A stretch of 50,068 nucleotides of DNA from Synergistaceae bacterium (lineage in GTDB: Bacteria > Synergistota > Synergistia > Synergistales > Synergistaceae). The stretch lies in contig JAITRO010000003.1 in the NCBI GenBank assembly GCA_031288335.1, forward strand, positions 1 through 50,068, read 5' to 3'. Shown one piece after another: positions 1 through 50,068 of this stretch. How positions within the stretch are numbered: position 1 is the first letter of the stretch; each line of letters begins with the position of its first letter. The notes below the pieces were generated by a model that was not told the origin of the DNA, did not search any database, and worked only from the letters and a program-made list of their open reading frames with translations. A program made the position numbers and the translations under genes.

Positions 1-81
1 TCGGGTAGCTATAATGTCGCATTTTCAGAGAGCACAATATTCAATCTGATTTATAGGTGTTGTTTATTTGCTTTCTGTGTC

Positions 82-408
82 TTGTTCTTAAAACAGACCG
101 TGCGAAAGGACAGCAAAAACAGAGGTTTATATCTTATTTGTCTTCTGCTGCTGCCGCTTCAGGTTTTGGCGGTGTATTCAGCCGCGTTCTCACGGGAGAC
201 GACTTACGCATATGCATTTTACATCATACTTATCCCGACTATTTACGCAGCTATTAAAGCAAAATGGCTGAAGCAGCTTTACGCGGTTTTTGTGACGGTA
301 TTCTTCTCAATTGTGCATTTGTATTATTATCTTGCGATGACTTCAAAAGCGGACGGAAGTATGATAAAATACTATCAGACTTTCTTCAATAATTTTCGGG
401 GAGGGTAA
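82..408 (+). CDS. small hypothetical membrane protein, possibly the tail of a longer degraded gene
   Basis: ORF track 108 aa; hydrophobic stretches (LICLLLLPLQVLAVYSAAF, AVFVTVFFSIVHLYYYLA); no family recognised. Confidence 0.35.
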   Translation: MFLKQTVRKDSKNRGLYLICLLLLPLQVLAVYSAAFSRETTYAYAFYIILIPTIYAAIKAKWLKQLYAVFVTVFFSIVHLYYYLAMTSKADGSMIKYYQTFFNNFRGG

Positions 409-449
409 GTAAGTAGACAGATAATGGGTTCGATCGCCTGCTTTTTGTA

Positions 450-1073
450 TCACAAAGGACAAACTATCTTTATCCCGTCAGGAAAAGCTTCCTTCTGAAC
501 GACAGCGCCATCAGGCAAAACGATAATTTTGCCTATCAAATTCCGACACTTATAAAAGGCATGCTTGTATATTTCTTTAACTGAGGGCAATGAAACACTT
601 GTCAAGTTTTCGCACTCCCAAAAAGCCCGTTCTCCGATGTGCGCGGCGTTTGGCAGCGAAATATCCGTCAGGCTTCTGCACCCCCAAAAAACCCGCTCTC
701 CGATATGCGTGACGTTTGGCAGCGAAATGCTTGTCAGGCTTTTACACCCCAAAAAAGCCCGTTTTTCGATGTGCGCTGCGTTTGGCAGCGAAACGCTTGT
801 TAGGCTTTTGCACCCTAAAAAAGCCCGTTCTCCGAGGTGCGTGACGTTTGGCAATGAAACGCTCGTCAGGTTTTCGCACCAAAAAAAAGCGCTTTCTCCA
901 ATGTGCGTGGCGTTAGGCAATGAAATGCTTATGAGGTTCCCGCTATTCCTAAATGCCCACATGCCAACGCTTTTCACGGGAGAGAAAAGATTGACAATTG
1001 TTTTATGGCCCTCAAAACGACAATCTCTATCCCTAATAATCTCGTCATCCGGAAGAACCTTGCCGGTACTCAT
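450..1073 (-). CDS. leucine-rich repeat protein, BspA/LRR_5 type
   Basis: Five to six repeats of about 23 aa of the form LTSVSLPNxxHIGERAFxGCKS. Confidence 0.8.
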   Translation of the reverse strand: MSTGKVLPDDEIIRDRDCRFEGHKTIVNLFSPVKSVGMWAFRNSGNLISISLPNATHIGESAFFWCENLTSVSLPNVTHLGERAFLGCKSLTSVSLPNAAHIEKRAFLGCKSLTSISLPNVTHIGERVFWGCRSLTDISLPNAAHIGERAFWECENLTSVSLPSVKEIYKHAFYKCRNLIGKIIVLPDGAVVQKEAFPDGIKIVCPL

Positions 1074-1697
1074 TCCGTCAAAACCTGCCTATATTTATTT
1101 TAAGGCGCAAGGTAAGCTCATAAAGGGCGCATATCACTGCCCACCGGAGGAGAAAGACTTTTCCGAGTTCCAGCAACCCGCCGACGTCGCTTTTCGGCAG
1201 CGCCTGGTATTTAGTCATAATGAGGTCTGGAAATTTGTTGATGAAGCAGCAAGCATAGTCCCGCATGAAAATCTTCTCCATAAACTTCAGATAAATCACA
1301 GCGTGAAACCATTATACATTCTTTTCGTAAATGTATCCAGAGGAATCATCGCGAGCACTCCAGAATCAAATGAACGCCGCTTTTATTTAAAATATCCGAT
1401 AATTTTGGATATGGATTCCGTGGGAGCATATCATCCACCCGTCACAATTGCAAGGATTTTGCATAGCTCTCGAAATTGCGGGTGAGGTTTCATATAATAA
1501 AAGTACGGTAACCTCCTGTTATAATATGAGAAATATTTTTTATGGAATCCAAGGATTATAGAGATTCCGCGGCGATACAGGATATGTTGAGCGCCCTCGG
1601 GATTGAATGCTGAAGATAAAACATGCCGGAGGCTATCATTAAAAGCCCTGTCATTTGTCTGTGACAATGCCTTCATCACGAAACTCACGCGTAGTTG

Positions 1698-1723
1698 ACT
1701 CCCCCGATTGGGGGAGTTTTTTT
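1698..1723 (+). terminator. rho-independent terminator
   Basis: actccccc-gatt-gggggagt stem followed by a T run. Confidence 0.8.
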
Positions 1724-1783
1724 ACAACCCGGCGCGACTTCGGTTATAATTTGCGCAACGGCATTTTGGGAGACGTATATGTG

Positions 1784-2428
1784 ATGTTTATTGTCCTTGA
1801 AGGAATAGATGGCAGCGGAAAGACTACACAGGCGGCACGGCTCGGGGAGTGGCTGTCGGGCTTGCTCGGACGGGAAAGAGTGCTCGTAACGAAAGAACCG
1901 GGCGGATGGCTTGGGGGAGACGCGGTGAGACGGCTTGCGCTCGGCGGGGGGCTGTCGAGCGTGTGGGGCGAGTTCTTTCTTTTTATGATGGACAGGTGCG
2001 AACATGTATCGGGCGTCGTCATGCCGGCTCTGGAAAAGGGCATGTGCGTCATCTGCGACAGATATACTCCGTCGACGCTCGCTTATCAGGTGTTGTCGAA
2101 TCCCTTGATCGGGAGCGAGGCTGCCGAGTACATGACGGGCATGAGCGAGGTCATCGGCCTGCCGCGCCCCGATTGCGCGTGTCTTTTGGATATAGACGCG
2201 GACACGGCGAGAAGGCGTCTCGAAACGCGGGGGAAGCTGAATTCGTTCGACGCGAGGGGACGCGATTATTTCGAGCGCGTGCGGGCCGCGTATGACGCTC
2301 TGATTAAGCGTTTCCCGGACGAATGGATAAAAGTCGACGCCTCGGAGGACGAAAACACGGTGTTCGGAGGGCTAAAGCGCGGTATGGAACGCATGTTCGG
2401 GACGCGCCTCGGCGGACACGCGACATGA
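1784..2428 (+). CDS. tmk: thymidylate kinase
   Basis: MFIVLEGIDGSGKTTQAARL P-loop, DRYTPSTLAYQ motif; start chosen at 1784 (GTG at 1781 also possible). Confidence 0.93.
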   Translation: MFIVLEGIDGSGKTTQAARLGEWLSGLLGRERVLVTKEPGGWLGGDAVRRLALGGGLSSVWGEFFLFMMDRCEHVSGVVMPALEKGMCVICDRYTPSTLAYQVLSNPLIGSEAAEYMTGMSEVIGLPRPDCACLLDIDADTARRRLETRGKLNSFDARGRDYFERVRAAYDALIKRFPDEWIKVDASEDENTVFGGLKRGMERMFGTRLGGHAT

Positions 2429-2871
2429 AAGTCAGCGCGGCAAAACTCAAAAGCGGCGAGACGGCCACTCACTCGGGTCAGGCCGCCACAAGGGGCGGAG
2501 CCGTTTCCGGCGCTCACGGCGCTGAGAAAACGTTCGCCGAGGTCGTCGAGGATATTGAGCTTCAAGGGATGATAACAGAACTCGACGAGATAGGGGCCGC
2601 CCTCTCACGTTACCCGACGTCGGCGCTTCTCAGGAGGTACAGAGAACTCGTGAAAATGGCGCTGAGCCGCATAAAAAACAGCATGCACATAAGGAGGGAG
2701 TTCAAGTGGAGGCGGACGGAGCGCTCGATGTTCATGGTCATAGAGCGCGCCGACAGCGCACTGGCTGAACTCGAGACATTGGAATCGGCGATCGAAAGAG
2801 AGCGCGACAGAACACGGATGTTTTCGTTGATCGACGAAATAAAGGGATGCCTGATATCTCTCCTATTCTGA
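2425..2871 (+). CDS. YaaR family (DUF327) protein
   Basis: MKVSAAKLKSG...; small protein between tmk and holB as in Bacillus-type tmk-yaaR-holB-yaaT order; RxLVKMALSRIKNSMHIRREFKWRRTERSMFMVIE. Confidence 0.75.
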   Translation: MKVSAAKLKSGETATHSGQAATRGGAVSGAHGAEKTFAEVVEDIELQGMITELDEIGAALSRYPTSALLRRYRELVKMALSRIKNSMHIRREFKWRRTERSMFMVIERADSALAELETLESAIERERDRTRMFSLIDEIKGCLISLLF

Positions 2872-3623
2872 ATGAAATATCTTCCTCGCGCGAATGGAAG
2901 GAACTGCGCGGGATGCTCTCGTCGGGCGGGGCGCCGGGTACGCTGCTCGCGATCGTCGATCCCGAGCATGCGCGCGTTTTTAGAGATATGTATGCGCGGA
3001 GCGTCTTGTGCCATTCGGGCAGCGGCATGGACGGGTGCGCCTCGTGCCGCTCGTGGATGGATGACGGACACCCGGACATGCTGATCGCCGGTTCGGACGA
3101 CAGTCCTCCGGGAATCGCCGATTGCCTGGAGATGCAGACCGCGATGTCGCTGAAACCGTTTCGCGCGCACGGGCGGCTCGGGGTGGTTCATTCCGTCGAC
3201 GCGATATCGCTTCCGGCAGCCAATTCACTGCTGAAAATCGCCGAGGAACCTCCGGAAGGGGGACATCTTCTATTTCTCGCCGAGGAGGATAACGTGATAC
3301 CCACGATTCGAAGCCGTTCCTGGATGGTCTCGTTCAAGCCGAAGGGAACGCCCGGCGACACATCTCCCCCCGGAACTCCGGCGGGATGGGCGGCTTGGAT
3401 CGAGCGAACCAGGAAATTATCGACCGACGAAATCGCCTCCGAGGCGGACAGTTGGGCGGGATGGCTGTGCGGCAGGGGCGAATTCCGCCTCGCCGCTTCG
3501 GTGAGGAACCTGTTGTACGTATCGAAAAGGAGGCGCTTGCCCGTTTCGATGGTTCAGGACGCATTAGAGGCAATTCTGGGGGAAGGAGTTCCAATTGGGC
3601 AAATACTTGGCGATTTACGGTAA
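2847..3623 (+). CDS. holB: DNA polymerase III subunit delta'
   Basis: AANSLLKIAEEPPEGGHLLFLAEEDNVIPTIRSR motif; position after tmk. Confidence 0.88.
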   Translation: MPDISPILNEISSSREWKELRGMLSSGGAPGTLLAIVDPEHARVFRDMYARSVLCHSGSGMDGCASCRSWMDDGHPDMLIAGSDDSPPGIADCLEMQTAMSLKPFRAHGRLGVVHSVDAISLPAANSLLKIAEEPPEGGHLLFLAEEDNVIPTIRSRSWMVSFKPKGTPGDTSPPGTPAGWAAWIERTRKLSTDEIASEADSWAGWLCGRGEFRLAASVRNLLYVSKRRRLPVSMVQDALEAILGEGVPIGQILGDLR

Positions 3624-4929
3624 GCCGAGATTCCTGGGGATAGTGGAATTTGACCCCGATACGGCGGGCGAGCTTCCCGGGGACGGCATGATCATAGCGA
3701 CCTCGCACAGGGGCGAGGAAGTGGCCTCGGTCATGGGGCTTTTGAACGAAACGCAGGAAAACGAATACAGGGGAATGAAGACGATCTCCGAGCACGGCGA
3801 GGGGCCGGCGCACGCCGGCGAGTCGGTGGTGGGCGACCTTGAATTCGTCCGCCTGCCCACAGCTGAGGACAGGGCGCAATGGGCATCGCTGAAGGAATCC
3901 GAGGAAGGCATACTCAAGGACGCTCAGGCGATGGCCGAAGGACATCATCTCGCATTGAAACTCGTCGACGTCGAGACAATGATAGACGGCAAAAAACTGT
4001 TCCTCTACTTCACGTCTGAGACCAGGATCGATTTCAGGAATCTAGTGAAAGATTTGGCGCGCAAATTCAGAACCAGGATAGAACTGCGGCAGATGGGCGT
4101 CCGCGACGAAGCCCGTCTGATCAGCGGCGTGGCCTCGTGCGGGCTGCCCTGCTGCTGCAGCTACTGGCTGAACCAGTTCGCGTCCATAGGCATCAGGATG
4201 GTGAAAGAGCAGAACATTGCGATGAACCCGGCCAAGATCTCCGGGATATGCGGACGGCTGATGTGCTGCATGTCGTTCGAGCACAAGGTCTACAAAAACC
4301 TGTGGGCAGGATTGCCCGGGCCGGGGAGCAAGATAAAGACCCCGAACGGCAACTACGTAATCGTGGCGATGGATATAAGCCGTGAAGCCGTGCGCTGCCA
4401 CAAGCCGACGGGAGGGGACATCTCCGTTCCGGTAGCGATGTTCCAGGATTTCCGCGCGGCCATTGCCAACGGCGATGAATGGGAGCCGCCGCACGATAAA
4501 AATGAACCTAAGAGAGAAAGATTGTCCCGCGGGAAGTTCGATTGTTCCTGCCGGAGAAACGCCGGATTTGGCGGCGCGGCTAAATTTGTCCCGGGAGGCA
4601 CCTCTCGGCACTGTTTCCATGCGGAAACCCGCGCTGTCGACGAGGAAATCGAGAGGCCGGACGATGGAAAAGCCGAAGGGGGCACCGCGCCCGATAAATA
4701 CCAGGGACGGAGGCACAATCGCAAAGGCGGCCGCCATCGGCGTCCCGACGGCGATGCTTTCCGAAAGGAAGCGACCAGACCGCGCGATAATAAGATGTCC
4801 CACTCCAAACTGTCCGAGCCGATGCCCGATAACTCCAACGCGATGTCTCCTCAGGCGAGGGCGGCAAAAAATCGCAAAAAAAAGCGCAGACAGAAGTACG
4901 GCCCATCGGTTCCCCCGGACGAAAACTGA
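3595..4929 (+). CDS. ricT: PSP1 domain protein (YaaT/RicT family) with long basic C-terminal tail
   Basis: PSP1 core LARKFRTRIELRQMGVRDEARLISGVASCGLPCCCSYWL...MNPAKISGICGRLMCCMSFE; TTG start 3595 with GGAAGGAG upstream. Confidence 0.88.
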   Translation: MGKYLAIYGKPRFLGIVEFDPDTAGELPGDGMIIATSHRGEEVASVMGLLNETQENEYRGMKTISEHGEGPAHAGESVVGDLEFVRLPTAEDRAQWASLKESEEGILKDAQAMAEGHHLALKLVDVETMIDGKKLFLYFTSETRIDFRNLVKDLARKFRTRIELRQMGVRDEARLISGVASCGLPCCCSYWLNQFASIGIRMVKEQNIAMNPAKISGICGRLMCCMSFEHKVYKNLWAGLPGPGSKIKTPNGNYVIVAMDISREAVRCHKPTGGDISVPVAMFQDFRAAIANGDEWEPPHDKNEPKRERLSRGKFDCSCRRNAGFGGAAKFVPGGTSRHCFHAETRAVDEEIERPDDGKAEGGTAPDKYQGRRHNRKGGRHRRPDGDAFRKEATRPRDNKMSHSKLSEPMPDNSNAMSPQARAAKNRKKKRRQKYGPSVPPDEN

Positions 4930-4945
4930 TTCAGGCGGTGATCTA

Positions 4946-5887
4946 ATGGCTTTGTTGGGAAATATGTTTACCAAACTCAAAAATATGGCTAACAAATGGT
5001 CGCAGGGAGTGTCGAACCTCTTTTCGGACAAACCTCTGACGGACGATTTCTGGGAGGAGCTGGAAGAACGCCTTCTTTTGGGAGACGTTGGGGTCGAGAC
5101 CGCCGACGAGCTGATCGCCGAACTGAGGCAAATCTCCGTCGACCGCCGGATAGCCCATACCGGGGAGCTGAAGGAGGCCTTCGCGGAAGCGCTTGTGAAA
5201 CGCCTCGAAGATGTGCCGGGAATGGGCAGGCCGATCGACCTTTCGGACAGGCCGTCCGTCGTACTCCTGGTCGGCGTGAACGGCAGCGGCAAGACCACCA
5301 CCGCCGGGAAGCTCGCCTCGCGGTTCGCCGAAGAGGGGAAAACCGTGATCCTGGCGGCGGCCGACACATACAGGGCGGCTGCGATAGAACAGCTCAAGGT
5401 GTGGGGAGAAAGGGTGTCGGCGAGGGTGATAGCACACGCCCATGGAAGCGATTCGGCGGCGGTGGTGTTCGACGCGATAGGGGCCGCGAAGGCTTCCGGC
5501 GCGGACGTCGTGATCGTCGACACGGCCGGAAGGCTTCACACCAAATCGAACCTGATGGACGAACTAGCTAAGGTGGGCAGGGTAGCCTCCCGCGAAGCTC
5601 CCGGCGGAATCCGCGAGACGCTGCTGGTGCTCGACTCGGTGACGGGACAGAACGGGTTCATGCAGGCGGATGTGTTCAACAAATCCATTCCTCTTTCCGG
5701 CGTGGTGCTCACGAAATTCGACAATACAGCAAAAGGAGGGATAGTATTGTCCATATCGCGGCGTTTGCGGCTTCCCATAAGATATATCGGCCTGGGCGAG
5801 GGCGTGGCGGATCTGGAACTCTTCTCCTGCCGCGATTTTGTGTATGCCCTTCTCGGGATGGAAAAGGCAGACACGCGCAATGGCTAA
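4946..5887 (+). CDS. ftsY: signal recognition particle receptor FtsY
   Basis: GVNGSGKTTTAGKLA, DTYRAAAIEQLKVW, DTAGRLHTK, TKFDNTAKGG; start ATG 4946. Confidence 0.95.
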   Translation: MALLGNMFTKLKNMANKWSQGVSNLFSDKPLTDDFWEELEERLLLGDVGVETADELIAELRQISVDRRIAHTGELKEAFAEALVKRLEDVPGMGRPIDLSDRPSVVLLVGVNGSGKTTTAGKLASRFAEEGKTVILAAADTYRAAAIEQLKVWGERVSARVIAHAHGSDSAAVVFDAIGAAKASGADVVIVDTAGRLHTKSNLMDELAKVGRVASREAPGGIRETLLVLDSVTGQNGFMQADVFNKSIPLSGVVLTKFDNTAKGGIVLSISRRLRLPIRYIGLGEGVADLELFSCRDFVYALLGMEKADTRNG

Positions 5888-7310
5888 CGCTCAAGAGATA
5901 AAAAATGGGATGCTCTCAGCCGAGTCCGGCGTACAGGAAGTGCTGCGCGCCCTTTATTTCTACGGCGCCGACTATATAATGCTGAAAATGGGCCGCCAGG
6001 AAAAGCTCGTTCACAAGGAGCAGATGATCTTGCTCATGGAACTGGGCCACGAGACGACGACTATCGATGAAATATCGGTGATGACGCTGCCCGAACCGGC
6101 GTCAGCCAAGACGCGCATCGAGGACGTGCCGCCGGATAACTCGCTTCTCGTATTTTCCCGCAAGGGGGGAGGCTTGGCGGGGACTCTGTCCAAGATGTCA
6201 TTCGAGGAATACCGGGAACGGAAGATCAAAGAGTCCAGAGTCTCGTACCCCGAGTGGTGGGCGGCGCCGTTACCGCTGCTCTACATGGATAGCGAGCGCA
6301 TCGCCATGAACGACGCGGCCGGCGCTAAAATACCCTGCGAGGCGAAAGAGCTGGCGGCGCAGGCGGAAAAGATAAAACGCGACGGCATGATCACCGTGAA
6401 GGATAAAAAACGGGAGCTGACTTTCTCCCTGCATCTTCTCGACGAGAACGTATATCTGGTCGAGGACATATCCGGCGATTTCGAGATGGCGGAGGAGCTG
6501 GTGTGGTGGGCGGCGGTGGGCAAAGCGTTTGTCCGCCGGGTAGAGGAAAACGGAGCTGTGGTGCGGCATCTGTCCCCTCTGGAAACGCCTCCCTCTTCGG
6601 CAGCGGAGGTACTCTACTGTTCCTGGGAGAACGAGCCTCTGGGCAGCATCGCCATAGGTATGCCAGGCGACTTCGATCAGGACGAAAACCCGCCGGACGA
6701 CGCGAACCATGAGGAAAAAGAGGGCGGAGGGGGTGCGTCGGACGAGAATATCGAGACGGAACCCGATGCGTCTTTGGAGCCGGAAAAGGCCGAAGCGCCC
6801 GCACAAACCCAAGAGCCCGAGACCGCCCTTATCCCCGAAGAATCCGGCAACCACACGCCGGAGCCCCGAACGCAGCCGGCCATGAAGGAAAAACGCAAGC
6901 TAAGCTCCCTGTGGGAGCCGAAAGACGATTCGAATCTCAATTTGGACACCATGTCGGAATGGCCCCAACCGGACGATGAGCCCGCGGCGGAAGAGCCGGA
7001 GGCCGCCGCGTCGAATGTCCGGCACGAATCCTTCGGCCCATTCGACAAACCCGCCGCCAAAAGGAAGATTTTTGGCCATGCCGCTCATAAAGCCGAGGGA
7101 AGAAGCCATGATGAAGAAAACGACGAAATGGAACCGGATTTGTCTTCGGCGATAGATTGGGCGGACATGGATGATGCCGGCGACGATGTGAAAATCGAGG
7201 AATCCGCTGAGAAAACGGCCGCGTCGAAAGTGCTCGACAAGAACGCCGCGCGCAGGGCTTATGGAGGCCCTCCGCGAAGGAAGATTCGCGGTGGCGGCAG
7301 AAACTCGTAG
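5880..7310 (+). CDS. conserved hypothetical protein with acidic/Pro-rich C-terminal half
   Basis: MANAQEIKNGMLSAESGVQEVLRALYFYGADYIMLKMG...; overlaps ftsY by 8 nt; low-complexity E/P/A tail. Confidence 0.7.
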   Translation: MANAQEIKNGMLSAESGVQEVLRALYFYGADYIMLKMGRQEKLVHKEQMILLMELGHETTTIDEISVMTLPEPASAKTRIEDVPPDNSLLVFSRKGGGLAGTLSKMSFEEYRERKIKESRVSYPEWWAAPLPLLYMDSERIAMNDAAGAKIPCEAKELAAQAEKIKRDGMITVKDKKRELTFSLHLLDENVYLVEDISGDFEMAEELVWWAAVGKAFVRRVEENGAVVRHLSPLETPPSSAAEVLYCSWENEPLGSIAIGMPGDFDQDENPPDDANHEEKEGGGGASDENIETEPDASLEPEKAEAPAQTQEPETALIPEESGNHTPEPRTQPAMKEKRKLSSLWEPKDDSNLNLDTMSEWPQPDDEPAAEEPEAAASNVRHESFGPFDKPAAKRKIFGHAAHKAEGRSHDEENDEMEPDLSSAIDWADMDDAGDDVKIEESAEKTAASKVLDKNAARRAYGGPPRRKIRGGGRNS

Positions 7311-7839
7311 CGGCCCGGTTCCGGTGAAAATGATATCCGGTCTGCTCTGCCCAGCGGAACAGGAGGAGTTGACGGAATGGGCGGCCGAAAGGATGAGCGC
7401 GGTTTTCGGCGGCATTGAGCTTGCCAGCCCGCCGTATCCTTTCAACTACACCGACTATTACAGGGATATAGCACCGCGCCTCGAAAGGCGTTTTTTCGTT
7501 TTCGACTGGTTGAGGCATCCTTTTGGGCTGGTGGCGTGGAAAAAATTGGCAATTTCGATAGAGGCGGAAAGCGCTGCCGAGGCAGGCGGCGGCAGGAGGG
7601 TCAACATAGATCCGGGTTATCTGGACGGCGCGCGGCTCGTGCTGGCGTCGACGAAGGACAACGCCCAAAGGATATACCTGCGGGATGATGTGTACGCGGA
7701 GGTCACTATGTGCCGTAAAAAGTCGGGATGGATCACTTTTTCATACACTTTCCCCGATTTTGCGAGCGGCGTTTACGACGAGTTCCTCGATTCGGCGAGG
7801 AACTCCTGGAGACGCGACCTCCGCGCAAGAGGGGACTGA
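7261..7839 (+). CDS. DUF4416 family protein
   Basis: PVKMISGLLCPAEQ...FNYTDYYRDIAPRLERRFFVF...RRVNIDPGYLDGARLVLASTKDNAQRIYL. Confidence 0.8.
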   Translation: MEALREGRFAVAAETRSGPVPVKMISGLLCPAEQEELTEWAAERMSAVFGGIELASPPYPFNYTDYYRDIAPRLERRFFVFDWLRHPFGLVAWKKLAISIEAESAAEAGGGRRVNIDPGYLDGARLVLASTKDNAQRIYLRDDVYAEVTMCRKKSGWITFSYTFPDFASGVYDEFLDSARNSWRRDLRARGD

Positions 7840-7844
7840 TTGTC

Positions 7845-9176
7845 TTGATAGAGAAATACACGACCGAGGCCATGAGGGAGATATGGGGCGACGAGAACAG
7901 GTTCCGAAAATGGCTCGACGTGGAGCTGGCTGTATGCAGGGCTTGGGCCGCTGACGGAGCGATACCGGCGGACGACCTGGCGCGGATAGAGAGCCGGGCT
8001 TCTTTCCGCGTGAAGCGGATAGCAGAGATAGAAGAAGAGACCCAGCATGACGTGATAGCGTTCGTGACTAACGTCGCGGAGAACATAGGGCCGTCGGGAA
8101 GGTTCGTCCATCTCGGGCTCACCAGCAGCGACGTCATAGACACAGCGGCTTCCATGCAGATATCCGACGCGCTCGGCGTCATTATAGGCGCGGCTGAAGG
8201 CCTCCGCGAATCCCTTGCGCGCCTGGCCTGGAAATACCGGCACACGCCCTGCGCGGGCCGGTCGCACGGAATCCACGCGGAACCGACGAGCTTCGGTCTC
8301 AAGTTTCTGGGGTTCGTCTCCGAGGTTGGCCGCGACATCGGACGTCTTGAGAGCGCCCGCGAGGAGATAAGGGTCTGCAAGATATCGGGCGCCGTGGGAA
8401 CCTACGCCAACTGTCCACCGCGTATCGAGGCGCGCGTCGCGGCGGAATTGAACCTAAAACCGGATCCCGTATCCTCGCAGATAATTCAGCGCGACCGCCA
8501 CGCCGGCGTCATCAACGCGCTCGCCCTTTACGGCGCGGGCCTGGAAAGAATCGCGATCGAGATCCGTCATCTCCAGCGCACGGAGGTATTGGAGGTCATG
8601 GAGCCCTTCGGTAAGAAACAGAAGGGTTCGTCCGCCATGCCGCATAAAAAAAACCCCATACTGTCCGAGAGAGTATGCGGCCTCGCCAGACTTTTGAGGG
8701 GCTATGCCGCCGCCGCGCTCGAAAATATAGCGCTCTGGCACGAACGCGACATAAGCCACTCGTCCTCGGAACGGGTGATATGGCCGGACGCTTTCAACGC
8801 GGCCCACTACATGACCGGCATAATGAAACGCGTGACCGACGGGCTGGCCGTGAACGAGAGCATGATAGCGCGCAACCTGGAACTCACCGGAGGACTCATC
8901 GCTAGCGGAAGGGTGCTTTTGGCCCTGGTCGAACGCGGAATGGCGCGGGAGGACGCTTACGCTGCGGTGCAAGAAAACGCCATGAAGTGCTGGGATGCGG
9001 CGCGGAGGGGAGAAAGCGCGTCCATGCGCGCGCTGCTGGAGGCCGATCCAAGAACGGCGCTTCTCGCGCGCGGCGGCGACGGGCTGGGTGAATTGTTCAG
9101 GTTCGACTTTTTCCTCGCTCACGTCGACGAGATATTCGCCCGTTTTCCGATTTTTGAAAAACTCGGCCTGAAGTGA
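7845..9176 (+). CDS. purB: adenylosuccinate lyase
   Basis: IEKYTTEAMREIWGDENRF...LGLTSSDVIDTA...GSSAMPHKKNPILSERVCGLARLLR; TTG start 7845 behind aagagggg. Confidence 0.95.
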   Translation: MIEKYTTEAMREIWGDENRFRKWLDVELAVCRAWAADGAIPADDLARIESRASFRVKRIAEIEEETQHDVIAFVTNVAENIGPSGRFVHLGLTSSDVIDTAASMQISDALGVIIGAAEGLRESLARLAWKYRHTPCAGRSHGIHAEPTSFGLKFLGFVSEVGRDIGRLESAREEIRVCKISGAVGTYANCPPRIEARVAAELNLKPDPVSSQIIQRDRHAGVINALALYGAGLERIAIEIRHLQRTEVLEVMEPFGKKQKGSSAMPHKKNPILSERVCGLARLLRGYAAAALENIALWHERDISHSSSERVIWPDAFNAAHYMTGIMKRVTDGLAVNESMIARNLELTGGLIASGRVLLALVERGMAREDAYAAVQENAMKCWDAARRGESASMRALLEADPRTALLARGGDGLGELFRFDFFLAHVDEIFARFPIFEKLGLK

Positions 9177-9180
9177 TACG

Positions 9181-9297
9181 CGGGGTAAACGCATCAGCAT
9201 TGCTGAACCGTTGGTATTGCTCAATTTATAAATTGTGCGCTCAATCCAAACACTTGAGTGATCGCGAGGCTTTACAGTGTCTGACGCGTTTGCCCTG
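9181..9297. mobile_element. MITE-like element, 117 bp
   Basis: Terminal inverted repeats CGGGGTAAACGCATCAGCA / CAGGGCAAACGCGTCAGACA (reverse complement of right end); flanking aagtgatacg (9171-9180) and aagtggtgcg (9298-9307) resemble a 10-bp target duplication (8/10 identical). Confidence 0.6.
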
Positions 9298-9386
9298 AAG
9301 TGGTGCGAAATATCTATTGACGCGCCGCGCGGGTCGCATTAAGATTGAACAATGTCGCAGACAGACAGGATGAGGTGAGCCGCGTA

Positions 9387-9650
9387 ATGAGTGAAGAGAC
9401 AAAGGGAGCGGGAGTTGCCGTATATTCGACGAGCAGTTGTCCGTGGTGCGTGAAGGCCAAGGAATATCTCTCGTCCCTCGGTGTGCCGTTTCAGGCGATT
9501 GACGTGGGCGTGGACCGCGACGCCGCCAAGGAAATAGTTGAGAAAACCCGTCAGCGCGGCGTGCCGGTGATTAGGGTCGGCGAGCGTTATATAGTGGGTT
9601 TCGACCAGGACGCCATAAAATCCGCTTTAAAAGAAGCGGCGCTTATCTGA
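9387..9650 (+). CDS. glutaredoxin family protein
   Basis: VAVYSTSSCPWCVKAKEYLSSLGVPFQAIDV...RGVPVIRVGERYIVGFDQ. Confidence 0.88.
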   Translation: MSEETKGAGVAVYSTSSCPWCVKAKEYLSSLGVPFQAIDVGVDRDAAKEIVEKTRQRGVPVIRVGERYIVGFDQDAIKSALKEAALI

Positions 9651-9677
9651 AGCGGAGCCGTAGTACGGCATGCTGGA

Positions 9678-9711
9678 GCCGCGGGGGGACAAAGTGCCTC
9701 GCGGCTTTTTT
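9678..9711 (+). terminator. rho-independent terminator
   Basis: gccgcggggggacaaagtgcctcgcggc stem followed by tttttt. Confidence 0.7.
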
Positions 9712-9823
9712 GAAATATCGCGATTTTTTTTGAGATATTTAGAGAAAAAAATTATCACAGCATCGGGCACGAACGGGCCGTTGGACACGGTCACTCGAGA
9801 TAATCACAGGGAGAGTGGTATTC

Positions 9824-10213
9824 ATGAAGTGCAAACATGTCGTACAAGGAATGAGTTTCCATGCTTTTCACGGAATCCTCGAAGTGGAACGCGAGTTGGG
9901 CCAGGTTTTTTCGGTCGACGTCACGGTCGAATTTGACGGCGGTCCGCCGGATGTAGATCCCTGGGCCGAACCGTTCGTGCGTGATGCCGATATATACGAA
10001 ATATCCCGCAATGTGGTGATGGAAACCAAGTACAGGTCGGTCATCAGTCTCGCCTCGAAAATAGCGCGCGACCTGATGAGCGAGTACGCCAAGGCCTCAA
10101 GCGCGACGGTCTCCGTCATGAGGAAACAGCTTTTCATCCCGGGAAGCGTGAACGCCAGCGTGGCCGAGGTATCGTACACCAGAGCTGATTTCGCTCCCGT
10201 TTCGCAAGAGTAG
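9824..10213 (+). CDS. folB: dihydroneopterin aldolase-like (FolB family)
   Basis: GMSFHAFHGILEVERELGQVFSVDVTVEFDG; ~130 aa; DLMSEYAKASSATVSVMRKQLFIPG. Confidence 0.75.
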   Translation: MKCKHVVQGMSFHAFHGILEVERELGQVFSVDVTVEFDGGPPDVDPWAEPFVRDADIYEISRNVVMETKYRSVISLASKIARDLMSEYAKASSATVSVMRKQLFIPGSVNASVAEVSYTRADFAPVSQE

Positions 10214-10221
10214 ACTTGGCC

Positions 10222-11574
10222 ATGAGCGAAATGGGCATTTCGTTCTCATTCGGCGCTTCGGCAGGAAGGGAACGCGGTTTCGCGAACCGGCTTAAGTTGA
10301 TCGCGCCTCTGTGTGCCGAAGCGGCGTCGTGGATAAAAGACGGCGCTTTCCGCGACGAATCCGGCTTTGGCTGGTACAACCTGACCGAACAGGATCCGTA
10401 GCCGATATTGGAGGCGGGCGAATGGCTCTCCAGCTACGAGGCCATAGTCGACGTCGGCATCGGCGGTTCCGCTCTCGGCAGCCTGATGCTCAATCAGGCG
10501 CTTTTGCCGATGTACTTAAACGAGGGAGAGCGCGCCCCTAAATTTTACCTCGCCGACAATCCGGATCCGGAAAAGGCCGCCGCGATATGGGAGAGGGTGA
10601 AGGGCAAAAAGACCGCCCTCATAGGTGTGAGCAAATCCGGAGCAACCGCCGAGACCATGTCGCAGTTCCTCTGGTTTCGCTCGCGCATGGCCGAGAGCGG
10701 CGAGCCCGACGGCGACATACTCGTGATAACCGATCCCGAAGGGGGTGTTTTTCGCTCGTTCGCAGCGGACACAGGGGCGCGTTCGCTGGTGATTCCTCCG
10801 TCGGTCGGGGGGAGATACTCGGTGCTTTCGGCCTGTGGACTCGTGACTGCCGCCGCTTTGGGGGCTGACGTCCGCGCGATACTGTCGGGCGCGGAGATGA
10901 TGAAGCGTTTCCTCGCGGAAGATAAACCGGAGAATAACCCCGCCATCCACCTTGCGGCGCTGAACTTCCTTCATTCTATATCGGGCAGGCCGATGACCGT
11001 TTTGATGCCTTACGCTAACAGGCTGGAAATGTTTTCCGAGTGGTTCGCCCAATTGTGGGGCGAGAGCGTCGGCAAGGACGGAATCGGCTCGACTCCGATC
11101 CGGGCGCTTGGAGCGATAGACCAGCATTCGCAGGTGCAGCTTTACACTGCGGGCCCCGACGATAAGCTCTACACGATAATAAACGTGGCGGAGCATGGAT
11201 GCGAGATAGAACTCCCCAAAGTATCCGACCGATCCCTGCAAAGCTTGTCGTATCTGTCAGGGCAGAAGCTTGGCGGAATGCTGGGCATGGAGGCCGCGAG
11301 CACGGCCGCGGCCCTTGTCAAGGCGGATCGTCCTGTGGTCTGGATAGAACTTGCGAGGCTTGACGGAAAGACGCTCGGCGGGCTTATTTTCTTCTTCGAG
11401 TACATGACCGCGACAGCGGGCAGGCTGATGAGGATCAATCCTTTCGATCAGCCTGGAGTGGAACAGGGCAAGCGCTACACTTACGGAATGATGGGCAGAG
11501 ATAATTTCTCCGCCGACGCCGCGGAAGCGGCGGAGTTATTCCGGCGCGTAAAAGAGAACACTATAAAAGCGTAA
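10222..11574 (+). pseudogene. pgi: glucose-6-phosphate isomerase interrupted by an in-frame TAG at 10399-10401
   Basis: 10222-10398 and 10402-11574 are in the same frame; downstream IVDVGIGGSALGSLMLNQALLP, SKSGATAETMSQFLWFR, QLWGESVGKDGIGSTPIRALGAIDQHSQVQLY. Confidence 0.8.
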
Positions 11575-11581
11575 ACCGCAA

Positions 11582-11720
11582 GATCAAGATCTCGGGGCTC
11601 CGCCCCGAACCTCGGCAGGGAATAAGCTCCCTGCACCCTCTTTATTTTTATAATTTTTATAAAGGGGCTCAAGGAGTTTGCCCTTTGCGTGGTTTGGAGC
11701 GGAGCCCCAAGGTCTTGATC
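11582..11720. repeat. modular palindromic intergenic repeat, copy R1
   Basis: gatcaagatctcggggctccgcccc ... ggagcggagccccaaggtcttgatc terminal inverted repeat. Confidence 0.85.
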
Positions 11721-11827
11721 CAGTTTCATAATAGTTACTCCCTGTCCTTTTGTCATACCGTCATATTTAGTGCATAAATTAAAATGATGTGTGAATTGAA
11801 AGAAATGAAATGTATATTTTGTAATAT

Positions 11828-11851
11828 AAAGTATTTTCCACTACTTTACAA
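11828..11851 (-). promoter_or_regulatory. 24-nt palindromic motif, copy 1 (AAAGTA-N8-TACTTT)
   Basis: aaagtattttccactactttacaa; reverse complement identical to 26702-26725. Confidence 0.65.
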
Positions 11852-11938
11852 CAAGCGATCGTACTGATGGAACGCGGAATAAATAGGATAAGATAAATGA
11901 ACAACTGATCACACTACCTTTCAAGAATCCTTTCACCC

Positions 11939-11966
11939 GCGGCGGACCGAAATTTTGGCCCGCCGC
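11939..11966. terminator. terminator-like hairpin
   Basis: gcggcggacc-gaaatttt-ggcccgccgc with one mismatch; T-rich sequence follows. Confidence 0.45.
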
Positions 11967-12122
11967 CTTCAATTTTATCCGACTGGCTTCCTAAAGTTGG
12001 GTATAAATGTATAATAATACTGATTCATAAGATAATTTAGCGTTATTTTTTGAATTTTTGAAGCTTGTAATTAATAAATTATTAACACGGAATTTTTTAA
12101 TGATAAATATGGAGGTGTTCGT

Positions 12123-13286
12123 GTGGAATCGTACGACGCAATTGTCATTGGAGGTGGAATAATTGGAACCGCTACGGCGTATTACCTATCGAAACTGAAA
12201 GCAAAAACGCTGCTTCTTGAAGCTGATTCTCTCGGATGCGGCAGCTCCGGCGCATGTGACGGTTTTGTCATAATGCAATCTAAAGCGCCGGGGCCTCATC
12301 TTAAAATGGCGCTCGCTTCTGAGGAATTGTACAGGACACTGGGCGATGAACTCGATTGGGATATTGAATATGAAAATTGCGGCGGCATGATAGTCATCGA
12401 AACCCCGCGGGAATTCGCGGCAATGAAGACATTTATGGAAAAACAGAGAGAAGCCGGCCTTGATGTGGAGCTGATCGACGGCGAAACGGCCCGTAAACTG
12501 GAACCTGCGTTGGCGCCTCACATCATCGGCGCCACGGTTAGCAAACGTGACGGCCAGATAAACCCTATGAGGTTGGTAAACGGTTATACTCGAGCGGCGC
12601 TTCGAATGAATATGGAGATAAAACGGCATCACAAGACCGTTGGGTTCATAACCGGCGGGGAAAAAGTGACAGGCGTCAAGACGAACAAAGGAGATTTCTT
12701 CGCTGACAAGGTCATATGTTGCACAGGCGTGTCGGCGCCTGAACTGATGAAAACTATCGGCATCGAACTGCCGGTCAGGCCCAGACGAGGCCAGCTGATT
12801 GCCGCCGAACCGGTCGAAAGGATAATAAAGAGGGTGATGCTTTGCGCGCGCTACATCGCGGCAAAATATCACCCCGAATTATTGGAAAACTCGCGGGATG
12901 AGTCCATTCGCCTGGGCGTTGGAATGGCATTGGAACAGTGCAGAAACGGCGGTCTCTTGATCGGCGCGACCCGTGAATTCGTGGGATTCAATCGCAATAC
13001 TACCTACGACGGCATCAGAAGCGTCGCGAACCACGCTGCGAGGATGGTTCCGGCGCTGAAACAAATCAGAGCTGTACGGGTCTTCGCTGGTTTGCGTCCA
13101 TACACTCCCGACGGCAAAGCGTTCATGGGCACCGTGCCGGGCTATGAAGGACTGTACGTCGCGGCCGGTCACGAAGGAGACGGCATTGCTTATTCCCCGA
13201 TAACCGGAAAAATTATGGCTGAGCTTATGATGACCGGCAATACTTCAGTTGATCTCGAACCGTTCTCTTTGAGCCGTTTTCACTGA
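12123..13286 (+). CDS. FAD-dependent oxidoreductase (DAO family, glycine/D-amino-acid oxidase-like)
   Basis: YDAIVIGGGIIGTATAYYLSKLKAKTLLLEAD N-terminal Rossmann fold; RVFAGLRPYTPDGKAFMGTVPGYEGLYVAAGHEGDGIAYSPITGK; GTG start with ggaggt. Confidence 0.88.
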   Translation: MESYDAIVIGGGIIGTATAYYLSKLKAKTLLLEADSLGCGSSGACDGFVIMQSKAPGPHLKMALASEELYRTLGDELDWDIEYENCGGMIVIETPREFAAMKTFMEKQREAGLDVELIDGETARKLEPALAPHIIGATVSKRDGQINPMRLVNGYTRAALRMNMEIKRHHKTVGFITGGEKVTGVKTNKGDFFADKVICCTGVSAPELMKTIGIELPVRPRRGQLIAAEPVERIIKRVMLCARYIAAKYHPELLENSRDESIRLGVGMALEQCRNGGLLIGATREFVGFNRNTTYDGIRSVANHAARMVPALKQIRAVRVFAGLRPYTPDGKAFMGTVPGYEGLYVAAGHEGDGIAYSPITGKIMAELMMTGNTSVDLEPFSLSRFH

Positions 13287-13318
13287 AAAATCGCCGCGCG
13301 AAAGTCCTCATATCGAAC

Positions 13319-13352
13319 AAAGGCAGCCCGGGTTATAGCATGGGCTGCCTTT
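13319..13352. terminator. bidirectional terminator between convergent genes
   Basis: aaaggcagccc-N12-gggctgccttt. Confidence 0.75.
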
Positions 13353-13423
13353 GCGCAAAGGAGGCGGATTAGCGCGCTTGAAAACCGGTACCGCTGTATT
13401 TGGATGCGGCCGCAGCGGTTTTC

Positions 13424-14776
13424 TCAGATATACATGAACAAAATACCGATTGCCAAGAACATGAGACACATCGGCAGATTCAGTATCATGGTCTTGACCG
13501 GATCGCTTTTCTTCCCGGTAATGGCGCCGACAAGCCCGCAAACCACAAATGTGGTGAGGCAAGCCGGAGGCATGCCCTGTCCGGACATGGCAAGATGCGC
13601 GCCTGCCACAGCCACATTGACCTTGTCCAAGCCCAAAGAGACGAGCACAGGCGCTAAAATCGCGAAAACGGCATTCTGCGCGGTGGTCTGAGAGCCGGTC
13701 AGCATCCCTACCAGGCAAAGCGCCGCGGCGCCTCCCAGTTTTATCAAGTTGCTGTTCAGCCCCTGCGCGAAATCCTGAACCGCGGTAATCTGTCCGGCCG
13801 CGTAAAAAGCGCCAACCATGAAAGCGGCCGCAAGCTGAACACTGACGCATGGCCATACATTTTTCACGGCTTTCTTGAAAACATCGCCCATTTTCGTGTA
13901 TACAGCTTTGTAAAAAATTGCCGCAACTGTCGCCATGATCAGATTGAATACGATCAGGTTGGAGAGTCCCTTCAATATTTTGACGGAGGAAAGCCATTTC
14001 AAAAACGGTCCGAAAATCATCGTGGCTACGTCAATTTTGAAGCCGGTACGCAACACTACCAGCACCACCAACACCAGGAGAGGTATCAGAGTTTTGCCGT
14101 TTTTCCGCAAAATTTCGTTGGCCTTTTCCTTGGGTATTAAATTTTCCGGCAGTGCCTTGATTTTCACGAAAGCATTTGCCATATAAATAATGCACACGAT
14201 CAGAGTAATCCCTACTGTAATATACCCGATACGCATAACGGGTTCGGGATCCGCGCCCGCGAGAGAGGAAGCCAGCACTATGGCCTGAGTGATGGGCGGC
14301 ATGATCGAGCCGCAGGACGCGCCGCAGACCACAGTGGCTGCGGTCTGTTCCGGCGTCAGGCGCATTTCCGCCAATGCCGCTATAACCAGTACTCCTATCA
14401 CCGCGGAGGATGCCACTGCATCTCCAATGAGAGAACCGGAAATCGCAAGAGCAATCATGATGCATGTAATCAAACCCTTGGGGGAGCGGCCGAATCTGGC
14501 TCTCAAGGCATTCAACACAGTTTCCATCGTGCCGATCCTCGTTTGTGTTTCCGCGTAAATACCGCCGACGACCGACAACGCTATGATCCATGCGAGGCGG
14601 TCTAACCCGTCAATCCATGCGGACAACCAGTCGATTGGATTGTACATTCCCCCCATCAACAGAGACGCCAGGCCCGTGACGCCCAAAGCGACCAGGATAT
14701 TGCCGCCGATAAAAGGAATTTTTTTGATCAATAACACTACAAACAACAGGACGACAGGAACTAAAACAATAATCAT
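13424..14776 (-). CDS. TRAP-type large permease-like (DctM family) membrane transporter
   Basis: Many TM segments; ISGSLIGDAVASSAVIGVLVIAALAEMRLTPEQTAATVVCGASCGSIMPPITQAIVL; start at internal Met with RBS gaaagga. Confidence 0.65.
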   Translation of the reverse strand: MIIVLVPVVLLFVVLLIKKIPFIGGNILVALGVTGLASLLMGGMYNPIDWLSAWIDGLDRLAWIIALSVVGGIYAETQTRIGTMETVLNALRARFGRSPKGLITCIMIALAISGSLIGDAVASSAVIGVLVIAALAEMRLTPEQTAATVVCGASCGSIMPPITQAIVLASSLAGADPEPVMRIGYITVGITLIVCIIYMANAFVKIKALPENLIPKEKANEILRKNGKTLIPLLVLVVLVVLRTGFKIDVATMIFGPFLKWLSSVKILKGLSNLIVFNLIMATVAAIFYKAVYTKMGDVFKKAVKNVWPCVSVQLAAAFMVGAFYAAGQITAVQDFAQGLNSNLIKLGGAAALCLVGMLTGSQTTAQNAVFAILAPVLVSLGLDKVNVAVAGAHLAMSGQGMPPACLTTFVVCGLVGAITGKKSDPVKTMILNLPMCLMFLAIGILFMYI

Positions 14777-15125
14777 GCGCGAACATTCCTTTCTTATAAT
14801 ATAAGCTGATTTTATTGCGAGAATCATAGCTTAAATAATAGTACAAATAACATATATCAGATTTAAAAATAATTTATGCAGATTAGCATATGATTTATGC
14901 GAAATCAAGTGACTATTTAGCGCGAAAAATCTACAAAATGTATATTCCGGAATTTGCGAGACTCAACCTTTTTAACTCACCGGCGTAAATTCGATTTATT
15001 TAAATTGCCATTATCACTGCATTCAACACCATTATTAAGTATCCAACTTGTGGTTTTGAATGCTATAATACTGTGAACGGAACGAAAAAAGTCCGGCGCG
15101 TTGTGTTGGCGATGGAGGGATTTTC

Positions 15126-15737
15126 ATGTGGTCAAAATTTATTGCGGAACATCGAACCAGGCTTTCTCAATGTTTGGGGATCATTTTTCTGATGGTTTTC
15201 ATATTTTCCGAGAGAAAACTCGAACAATCGGCGCATTTCGCCGCCGAGTTCATGATGATCTTGGGGTGTATCCTTGTGGGAGTTGCGACTGTAGGCAGGC
15301 TGTGGTGCGCGCAATACATAGCCGGGTACAAGGCGGATGTACTGGTTATGGAAGGTCCGTACTCGATGTGCCGTAACCCGCTCTATTTTTTCAGCCTTTT
15401 GGGAGGAATAGGGGCCGGGCTTTGCACCGAGTCTCTGGTGCTCACGCTCACTATAGCCGCGGTTTTTATCGCGATCTACCCGGTCACGATTCGAAATGAG
15501 GAGACAAAACTGTCGCGTGTTTTCGGCAGCGTCTACGATGGCTATATGAGGCGGGTTCCGCGCTTCTTCCCGAAGATCTCCCTGTTCAGCGAGCCTGCGG
15601 AATATGTTGTCAATCCGAGAATTTTTCGCAGAGAGATATTCGATGCGGTGTATTTCATCTGGGTCGTGGGATTTTTTGAATTTTTCGAGGGAATGACGGA
15701 GTTGGGAATCATAAAACCGTACATCTCGATATGGTGA
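15126..15737 (+). CDS. isoprenylcysteine carboxyl methyltransferase (ICMT)/PEMT-like membrane protein
   Basis: GPYSMCRNPLYFFSLLGGIGAGL ... NEETKLSRVFGSVYDGYMRRVPRFFP. Confidence 0.82.
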   Translation: MWSKFIAEHRTRLSQCLGIIFLMVFIFSERKLEQSAHFAAEFMMILGCILVGVATVGRLWCAQYIAGYKADVLVMEGPYSMCRNPLYFFSLLGGIGAGLCTESLVLTLTIAAVFIAIYPVTIRNEETKLSRVFGSVYDGYMRRVPRFFPKISLFSEPAEYVVNPRIFRREIFDAVYFIWVVGFFEFFEGMTELGIIKPYISIW

Positions 15738-15739
15738 GA

Positions 15740-15855
15740 CCAAAACCTTGGGGTTCTGCCCCAAATCCCGCAAGGGACGAGCCCCTTGACCCCTTTTATA
15801 AAGAGGGTGCAGGGAGCTTGCTCCCTGCCGGGTTCGGGCGGAGCCCGAGGTTTGT
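15740..15855. repeat. modular palindromic intergenic repeat, copy R2
   Basis: ccaaaaccttggggttctgccccaaa ... gggttcgggcggagcccgaggttt between convergent genes. Confidence 0.85.
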
Positions 15856-15856
15856 T

Positions 15857-18800
15857 TTATCTCAGCAGACTCAGAATGTTCTGCGGAAGTTGGTTGGCTT
15901 GAGCCATCATGGAGCTTTCCGCCTGGCTTAGGATGTTTAGTTTTGTGAATGCCATCAGTTCCTTTGTTAAATCGGCATCGCGGATGCGGCTTTCAGATGC
16001 CTGCATGTTTGTCGATGCGGTCATTTGGTTGTTAATCGTGTGTTCCAGCCTGTTCTGGTATGCGCCCAGTTTCGAGCGTTGGTACGACACCAGGCCGATC
16101 GCGTTGTCCACAATCGTGACGGCCCTCTTTGCGGAGTCCGTGTCCGTCACATACACGTCGGTCAAACCCAGGGATTCTACACTCATGTCGCGGATGTTGA
16201 AACGGAATATTTCTTTCTCGTTAGCGCCGACCTGGAGCCGGGCATCCTGTGCCGCGATGTGAACGTAGAACTCCTGCTTTCCGTCTCCCATGTCGAAATC
16301 ATATCTGCCCGTTTTTTCGTTGAAGGTGATCTCATCAACGCCGAAGCGCGCGTCGAACTTTATCGCAGCGTCGCCGGGCAGAATTTCGTCGCACACTGTG
16401 CCCGACCAGGCCGTCGTACGCGCCACAAATTTTCCGGTGTGCGCGTCATAGGTGGAGACGCCGTACTCATTCTCCTTGGACTCCTGAATGGTCATGAAGG
16501 TCAGGGCGTTCAAAAGGTCGGAATTCCCCGTGAAGTGATACTCTCCCTCCTTGCCCGTCTCGAACGAGCGCAGCAGGAACGTTCCGGAGACGGTCTCGTA
16601 GTTGCTCTCGCGGCGTTCCCAGTTGAACCACTCGGCCAGGTGCGTCTCGTCGTGAAACCCATCCGAATGGACTTTCACCACGTCTTTTCCGGAAAAAATC
16701 ATTCCACCGGGGAACTTTTCCTCCAAATATTCTCCGCCAAGCTTATACAACGCCTCAGCGAAGGCCTCCACCATATCCTTGACCTCCATCTCGCCGTGAA
16801 GCGTGACGGAGACGGTGTCTCTGCCCTCCCGGATTTGCAGGGTCTGTGGAGTGCTCAATAAGAAGCGTCCCGACGCGTCGTAAAAGTTCTTGATGTCCCT
16901 CAACTTGGTGTAATAGTGTGCGAGCTGCGCGTCGAAACCCTTTGCCTCGGAGACGACGAACTCGGCCGCGCTCTTTACGCTGCGCGGCGTACTGCTTCCG
17001 GTTTCCACATTACCGTATGTGGTACCGTTGTGATAATTGCGCGCCACCACGTAGAAATAGCCGTCGAGCACGTCGTTTCGCGTCACGTCCGTGCCGTTGG
17101 GGCTGACTGGTTTGCTGTCAATCTGGAAAAGCTTGAGTTCCATCGTCGAGTTGTCCAGAACACCTTCGCGGAAGCGCCATGTCAAAGGATATCCGGTTCC
17201 AAGACCTTCACCGGTCAGGTTGAGTTCGTCCCAGCCGCTCATCCCGCCGCCTTCACGTGCGTCGGCAGCGAGCGTAAGCGTGAAGCGGTCTCCCACGCCG
17301 AACAAACTCGTGTCGGCGGCCAGCTCTATCCTGTCGAACAGCAACCCCGCGAATTTCGAGGCGGGGTTCAAGCCCTCATAGGCGTCGTCGGCGAAGAGCA
17401 GCAGGTTGTTGTTGGTCCCGGGATGCAGCCAGAGGTCGTGATCCTCCACGTAACGGTAGTTGCCGTCTCCGTCGTAGAGGTGCCCCTGAACCCTGAACCG
17501 GATGTCGCTCCCGGAGATGTCCGCTACGTCGAACAGGAGGGAGCCGTTCCAAGCCTGATCTTGATTGTATCGAACGCTTCGGACGAAGTTGGTGACGCCG
17601 ATCGTCGTATCGTGCTGGGTGTTGAGCTGGTCGAAGTAATAGCTGCCGATCACGGCGGCGGCCACGGGGTCGGACGCCCCGACATAATTGACTTCCGCGT
17701 GTATCGTTCTCCCGATGTTAAGGTCCGGCGGACCGGCGTATGCGTGAGAGGAGGCCGTCGACCTCGTAAAGGTCGTATCTTTAGTTCCTTGCGGAGGTAC
17801 AAGTCCAGTGTCGGCGAAAGTCATTTCGAACCCCTGATTCTGTATGCCGAGTTCCTCGTCGGCCCCGTCGATCGGATCTACGAAGTAACCCAACAGCTCT
17901 ATCGTTCTGCCGTCTCCGTCCCCCTCCGCATCCTTCCGCAAGACACCATCGATGAAGCGGTATTCCGACGTTGCGCCCATCTGTGCGTTGCCCTGAGGCT
18001 GGCCTGACGTCGTGATGGTGTCAGTTCCCCAGGAAAAATCCGTCAATGCCTTCTTTTTATCGGTCTCACTCGCCGTGGTTTCCGGATTGGCGAAGGCTGC
18101 CGCTGATACGTTCACGATAAAAGCATCTCCGACTGTTAACAAGCCCCAGTTCATTATAAATTGGGTGAACTCTATCGATCCAATGTTGGTTCCGTTGCTG
18201 AGCGTCACCCGACCAGACGATGCGTCTACGGTCGCGCCCTTGACTTCGTAGTCGAATTCTTCTCCGTCCGCATCATAACCTTTGACGCTGACGTCAAAGC
18301 TGTGGTTTCCTGACGCGTCAAGTCCGCGATAGCGGAAGGCCAGGGCCGCGTTGCTGTTCTCCTGAGCCCAGACCTTGATGGCGGAAAAATAATCGTCAGG
18401 GTCGCCGGCTTTGTCAAAGTACGAGGTCGTTTCCTTACCATAAAACGCTGTCGCTTTGTAGTCGAATTTATATCCATCATCCCGAACGGGGTCGGATGCG
18501 CGGAACCCGTAAGTAATCGCGTCGGTGGAATCTTTGAACTCGCCGTTGATCTTAAACTGGTGGTAAATGGAGTTTCGGGTGACACTACTGTATGTGTTAT
18601 TGTCGCTCGTGTAATAATAACCGGCGCGATAGACTTGCGGGAGGCAAATTTCACCGGTTCCGGCGCCAATGGCTGCCCCGTCCAGGACGCTATCATTGAA
18701 AACATAGTCGATCTCCGGCCACGCATACCTGTCGTTAATGTCGGTAAGAGCAGGAGCGGTAGGATTGTTAGCGCGGGCGGAATTTTGGATGGCAGCCTGA

Positions 18801-20791
18801 GAGGTTATGATGTCATAACCCGCCTCCACCTCCGGCGACGTGTAGGTCGCGAATTCGAATGAATAGCTGTACCCTCCCCAAATGGTATTATTAATAACAT
18901 TAGTACGAACTGGTGGATTACCTGTTGGATTAGCCGGGGGCGACATGGTGCCTTTTGCCAAAAGATTTACGAAGTTGATGTTTGTATACGCCATATTAGT
19001 GTCATCGAAGGTTATCGCGGTTCCGAAACCGATCCATTGATCGTCGGAGTCCGAACTTCTGACATGATATCCATTAATATCGACCCCTTCATAAGACGCG
19101 CTGACGTAAATCCTATCCCTTGCGGTCACATTGGCAGTTTTCAGCGCTTGGGCGGTACCATAAGATATATTCAGTGATTTTGTTGTATTATCATCTACGT
19201 TCAAAGAGGCTGCGTTCAAATTGGTTCCGAAATTACTGTTGATTGAATTTATCAACCTATTCCAGGCGTCGTTCCTTACTATGGCGTCACCGCTTCCATT
19301 CATGCTTATTTCAATACTGCTAAGCGTGTAATTCAATTGCCCATCCTTGTTAGACGTATAATCCGGCGCGAAATCCGCCCAGGACGTATTGCTGCCTCCG
19401 GATGCGCTGTCAAGCAATACTTTAACCCGTTCGATATCACTTCCCGCGTCTATATCAACCCCGTTAATTTTTATAGTGAAATCAAAATAGGCCCCAGACT
19501 GATACCTACTATCACCATTACTGTCCGTGTACCAGTAACCACTGCCATAAACTCTATCCGCCACTCGCCACCGGTCTTGGACGCTGACATCGAACACCGT
19601 GAACATGTTATATTTATAATCTGATCCATCCGAAGGCACTCGTTCTGTTAGCAGACTTCCCGTGTCCAGCAAATTCATGTTTATATAGTTATCGTCCGTG
19701 ATGTCTCCGCCGGTGTTCCATAAGAGTGTGTCTTTTCGCTCCACAACAGCTTGAGCATCCGCTGTGAAGCTCATGCTGGTATTGACAGCGCGGTCTATAG
19801 CTAATCCATCGTACGTTCCATTACTGGGAGCATTAGCATCGTTTTTCGATTGGAAACTGCCCCCAGTCGGCGGCTCCACCGAAGCGACAGCCCCTGTGCC
19901 GTCCGCATTGAGGTCATAGGTCGCCATAAATGGAACGGTGTCCGTGGCCCGGAAGTCGTACTCGCCATAGGGGACCTTCTCGCCGTCACTATTGATCCCC
20001 GGTGCGACCAGCGAGATTACGCCGTGCGTGTTGTCGTAATCATCCACGTTCAGGACAACAGTGCCATTTTCATAAAAGATAGTGCCGCCGAAGGGAACTT
20101 CTCGTGTTTCCAAGCTGTAGGTTCCGGCCGCCATATTGACGGCTCCGACCTCTTGCAGATTCGTCTTGTCTCGATCATTGTAGATGACGTTGTTTTGAGT
20201 GGTTCTTGTTCCGTTGGACGCGTAGAGGATGGCGGATTTCAGGATCTCCGCCTTTCCGGCCTTAGAGTTGACCGTTATTTTATAGTTACCGGAAATATCC
20301 CCTTCTTTCTCGATCATGGAATTAGATTGGACAAGCGCCGCATAGGAATCGGAGCTGGTCCCCAAAAAATTGAAGGTACCATCGAACAGTTTTCGGTTAT
20401 TGAAGGAAGTTGTCTTCGCTATTGCGTCGATCGCTTCCTTCAGGGCGTCGACTTCCTGCTGGATATAGTCTCTGTCCTCGTTTGTCAGACTGTCGTTCGC
20501 GGCTTGAACGGAGAGTTCGCGCATTCTCTGGAGCATCGACTGCACCTCTCCGAGAGCGCCATCCGCCGTCTGGATCAGGGAAATTCCATCCTGAGTATTT
20601 TGCATGGCTCTGTCCAGGCCGCCGCATTGAGCGCGCATTTTTTCGGAAATAGCGAGCCCCGCCGCATCGTCCGCCGCCGAGTTAATCCGCAGACCCGTAG
20701 AAAGACGCTTCATGCATTTGCTCAACAGCGTCTGTGTCATAGAGTGAGCGTTGTACGTGGTAAGTGCCGATATGTTATGACTGATTCGCAT
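15857..20791 (-). CDS. giant flagellin, 1644 aa
   Basis: Canonical D0/D1 N-terminus ([55 protein letters not shown]) and C-terminus ([69 protein letters not shown]) flanking a very large insert; RBS gtgaggtga. Confidence 0.95.
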   Translation of the reverse strand: [1644 protein letters not shown]

Positions 20792-21138
20792 CCCTGCGTC
20801 ACCTCACTATGAAAAGATAAAAAAACAATGTAATTGCTCACTTCTGGAAACAATGTCCGGAATTTCACCTGCAAAAAAGAAGGCTTCATTCGCACCCGCC
20901 TGAATTATTTTGGATACACCGCAAAATACACCAACATCACTTATGAGGCTTCACCTCTCAATCCATGGTTCAATCGCACTCAATGGTGCTTTGATTGTTG
21001 CTTTAGATTGTTGATGCATTAAAAAACATTACAACAAAGAGATACATCCTTATTATCGTCAGTATCGATTGAAGTCTTGATGGTGATATATGCCAAATTG
21101 AACAAAAAAATAGAATGGTTATAAAAGGGGTCAAGAGG

Positions 21139-21372
21139 CAGGGCAAACGCATCGGAAAATAGCACTAACAGTGAATTAGGCGCGAGCGAGTAAGTCAAGC
21201 ATAAATTGGTTATCCCACCCTGCCAGCAAACGTTCGGCTCTTATGCTAATCTTCTTTTTATTAACTATTTGGTTCTTTTTTAATAAATTCAGTGCCATAT
21301 GTCGGATAATAGCCATGTTTTCTGCGCTATTATCCTTGAGCGCCGCCTTGTCATCCGGCAGCGCGCGAATCC
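21139..21372 (-). pseudogene. ISAs1-like transposase C-terminal remnant plus IS end
   Basis: Hand translation of minus strand: RALPDDKAALKDNSAENMAIIRHMALNLLKKNQIVNKKKISIRAERLLAGWDNQFMLDLLARA* (stop at 21176-21178); CAGGGCAAACGCATC end at 21139. Confidence 0.75.
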
Positions 21373-21393
21373 TTATTAATTATTGCCGCGGAA

Positions 21394-21402
21394 TGCTATA
21401 AT
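21394..21402 (+). promoter_or_regulatory. extended -10 promoter element (TGCTATAAT) for PBP1A gene
   Basis: gaaTGCTATAATacc about 40 nt upstream of the start codon; the same gaatgctataatac string also precedes the 15126 gene. Confidence 0.5.
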
Positions 21403-21442
21403 ACCCTTCGGTAAAGCTAAACGCACCGGAGGAACATGAAAA

Positions 21443-23689
21443 ATGCGCAAAAATATTCGCGATCACACGCCCGGAGATAACCGGCCAATCAGGATATTCT
21501 CGCTGGTAAGAGGGCTCATCCTGTTCGTTATGTTCATCGTGGCAGGCATGACGGCCGTCGCCTCGGTGATCTGCGTCATTTTCATACAGGATATAATGAA
21601 AGACCTGCCGGCTGTCGAGGATATGCGCACGCCCAACCTCACATCAGTGGTTTACGACCGTCACGAAAACGTCATTGCCCGCCTTTTCGAGGAAAACAGG
21701 ACGTGGTCGGAGATAGGCACGATGTCGCCGTGGGCCGTGCGGGCCATACTCGCCGCGGAGGACAGCGAGTTTTACAACCATCATGGAATAAGGGTCAGAG
21801 CCATAGTCAGGGCCGCGCTGAACGACCTCAGAAAGGGCGCGCCGATGCAGGGGGGAAGCACTATAACCCAACAGGTGGCCCGTCTCATGTTTCTGAACCG
21901 CGAACGCACGCTGAAACGCAAGGCAAGCGAGGCGATACTCGCCATCAAGATGGAGAAGAAATATACCAAAGACCAGATTCTCGAAATGTACATGAACATG
22001 GCCTACTTCGGCCAGAGGGCTTATGGGATCACCGCGGCGGCACAGAATTATTTCGCCAAGGACGCCACGAAACTCTCCCTCGCCGAAGCGTCCATGCTTG
22101 CCGGCCTGCTGCCGGCCCCAAACGAATACAACCCAATACGCCACATCGAAAAAGCCAAGGCGCGGCAGCGCTATGTCCTGAGTCGGATGGTCGAAACCGG
22201 AATGATCACCGAACAGGAACGCTCTCAGGCGCTTGCAGCGAAACTCGCTTACGCCGTCGCGAGCGCGGACTCGCGTGTGAGATTTGTCATGGAGGACGCG
22301 CCTTATTTCGTGTCGCACATTCTTTTCAAGGAACTTCTGCCCAAATACGGGCGCGACAAGATTTACAAGGGCGGATTGACTATACGGACGACGATAGACC
22401 TGGAACTTCAGAAACACGCTGAATCCGTGATCTCCAAGATGAAAGTCGAGGGCGCGCTCGTATGCCTCGATCCGAACACCGGCGAGATCCTGGCTCTCGT
22501 CGGCGGCAGGAATTTCGACGAGAGCAAATTCAACCGCGCCACGCAGGCTTACAGACAGCCGGGATCCTCATTCAAGCCGATAGTCTACGCGACCGCGTTC
22601 GAAAACGGCTTCAGGCCGATCGACACCATACTGGACGCTCCGCTGAACTTTCCCAACGGATGGTCGCCCAAAAACAGCGACGCCAAATTCAGCGGGGAGG
22701 TCACGCTCGTCGACGCCCTCTCCCGCTCCATAAACACCGTAGCGGTGAGGCTCGCGCAAGTGACCGGAGTGCCGACGATAATGGAACAGGCACGGCGCAT
22801 GGGCATCACGACACCTTACCTGGCGGAAAACCTGTCTCTGGCCCTCGGTTCGAGCAGCTTGACCCCCATCGAGATGGCAGCGGCATTTTCCGTATTCGCG
22901 AATAACGGACACCGTATCGAACCTTACGGCGTCAAGGAGATAATCGACAGCAACGGAAACGCCATAGAGCAGAACGGCCCGGTGATCAACGACGCGATGT
23001 CTCCCGAAACCGCCGTGATCATACGGTCGATGCTCATGCAGGCTGTGAGCTGGGGAACCGGCACAAGGGCAAGCCTACTCAAAGAGGGGTATCAGACGTT
23101 CGGCAAGACCGGCACCACAAACGATTGGACCGACGTCTGGTTCGTGGGAGGCACACCCGATCTGGTTGCGGTGGTCTATGTCGGCAACGACAACCACAAA
23201 ACCCTGGGACGGGCCTTCGGCGGCACGGTGGCTGCTCCCGTGTGGAAGGAATTCATGGGAAAAGCGGTCAAGATAATGGGAACCCCGGAAAAGTTCCAGA
23301 TACCTTCGGGCGTTGGCGTGGAAACCGTCACTGTTTGCAGGACTACGGGTTTTCGCGCCACAAAATCCTGCCCCAATAAGGCTAACATCCTGATGACGAC
23401 GGGCCAGGTTCCGGAGGCGTACTGTCCGTGGCACGGAGGAGACGCCATGCTCGCCGATAACGACATCAACGCCCCGCAGCTTTTGCTGATCCCAGAGGAC
23501 GAGACGTTGGTTGGACGATATCAGCTCGCCAAAGTGTGGGAAGAAAAAGAACCGGAAGTATTCGAGCCGATAGATATTCCAGTAGCCCTGCCGGAGGTGC
23601 AATTTGAACCATACAAAAATGATCCGGCCCCCGCCGACGAATTCGAGCGGCGCTACCAGGAACTGTTGAGACAATACAATATCATGTAA
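21443..23689 (+). CDS. penicillin-binding protein 1A (transglycosylase/transpeptidase)
   Basis: EDSEFYNHHGIRVRAIVRAAL, QGGSTITQQVARLMFLNRERTLKRKASEAILAIKMEKKYTKDQILEMYMN, RQPGSSFKPIVYATA, KTGTTNDWTDVWFVG. Confidence 0.95.
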   Translation: MRKNIRDHTPGDNRPIRIFSLVRGLILFVMFIVAGMTAVASVICVIFIQDIMKDLPAVEDMRTPNLTSVVYDRHENVIARLFEENRTWSEIGTMSPWAVRAILAAEDSEFYNHHGIRVRAIVRAALNDLRKGAPMQGGSTITQQVARLMFLNRERTLKRKASEAILAIKMEKKYTKDQILEMYMNMAYFGQRAYGITAAAQNYFAKDATKLSLAEASMLAGLLPAPNEYNPIRHIEKAKARQRYVLSRMVETGMITEQERSQALAAKLAYAVASADSRVRFVMEDAPYFVSHILFKELLPKYGRDKIYKGGLTIRTTIDLELQKHAESVISKMKVEGALVCLDPNTGEILALVGGRNFDESKFNRATQAYRQPGSSFKPIVYATAFENGFRPIDTILDAPLNFPNGWSPKNSDAKFSGEVTLVDALSRSINTVAVRLAQVTGVPTIMEQARRMGITTPYLAENLSLALGSSSLTPIEMAAAFSVFANNGHRIEPYGVKEIIDSNGNAIEQNGPVINDAMSPETAVIIRSMLMQAVSWGTGTRASLLKEGYQTFGKTGTTNDWTDVWFVGGTPDLVAVVYVGNDNHKTLGRAFGGTVAAPVWKEFMGKAVKIMGTPEKFQIPSGVGVETVTVCRTTGFRATKSCPNKANILMTTGQVPEAYCPWHGGDAMLADNDINAPQLLLIPEDETLVGRYQLAKVWEEKEPEVFEPIDIPVALPEVQFEPYKNDPAPADEFERRYQELLRQYNIM

Positions 23690-23796
23690 AGACCTTGGGG
23701 CTCTGCCCCAAACCCCGCAAGGGGCTTGCCCCTTGACCCTCTTTAATTTATAAAAACCCCTCCGGGGAACTGGTTCCCCGGAGGGGTTTGATCTTT
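23689..23796. repeat. modular palindromic intergenic repeat, copy R3
   Basis: aagaccttggggctctgccccaaaccccgcaaggggcttgccccttgaccc ... ccccggaggggtttgatctt between convergent genes. Confidence 0.85.
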
Positions 23797-24818
23797 CAAG
23801 CCCTCGGTTCGGCGATGTCTCGGAACAGGTGAAGGGCGTAACGGTCGGTCATGCCGGAAATTACGTCCAGAGCCTCGCGGGCGCCCAAATTCATGTCGTC
23901 TCTCGCGTATTTGTACAGGAAGCGAAGGATATTTTCCACCTTAGGTTCCTCGCGTCTTATCGTCTCGTGCCTGTAAACCGAATTGAAAAGAAACTTTCTC
24001 AAACTCTCGACATGCGACAGAATTTCATTGCTGAACCGGATTTGCCCGTCCGCGCTGTTCGCAGTCACGTCGCGGACCAACGTGCCTATCCTCTTTCCGT
24101 GCGAAGGGCCCAGGTTTTCCAATATGCCTTCCGGCACGTCGCCTATCTTTATGAATCCCGCCCCGAGCGCGTCGTCGAGGTCGTGGTTGAGATACGCGAT
24201 CGAATCGGAGACGCGCACCACCCAGGCTTCGACCGTCGACGGATCGGCCAGCCCGAAGCCTTTTCTGACGTCGACCTGCCCCTTGGAGTGCTGAATTATC
24301 CCCATTCGCACCTCCCAGGTCAGGTTGAGCCCTTTGCCGCCGCGTTCCAACAGGTCCACTACGCGGAGACTCTGCTCCGCGTGACGAAAGGCCGGCAATC
24401 CCTCGGAGCGCGCGATGCCGCTCAAAACGTGTTCGCCCATGTGCCCGAAGGGCGTATGTCCCAGATCGTGCGCCAAGGCTATGGCCTCGGTCAGGTCCTC
24501 GTTGAGGCGAAGCGTCCGCGATATGGTGCGCGCTATCTGCGCGACTTCCAGAGTGTGAGTGAGGCGCGTCCTCGGATGGTCACTCTCCGGCAAAAGAAGA
24601 ACCTGAGTCTTGTGCTTGAGCCGCCGGAAGGATTTGCTGTGTATAACTCTGTCCCTGTCGCGCTGGAAAACCGTCCTCATGGGACACGGCTCCTCCTCGC
24701 GCTCGCGCCCCTTGCTCATTGACGCAAGACACGCGTAACGGGACAGCCATTCCGCTTCGTGACGTTCCCAATCCTCCCTTATGTTTCCGAACTCTTTTCC
24801 GTCCATATTTATTGTCAA
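23796..24818 (-). CDS. dgt: dGTP triphosphohydrolase-like HD protein
   Basis: FQRDRDRVIHSKSFRRLKHKTQVLLLPESDHPRTRLTHTLEVAQIARTISRTLRLNEDLTEAIALAHDLGHTPFGHMGE. Confidence 0.93.
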   Translation of the reverse strand: MTINMDGKEFGNIREDWERHEAEWLSRYACLASMSKGREREEEPCPMRTVFQRDRDRVIHSKSFRRLKHKTQVLLLPESDHPRTRLTHTLEVAQIARTISRTLRLNEDLTEAIALAHDLGHTPFGHMGEHVLSGIARSEGLPAFRHAEQSLRVVDLLERGGKGLNLTWEVRMGIIQHSKGQVDVRKGFGLADPSTVEAWVVRVSDSIAYLNHDLDDALGAGFIKIGDVPEGILENLGPSHGKRIGTLVRDVTANSADGQIRFSNEILSHVESLRKFLFNSVYRHETIRREEPKVENILRFLYKYARDDMNLGAREALDVISGMTDRYALHLFRDIAEPRA

Positions 24819-25369
24819 TTAACCCCCTGTCCCTTTCCGCCGTTTTCTTTGAAAACCAACCCATATATCACGGGATGTCCCCGCCAAATCCGCACCTCCG
24901 CCAATACCGCGTGATCCCTCACTTTTTCCTCTATATCGCGCCCCGTTCCCTCGGGGACGTAATATCTCGACAATCCGTAATCTATACCCCAACGCATCCT
25001 CTTGTATATGCCTTTTATGTATAATCCGCCGTTAGGGCGTTTTAAGGACACGCTCCTTACACGGCCAACGCCGTCCGTATCGCGTTCCAACCCGACAAAA
25101 ACCGCGGAGGGGCTTTTGTTCGAATAAGGACCGCCGCCCATTTCCTCCGGATGCATATAATCTGGGATATCCTGTATCTCGTAGTCGAGCGTCACGTAAT
25201 CCCCGCGCAAAATGTCGGAGGGGTCCACGGGACGCGTCTCCAAGAACACTCGTTCCCCAAATGCCAGCGTCGCGAAATTGAGCGTCTGAGGATAAAAGAG
25301 CGCGCAGAGCGGCATGATCAAAATAACGGCGTATTTCAGCGCCAACGCGCGCGAAGATTTATTCGGCAT
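24815..25369 (-). CDS. GDYXXLXY domain protein
   Basis: ILRGDYVTLDYEI motif; N-terminal TM; overlaps the DUF2157-type gene. Confidence 0.82.
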   Translation of the reverse strand: MPNKSSRALALKYAVILIMPLCALFYPQTLNFATLAFGERVFLETRPVDPSDILRGDYVTLDYEIQDIPDYMHPEEMGGGPYSNKSPSAVFVGLERDTDGVGRVRSVSLKRPNGGLYIKGIYKRMRWGIDYGLSRYYVPEGTGRDIEEKVRDHAVLAEVRIWRGHPVIYGLVFKENGGKGQGVN

Positions 25370-26606
25370 CGTCCGCTCCTCCTTTTGTATCATCGATGAC
25401 ACGGTTCTCGTATTTGCGCCATTTGAAACAGACGAACGCCATCGCCAGAATGATGGCACCGCACGAGAGGAAAAACGCCGATCGCGTCATAAAGGTGTAG
25501 AACGTGTCGAAATACCAACGAGCGGCCAGAGCGCAGAACAAAAATACCGTAAAACCGCTCCACCGCCTGCCGCGGAATATCCTCCACACAAGATAAGCCG
25601 CAAAGGCGAGGCTCGCGGCGACATTCGGCGCAATCACGGAATCGGTAAAATACGGCGAGCCGCTAAATTCCCACACCATGGGGACCGTGAGCGCGAAACC
25701 GGAGACCGCGACGCACAGCAAACCCTGAAGGTCGAGGTCGGAGGCGCCGAGTTTCCATCCCAGCGCCTCGATCCCAAGGCCGACGGTCAATACCAGGAGA
25801 AAAAACGGTAAAAACGAGCCGTGCCTGCTGTTGATCACGCACATCCACGCGATCCAGTTCAGGATAGCGATGTTGCTGAAAAAAATTTTTCTCGTCGAAC
25901 CGCCGACGAGAAAATATTTTAACCTCGATTCGGGTTCTCCCTTTCCCGTCCTGGCGCGGCCGTACCACTCCCACCAAGCGGCAGCCGCGACGGCGAACAC
26001 CAGTACGGCCGGAACCGGAGGCCCCAGCGTCAGACCCCGCATATCTCCGGCATGATAAAAGAAACGCCCATCCCCGTATTCCATGTTAATGTAAATCAAA
26101 ACGACTGCCTCGAACATGACGAATATCGATATATCCCTCGCCAGCAAGCAGGTAGGGACATACACGACGAGCCATGAGAGCAGCAAGGATTCCAGGCTGC
26201 CTCCGGTGTGAAACACCTGGGAGGTCACAGCCATCGCGCCCATCAGCAAAAACCCTGAAAAAAAGAGCAGGGCCGTCGCGGATACGGCGCGTCCGCGCCG
26301 TTCCAAAAAACAGGCGGCCGTCACACTCGCGATATAAGAACCGGTGAGCAGCGCAATTTTGAGCCACCCGCTCATGAATCTCCAGTTGGCCGCTATGAAG
26401 CTCAAAACACCAATGCCTATCAAGAGTATGCCGAGCGCGACTATCACCATCGGGGATCGGCGCACGGCGGCGTAGGAATCGAGAATGACGCCGCGCTGTT
26501 GGTCCGTGATCAGTCCGCGCGCGACCCAATCGTTCGACTCGTTCGCTATAAACCTGCGCTTCGCCTCGGAAATCTTTCGCTCCAAATACATCGCCTCCAC
26601 AGACAT
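25359..26606 (-). CDS. DUF2157 family membrane protein
   Basis: NDWVARGLITDQQRGVILDSY...VIVALGILLIGIGVLSFIAANW; multiple TM; paired with GDYXXLXY protein. Confidence 0.82.
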   Translation of the reverse strand: MSVEAMYLERKISEAKRRFIANESNDWVARGLITDQQRGVILDSYAAVRRSPMVIVALGILLIGIGVLSFIAANWRFMSGWLKIALLTGSYIASVTAACFLERRGRAVSATALLFFSGFLLMGAMAVTSQVFHTGGSLESLLLSWLVVYVPTCLLARDISIFVMFEAVVLIYINMEYGDGRFFYHAGDMRGLTLGPPVPAVLVFAVAAAAWWEWYGRARTGKGEPESRLKYFLVGGSTRKIFFSNIAILNWIAWMCVINSRHGSFLPFFLLVLTVGLGIEALGWKLGASDLDLQGLLCVAVSGFALTVPMVWEFSGSPYFTDSVIAPNVAASLAFAAYLVWRIFRGRRWSGFTVFLFCALAARWYFDTFYTFMTRSAFFLSCGAIILAMAFVCFKWRKYENRVIDDTKGGADDAE

Positions 26607-26618
26607 ATTCTACAATCG

Positions 26619-26654
26619 GAAGAAAGCGCGGTCAAACCAGGCCGCGCTTTCTTC
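26619..26654. promoter_or_regulatory. perfect 13-bp hairpin just upstream of the DUF2157-type start codon
   Basis: gaagaaagcgcgg-N10-ccgcgctttcttc. Confidence 0.5.
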
Positions 26655-26701
26655 ATAAACTTCTTTCGCCGGGGTTTGGATGGAACACAAATTTTCACTT
26701 T

Positions 26702-26725
26702 TTGTAAAGTAGTGGAAAATACTTT
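26702..26725 (+). promoter_or_regulatory. 24-nt palindromic motif, copy 2, upstream of chemoreceptor gene
   Basis: ttgtaaagtagtggaaaatacttt; AAAGTA-N8-TACTTT; identical to reverse complement of 11828-11851; ttgaca overlaps its end. Confidence 0.65.
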
Positions 26726-26834
26726 TGACATTTGAGAAAAGGAATATAACATTGCAACTGTTTTGTTCAAAGGTTGAAAAGCGGCGAATAATCGTCAAGC
26801 TAATACCTAATAATATTGCAGGAGGCATATATTA

Positions 26835-28631
26835 ATGCAATGGTTCAAAGATCTGCGCACAATGTCCAAAATTCTGCTCCTTACAGCGATGATGCTGGTT
26901 CTTTTGATTGTCGTGTCATTCACCGGATATCGTACAAGCAACAGCATAAACTACGATATGAACAATCTGTATAAGAATTACGCCATGCCCGCCATATGGA
27001 TGGAAGAGATGAAATCGATTTCCATACAGAACAGGCATCTGATTTTGAGCATGCTGAACACCACTGAAATGGACGAAATATGGGCTCACGATTCCAAAAT
27101 CAAGGAAAATAGGAAGCGCATCAACGAATTGCTCGCGTTGTACGCCAACATCGATCAAACAAGCGAAGAAAAGGCGATGGTGTCGAAAATAGAGACAGTC
27201 ATGCTCACCGTTGATAAATTACAAGACGAGGTGATCGATGCCCAAAAAAATGATAGAGGCGAAAAAAGTGCATATTTGCTCGACAGCGTAAAGGCGGGAA
27301 GCGAGATTGCCAACGCCGCGAACAAGAATATCGAGCTGATAGACGAACTCGTGGATATGCTGGTGATGAGAGCCGACGAGGTCTCCAGCAGAGCTTCCGC
27401 CACGGCAGGTGCCGGCATAATGAGAATCATAATTTTATCCGCCGCGGCGGTAACGCTTGGCATAGCGCTCGGGCTGCTCATCTCCGGAACGATAACCGGG
27501 GGCATCGCCGGCATAGAGAACAGTATAAAAACGTTTGCCGATGGGGATCTGACCATTTCATTTCCGGCCACCGGCAGAGATGAACTCGCGCAAATGGGCA
27601 GAGAACTCGGCAGTATGGCGGAAACTCTCAAAAACATAATAAAATCGGTCAAGACCGCGAGCGAACATATAGCCGGGAGTTCCGAGGAGTTTTCCGCTCT
27701 CGCGGAAGAGACCAACGCCACCATGGAGGAGTTCAGGTCGAGCGTCGACGCGATAGGGCTCGAACTGAACAGTCTGGCCGCGACGGGCGAGGAAGTGAAC
27801 GCGTCAGTGGAGGAAGTCGCCGCCGGCGCGCAATCGACGGCTGAAAAGGGCACCGACATCGCCCGTCAAGTCGAAGCGGCTATGAACGCCGGAGAAAACG
27901 GAATGACCGCTGTGCAAAAGACCATGAGCGGCATTGGCGGAGTGGTCAGAAACGCCACCGAGGCAGTCCGGAGCGTACAGGAACTGAGCAGCCGCACACA
28001 CCGGATACAGAATTTTGTAGCTCAAATAGGAGGAATAGCCGATCAGACGAACTTGCTGGCGCTCAACGCCGCGATAGAAGCCGCGCGCGCCGGGGAGGCG
28101 GGGCGGGGTTTTGCCGTGGTGGCGGAAGAAGTGCGGAAACTTGCCGAGGACAGCAACATCGCCGCGAAGAACATTGCCGACCTTGCCGAGACCATAAGCG
28201 GCGACCTCGATCATATGGTAACCGTTTCGCTCGACAATGCCAAAGCCTCGCAGGAAGCGCAAAACCTGTCTACTGAGATCGAAAATATAATCTCACAGAT
28301 GATAATCTCCCTGAAGAGCATCGCCAGCTCCACACAAGACCTTGCCGCCGTCTCAGAGGAGCAGGCGGCTTCCAGCGAGGAGATAGCCGAAGCGGTGCAG
28401 AATATATCCACAAAGGTCGCTAGCACCGCCAGTGCCGGCGATCAGATTCGCAGCGGAGTTGGCAGCGTGGCCGCGTCCGCCGAACGGATAGCGGTCAGAT
28501 CAGAGGCATTGTCGAGCTTATCGGCCGAACTCGAAAATATACTGACGTTCTTCAAGCTGGACAAAGACACCGCCAAACCCGGCGCACAGTTGAAAGGCAT
28601 CTCCGCAAAAAGGCTGCCGTCAAAAATTTGA
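26835..28631 (+). CDS. methyl-accepting chemotaxis protein
   Basis: N-terminal TM and four-helix-bundle-like sensor, HAMP, signalling hairpin [47 protein letters not shown]. Confidence 0.95.
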
Positions 28632-28662
28632 CGCGTCCGGCCTGCCGCCGCGAGGATAAAAT

Positions 28663-28691
28663 TTGACAACCGCACAATTCTATGCTAGCCT
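28663..28691 (+). promoter_or_regulatory. candidate promoter for the leader/symporter transcript
   Basis: TTGACA (28663-28668), 17-nt spacer, TGc-TAGCCT extended -10 (28686-28691). Confidence 0.5.
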
Positions 28692-28726
28692 ACCAAATGT
28701 CAATTTTTGGAGGGAGCGGTAAATTT

Positions 28727-28807
28727 ATGCCGTTTGTCCGTATTTTTAAAGAGGCTTACCTTTACTACTATTACGGAACTGGACCCCTTTGGAGTCCGGG
28801 ATTGTAG
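28727..28807 (+). CDS. Tyr-rich leader peptide, 26 aa (MPFVRIFKEAYLYYYYGTGPLWSPGL)
   Basis: ATG 28727, TAG 28805-28807, RBS ggaggg upstream; five Tyr codons in six (tac ctt tac tac tat tac, 28757-28774). Confidence 0.75.
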   Translation: MPFVRIFKEAYLYYYYGTGPLWSPGL

Positions 28808-28865
28808 TATTTGGCCTCAAAAAGGACAGACGACGCAAACCGGTTAAAAAATCCAAAGAGGGTCC
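28781..28865 (+). promoter_or_regulatory. predicted antiterminator pairing of a transcription attenuator
   Basis: ggacccctttgga (28781-28793) pairs with tccaaagagggtcc (28852-28865), 13 bp with one bulged A at 28859; competes with the terminator at 28856-28884. Confidence 0.7.
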
Positions 28866-28892
28866 CGCAAAGCGGGGCCCTCTTATTTTATT
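28856..28892 (+). terminator. attenuator terminator upstream of symporter
   Basis: aagagggtcccgc-aaa-gcggggccctctt (13 pairs, one G-T) followed by attttatt. Confidence 0.85.
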
Positions 28893-28907
28893 GAGGGGGT
28901 ATTTTAT

Positions 28908-30458
28908 GTGTTTGTAAAAATTTCCATGATGTGCGTTTTTTTTGCGGTCACGATTGCGGTGGGGCTGATTTGCCGGAACCGCGGCACGTCGGTCGACGGT
29001 TTCGTGCTCGGCGGACGGGCGATAGGTCCGTGGCTCACGGCTTTCGCTTACGGCACGTCGTATTTTTCCGCCGTGGTTTTCGTGGGTTACGCCGGACAGT
29101 TCGGCTGGCGTTTCGGCATCTCGGCCGTGTGGATAGGGCTCGGCAACGCCTTTATCGGCTCGCTCTTGGCCTGGGTCGTCCTGGCACGCCGGACGCGAGT
29201 CATGACGAGGCACATCAACAGCGCGACGATGCCGGATTTTTTCGGGAAGCGCTATGGCTCGTCCTCCCTCAAAGTCGGGGCGTCCATCATCACCTTCGTG
29301 TTTTTGGTTCCCTACACGGCCTCGTTGTATAACGGTCTGTCGAGGCTGTTCTCGATGGCTTTCAGCGTGGATTTCACCGTATGTATAGCCGCCATGGCGA
29401 TACTTACCGGTGTCTACGTCATAACGGGGGGATACCGCGCCACGGCGGTCAACGATTTCATTCAGGGCGTGATAATGCTTGTCGGCATCATCGCCGTGAT
29501 CTCGTCGGTGCTTGCCGTAAACGGGGGCTTTACCCAGTCGATCGAGGCTTTGTCCCGGGTGGAGGACGCCGCGGTCTCCGCGTCGCCGGGGATATTCGCC
29601 TCGTTCTTCGGGCCGGCCCCGTTTGATCTGCTCGGCGTGGTGATACTGACCTCGGTGGGGACGTGGGGGCTGCCGCAGATGGTCCAAAAATTCTACTCCA
29701 TCCGCTCCGAGAAAAACATAAACACCGGCACAGTGGTATCCACGGTGTTTGCCGTGATAGTTTCAGGCGGTTGTTACTTTCTCGGCGCTTTCGGCCGGCT
29801 TTTCACGGATGGCGCGAGCGTGGCATCCGGCGGCTTTGATTCCATAATACCGGCGATGCTCTCCGGATTTTCCGATCCGCTCATTGGCGTCGTGATCGTG
29901 CTGGTATTCGCCGCGTCGATATCAACGCTCTCATCTCTTGTAATGGCATCCGCGTCGACGTTCACACTCGACTTTTTGCAGGGAGAGACGAAGAAAATGG
30001 ACGAAAAGACGCAGCTATTCACAATAAGAATCCTCATAGCGTTCTTCATCGTCGTCTCGTCGGTCATCGCGACGATACAGTACAAGGGCGGCGTGAGTTT
30101 CATAGCGCAGCTCATGGGAGTATCGTGGGGCGCTCTCGCCGGCGCTTTTCTCGCTCCATTCCTCTACGGATTGTACTGGCGCGGCGCGGCGAAGGGCGCG
30201 GTGTGGTGCAACTTCATTTTCGCCTCGGTCTTCATGATAGCGAATATATTGTTCAGGCCGTATTTTCCGAAGATGCTGGCTTCCCCCATCAATGCGGGCG
30301 CGTTCACGATGCTCGCCGGATTCGTCATCGTGCCGCTGGTCAGTGTGTTCGTCAGAAAACCGGCGGATTCTCTCGTCAATCATTGCTTCGCATGTTACGA
30401 GACGACCATATCCGTCAAAGCCGCCGAATCGCTCGGCTCGCCGGAGCGAGACATGTAA
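28908..30458 (+). CDS. sodium:solute symporter (SSS) family transporter
   Basis: VDGFVLGGRAIGPWLTAFAYGTSYFSAVVFVGYAGQFGWRFG...GVYVITGGYRATAVNDFIQGVIML; about 13 TM; GTG start with gaggggg RBS. Confidence 0.88.
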   Translation: MFVKISMMCVFFAVTIAVGLICRNRGTSVDGFVLGGRAIGPWLTAFAYGTSYFSAVVFVGYAGQFGWRFGISAVWIGLGNAFIGSLLAWVVLARRTRVMTRHINSATMPDFFGKRYGSSSLKVGASIITFVFLVPYTASLYNGLSRLFSMAFSVDFTVCIAAMAILTGVYVITGGYRATAVNDFIQGVIMLVGIIAVISSVLAVNGGFTQSIEALSRVEDAAVSASPGIFASFFGPAPFDLLGVVILTSVGTWGLPQMVQKFYSIRSEKNINTGTVVSTVFAVIVSGGCYFLGAFGRLFTDGASVASGGFDSIIPAMLSGFSDPLIGVVIVLVFAASISTLSSLVMASASTFTLDFLQGETKKMDEKTQLFTIRILIAFFIVVSSVIATIQYKGGVSFIAQLMGVSWGALAGAFLAPFLYGLYWRGAAKGAVWCNFIFASVFMIANILFRPYFPKMLASPINAGAFTMLAGFVIVPLVSVFVRKPADSLVNHCFACYETTISVKAAESLGSPERDM

Positions 30459-30575
30459 AAACCTTGGGGCTCCGCCCCAAACCCCGGCAGGGAGCTTGCT
30501 CCCTGCACCCTCATTAAAGGGAAGGGGTCAAGGGGCTTGCTCCTTGCGGGGTGTGGGGCAGAGCCCCAAGGTTCT
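30457..30575. repeat. modular palindromic intergenic repeat, copy R4
   Basis: accttggggctccgccccaaaccccggcagggagcttgctccctgc ... ggggcagagccccaaggtt between tandem genes. Confidence 0.85.
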
Positions 30576-30611
30576 GTTAATAATTTTTACATCAATACGG
30601 AGGATAAAAAA

Positions 30612-32264
30612 ATGCCAATTACTGAACTATTAAAAAACAACGCGAGGCAAAACGGAGACGCCGCAGCGGTGGTGGAACTGAGCCCGCGTTCAGGTTCGGA
30701 CAGGATAGTTTCGCCGTCCGATTACGACAGGTCTGACAGTTTTCCTGATTTATCGGCCCGGCGCGAGATGACATGGAGGACGATGGACCGCGACGCGGAC
30801 AGGATAGCCAACTTCTGCATTTCTCTGGGCCTGGGCAAGGGAAAGCACGTCGCCGTCCTCATGAAGAACGCCCTCGAATGGTTCCCGATATATTTCGGGA
30901 TAATGAGAAGCGGAGCGCTGGTCGTGCCCATCAACTTCCGCAACACGACGGAAGAAACCCGGCAATGCCTGGAACTGACGCGACCCGAGGCTATTTTCTT
31001 CGGGCCAGAATATGCCGATCAAATGGCGTCCATCTGTGAGGAAGGGACGAGCGTAAAGACGTTCGTCTCGACGTCGCCCGACTGCCCCGATTTCGCCGTC
31101 AAGTATTTCGACTGCGTGCGCGGCGCGAGCGGCAAACATCCGAACGTTCCCGTCTCCGACGAGGACGACGCGGCCATATACTTCACTTCAGGCACCACCG
31201 GACAGCCAAAGGCCATCCTTCATACGCACTCGTCAATAATGTCGGTATGCGTCACCGAACAGACGCACCACGGGCAGAAAGCAAGCGACGTATTTCTGTG
31301 TCTCGCCCCCCTGTTCCACACGGGAGCGATGATGCACTGGCTGGGAAGCCTCGTCTCGTGCAGTAAGGCCGTACTGCTGCGCGACGGCAAACCCAGGTCC
31401 ATTTTGAACGCGCTGTCGGAGGAAGGCGTGACGATAGCTTTCATGCTGGTTCCATGGGTGCAGGACATACTTCAGGAGGTGGAAAACGGAAATCTGTCCT
31501 TCGAAGACTACAACCTCGACAGGTGGCGCTTGATGCACATAGGCGCGCAACCAGTGCCGCCGGAGCTGATAGCGCGCTGGCGTGAGTTTTTCCCCGAGCA
31601 GCAGTATGACACAAATTATGGGCTGAGCGAATCCATGGGCCCTGGATGCGTACATCTGGGCGTGGAAAATCTCCGCAAGGTCGGGGCCATAGGCAAACCT
31701 GGGATAAACTGGCAGGCGAAGATAGTGTCCAACGATGGGAAAGACGTGCCGCAGGGAATGATAGGCGAACTCGCGGTCAAAGGCCCAGGGGTGATGAAAC
31801 TCTACTACCGCGACGAGGAATCGACGGCCTCCACCCTGCGCGGCGGATGGCTCTACACCGGCGACATGGGCTACACGGATGAAGAGGGCTTCATCTACCT
31901 CGTCGACAGGAAAAAAGACGTGATAATCAGCGGCGGCGAGAACATATTCCCTATTCAGATAGAAGATCACATCAGGACGATGGGCTGCGTGAAAGACGTC
32001 GCCGTGATAGGCGGTTACGACAAACGCCTGCTGGAAGTACCGGTGGCTGTCGTGTCTATGAAGGACGGCGCGTCCGCCGGCGAGAACGACTTCGCGGTAC
32101 ATTGCGAGGCGCTTCCCCGCTACAAGAGACCGCGCAGATTCATATTCGCCGACGTACCGCGAAACGCGACGGGCAAAATAGAAAAACCGCGCCTGCGAGC
32201 CATGTACGGCGGCGCGCCGGCGCGGGACGATGTTCATGGGAAGACTGGAAAGCCGACGGCCTAA
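30612..32264 (+). CDS. AMP-dependent acyl-CoA synthetase/ligase
   Basis: AAIYFTSGTTGQPKAILHTHSSI; NYGLSESMG; LYTGDMGYTDEEGFIYLVDRKKDVIISGGENIFPIQIED. Confidence 0.92.
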   Translation: MPITELLKNNARQNGDAAAVVELSPRSGSDRIVSPSDYDRSDSFPDLSARREMTWRTMDRDADRIANFCISLGLGKGKHVAVLMKNALEWFPIYFGIMRSGALVVPINFRNTTEETRQCLELTRPEAIFFGPEYADQMASICEEGTSVKTFVSTSPDCPDFAVKYFDCVRGASGKHPNVPVSDEDDAAIYFTSGTTGQPKAILHTHSSIMSVCVTEQTHHGQKASDVFLCLAPLFHTGAMMHWLGSLVSCSKAVLLRDGKPRSILNALSEEGVTIAFMLVPWVQDILQEVENGNLSFEDYNLDRWRLMHIGAQPVPPELIARWREFFPEQQYDTNYGLSESMGPGCVHLGVENLRKVGAIGKPGINWQAKIVSNDGKDVPQGMIGELAVKGPGVMKLYYRDEESTASTLRGGWLYTGDMGYTDEEGFIYLVDRKKDVIISGGENIFPIQIEDHIRTMGCVKDVAVIGGYDKRLLEVPVAVVSMKDGASAGENDFAVHCEALPRYKRPRRFIFADVPRNATGKIEKPRLRAMYGGAPARDDVHGKTGKPTA

Positions 32265-32436
32265 TATAGGGCTTGTACTGTCGGGAGGCGGAGCCAAAGG
32301 CGCTTATCAGGCGGGCATAGTGAAGGCGCTCGCCGAGATGGAAGCGCCGATATGCGCGATATCGGGCGCGTCCATCGGCGCGCTGAACGGAGCTGTTGCG
32401 GCGTCGCTCGCCTTTTGCTCGCCGCGCAGGAGATAG
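32230..32436 (+). pseudogene. truncated patatin-like phospholipase (N-terminal nucleophile region only)
   Basis: NIGLVLSGGGAKGAYQAGIVKALAEMEAPICAISGASIGALNGAVAAS, then stop; no C-terminal catalytic Asp region. Confidence 0.75.
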
Positions 32437-32627
32437 ACGGCGGAAAAATACGTCGACCGGCAAAAACACCCCGACGCGGCGCTGATGGAAATAACAGCGA
32501 GAGAAAAAGATAAACCGATCAGCCGAAGAAAATCCGTTCATGGATAGACCAAGGCTACAGGGACACGATGAGATGCGTGCGGCCGTGGATACAATTTTTG
32601 AGATGACAGCCGCGGCCGCCGCGAGTC

Positions 32628-33344
32628 TTATCTGCGCCTGCCCATTATCCTGAGCAGATGGATGAAGATATTGATGAAATCCAGATACATTTCGAGCGCC
32701 GCCACAACGGCCACACTCTGCATGACCTCATCCCCCTGTCCGCTCGACGCGGCGATTCCGCGCCACTTGAACGAATCGTATGCCGCCAGGCCCGTGAATA
32801 TCAAGACTGCCATTATCGATATGACCATGCTCATATTCTCGCCGCCTATAAACATGTTGGCCACGATCGCAATGACCAAGCCGATCAGCCCCATTTTCAG
32901 GAAGTCGCCGAATTCGGTGAGATCACGTTTAGTGACGGCCCCGTATACGCTCATCGCGCCGAACAGTCCGGCTGAGATGAAAAACGCCCCGGCCACCGAT
33001 TCCTGCGTGTAGATAAGAAGCAACGGCGCGATGGTCAGCCCATTGAGGCCCGAATACACGAAAAACAGCGCGCTCGCCGTCGCCGGAGCGAGGGAGGTGA
33101 CCTTGGCCGACAGGAAGAACACTATTCCCAACTCGGCCACGCAAAGGACGATGAAGGGAGTCATGCCGTGCGAGACGAAAAGCGCATACATGACAGTCTG
33201 CGAAGTGACCGCTAAATACGCCACACAACCCGTCACCACGAGCCCTAACATCATCCAGACATACACTCTTCTCATGAACCCCGAGACCGCCTGTGCCGCG
33301 CGGGACGCTTCCGGCGTGTAATACTTTTCTCTTTCAATATCCAT
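32628..33344 (-). CDS. Bax inhibitor-1/YccA family membrane protein
   Basis: FMRRVYVWMMLGLVVTGCVAYL...AVLIFTGLAAYDSFKWRGIA...VVAALEMYLDFINIFIHLLRIMGRRR. Confidence 0.92.
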   Translation of the reverse strand: MDIEREKYYTPEASRAAQAVSGFMRRVYVWMMLGLVVTGCVAYLAVTSQTVMYALFVSHGMTPFIVLCVAELGIVFFLSAKVTSLAPATASALFFVYSGLNGLTIAPLLLIYTQESVAGAFFISAGLFGAMSVYGAVTKRDLTEFGDFLKMGLIGLVIAIVANMFIGGENMSMVISIMAVLIFTGLAAYDSFKWRGIAASSGQGDEVMQSVAVVAALEMYLDFINIFIHLLRIMGRRR

Positions 33345-33435
33345 AAGTTTCTCATCTCCTTCGATATTCTTTATTTACCGCTGTTACATAATTATAATTA
33401 TACGTAGCGCGCCGCAAAAATCAAGCGAAATTATT

Positions 33436-33488
33436 GAGGGCGCAGGGAGCAAGCTCCCTGCCGGGTTCGGGCGGAGCCCGAGATCTTT
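33436..33488. repeat. modular palindromic intergenic repeat, partial copy R5
   Basis: gcagggagcaagctccctgccgggttcgggcggagcccgagatc. Confidence 0.75.
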
Positions 33489-33554
33489 CATCACTCGTTC
33501 TTATGCTACAATAAAAATTATAGATTCCATTTGGGGGAGGATCGCAATTCTATC

Positions 33555-34664
33555 ATGGCAAAATCCCGTGTTTTTTTCACAGATATGCGATGCAGGATCG
33601 ACAGAAGTCTTCTCGGCAAGATGGGGGAACTCATCGACAAGGCCGGCATCAGCACGATCGACTTCAAGAATAAATATACCGCGATAAAAATTCATTTCGG
33701 CGAACCGGGAAACCTGTCGTTCCTGCGGCCGAATTTCGCGAAGGTCGTCGCCGACAAGATCAAATCCCTGGGAGGGATGCCCTTTCTCACCGACTGCAAC
33801 ACACTTTATCCCGGAAGGCGCAACAACGCGCTGCTGCATATGGACGCCGCTTACGAAAACGGATACTCGCCATTTTCCACGGGATGTCACGTCATCATAG
33901 GCGACGGCCTCAAAGGAACCGACGATGTCGAAGTTCCGGTGAAAAACGGGAAATATCTGAAATCGGCCGTCATAGGACGCGCGATAATGGACGCCGACGT
34001 GTTCGTTTCGCTCACACATTTCAAGGGACACGAGGCGACCGGTTTCGGGGGAGCGGTCAAAAATATCGGCATGGGAAGCGGCAGCCGCGCTGGGAAGATG
34101 AAGATGCACTGCGACGGAAAACCAGTGGTCAATAAAGACCTGTGCGTCGGCTGCCGCAAATGCGCTGAGTTCTGCGCGCAGGACGCTTTCATCTACGCGG
34201 ACGGCAAAGCCTCGATAGATCACGGTAAGTGCGTCGGCTGCGGATACTGCATCGGTTCGTGCAATTTCCACGCGATCGACAGCCCATACGATTCGAGCAA
34301 CGAAATTCTTAACTACAAGATGGTGGAGTACGCCAAGGCAGTGCTGGACGGCAGGCCGTCGTTCCACATCTCCGTAGTGAACCAGGTGTCGCCTTTCTGC
34401 GACTGTCACAGCGAAAACGACGCGGCAGTGGTGCCGGATATCGGCATTTTCGCGGGTTTCGATCCGGTGGCGGTAGACAAGGCCTGCATAGACGCCGTGA
34501 ACGACGCGCCCGCCATAATGTCCAGCATCATGACGGAGCGGAACGTCAGCGGAAAAGATCACTTCACCGACATTCATCCCACCACCGACTGGCGGCAGCA
34601 GATCGGTCACGGCGCCGCGATAGGTCTCGGCAGCGGTGATTACGAACTGATAATCGTCAAATAG
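33555..34664 (+). CDS. DUF362 domain iron-sulfur protein
   Basis: IHFGEPGNLSFLRPNFAKVVADKIKSLGG; HFKGHEATGFGGAVKNIGMGSGSRAGK; two CxxCxxC ferredoxin motifs (CVGCRKCAEFC, CVGCGYCIGSC). Confidence 0.9.
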   Translation: MAKSRVFFTDMRCRIDRSLLGKMGELIDKAGISTIDFKNKYTAIKIHFGEPGNLSFLRPNFAKVVADKIKSLGGMPFLTDCNTLYPGRRNNALLHMDAAYENGYSPFSTGCHVIIGDGLKGTDDVEVPVKNGKYLKSAVIGRAIMDADVFVSLTHFKGHEATGFGGAVKNIGMGSGSRAGKMKMHCDGKPVVNKDLCVGCRKCAEFCAQDAFIYADGKASIDHGKCVGCGYCIGSCNFHAIDSPYDSSNEILNYKMVEYAKAVLDGRPSFHISVVNQVSPFCDCHSENDAAVVPDIGIFAGFDPVAVDKACIDAVNDAPAIMSSIMTERNVSGKDHFTDIHPTTDWRQQIGHGAAIGLGSGDYELIIVK

Positions 34665-34803
34665 GACGCCGGGCCCGCTGCCCTGAGAAAGGAAGCGGGC
34701 CCGGCACCGCTCTTCCGGCGCGTTGCCGCCCGGAGATTCCGCGGCGCAATGCGTGCGTATTGCCAAAATTTTTTTTCGTAAAATCCGTCGTCTTTTGTCG
34801 AAC

Positions 34804-34863
34804 TTATTGTGATAAATGCGACAATAATTGATACAATATAGGACGAAACGTTTATCACAATAA
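34804..34863 (+). promoter_or_regulatory. operator-like 13-bp inverted repeat around the ahcY-type promoter
   Basis: TTATTGTGATAAA (34804-34816) and TTTATCACAATAA (34851-34863); TACAAT at 34832-34837 between the arms. Confidence 0.6.
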
Positions 34864-34882
34864 ATCGGGAGGTATTTGAACA

Positions 34883-36145
34883 ATGAGAGAGAGAGAGAAC
34901 TACGCCGTCGCGAATATCGGACTCGCGAAGGAAGGCCGTGATCGGATCGACTGGGCGTGGCAGTACATGCCGCTGGTCAGGCTGATTCGCGATAAGGAGC
35001 ACGCCGGAGGCAGGCGGCCGCTCGACGGGCATACGGTTGCGTGCTGTCTTCACCTCGAAGCCAAGACCGCCTGTCTCTTGAAGACATTCAAGGACCTGGG
35101 CGCGGTTGTCGCGGCGGCGGGGAGCAATCCTCTCTCCACACAAGATCCCGTCTGCGCGGCTCTGGCGGAATACGGTGTGCATATTTTCAGCAAACACGGG
35201 ATGACCGACGAGGAATACAGCGGGAATCTTCACAGGATACTCGCATGGGAGCCGGACATTGTAATAGACGACGGCGCGGACACAGTGGCCATGATCTGCT
35301 CGGATTATCCGGAGCTGGCGCCCGGTATGCTGGGCGGGTGCGAGGAGACCACCACCGGCATCAAACGCCTCAAGGCGATGGACGCCGACGGCGTCCTCAA
35401 ATTTCCGATGCTCGCGGTGAATGACGCGCTGAGCAAGTACCTGTTCGACAACCGTTACGGCACGGGACAGTCGGTGTGGGACGGGATAATGCGCACCACC
35501 AACTGCGTCGTGGCCGGAAAAAACGTCGCGGTCGTCGGTTACGGCTGGTGCGGCAGGGGAGTGGCCGCCCGCGCGGCGGGATTGGGCGCTCACGTCATAG
35601 TGGTCGAGATAAACCCGCACAAAGCGCTCGAAGCCCACATGGACGGATTCAGGGTCATGGACATGAAGGACGCCTCGAGGTACGGCGAAATATTCGTCAC
35701 CGTCACCGGCAACACGCAGGTGATCCGCAAGGAACATTTCGAACTCATGCGCGACGGAGTGCTGCTGGCTAACGCCGGACATTTCGACGTGGAGGTTTAC
35801 GTGCCTCACCTCGAGGAACTGGCCGTGAAATCCTACGACGCGCGCGTCAACGTCCGCACTTACGAGCTTGACGACGGACGCAGGCTGCACCTGCTGGCCG
35901 AGGGAAGACTCGTTAACCTGGCCTCCGGCGACGGCCATCCCATAGAGATAATGGACACGAGTTTCGCCACGCAGTTATTGTGCGCGCTCCACATTGCCGG
36001 TGGGGCGAGCCTCAAAAAGGGCCTGCAGAAAGTGCCCAATTCGATAGACGAGATGGTGGTCAAATACAAGCTTGAGTCTCTGGGGCTGAAACTCGAATAC
36101 CTCACGCCGATACAGGAAAAGTACCTGAAAGAATGGAGAGAATGA
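34883..36145 (+). CDS. ahcY: S-adenosylhomocysteine hydrolase family (possibly S-inosylhomocysteine hydrolase)
   Basis: GCCxH-like VACCLHLEAKTA; SNPLSTQDPV; NAD domain VAVVGYGWCGRGVAARAAGLGAHVIVVEINPHKALEAHMDGF; ANAGHFDVEV. Confidence 0.9.
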   Translation: MRERENYAVANIGLAKEGRDRIDWAWQYMPLVRLIRDKEHAGGRRPLDGHTVACCLHLEAKTACLLKTFKDLGAVVAAAGSNPLSTQDPVCAALAEYGVHIFSKHGMTDEEYSGNLHRILAWEPDIVIDDGADTVAMICSDYPELAPGMLGGCEETTTGIKRLKAMDADGVLKFPMLAVNDALSKYLFDNRYGTGQSVWDGIMRTTNCVVAGKNVAVVGYGWCGRGVAARAAGLGAHVIVVEINPHKALEAHMDGFRVMDMKDASRYGEIFVTVTGNTQVIRKEHFELMRDGVLLANAGHFDVEVYVPHLEELAVKSYDARVNVRTYELDDGRRLHLLAEGRLVNLASGDGHPIEIMDTSFATQLLCALHIAGGASLKKGLQKVPNSIDEMVVKYKLESLGLKLEYLTPIQEKYLKEWRE

Positions 36146-36146
36146 C

Positions 36147-37418
36147 ATGCCGACAGTGCGAAACGCGCTCATTTGGGACGCCGGGCGCGACCGTGCCGAG
36201 TACGGCGATATTGTCATAAAGGACGGTTATATATCGTCCATTACTGCCCCTAAAGAGGCGGAAGGATCGATTTTATACGATTGCAAGGGCCGTTGCCTCG
36301 TCCTGCCTGGTCTCGTTAACGCACACACCCACGTCTCGATGACGCTGCTCCGCGGACTGGGCGAGGAATTGCCGCTCATGGAGTGGCTGCAAAAAAAAAT
36401 ATTCCCCATAGAGGACAGGCTCACCGCGGAGAATATCCGCTCGGGGGCCGACCTGGCGATAATGGAGATGATCGCGGCCGGGATCACTTGTTTCGCCGAC
36501 ATGTATTACTTCATGGACGAGGTGGCGATGGCAGTGTTGGAAAGCGGAATGCGCGCCGCGCTGTGCCGCGGGCTCCCGGGAGACAACCCCGTGAAGCTCG
36601 CCGAAAACTTGGCGCTCGCCAAAACGTACAACGGCTGCGAGGAGCGGATCACGGTACAACTGGGACCGCATGCCCCCTACACCGTCCCGCGTCCCGCGCT
36701 GGAACACATCGTCGAGACCGCGCTGGACAAAAATCTGGGCATCCAATTTCACTGGCTGGAAACGAAGGGCGAGCTTGATTCCTTCAGGAACGAGTACAAG
36801 ATAGAACCAGCGGATTATCTCGAACAAACCGGACTGCTCGGCGTAAAGGAACTGATCCTGGCGCACTGCGTGTGGCACCCTGCCGACCAACTCTCGGTCG
36901 TCGCGCGCGACAACGTCACATTCGTTCACAATCCCAAGAGCAACATGAAACTGGGAAGCGGCTACGCGCCCATTAAGGAATTCATCTCCTCCGGCGTCCG
37001 AGTGGCGCTTGGGACGGACGGCGCCGCGAGCAACAACAGGCTAGACATGTGGGACGAGATGCGCTTCGCCGCCCTCGTGCACAAAGGTTATCACCTCGAC
37101 CCTACTATCGCCGGAGCGCGCGGGATACTGAAAATGGCGACGGTGAACGGCGCTTGCGGCGCCGGCTTCCGCGACGCCGGTTTTATCAAGGCAGGACAGC
37201 GCGCGGATATGGTGATTGTGGACATGGACAACCCGAGATATGTCGGATGCGATCCCGGCAACGTGCCGGAATTCGTGGTCTATGCCGGCTCGTCGAGGGA
37301 CGTACGCGCCACCATTGTGAACGGGAACGTCCTTTACAAGGACGGTAAGTTCAATACGCTCGACAGCGAAAAAATACTGGCCGCCGCTTCGCGTGACCGC
37401 AGGAGCCTCACATCGTGA
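36147..37418 (+). CDS. mtaD: SAH/MTA deaminase-type amidohydrolase
   Basis: VLPGLVNAHTHVSMTLLRGLGEELPLMEWLQKKIFPIEDRLT; HCVWHPADQL; NPKSNMKLGSGYAPI; LGTDGAASNNRLDMWDEMR. Confidence 0.88.
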   Translation: MPTVRNALIWDAGRDRAEYGDIVIKDGYISSITAPKEAEGSILYDCKGRCLVLPGLVNAHTHVSMTLLRGLGEELPLMEWLQKKIFPIEDRLTAENIRSGADLAIMEMIAAGITCFADMYYFMDEVAMAVLESGMRAALCRGLPGDNPVKLAENLALAKTYNGCEERITVQLGPHAPYTVPRPALEHIVETALDKNLGIQFHWLETKGELDSFRNEYKIEPADYLEQTGLLGVKELILAHCVWHPADQLSVVARDNVTFVHNPKSNMKLGSGYAPIKEFISSGVRVALGTDGAASNNRLDMWDEMRFAALVHKGYHLDPTIAGARGILKMATVNGACGAGFRDAGFIKAGQRADMVIVDMDNPRYVGCDPGNVPEFVVYAGSSRDVRATIVNGNVLYKDGKFNTLDSEKILAAASRDRRSLTS

Positions 37419-37434
37419 GGCAGGAGGAATAGTT

Positions 37435-38277
37435 TTGTACGAGTTGTACGAGTTGGACGAGTTGGGCACGCCGTGCGCGGAAGAAATTTCGCCGGACTGT
37501 ATCGTCTTTGACGTGGATGGCGTGCTGGTGGAATCGAGGACGTCGTATCAGGAAGTCATACGCCGAGTGGTGGAGCGCGAATGGGAAAAAACCGGCCGGA
37601 ACGCCGACAAAGCCGGTTATTCGCCGGAACTGAACTACGTCATGAAGAATCACGGCTCTTTCAACGACGACTACGACATCATCTGGGCGCTGCTGAACAT
37701 CGCGTTCGCGAGCGAGAGGGAAAAGCTCTCGGAGGCGCTGCCGCCGCCCGGGGAGATGCGCGAGATGTTCGCTCCTTACAAGGGTGAGTGCGCCGCCTGG
37801 ATACCCAAACTGGCGCGGATAAAATTCGATATAGCGGCGGTGCGGATATGGGGACAGGAGATTTACGCCGGAGACGGAGACGAACCGGGGTTGTGGACAC
37901 TCGACAGACCTATGCTCGCGGTCGATTGGAAGCGCTTGCCCCTGCCCGCCTGCGTTTACACGGGACGCGACCTGAAAGAGTGGCGTCTTGCCCAGAAAAC
38001 GCTCTCGTGGCGGGATTTTCCCGACGAACGTGCGGTCCGGGTGGACATGGGGATAAAAAAGCCGTCCGCGAAGGGACTCGAATACTTTTGCCGCAAATTT
38101 GGCCATGAACGCCCCATTTACTTCGGGGATACGGCGGGAGACAAACTGTCGTACGAAGAATTCGGCCGCGGATGGTTCGCGGCAATAGGCGATACGATTC
38201 CGGATGCCGGCATGAGATTCCCCGACGTCAAAACCGCCCTGCGCACTATATTGAACTGGGACGCGGATGTTCAGTGA
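37435..38277 (+). CDS. HAD-family phosphatase-like protein
   Basis: IVFDVDGVLVESRTSYQEVIR; YTGRDLKEW; YFGDTAGDKLSYEEF; TTG start behind aggagg. Confidence 0.82.
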   Translation: MYELYELDELGTPCAEEISPDCIVFDVDGVLVESRTSYQEVIRRVVEREWEKTGRNADKAGYSPELNYVMKNHGSFNDDYDIIWALLNIAFASEREKLSEALPPPGEMREMFAPYKGECAAWIPKLARIKFDIAAVRIWGQEIYAGDGDEPGLWTLDRPMLAVDWKRLPLPACVYTGRDLKEWRLAQKTLSWRDFPDERAVRVDMGIKKPSAKGLEYFCRKFGHERPIYFGDTAGDKLSYEEFGRGWFAAIGDTIPDAGMRFPDVKTALRTILNWDADVQ

Positions 38278-38283
38278 ATCAGG

Positions 38284-38408
38284 GATCAAGACCTCGGGGC
38301 TCCGCCCCAAACCCCGGCAGGGAGCTTGCTCCCGGCACCCATTTAATAAGGAGCCCGGGGAACTGGTTCCCCGGCAGGGGGTTCGGGGCAGCGCCCCGAG
38401 GTCTTGAT
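38284..38408. repeat. modular palindromic intergenic repeat, copy R6
   Basis: atcaagacctcggggctccgccccaaacc ... gttcggggcagcgccccgaggtcttgat terminal inverted repeat. Confidence 0.85.
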
Positions 38409-38448
38409 TTTGGCTTAACGTATTGTATGTGATGAATGGAGGGTACAT

Positions 38449-39690
38449 GTGAGCGTACATAAAACTCTTGTGCCAAAGACGGACAATCCACCTGCCAAAG
38501 TGAAGGACTCTGGGATAATAAACCTGGTGAAAGCCGGCAGGGCTGCCTATAACGCGAAGAGCGGCGAATTGCTCTTTTTGCCCGAAGGGGAACTCGCGCT
38601 CCGCGGAATCAAGGCGGTACTGGGGTCAGCGTTGGAGGCGGAGGGATTTCAGAGGGTGGACTGCGGTACAGACGACGCCGTTTTTTCGGTCGCCGAGAGG
38701 TTCGCGCGCGAATGGAAAGACTCAGCGCGCTCTTTCTGCGAGGAACGCGGCAGGGAGCTTCGCGTCATATCGTGGGACGCCGGCGCCGATTCAGCTTTCG
38801 CCAGGGCGGAACGAGCGATGAAGTCGATTGTGTCCGGGCTGGACAAAAACGTTTTTTCCTTTGTGGAGGACGTCACTCGGGATGCGGCGAGAACCTTCAT
38901 TCTCGCCGCGCGGTGCGGGGCGGGCGATGCCGGGGCGCGTGCGGGGTTTTCCTGCGAATCCTGCGGCGCGCTCAGATTTCCGGACTCTCCTTTCGGTTGC
39001 GCCCCGCATCAGCCCGGCGCGGAAGAACCCGAAGGCATATTGGAGGATATAGAGACTCCTGGAGCCAATACAATAGTTGAACTCTGCTCCCAGCTGTCTA
39101 TAGACGTTCCCCGCACGCTGAAAGCCATGCTGTACGTGGCCTCGGACGGAGATTCCAAACGCCGCGCCGTGGCTTCTTTCGTTCGCGGCGACTATAATCT
39201 CAGCATGATCAAACTGGCCGGATGGCTCGAACGCGAGCGCGGCCTGACCGGCTTGCGCTCCGCCGACAAGGCGGAACTGCACGAGCTTGTCGGCGAGGTG
39301 GCCGGGTACTGCGGGCCGGTAGGCATGCCGCCTCATGTGGTCATGGTGGGCGACTTGAGCCTCGTCGGATCGAAAAATACCGTGGTCGGCGCCAACCATC
39401 CCGGCTATCACAGAAGAGGATGCTGCCACCCGAGAGATTTCGACCCGCCCATAGCCGATATCGCTCAGACGGCGGCCGGGACTCCATGCGCCTGCGGCGG
39501 CTCCTATCAGGCGTGTTTTGCGCGCGAACTCGGCCGCCTCGCGATCTCGGATCTTTCCAAAACCGAAAACGGCAAAGCGAAAAAATTGTCGTACCGCGAC
39601 CGAGAGGGTGCGCACGATTTCCCGTTCCTGCTGGACGGTTTGTTTTCGGCGGAGCGGATAACGGTGGCCCGTCACTCTGACGCTCTTTAA
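38449..39690 (+). CDS. prolyl-tRNA synthetase-like protein retaining a YbaK/ProX-type editing domain
   Basis: ETPGANTIVELCSQLSIDVPRTLKAMLYVASDGDSKRRAVASFVRGDYNLSMIKL ... GPVGMPPHVVMVGDLSLVGSKNTVVGANHPGYHRRGCCHPRDFDPPIADIAQTAAGTPCACGG resembles the bacterial ProRS insertion domain; class II motifs not seen. Confidence 0.7.
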   Translation: MSVHKTLVPKTDNPPAKVKDSGIINLVKAGRAAYNAKSGELLFLPEGELALRGIKAVLGSALEAEGFQRVDCGTDDAVFSVAERFAREWKDSARSFCEERGRELRVISWDAGADSAFARAERAMKSIVSGLDKNVFSFVEDVTRDAARTFILAARCGAGDAGARAGFSCESCGALRFPDSPFGCAPHQPGAEEPEGILEDIETPGANTIVELCSQLSIDVPRTLKAMLYVASDGDSKRRAVASFVRGDYNLSMIKLAGWLERERGLTGLRSADKAELHELVGEVAGYCGPVGMPPHVVMVGDLSLVGSKNTVVGANHPGYHRRGCCHPRDFDPPIADIAQTAAGTPCACGGSYQACFARELGRLAISDLSKTENGKAKKLSYRDREGAHDFPFLLDGLFSAERITVARHSDAL

Positions 39691-39697
39691 AACGGCC

Positions 39698-40915
39698 ATG
39701 TATCGACGCGTAATGATGATGGCGCTTTTGGCCGCCACTCTGTTTTTGGCGCTTTTTGGGGCGGACGCGCACGTTGCTGAGGAAAGGGAGAACCTGCTGG
39801 GAATCAACGAGGGATGGGCGTGGCCCGTGGTCGTGATAATGCCGCCCGAAGGGTGGGAAAGCGCACGGGGAGACGCGGTCAAACGCGCGATGAGGGCTGC
39901 CGAACGCGAGATATCGCTGGAGCGCGACGCAATCCGGGGCAAAGAGGTCACGTTCATGTTCTCCGACATATCAGACGCGTCGGAATTGCCATCGAGAATC
40001 GCGACATGGCGCGCGATGGGAGTGGCGATCATCGTCAGCTTTGCCGGGGACGATTTTAACGCCGCGCTCTCGGAGCTGTGCCGGGAGCGCGGGCCGTCGG
40101 TCGTCTTATTCGGCGGGGAGGCGGCGGATATCATTTCCGACGAGACCGGCAGGCCGTATCCTTTCCTGTTCGCGCTCGACCTGCCTCATTACGCCCGCGC
40201 GAACGCCCTTGCCGAGGCGGTGTCGAAGACGATGCCCCGCAAGGAGGCCGTCGTGTTCACAGATGTATTGTCCGCCCGGCTCGCCAGGGGAGCGGAGCTG
40301 ACGTCGCATTTTTTGGAGGCGAGAGAGGTCGGAACGCTCAACATATCCATCATCGGTTATCGTCAGGACCAGTTCGCACCCCAAGTTCGCGAACTCGAAT
40401 CGGAGGGGGTGAAGATATACGTCTGCTGGCTCGACGCTATGGCCACCCTTTCGATATGGCAGAGCCTCGAACGCCGCGAGACCGGCCCTTCCCCGCTGAG
40501 CACGATCTACTATTCCGGCCCTGTGCAAAAAATTCTCTCCGACGCTGAAGGGATGGTGCTGATCGATAAAGACGTACTTATGGAGAGGAACGAGGATGGC
40601 AGGCGTGATATAATCACCAAAATTCGGGACGCCTTCAATGCGACCGTGGCGGACCCGGTCACGGCGGCCAAGGCTTATGCGCTCGCTAAATGGGTGACTG
40701 CCGCGTACCGGACATCCGGTTCGGCGGACGTGCCGCAGCTCGCCAAGGCTCTCGAAAGGGCGGACGGCATACCTCTCATGAGCGAAACCCTGGCGATAGA
40801 CCCGAACACGCACAGGCCAAAATCGCGCAGGTTTGGCACGCTCATCGTGCGGGGAAGAAAATTTGAATCGTATGGGAGCGTGGAAGTATTTTCAATGGAA
40901 ACCACGGAGCGATGA
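39698..40915 (+). CDS. periplasmic binding protein-like (type 1, branched-chain amino acid-like) substrate-binding protein
   Basis: Signal peptide MMALLAATLFLALFGADAHA-like; type 1 periplasmic fold features (VVLFGGEAADIIS, FLFALDLPHYARANALAE, GVKIYVCWLDAMATL, AKAYALAKWV). Confidence 0.65.
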   Translation: MYRRVMMMALLAATLFLALFGADAHVAEERENLLGINEGWAWPVVVIMPPEGWESARGDAVKRAMRAAEREISLERDAIRGKEVTFMFSDISDASELPSRIATWRAMGVAIIVSFAGDDFNAALSELCRERGPSVVLFGGEAADIISDETGRPYPFLFALDLPHYARANALAEAVSKTMPRKEAVVFTDVLSARLARGAELTSHFLEAREVGTLNISIIGYRQDQFAPQVRELESEGVKIYVCWLDAMATLSIWQSLERRETGPSPLSTIYYSGPVQKILSDAEGMVLIDKDVLMERNEDGRRDIITKIRDAFNATVADPVTAAKAYALAKWVTAAYRTSGSADVPQLAKALERADGIPLMSETLAIDPNTHRPKSRRFGTLIVRGRKFESYGSVEVFSMETTER

Positions 40916-40959
40916 AGTTTCGGAAGGGGCGCTGGCAGGTTGGATTCCCCTATAATTAA

Positions 40960-41340
40960 ATGGAGGCGAAGGTATTGACCCTTGAAGATGTTGTAAGTCT
41001 ATTGAACGGAAAAATTTTATGCGGGAAGGAGAAAATCGCTCGAATCAATGTGCCGAAGGCTTACGCATCCGACCTGATGAGTGACGTGCTGGCGCTCTGT
41101 CAGCCGGGCGCCATCCTGATAACGGGCCTGACAAACGTTCAGATAGTGAGGACGGCTCAGATGCTTGATATTCCCGCGGTGCTTTTCGTGCGCGGCAAGA
41201 CGCCGATGAACGACACCGTGACGCTGGCGGAGGAAGCTGGAATGTCGCTCGTGGTCACGAACATGGGTATGTTTCATGCCTGCGGGCTTCTTTACGGACG
41301 AGGCGTCAAACCCTGCCTCATCGCCGACGCCGGAGATTAA
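40960..41340 (+). CDS. DRTGG domain protein
   Basis: LEDVVSLLNGKILCGKE...YASDLMSDVLALCQPGAILITGLTNVQIVRTAQMLDIPAVLFVRGKTP; hydrogenase-module context. Confidence 0.78.
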   Translation: MEAKVLTLEDVVSLLNGKILCGKEKIARINVPKAYASDLMSDVLALCQPGAILITGLTNVQIVRTAQMLDIPAVLFVRGKTPMNDTVTLAEEAGMSLVVTNMGMFHACGLLYGRGVKPCLIADAGD

Positions 41341-41343
41341 AAA

Positions 41344-41787
41344 GTGCCTGAACCCCTCGATCTCGAGTATGACGTCGTAGCCGACGATTACCAGACAGCC
41401 GGCGAAGCATCGAACAACCTCAAGGAAACGCTCAAGATGCTGGGATTGCCCTCGTCCGTCGTCCGCAGGGCGGCGATAATCACCTACGAGGCGGAGATGA
41501 ATCTGGTCATACATGGTGGAGGGGGACGCATAATAGCCAATATAGATGAAGAAAAAATCGAAATTAAGACGATAGACAGGGGGCCCGGCATACCCGACAT
41601 CGTCCTCGCGGTGCGGGAAGGATACACCACGGCGAGCGACCACGCCCGCGAAATGGGTTTTGGGGCGGGTATGGGGCTGCCCAATATTAAAAGAAACGCC
41701 GACGAGTTCGAGATAGAGACCGAAGTTGGAAAGGGCACAACTCTCCGGACGGTGATCGTATTTCCTCAAGATACAGGCAAGGAGTGA
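41344..41787 (+). CDS. anti-sigma/RsbW-like ATP-binding protein
   Basis: AAIITYEAEMNLVIHG N box; DRGPGIPDI; GFGAGMGLPNIKRNADEFEIETEVGKGTTL. Confidence 0.85.
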   Translation: MPEPLDLEYDVVADDYQTAGEASNNLKETLKMLGLPSSVVRRAAIITYEAEMNLVIHGGGGRIIANIDEEKIEIKTIDRGPGIPDIVLAVREGYTTASDHAREMGFGAGMGLPNIKRNADEFEIETEVGKGTTLRTVIVFPQDTGKE

Positions 41788-41791
41788 TATC

Positions 41792-43102
41792 ATGGCGCAC
41801 AGCATCAGAATATCCTACTCCGCGTGTCATGGTTGCGTAAACTGCATTAAATCCTGCCCCACCGAAGCCATACGGGTGATCAACGGGTCGATAGCCATTA
41901 TAAAAGACCTGTGCGTCGACTGCGGCGAATGCCTCAGAGCTTGCGCGCGCAAGGCGCTCGGCCTCGACGACGACGATTGGGACCTCATTCACACGCACGG
42001 CGTGGCCGAAGGGCTGCCCGATCCCACGTTCTTCGCCCAGTTCGGTTCCTTCTGGCTGCCTGAGGAAGCTAAAAAGACGCTCTCGGGAAATGGGATAGAC
42101 CTTCTGACCGATGAGGCGGAACTGGCGTTCGACTTATCTGCATACGCCGCCGCCAGAATCATAGATGAAATGTCTTACGATCAGCTTCCGCTGATATCCG
42201 CCTACTGCCCCTCGGTGATAGGCATAATCCAGCTTCAGTTTCCCGAACTTTTGAGCCGCGTACTGCCCGTGAAAAATCCTCTCGAAATCGCGGCTGAACT
42301 TTGGAGAAAAAAGACGAAATCTTACGCTCCGATGACGCTGTTCACCCCCTGTCCGGCGAAAATAACTCTCGTGCGCGAGCCGATGGGCAAAGAACCATCG
42401 TCCATACAGCACATCGTCTCGGTCAGAAAGGTTGTACACTCCTTAATGGCGTCGGGCGTCAAAGTATCCAGAACCGAACCGCCGACAAAATCAGGATGGC
42501 GCTTTCCCACTTGGGGCGTTCGCGGCGGCGAGACCAGGCACATATCGAAATTCTCCGGGAAGGAACTCACGGTCATCGCGGTCTCCGGGCTGCGCAACAC
42601 CAAAGACCTGCTTCAGCAGCTCGAACTGGGCCGGCTCAGGGGTGTCGATTTCGTGGAATGCAGGACTTGCGATCTGGGTTGTTTTGGAGGCGTGGCCGTG
42701 CCTGAGTCGCGTTTTTTGGCTCACCTTCGCAACAGGCGCATAGAAACGGAGTGGAATCTCTCTGAAAAACGCGCGCATGAATTAAAAGAACTTTATGAGA
42801 TGCCGAAACTCTGGCACACCCGCGAACCGATACCGTCAAAACAGCGCTTGCCGCTTTCATCCGACCTGGGGGAAGCCATGGAGCGGATGAAACAGATGAA
42901 AGCCATATTCGCCGAGATGCCCCACATTGACTGCGGCGCGTGCGGGCGTCCGTCATGCAAGGCCATGGCCGAGGACATAGTGAGAGAACAGGGCGAGATA
43001 ACCGACTGCATATTCAAACTGAGAGAGGGCATCTCGTCCCTGGCAAGCCAAATACTGTCCCTGGCAGATTCTCAACCGCATACGATTCAAAAAAGACGAT
43101 AA
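41792..43102 (+). CDS. [FeFe]-hydrogenase large-subunit C-terminal domain protein with ferredoxin and 4Fe-4S domains
   Basis: CHGCVNCIKSCP, CVDCGECLRAC; H-cluster-like segments AYCPSV, FTPCPAKITLV, ECRTCDLGCFGG; terminal CGACGRPSCKAMAEDIV. Confidence 0.82.
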   Translation: MAHSIRISYSACHGCVNCIKSCPTEAIRVINGSIAIIKDLCVDCGECLRACARKALGLDDDDWDLIHTHGVAEGLPDPTFFAQFGSFWLPEEAKKTLSGNGIDLLTDEAELAFDLSAYAAARIIDEMSYDQLPLISAYCPSVIGIIQLQFPELLSRVLPVKNPLEIAAELWRKKTKSYAPMTLFTPCPAKITLVREPMGKEPSSIQHIVSVRKVVHSLMASGVKVSRTEPPTKSGWRFPTWGVRGGETRHISKFSGKELTVIAVSGLRNTKDLLQQLELGRLRGVDFVECRTCDLGCFGGVAVPESRFLAHLRNRRIETEWNLSEKRAHELKELYEMPKLWHTREPIPSKQRLPLSSDLGEAMERMKQMKAIFAEMPHIDCGACGRPSCKAMAEDIVREQGEITDCIFKLREGISSLASQILSLADSQPHTIQKRR

Positions 43103-43121
43103 AAATATCGGAACAATAGGC

Positions 43122-43140
43122 GGGCGGATATTATCCGCCC
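43122..43140 (+). terminator. terminator-like hairpin
   Basis: gggcggat-att-atccgccc downstream of hydrogenase-like gene; no clear T tract. Confidence 0.4.
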
Positions 43141-43176
43141 CCTACGAACCCCTCGCACAAAAACACACAAAAAAAC

Positions 43177-43258
43177 AAGGGGCTCGCCCCTTGACCCCTT
43201 TTAAAGAGGGTGCGGGGAGCCTTGCTCCCTGCCGAGGTACGGGGCAGAGCCCCGTTTT
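43177..43258. repeat. modular palindromic intergenic repeat, copy R7
   Basis: aggggctcgccccttgaccccttttaaagagggtgcggggagccttgctccctgccgaggtacggggcagagccccg. Confidence 0.8.
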
Positions 43259-43377
43259 GTATCAGCCGGGCAATATCAATGATTTCAAGTTACGACATGA
43301 TATAATCTAAATTATAGTATCGGTAATTTATGCAATAAGTCGATCACGACCGACAAGATGGAGTGGAGATGTGACTT

Positions 43378-44484
43378 ATGCCTGACGACAGAAAAAAAGT
43401 CCTTATAGTGGATGACAATCCTGTCAACCTGAAAATGGCCAGAAATGCCCTGATAGGCACGTTCGACGTTTTCACCGTTCCCAGCGTGGCGAAAATGCGC
43501 CTGCTTCTCGACAAGGTACTGCCGGACTTGATTTTGCTCGACATACTCATGCCCGAAATAGGAGGGTACGAGGCTATAAGAAGCCTGAAAAGCGACGAAA
43601 GGACCAGCGACATCCCCGTCATGTTCCTCACGTCGAAGACCGACGCGCTCAGCGAATTGGAAGGGCTTTCTCTCGGCGCCGTGGATTATATCATAAAACC
43701 GTTCACCCCGCAGTTGCTGTTGAAACGGGTCAACATACATATGCTCATCGAATCGCAAAATAAGGAGTTGAAATATATCAATGCCAACCTCGAAAAATTG
43801 GTGGAGATAAAGACAGGCGCGATCGTGAAGCTTCAAGGCGCCATTCTCTCGACAATAAGCGAACTGGTGGAGTGCCGGGACGACGTTACGGGCGGACATG
43901 TCACGCGCACATCGCAAACCCTGCGCGTCATGACGGAAGAGATGTCCGAGCTGGGCATCTGCCGCGACGAATTGCGGTCATGGGATATCGAACTGTTCAT
44001 TCAGTCGTCCCAGCTCCATGATGTAGGTAAAATATCCATCCGTGATAACATTCTTCTGAAACCCGGAAAACTTACCGAGGAAGAATTCGAAGAGATGAAG
44101 AAACACACCACGTATGGCGTGAAGATCATCGACAGCATACAGCAAATCACCAACGAAAACGCGTTTCTAACGCACGCGAAGATCATGGCGGGCACGCATC
44201 ACGAAAAATGGGACGGTTCCGGCTATCCTTACGGCCTCGCCGGGGAGGATATACCATTGCAGGGGCGTTTAATGGCTATTTCCGATGTGTACGACGCGCT
44301 GATATCCGAACGCCCGTACAAAAAGGCGTTATCGATGGAACAAGCCGCTCGGATAATTATTGATTCTTTTGGAAGCCACTTTGATCCCGCCCTCGAAGAA
44401 GCGTTTGCGGCTGCGTACGCCCGATTCCCATGCTCGAAAAATGACTATTCGGCGGACACCGGTTGCCAACGCGCGGCAATGTAA
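43378..44484 (+). CDS. response regulator with HD-GYP phosphodiesterase domain
   Basis: KKVLIVDDNPVNLKMARNAL...LPDLILLDILMPEIGGYEAI; SSQLHDVGKISIRDNILLKPGKLTEEEFEEMKKHTTYG; GTHHEKWDGSGYPYGLAGEDIPLQGRLMAISDVYDAL. Confidence 0.95.
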   Translation: MPDDRKKVLIVDDNPVNLKMARNALIGTFDVFTVPSVAKMRLLLDKVLPDLILLDILMPEIGGYEAIRSLKSDERTSDIPVMFLTSKTDALSELEGLSLGAVDYIIKPFTPQLLLKRVNIHMLIESQNKELKYINANLEKLVEIKTGAIVKLQGAILSTISELVECRDDVTGGHVTRTSQTLRVMTEEMSELGICRDELRSWDIELFIQSSQLHDVGKISIRDNILLKPGKLTEEEFEEMKKHTTYGVKIIDSIQQITNENAFLTHAKIMAGTHHEKWDGSGYPYGLAGEDIPLQGRLMAISDVYDALISERPYKKALSMEQAARIIIDSFGSHFDPALEEAFAAAYARFPCSKNDYSADTGCQRAAM

Positions 44485-44606
44485 ACCGTAAAGGTGAAAC
44501 CGGCATCGGAGCGGTGCTTATTTTCCCCTGAGCCGGCGCTGTTTTGTCTTACCATATGATTGATCCGCTGAAATGGAAATGGTTGTGTTCACAACGGAGA
44601 GGATAT

Positions 44607-47396
44607 ATGAAAAGATATATCTATAATGCCAGCTTTTTCCTGGTTTTCCTCGTCGTTTTTTTCGTTATTTTGTTTGGCGGAGTCGTCTATTTCATTACGT
44701 CCCAAACCTTAAAACAGCAGATGGGCAGAAAATGCCTTGGCATTGCCTCCGCAGTGGTCGCGCTGCTGGAAGAGAATCCGGAGGATTACAGGAAATTCAT
44801 CGAAACGCTGGACACCGAAGGCGACTACTATATCAGAACCAAGGCCTTGATGGAAAAAATACGTTTTGGCAACGTGGATAACATCGCGTTCTTATATACG
44901 GAAGTGCGGATCTCGGAAAATAATATGATGTACTTGTTCGATGGCGAAAAGGCCGGCGCCGACACGTTCGCCCCGCCCGGAAGCATCGAGCCGCTCACCC
45001 TCACCCGCCGCAAAGCCTACGAGAACAAGAGCCCCTATACCGGCGATTTCGTCACCACCGTATGGGGCACGCTTTTGTCGGCTTACGTGCCGCTTTTCAA
45101 CCGTGACACCGGCGAATTCCTCGGCATCGTGGGCGCCGATGTGTCGATTGAACAATATAACGCGGTGATGAATAAACAGTTCGTCGTTATCATCGGCAGC
45201 GCGGTGATAGTATCGATTATGGGCTATATCCTCATCCGGTTGAACAGAAACATGCTGCGCGCCGAAATTCAAAACATCAGTAAATCATCGTTCCTGGCCC
45301 GCATGAGCCACGAGATGCGAACCCCGCTCAACACTATCATAGGGATGTCCGAAATTATCTCCCACCGGGAGATCCCCCGCGAGATGCTGGAGTACGTCTT
45401 TACCATACAGCAAGCCGGCAGCAACCTGCTCTCCATCATCAACGATATCCTCGATTTCTCCAAGATAGAGGTCGGACAGGTGCATATCGCGTCAGAAAGA
45501 TATTATTTCGCGTCCCTCATAAATGACGCGGTGAACCTGACGCGCGCGCGCATGGCGGACAAACCGCTCGCCTTCTCCGTCAAAGTGGACGGCAACATCC
45601 CGGGACAGCTCGTCGGCGACGAAATTCGCACCAAACAGGTGTTGCTGAACCTCCTGAGCAACGCGGTCAAATACACGCATTCGGGGTACGTCTCTATGGA
45701 CGTCAGGTTTGAACGCGTGGAGGACGGGCGCGTCCGCCTCAAATTCATCGTCGGAGACAGCGGAGTCGGCATAAAGCGAGCGGATATCGACAGGCTTTTC
45801 AAGGACTTCGTGCGGATCGAAAACGCAGGCGTCAAGGAAGTGGAGGGAACGGGTCTGGGCCTTGCCATAGCGCGCAGCCTCTGCCGCGCGATGGACGGGG
45901 ATGTTTCCGTGAAAAGCGAGTATGGGCATGGCTCGACGTTTACGGCAACGATAATCCAGACGCTTTGCGCGGACTACGGCAAAAAACTCGCGTCAGTCAA
46001 CGACGCCGAGAACCTCCGCGTGCTGGCGCTGGAGGAAAGGCCGATATACCTGGACTCGCTCTCGTACGCGCTGTCCAACCTCGGCGTAAAGTCGGTATTC
46101 GCGCGAAATTTTGCCGACTTCGCCGAACGCTTGGAGGGCGGCGGATACGATTATGCCTTCGTCGCTTCCAGGCACATCGCCGACAGCGTGTTCGTGATCG
46201 GGAAGAGCCAGTCGCGCACAATGCTCGTGAGCATGGTAGAGATGAATGATGTTTCGGCCTACAAGGACATTAACAGCGTCACGATGCCCATATTCTGCAT
46301 AAATGCCGCAAACGCCTTGAATGGAGTGAGAAACGAGGAAACGCCGGTTGTGCGGAAACGCCGGCTGAGTTTCAGGGCTCCGGACGCAAAAGTTCTGATA
46401 GTGGACGATATTTCGGTCAATCTCCGGGTGTCAAAGGAACTGATGTCGCTTTACGGCCTGGAATCGCACACTTGCATGAGCGGGCCCGACGCGGTGACCA
46501 TGGCGAGGGAAAACCGGTATGACATCATCTTCATGGATCACATGATGCCGGGCATGGACGGCATCGAAGCGGCGTCCATCATACGCTCCACCGACCCGGA
46601 CGACGAATACTACCGCTCCCTGCCGATCATAGCCCTGACGGCCAACGCACTTTCGGGACACCGCGAGATGTTTTTGAGGAGCGGCATGAACGATTTTCTC
46701 GCCAAGCCCATCGACCTCCAAAAGCTGGACTCCATTTTGCAAAAATGGCTCCCGAAAGAGAAACAGCTCGAAGTGGGAAGCGACGTCCCCGACATCTCCG
46801 CGGCAACGGACCATGTCGAGCTGTTTGAGATACCGGGCGTGTCTGTGGGGGATGGGCTTCTTAACTCAGGCGGGTCGGTCGAGGCATATCTGGACGTGCT
46901 TGAGATTTTCTGCGCGGACGTCGAGGAAAAATCGGAGCAAATAGAACGGTGCGCGGCAAAGAGAGATATCGGCCTGTACATGACGCTCGTACACGCGTTC
47001 AAGGGAGCCTCCCGCAACATCGGAGCGATGGAGTTTGGCGATTTCGCGGCGCGGATGGAGGACGCGGCGCGGTCTGGGGACATGGGCGTAATTGCCGGGG
47101 AAACCGGCGCGTTTATCGCGTCCGCGCGCATGTTGATCTGTAACATACGTGATTCGCTCGAACGGTCGAACGCGTCGAGGCGGCAGGGGAGCGATGATTT
47201 GACGCGTCCCCAGATGGAAGCTCTGCGGTCGGCGCTGGCTGCCATGGACATCGCCGCGGCAAACAGGCTGATACTCGAATACTCGAATTTACCGCTGGGC
47301 AAGAACTCGAGAGAAATCCTCTCGGAGATCGAAAACCACGTCCTGATGTTCGATTATGACAAAGCCATCGAAAAAATAGACGCATTGGCGGAATGA
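44607..47396 (+). CDS. membrane-anchored hybrid sensor histidine kinase (HisKA, HATPase, REC, Hpt)
   Basis: FLARMSHEMRTPLNTIIGMSEI; GTGLGLAIARSLCRAMDGDVSVKSEYGHGSTF; VLIVDDISVNLRVSKELM...DIIFMDHMMPGMDGIEA; LVHAFKGASRNIGAMEF; ATG 44607 with ggagagg. Confidence 0.93.
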   Translation: MKRYIYNASFFLVFLVVFFVILFGGVVYFITSQTLKQQMGRKCLGIASAVVALLEENPEDYRKFIETLDTEGDYYIRTKALMEKIRFGNVDNIAFLYTEVRISENNMMYLFDGEKAGADTFAPPGSIEPLTLTRRKAYENKSPYTGDFVTTVWGTLLSAYVPLFNRDTGEFLGIVGADVSIEQYNAVMNKQFVVIIGSAVIVSIMGYILIRLNRNMLRAEIQNISKSSFLARMSHEMRTPLNTIIGMSEIISHREIPREMLEYVFTIQQAGSNLLSIINDILDFSKIEVGQVHIASERYYFASLINDAVNLTRARMADKPLAFSVKVDGNIPGQLVGDEIRTKQVLLNLLSNAVKYTHSGYVSMDVRFERVEDGRVRLKFIVGDSGVGIKRADIDRLFKDFVRIENAGVKEVEGTGLGLAIARSLCRAMDGDVSVKSEYGHGSTFTATIIQTLCADYGKKLASVNDAENLRVLALEERPIYLDSLSYALSNLGVKSVFARNFADFAERLEGGGYDYAFVASRHIADSVFVIGKSQSRTMLVSMVEMNDVSAYKDINSVTMPIFCINAANALNGVRNEETPVVRKRRLSFRAPDAKVLIVDDISVNLRVSKELMSLYGLESHTCMSGPDAVTMARENRYDIIFMDHMMPGMDGIEAASIIRSTDPDDEYYRSLPIIALTANALSGHREMFLRSGMNDFLAKPIDLQKLDSILQKWLPKEKQLEVGSDVPDISAATDHVELFEIPGVSVGDGLLNSGGSVEAYLDVLEIFCADVEEKSEQIERCAAKRDIGLYMTLVHAFKGASRNIGAMEFGDFAARMEDAARSGDMGVIAGETGAFIASARMLICNIRDSLERSNASRRQGSDDLTRPQMEALRSALAAMDIAAANRLILEYSNLPLGKNSREILSEIENHVLMFDYDKAIEKIDALAE

Positions 47397-47468
47397 CACA
47401 GATCCATCAGTTTTCTGTTGTTGACGTGAGTTTACAAGTTATGCTGACTCACTCGTCTCAAGCAACAT

Positions 47469-49361
47469 TTATACGAGCGCTTCGGGTTTGAATTCCGACG
47501 ACAGCACGGCTTTCAGTTCCTCTATGCTTCTCGTGCCGATATCGCCGCCGACGCGCGTCCTGACCGAGACGGAGTCGTTTTCGGCCTCTTTTGCGCCTAT
47601 CACCAGCATGTAGGGGACTTTTTCAAGCTGAGCGTCGCGTATCTTCCTGCCGAGTTTTTCGTCCCTCGCGTCGCGTTCGAAACGCACCCCGATCGAGCGC
47701 AGCGTCTTTTCAATTTTAAGTGCGTACGCTTCTAACTCCGGTTTTACCTGGATTATCTTGGCCTGGACAGGGGAGAGCCAGTATGGGAAAGCGCCGGCAT
47801 AGTGCTCCACCAGTATGCCGATAAATCGCTCCAGACTGCCGAGTATCGTCCTGTGGAGCATCACCGGACGATGCTCAGCTCCGTCGCCGCCCACGTAGGT
47901 CATGTCGAATTTTTCCGGCAGCTGAAAGTCGAGCTGCACTGTCCCGCACTGCCACGTCCTACCGATGCTGTCCTTGAGGTGGAAATCTATTTTCGGCCCG
48001 TAGAAAGCACCGTCGCCGGGGTTTATCCTGTAAGGCACGCCTATTTCCTCCAAGACTTCCCGCAGGCGCCGCTCCGCCAACTCCCACATTTTGGAGTCTC
48101 CCATGGAATTTTCGGGCCTCGTCGAGAGTTCGACCTCGAATTTGAATCCGAACATGTCGTATATGTATCTGTCGAGTTCGATGACCCCCTTCAGCTCGTC
48201 GCCGATCTGATCCTCCGTGCAGTATATGTGTGCGTCGTCCTGGGTGAAACACCTCACCCTCATGAGGCCATGCAACACACCCGAGCGCTCGTGCCTGTGC
48301 ACGACGCCCAGTTCCGCCACGCGCATCGGCAGTTCCCTGTAGCTGCGTTTGGAGGTCTTGTACACGAGTATCCCGCCGGGACAGTTCATCGGTTTTATCG
48401 CGAACGGGCGTTTGTCTATCTCGGTGAAATACATATTTTCGCGGTAATGATCCCAGTGCCCCGAGCGCTCCCACAGCTCCCTGTCGAGGATGAGAGGGGT
48501 CTTTATCTCGCTGTAGCCGCGTCTTGTGTGTTCCGCACGCCAGAAGTCGACGAGCTTGTTCATCAGGACCATTCCCTTTGGATGGAAGAAGGGAAATCCG
48601 GGGCCTTCGGGCTGGAAGCTGAAAAGGTCGAGTTCCCTGCCAAGTTTTCTGTGGTCGCGGAGGCGCGCTTCCTCCATCATCTTGAGGTAAGCGGCGAGCG
48701 AAGCGCCGTCGGCGAACGCCGTGCCGTAAATCCGCGTCAGCATCACGTTGTTTTCATTGCCGCGCCAATAGGCGCCCGCGAGCGATAAAAGCTTGAAGTG
48801 CTTAATACAGCCCGTGTTCGGCACATGAGGACCTCGGCACAAGTCGCAAAAATTCGCCTGACCGTACAGAGAGACTTTTTCGACGCCGATATCCCTTATC
48901 AGTTCCGTCTTGAACGGGTCGTCCGAGAATTTTTCGAGCGCCTCGGCGGAAGATATCTCCACGCGCTCGATCTTTATTTTTTCGGACGAAAGACGTTTCA
49001 TCTCGGCCTCGATTTTGGGCATGTCCTCGTCGGTGATCGGATTGGGGAAGAGCACGTCGTAGTAAAAACCGTCCTGTATCGACGGCCCCACGCCGAATTT
49101 TGCGCCCGGGTACAGGTTCGAGATCGCGTGCGCCATGAGGTGCGAGGCCGAATGCCTGAGGATCGAAAGTCCCTCCGCGCTGTCCGGCATAATCGGAATG
49201 ACGGTTCCTCCCGCGGATAATGCCGCGTGAAGGTCCATCGGCGTGTCGTCAACGTTCGCGGCAAGCGCGTTTTTTATGTCCCATTCCTTGAAAAGTTCGA
49301 ACGGGGTTATTTCGCGTTCAATTTCAAAAATTTTATCGCCGGATTCCCTGTATAATGCCAT
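47469..49361 (-). CDS. thrS: threonyl-tRNA synthetase
   Basis: RHSASHLMAHAI; GPGFPFFHPKGMVL; FAIKPMNCPGGILVY; VHRHERSGVLHGLMRVRCFTQDDAHIYC; GAFYGPKIDFHLKDSIGRTWQCGTVQLDFQLPE. Confidence 0.97.
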   Translation of the reverse strand: MALYRESGDKIFEIEREITPFELFKEWDIKNALAANVDDTPMDLHAALSAGGTVIPIMPDSAEGLSILRHSASHLMAHAISNLYPGAKFGVGPSIQDGFYYDVLFPNPITDEDMPKIEAEMKRLSSEKIKIERVEISSAEALEKFSDDPFKTELIRDIGVEKVSLYGQANFCDLCRGPHVPNTGCIKHFKLLSLAGAYWRGNENNVMLTRIYGTAFADGASLAAYLKMMEEARLRDHRKLGRELDLFSFQPEGPGFPFFHPKGMVLMNKLVDFWRAEHTRRGYSEIKTPLILDRELWERSGHWDHYRENMYFTEIDKRPFAIKPMNCPGGILVYKTSKRSYRELPMRVAELGVVHRHERSGVLHGLMRVRCFTQDDAHIYCTEDQIGDELKGVIELDRYIYDMFGFKFEVELSTRPENSMGDSKMWELAERRLREVLEEIGVPYRINPGDGAFYGPKIDFHLKDSIGRTWQCGTVQLDFQLPEKFDMTYVGGDGAEHRPVMLHRTILGSLERFIGILVEHYAGAFPYWLSPVQAKIIQVKPELEAYALKIEKTLRSIGVRFERDARDEKLGRKIRDAQLEKVPYMLVIGAKEAENDSVSVRTRVGGDIGTRSIEELKAVLSSEFKPEALV

Positions 49362-49469
49362 TGATACATCACCTCCATGTAATTATATCATCGCGGCTTT
49401 TTTTTTGCGCGACTGGAAGCGGAGTGATCGTGCTAAAATAGAGTTATCTGGAAGGAAGGAACTGAATAA

Positions 49470-50068
49470 ATGACAAACCCCGTCCAAACCAAACTGCTGA
49501 AAACGTCCGACGCCCGCGCTCTTTCCGCGGGCGAATCGTACAAAGGCATTTATATAGTGAGCGGTATTCAGAGAAAGACCGATAAAAACGGCAAAACTTT
49601 CTGGGATATATCCGTCTCCGACGAACGCGGAACCCTGAACGCCAAAGTTTGGTCGGACGCCGGCTGGGTTGACCGCTCCAATCCGGATCCCGAGAGCAAG
49701 CCCGGACTCCTCTCGGAGTCCGACATAGCTTCACTGCGCGGGCGTGTAGTCGGGGTCAACGGAAAGACCGTCGATTTCAGGGGCCAGGTTCAACACAATT
49801 TCAATACCATCACGCTGCTGGACGAGGAAAAATTTCCCCCTTCGAATTACGTTACTCATTCGGAAATACCGCTCGATATACTGGATTCGAAGTTCAGCGA
49901 TTTGATCGGGAAATGCTCGCCAGAGATACGCGATTTTCTGCGCTTCGTGTTCGACGGGCCGCGCCTGAAGGCCTTCCGCGAAGCCCCGGCGGCTGTGACG
50001 AACCACCACGCGTACGCGAGCGGGCTCCTCGAACACTCCATCAGCGTCACTGAAGCCGCTTTGGCCAT
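49470..50068 (+). CDS. YhaM-like 3'-5' exoribonuclease (OB-fold plus HD domain), truncated by window edge
   Basis: Hand translation MTNPVQTKLLKTSDARALSAGESYKGIYIVSGIQRKTDKNGKTFWDISVSDERGTLNAKVW ... NHHAYASGLLEHSISVTEAALA; absent from ORF track because it is open at the edge. Confidence 0.8.
   Translation, partial: MTNPVQTKLLKTSDARALSAGESYKGIYIVSGIQRKTDKNGKTFWDISVSDERGTLNAKVWSDAGWVDRSNPDPESKPGLLSESDIASLRGRVVGVNGKTVDFRGQVQHNFNTITLLDEEKFPPSNYVTHSEIPLDILDSKFSDLIGKCSPEIRDFLRFVFDGPRLKAFREAPAAVTNHHAYASGLLEHSISVTEAALA

Follow-up and report, generated by a model that had tools for sequence, protein, structure and literature searches.

A Tyr-codon leader peptide with competing RNA helices as a probable transcription attenuator of a sodium:solute symporter operon in Synergistota

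Introduction

Transcription attenuation by leader peptides is textbook knowledge for Trp, His, Phe, Leu, Ile/Val, and Thr. Leader-peptide systems have been described as known only in Proteobacteria and Actinobacteria, to which the same report added His leaders in Firmicutes (PMC2965389). His leaders were also reported in further Firmicutes, and HisR, rather than leaders, in Synergistetes (PMC9413887). RNA control of tyrosine genes, in turn, has been described in the form of T-boxes (PMC1262725).

In the current study, we analyzed a 50,068-nt stretch of DNA (hereafter the window; genome G000) from a Synergistaceae bacterium, an anaerobe of the gut. Here, a methyl-accepting chemotaxis gene and a gene for a sodium:solute symporter of the SSS family flank an element that had been proposed to be a Tyr-codon attenuator. 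The original prediction held that such an attenuator may be undescribed, and our search agreed with it: no precedent for a Tyr-codon leader peptide was found in the open-access papers searched, and precedent elsewhere is possible.

Results

The leader region in the window

All features described here lie on the plus strand and are given in window positions. The promoter (28663–28691) comprises a −35 element TTGACA at 28663–28668, a 17-nt spacer, and an extended −10 element TGC-TAGCCT at 28683–28691; when seven orthologous leaders were aligned, the TTGACA and TGnTAnnCT blocks were invariant. On the basis of this motif, transcripts would be expected to start near 28698. Direct reading of the sequence identified the leader Shine-Dalgarno GGAGGGAG at 28709–28716, which is conserved among the orthologous leaders. 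The leader ORF (28727–28807) consists of 26 codons, begins with ATG at 28727, ends with TAG at 28805–28807, and has the predicted translation MPFVRIFKEAYLYYYYGTGPLWSPGL. In its control region (28757–28774), five of six positions are Tyr codons (28757, 28763, 28766, 28769, and 28772). All coordinates previously assigned to this Tyr-rich ORF with its own ribosome-binding site were reproduced. Because the pattern SD-ATG-(Tyr)4 occurred at a single locus in the 2.5-Mb genome and at none in the reversed control, and because it recurs 5′ of orthologs, we consider the leader to be more than a chance ORF.

The 5′ arm of the antiterminator (28781–28793), identified by folding and covariation, lies in the final part of the leader ORF, and the 3′ arm (28852–28865) overlaps the 5′ arm (28856–28868) of an intrinsic terminator (28856–28892). 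The latter, the 13-pair terminator anticipated before the symporter GTG, was found by the terminator scan; its stem (28856–28884) reads AAGAGGGTCCCGC-AAA-GCGGGGCCCTCTT and is followed by ATTTTATT. The competing antiterminator helix of 13 bp with one bulged A (28781–28793 paired with 28852–28865) was likewise recovered. Together with a nested middle hairpin M (28796–28843), which was seen in the fold and overlaps with the leader stop codon on its 5′ side, it constituted the minimum-energy fold of 28779–28867 (−35.1 kcal/mol, z −4.65; none of 200 shuffles was as good). When the second arm of the terminator was included in the folded segment, the minimum switched to the terminator.

A third hairpin, P1 (28780–28798; 28779–28799 as first proposed), could hide the 5′ arm of the antiterminator and had been suggested as its protector. 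In the window, P1 forms with −9.4 kcal/mol, whereas in four of six relatives it reached only −3.7 to −6.5 kcal/mol; its conservation is poor, it is probably dispensable, and its role as a protector is doubtful. The trp-type layout of 1:2, 2:3, and 3:4 helices was thus borne out for the competition between antiterminator and terminator, but not as a strict set of four segments, since the 1:2 helix is weak and poorly conserved. The 3′ arm of the terminator can also form nine pairs with the symporter Shine-Dalgarno (window 28877–28900), a complementarity that might limit translation once the antiterminator forms.

Conservation upstream of symporter orthologs

Upstream DNA was available for 13 Synergistaceae orthologs, of which nine were preceded by a Tyr-run leader. 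Seven of these leaders (G000, G003, G009, G006, G021, G005, and G001; symporters 79–100% identical) belong to one RNA family, designated family A. All five Tyr codons were kept in all seven, with synonymous TAT/TAC changes only; the third base varied at four of the five codons, and the N-terminal and flanking residues diverged. G005 has lost 1 nt downstream of the Tyr run, which gives its peptide a different end and leaves the helices intact; because the frameshift spares the helices, it is the RNA, not the peptide, that is conserved there. G018 and G178, with symporters 64% identical, carry an unrelated Tyr-rich leader (family B, beginning MGKAFINNRYYYCYYAYPR) with its own terminator and antiterminator. 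No Tyr leader was found upstream of the orthologs in the remaining genomes of this set (G002, G008, G173, and G174) or upstream of the 17 f3 orthologs examined. Neither a T-box-like motif nor a convincing Tyr leader was found upstream of 79 orthologs from Bacillota, Desulfovibrio, Spirochaetota, and others. The Tyr run expected in orthologous loci was thus kept in these nine Synergistaceae orthologs, and both competing helices showed compensatory changes; the leader was absent from the orthologs examined outside this family.

Tyr leaders elsewhere in Synergistota

When 188 Synergistota genomes were scanned for SD-ATG-(Tyr)4 and the matches were filtered by frame, more Tyr leaders were revealed, which brought the total to 23 leaders in 23 genomes; at least 23 Synergistota genomes thus carry candidate switches of this kind. 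In eight genomes (G176, G140, G143, G138, G084, G151, G154, and G085; loci L175, L180–L182, L184, L186, L192, and L194), a family A leader with recognizable antiterminator and terminator was located 5′ of a gene of the TPL/tryptophanase superfamily. The original prediction was of a tyrosine or aromatic amino-acid transporter, but the regulated set is wider, given that a TPL-like lyase gene follows the same element. Moreover, a second SSS subfamily was preceded by Tyr leaders in six genomes, belonging to family B in G025, G029, G030, and G171 and to family C in G045 and G054. At least three unrelated Tyr leader sequences are therefore present in one phylum. The family A symporter arrangement and the lyase were never found together in one of the genomes examined, and generic TPL/tryptophanase homologs (37–40% identity) were without a Tyr leader.

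The covariance model R1, built from family A, matched exactly 15 loci, with E values of about 5e-12 or better; as these 15 had served as its training set, the result shows no more than that further copies did not turn up. Matches of R1 in G076 and G080 (E 0.01–0.06) were dismissed as noise. Several matches to the Tyr-run pattern were also discarded: some were out of frame, one was the N-terminus of a GNAT-family protein, those in G081 and G082 were small proteins directly before a gene and had no terminator, and one in G063 was internal to a long protein. At a separate locus (L177; G040:C15:156200), a Tyr-run leader beginning MTPSFSENSFYYYYVYG lies directly before a gene for a PaaK-like phenylacetate-CoA ligase and lacks a clear terminator; it perhaps acts in translation control.

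No match to a T-box or other Rfam element was found in the window, and no match to RF00230 (T-box) anywhere in G000. Of 14 Synergistota genomes tested, 11 gave T-box-like matches (G018, G029, G045, and others), but only 3 genomes passed the gathering score.

Covariation and ribosome position

In the alignment of the seven symporter leaders, the antiterminator arm was paired in 97.8% of cells, and hairpin M, which is partially conserved, in 87%. The native antiterminator duplex had a stability of −22 to −24 kcal/mol in all seven, and exchanging arms between divergent species reduced this to as little as −13.6 kcal/mol. In a 15-sequence alignment (seven symporter and eight lyase leaders), the terminator was 97.5% paired, both partners had changed in six of its pairs, and every measure was reached by 0 of 500 shuffles. 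The antiterminator was 87% paired in this alignment; its covariation score was reached by 0 of 500 shuffles and exceeded those of all slid versions. Because relatedness inflates shuffle tests, the slid controls and the arm exchanges were also relied on.

The effect of ribosome position was assessed in all 23 leaders by folding the transcript up to the first arm of the terminator with a 30-nt ribosome footprint placed at each position. Sequestration of the terminator arm averaged 0.68 for a ribosome on the first Tyr codon and 0.35 for one on the stop codon, from where it covers only part of the antiterminator arm. Sequestration was greater in the stalled position in 22 of the 23 leaders; a tie was obtained for G005, in which the frameshift has moved the stop codon. 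The difference between the two positions exceeded that for dinucleotide-shuffled spacers (Wilcoxon, 4e-5, for leaders that are non-independent) and was small in G005, G085, G140, and G151. Folding with and without a footprint, which had been suggested as a check of the element, thus yielded a computed preference for the antiterminator upon stalling and for the terminator once the ribosome is on the stop codon. The predicted direction of the switch, in which low levels of charged tRNA-Tyr would turn the symporter on, is supported by this model.

The symporter operon and tyrosine synthesis

The symporter (28908–30458; 516 amino acids; PF00474, 4e-48) begins with GTG, is preceded by a Shine-Dalgarno GAGGGGG at 28893–28899, and has a start at 28908 that is conserved in G003, G009, and G006. 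It scored below every NCBIfam equivalog cut-off, and its closest PDB relatives by sequence, SGLT1/2, were uninformative on substrate. The second gene of the presumed operon encodes an AMP-dependent acyl-CoA ligase (30612–32264; PF00501), within an ORF spanning 30537–32264 and with a likely start at ATG 30612. The ligase adjoins the symporter in all genomes in which the symporter has a family A leader. In Bacillota (L037–L107; many Lachnospiraceae and others), the symporter stands beside or near a ligase relative (about 51–60% identity) with no Tyr leader, an arrangement hinting at a conserved transporter-ligase pair. Between the symporter and the ligase of the window, two copies of a REP/MITE-like palindromic element with ends GGGGCNGAGCCCC face each other (30463–30571), where some relatives have a gap of 28–40 nt. 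The window contains six copies, with none expected; further sites are at 11594, 23697, 38296, and 43241.

Tyrosine synthesis was then compared among the genomes. Chorismate synthase, prephenate dehydratase, and TyrA were all below cut-off in G000, G001, G003, G006, G009, G018, and G178, where gene absence in G000, a genome 78% complete, is weak evidence on its own; G021 lacked prephenate dehydrogenase (TyrA) only. The leader-less G002 and G008 contained all three genes. Exceptions to this link were G005, which has both a leader and the full pathway, and G173 and G174, which are auxotrophs without a leader. Overall, the majority of leader carriers were without TyrA. Because pathway genes are missing in most leader carriers, a role of the symporter in tyrosine supply is favored.

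TyrA was also below the family cut-off in seven of the eight lyase-leader genomes, and G150, the only lyase-clade genome that has upstream DNA and no leader, contains TyrA. In an alignment, the lyase clade retained lysine 257 of TPL and the 'MERG' motif Arg, and Leu replaced TPL Arg217; the roles of these residues are those generally known for TPL. With Leu at the Arg217 position, the reaction of the lyase clade is uncertain. The gene neighborhoods of the lyase and of the second symporter subfamily offered no metabolic clue.

Discussion

The anatomy of the element, its conservation, its covariation, and the footprint effect are computed results. Considered together, they make it very likely that the element is a Tyr-codon ribosome-mediated transcription attenuator controlling the symporter operon, which would be on when tyrosine is short and off when it is plentiful. 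From these results we infer ribosome stalling, its timing, the direction of the switch in vivo, and the substrate. RNA polymerase would start near 28698, and a ribosome would trail it on the 26-codon leader. With charged tRNA-Tyr scarce, the ribosome would stall at 28757–28774 and leave 28781–28793 free to pair with 28852–28865, with hairpin M inside; the antiterminator would then capture the 5′ arm of the terminator, and transcription would continue into the symporter and CoA ligase genes. With tyrosine plentiful, the ribosome would reach the stop codon at 28805 and cover about 28787–28817, blocking half of the antiterminator as well as hairpin M, so that the terminator (28856–28884) would form and the operon would be off. 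Given that the protector is weak beyond the nearest kin of the window, a ribosome at the stop codon is a better candidate for blocking the antiterminator than the 1:2 helix. For the symporter, the most likely function is Na+-coupled import of tyrosine or an aromatic relative, in bacteria of which the majority cannot make tyrosine; the adjacent acyl-CoA ligase could mean that it carries a carboxylic acid other than tyrosine.

Several other explanations were weighed against this one. The nascent leader peptide could bind free tyrosine and arrest the ribosome near its end, as in TnaC, such that excess tyrosine would turn the operon on. The occurrence of one target clade within the TPL/tryptophanase superfamily speaks for such a sensor, and the E. 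coli tna operon (PMC8429421) provides a precedent for a leader peptide before an enzyme of this type. However, conservation concerns a homopolymeric cognate-codon run rather than particular residues; conserved C-terminal residues were not found, the C-terminus differing widely and being frameshifted in G005; and a ribosome held at the stop codon favored the terminator in the model, the opposite of induction by excess. We regard a TnaC-like sensor as improbable. Slightly less probable still is an inverse codon logic, whereby stalling on the Tyr codons would block the antiterminator, shortage would turn the operon off, and plenty would turn it on, as would suit a catabolic lyase. The geometry of family A lends this some credence, for its antiterminator 5′ arm starts 9 nt downstream of the first nucleotide of the last Tyr codon, and stalling on that codon cut antiterminator formation to 0.43–0.59 in the symporter leaders. 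Starved ribosomes, however, are expected at the first cognate codons, 18–24 nt upstream of the arm, where the arm is fully free (0.70–0.86), and in families B and C the leaders, with a single exception, retained an intact antiterminator even when the ribosome stalled on the last Tyr codon.

It could also be that tyrosine is not sensed and that the element is an ordinary terminator next to a conserved small protein, the alternative fold being incidental. Tyrosine-containing small proteins do exist, and the pattern search did yield false positives, such as the small ORFs of G081 and G082 and the GNAT-family N-terminus. Against this stand the covariation of the antiterminator, the conservation of Tyr codons in a peptide that otherwise diverges, the recurrence in unrelated leader sequences and before unrelated genes, and the position-dependent switching; we give this explanation very little credence, the least of the three.

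The placement of the same leader before the lyase counts against attenuation by tyrosine shortage, because a degradative enzyme should respond to tyrosine; a tyrosine-degrading lyase is expected to be induced by tyrosine and not by starvation. One possibility is that the lyase synthesizes or salvages tyrosine. A broader and rather unlikely proposal is that the leader is a mobile tyrosine-shortage module of Synergistota without TyrA, placed either on a tyrosine importer or on a divergent TPL-like lyase that runs synthetically or salvages tyrosine. The presence of the switch before this lyase makes the physiological role of the enzyme clade a directly testable question. In the same manner, the Tyr leaders give otherwise generic SSS symporters a testable substrate class.

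The mechanism proposed here is itself known; its Tyr-codon form in Synergistota appears to be new. The Tyr-codon family extends the amino-acid and phylogenetic range of leader-peptide attenuation to a phylum that is untreated in that literature. With the trp, his, and pheA attenuators of Proteobacteria (PMC1183508), it shares a short leader ORF, a run of regulatory codons, an arm common to antiterminator and terminator, and a decision made by ribosome position. It differs from them in that the codons are Tyr, no 1:2 protector helix is conserved, the antiterminator arm lies within the end of the leader ORF, and the target genes, in the phylum Synergistota, encode a transporter and a PLP lyase. 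The His leader peptides of Firmicutes, which have three to five cognate codons in a row (PMC2965389, PMC9413887), are a further case of classical attenuation beyond Proteobacteria and Actinobacteria, but the amino acid, the target genes, and the lineage are different here. A T-box riboswitch likewise senses uncharged tRNA and switches between antiterminator and terminator, whereas in this case the sensor is a translated codon run. Finally, the tnaC leader of the tryptophanase operon resembles the present family in preceding an enzyme of the TPL/TnaA superfamily, as in eight genomes here; however, TnaC senses free Trp via the nascent peptide, whereas the codon runs and geometry of the Synergistota leaders point to the sensing of tRNA charging.
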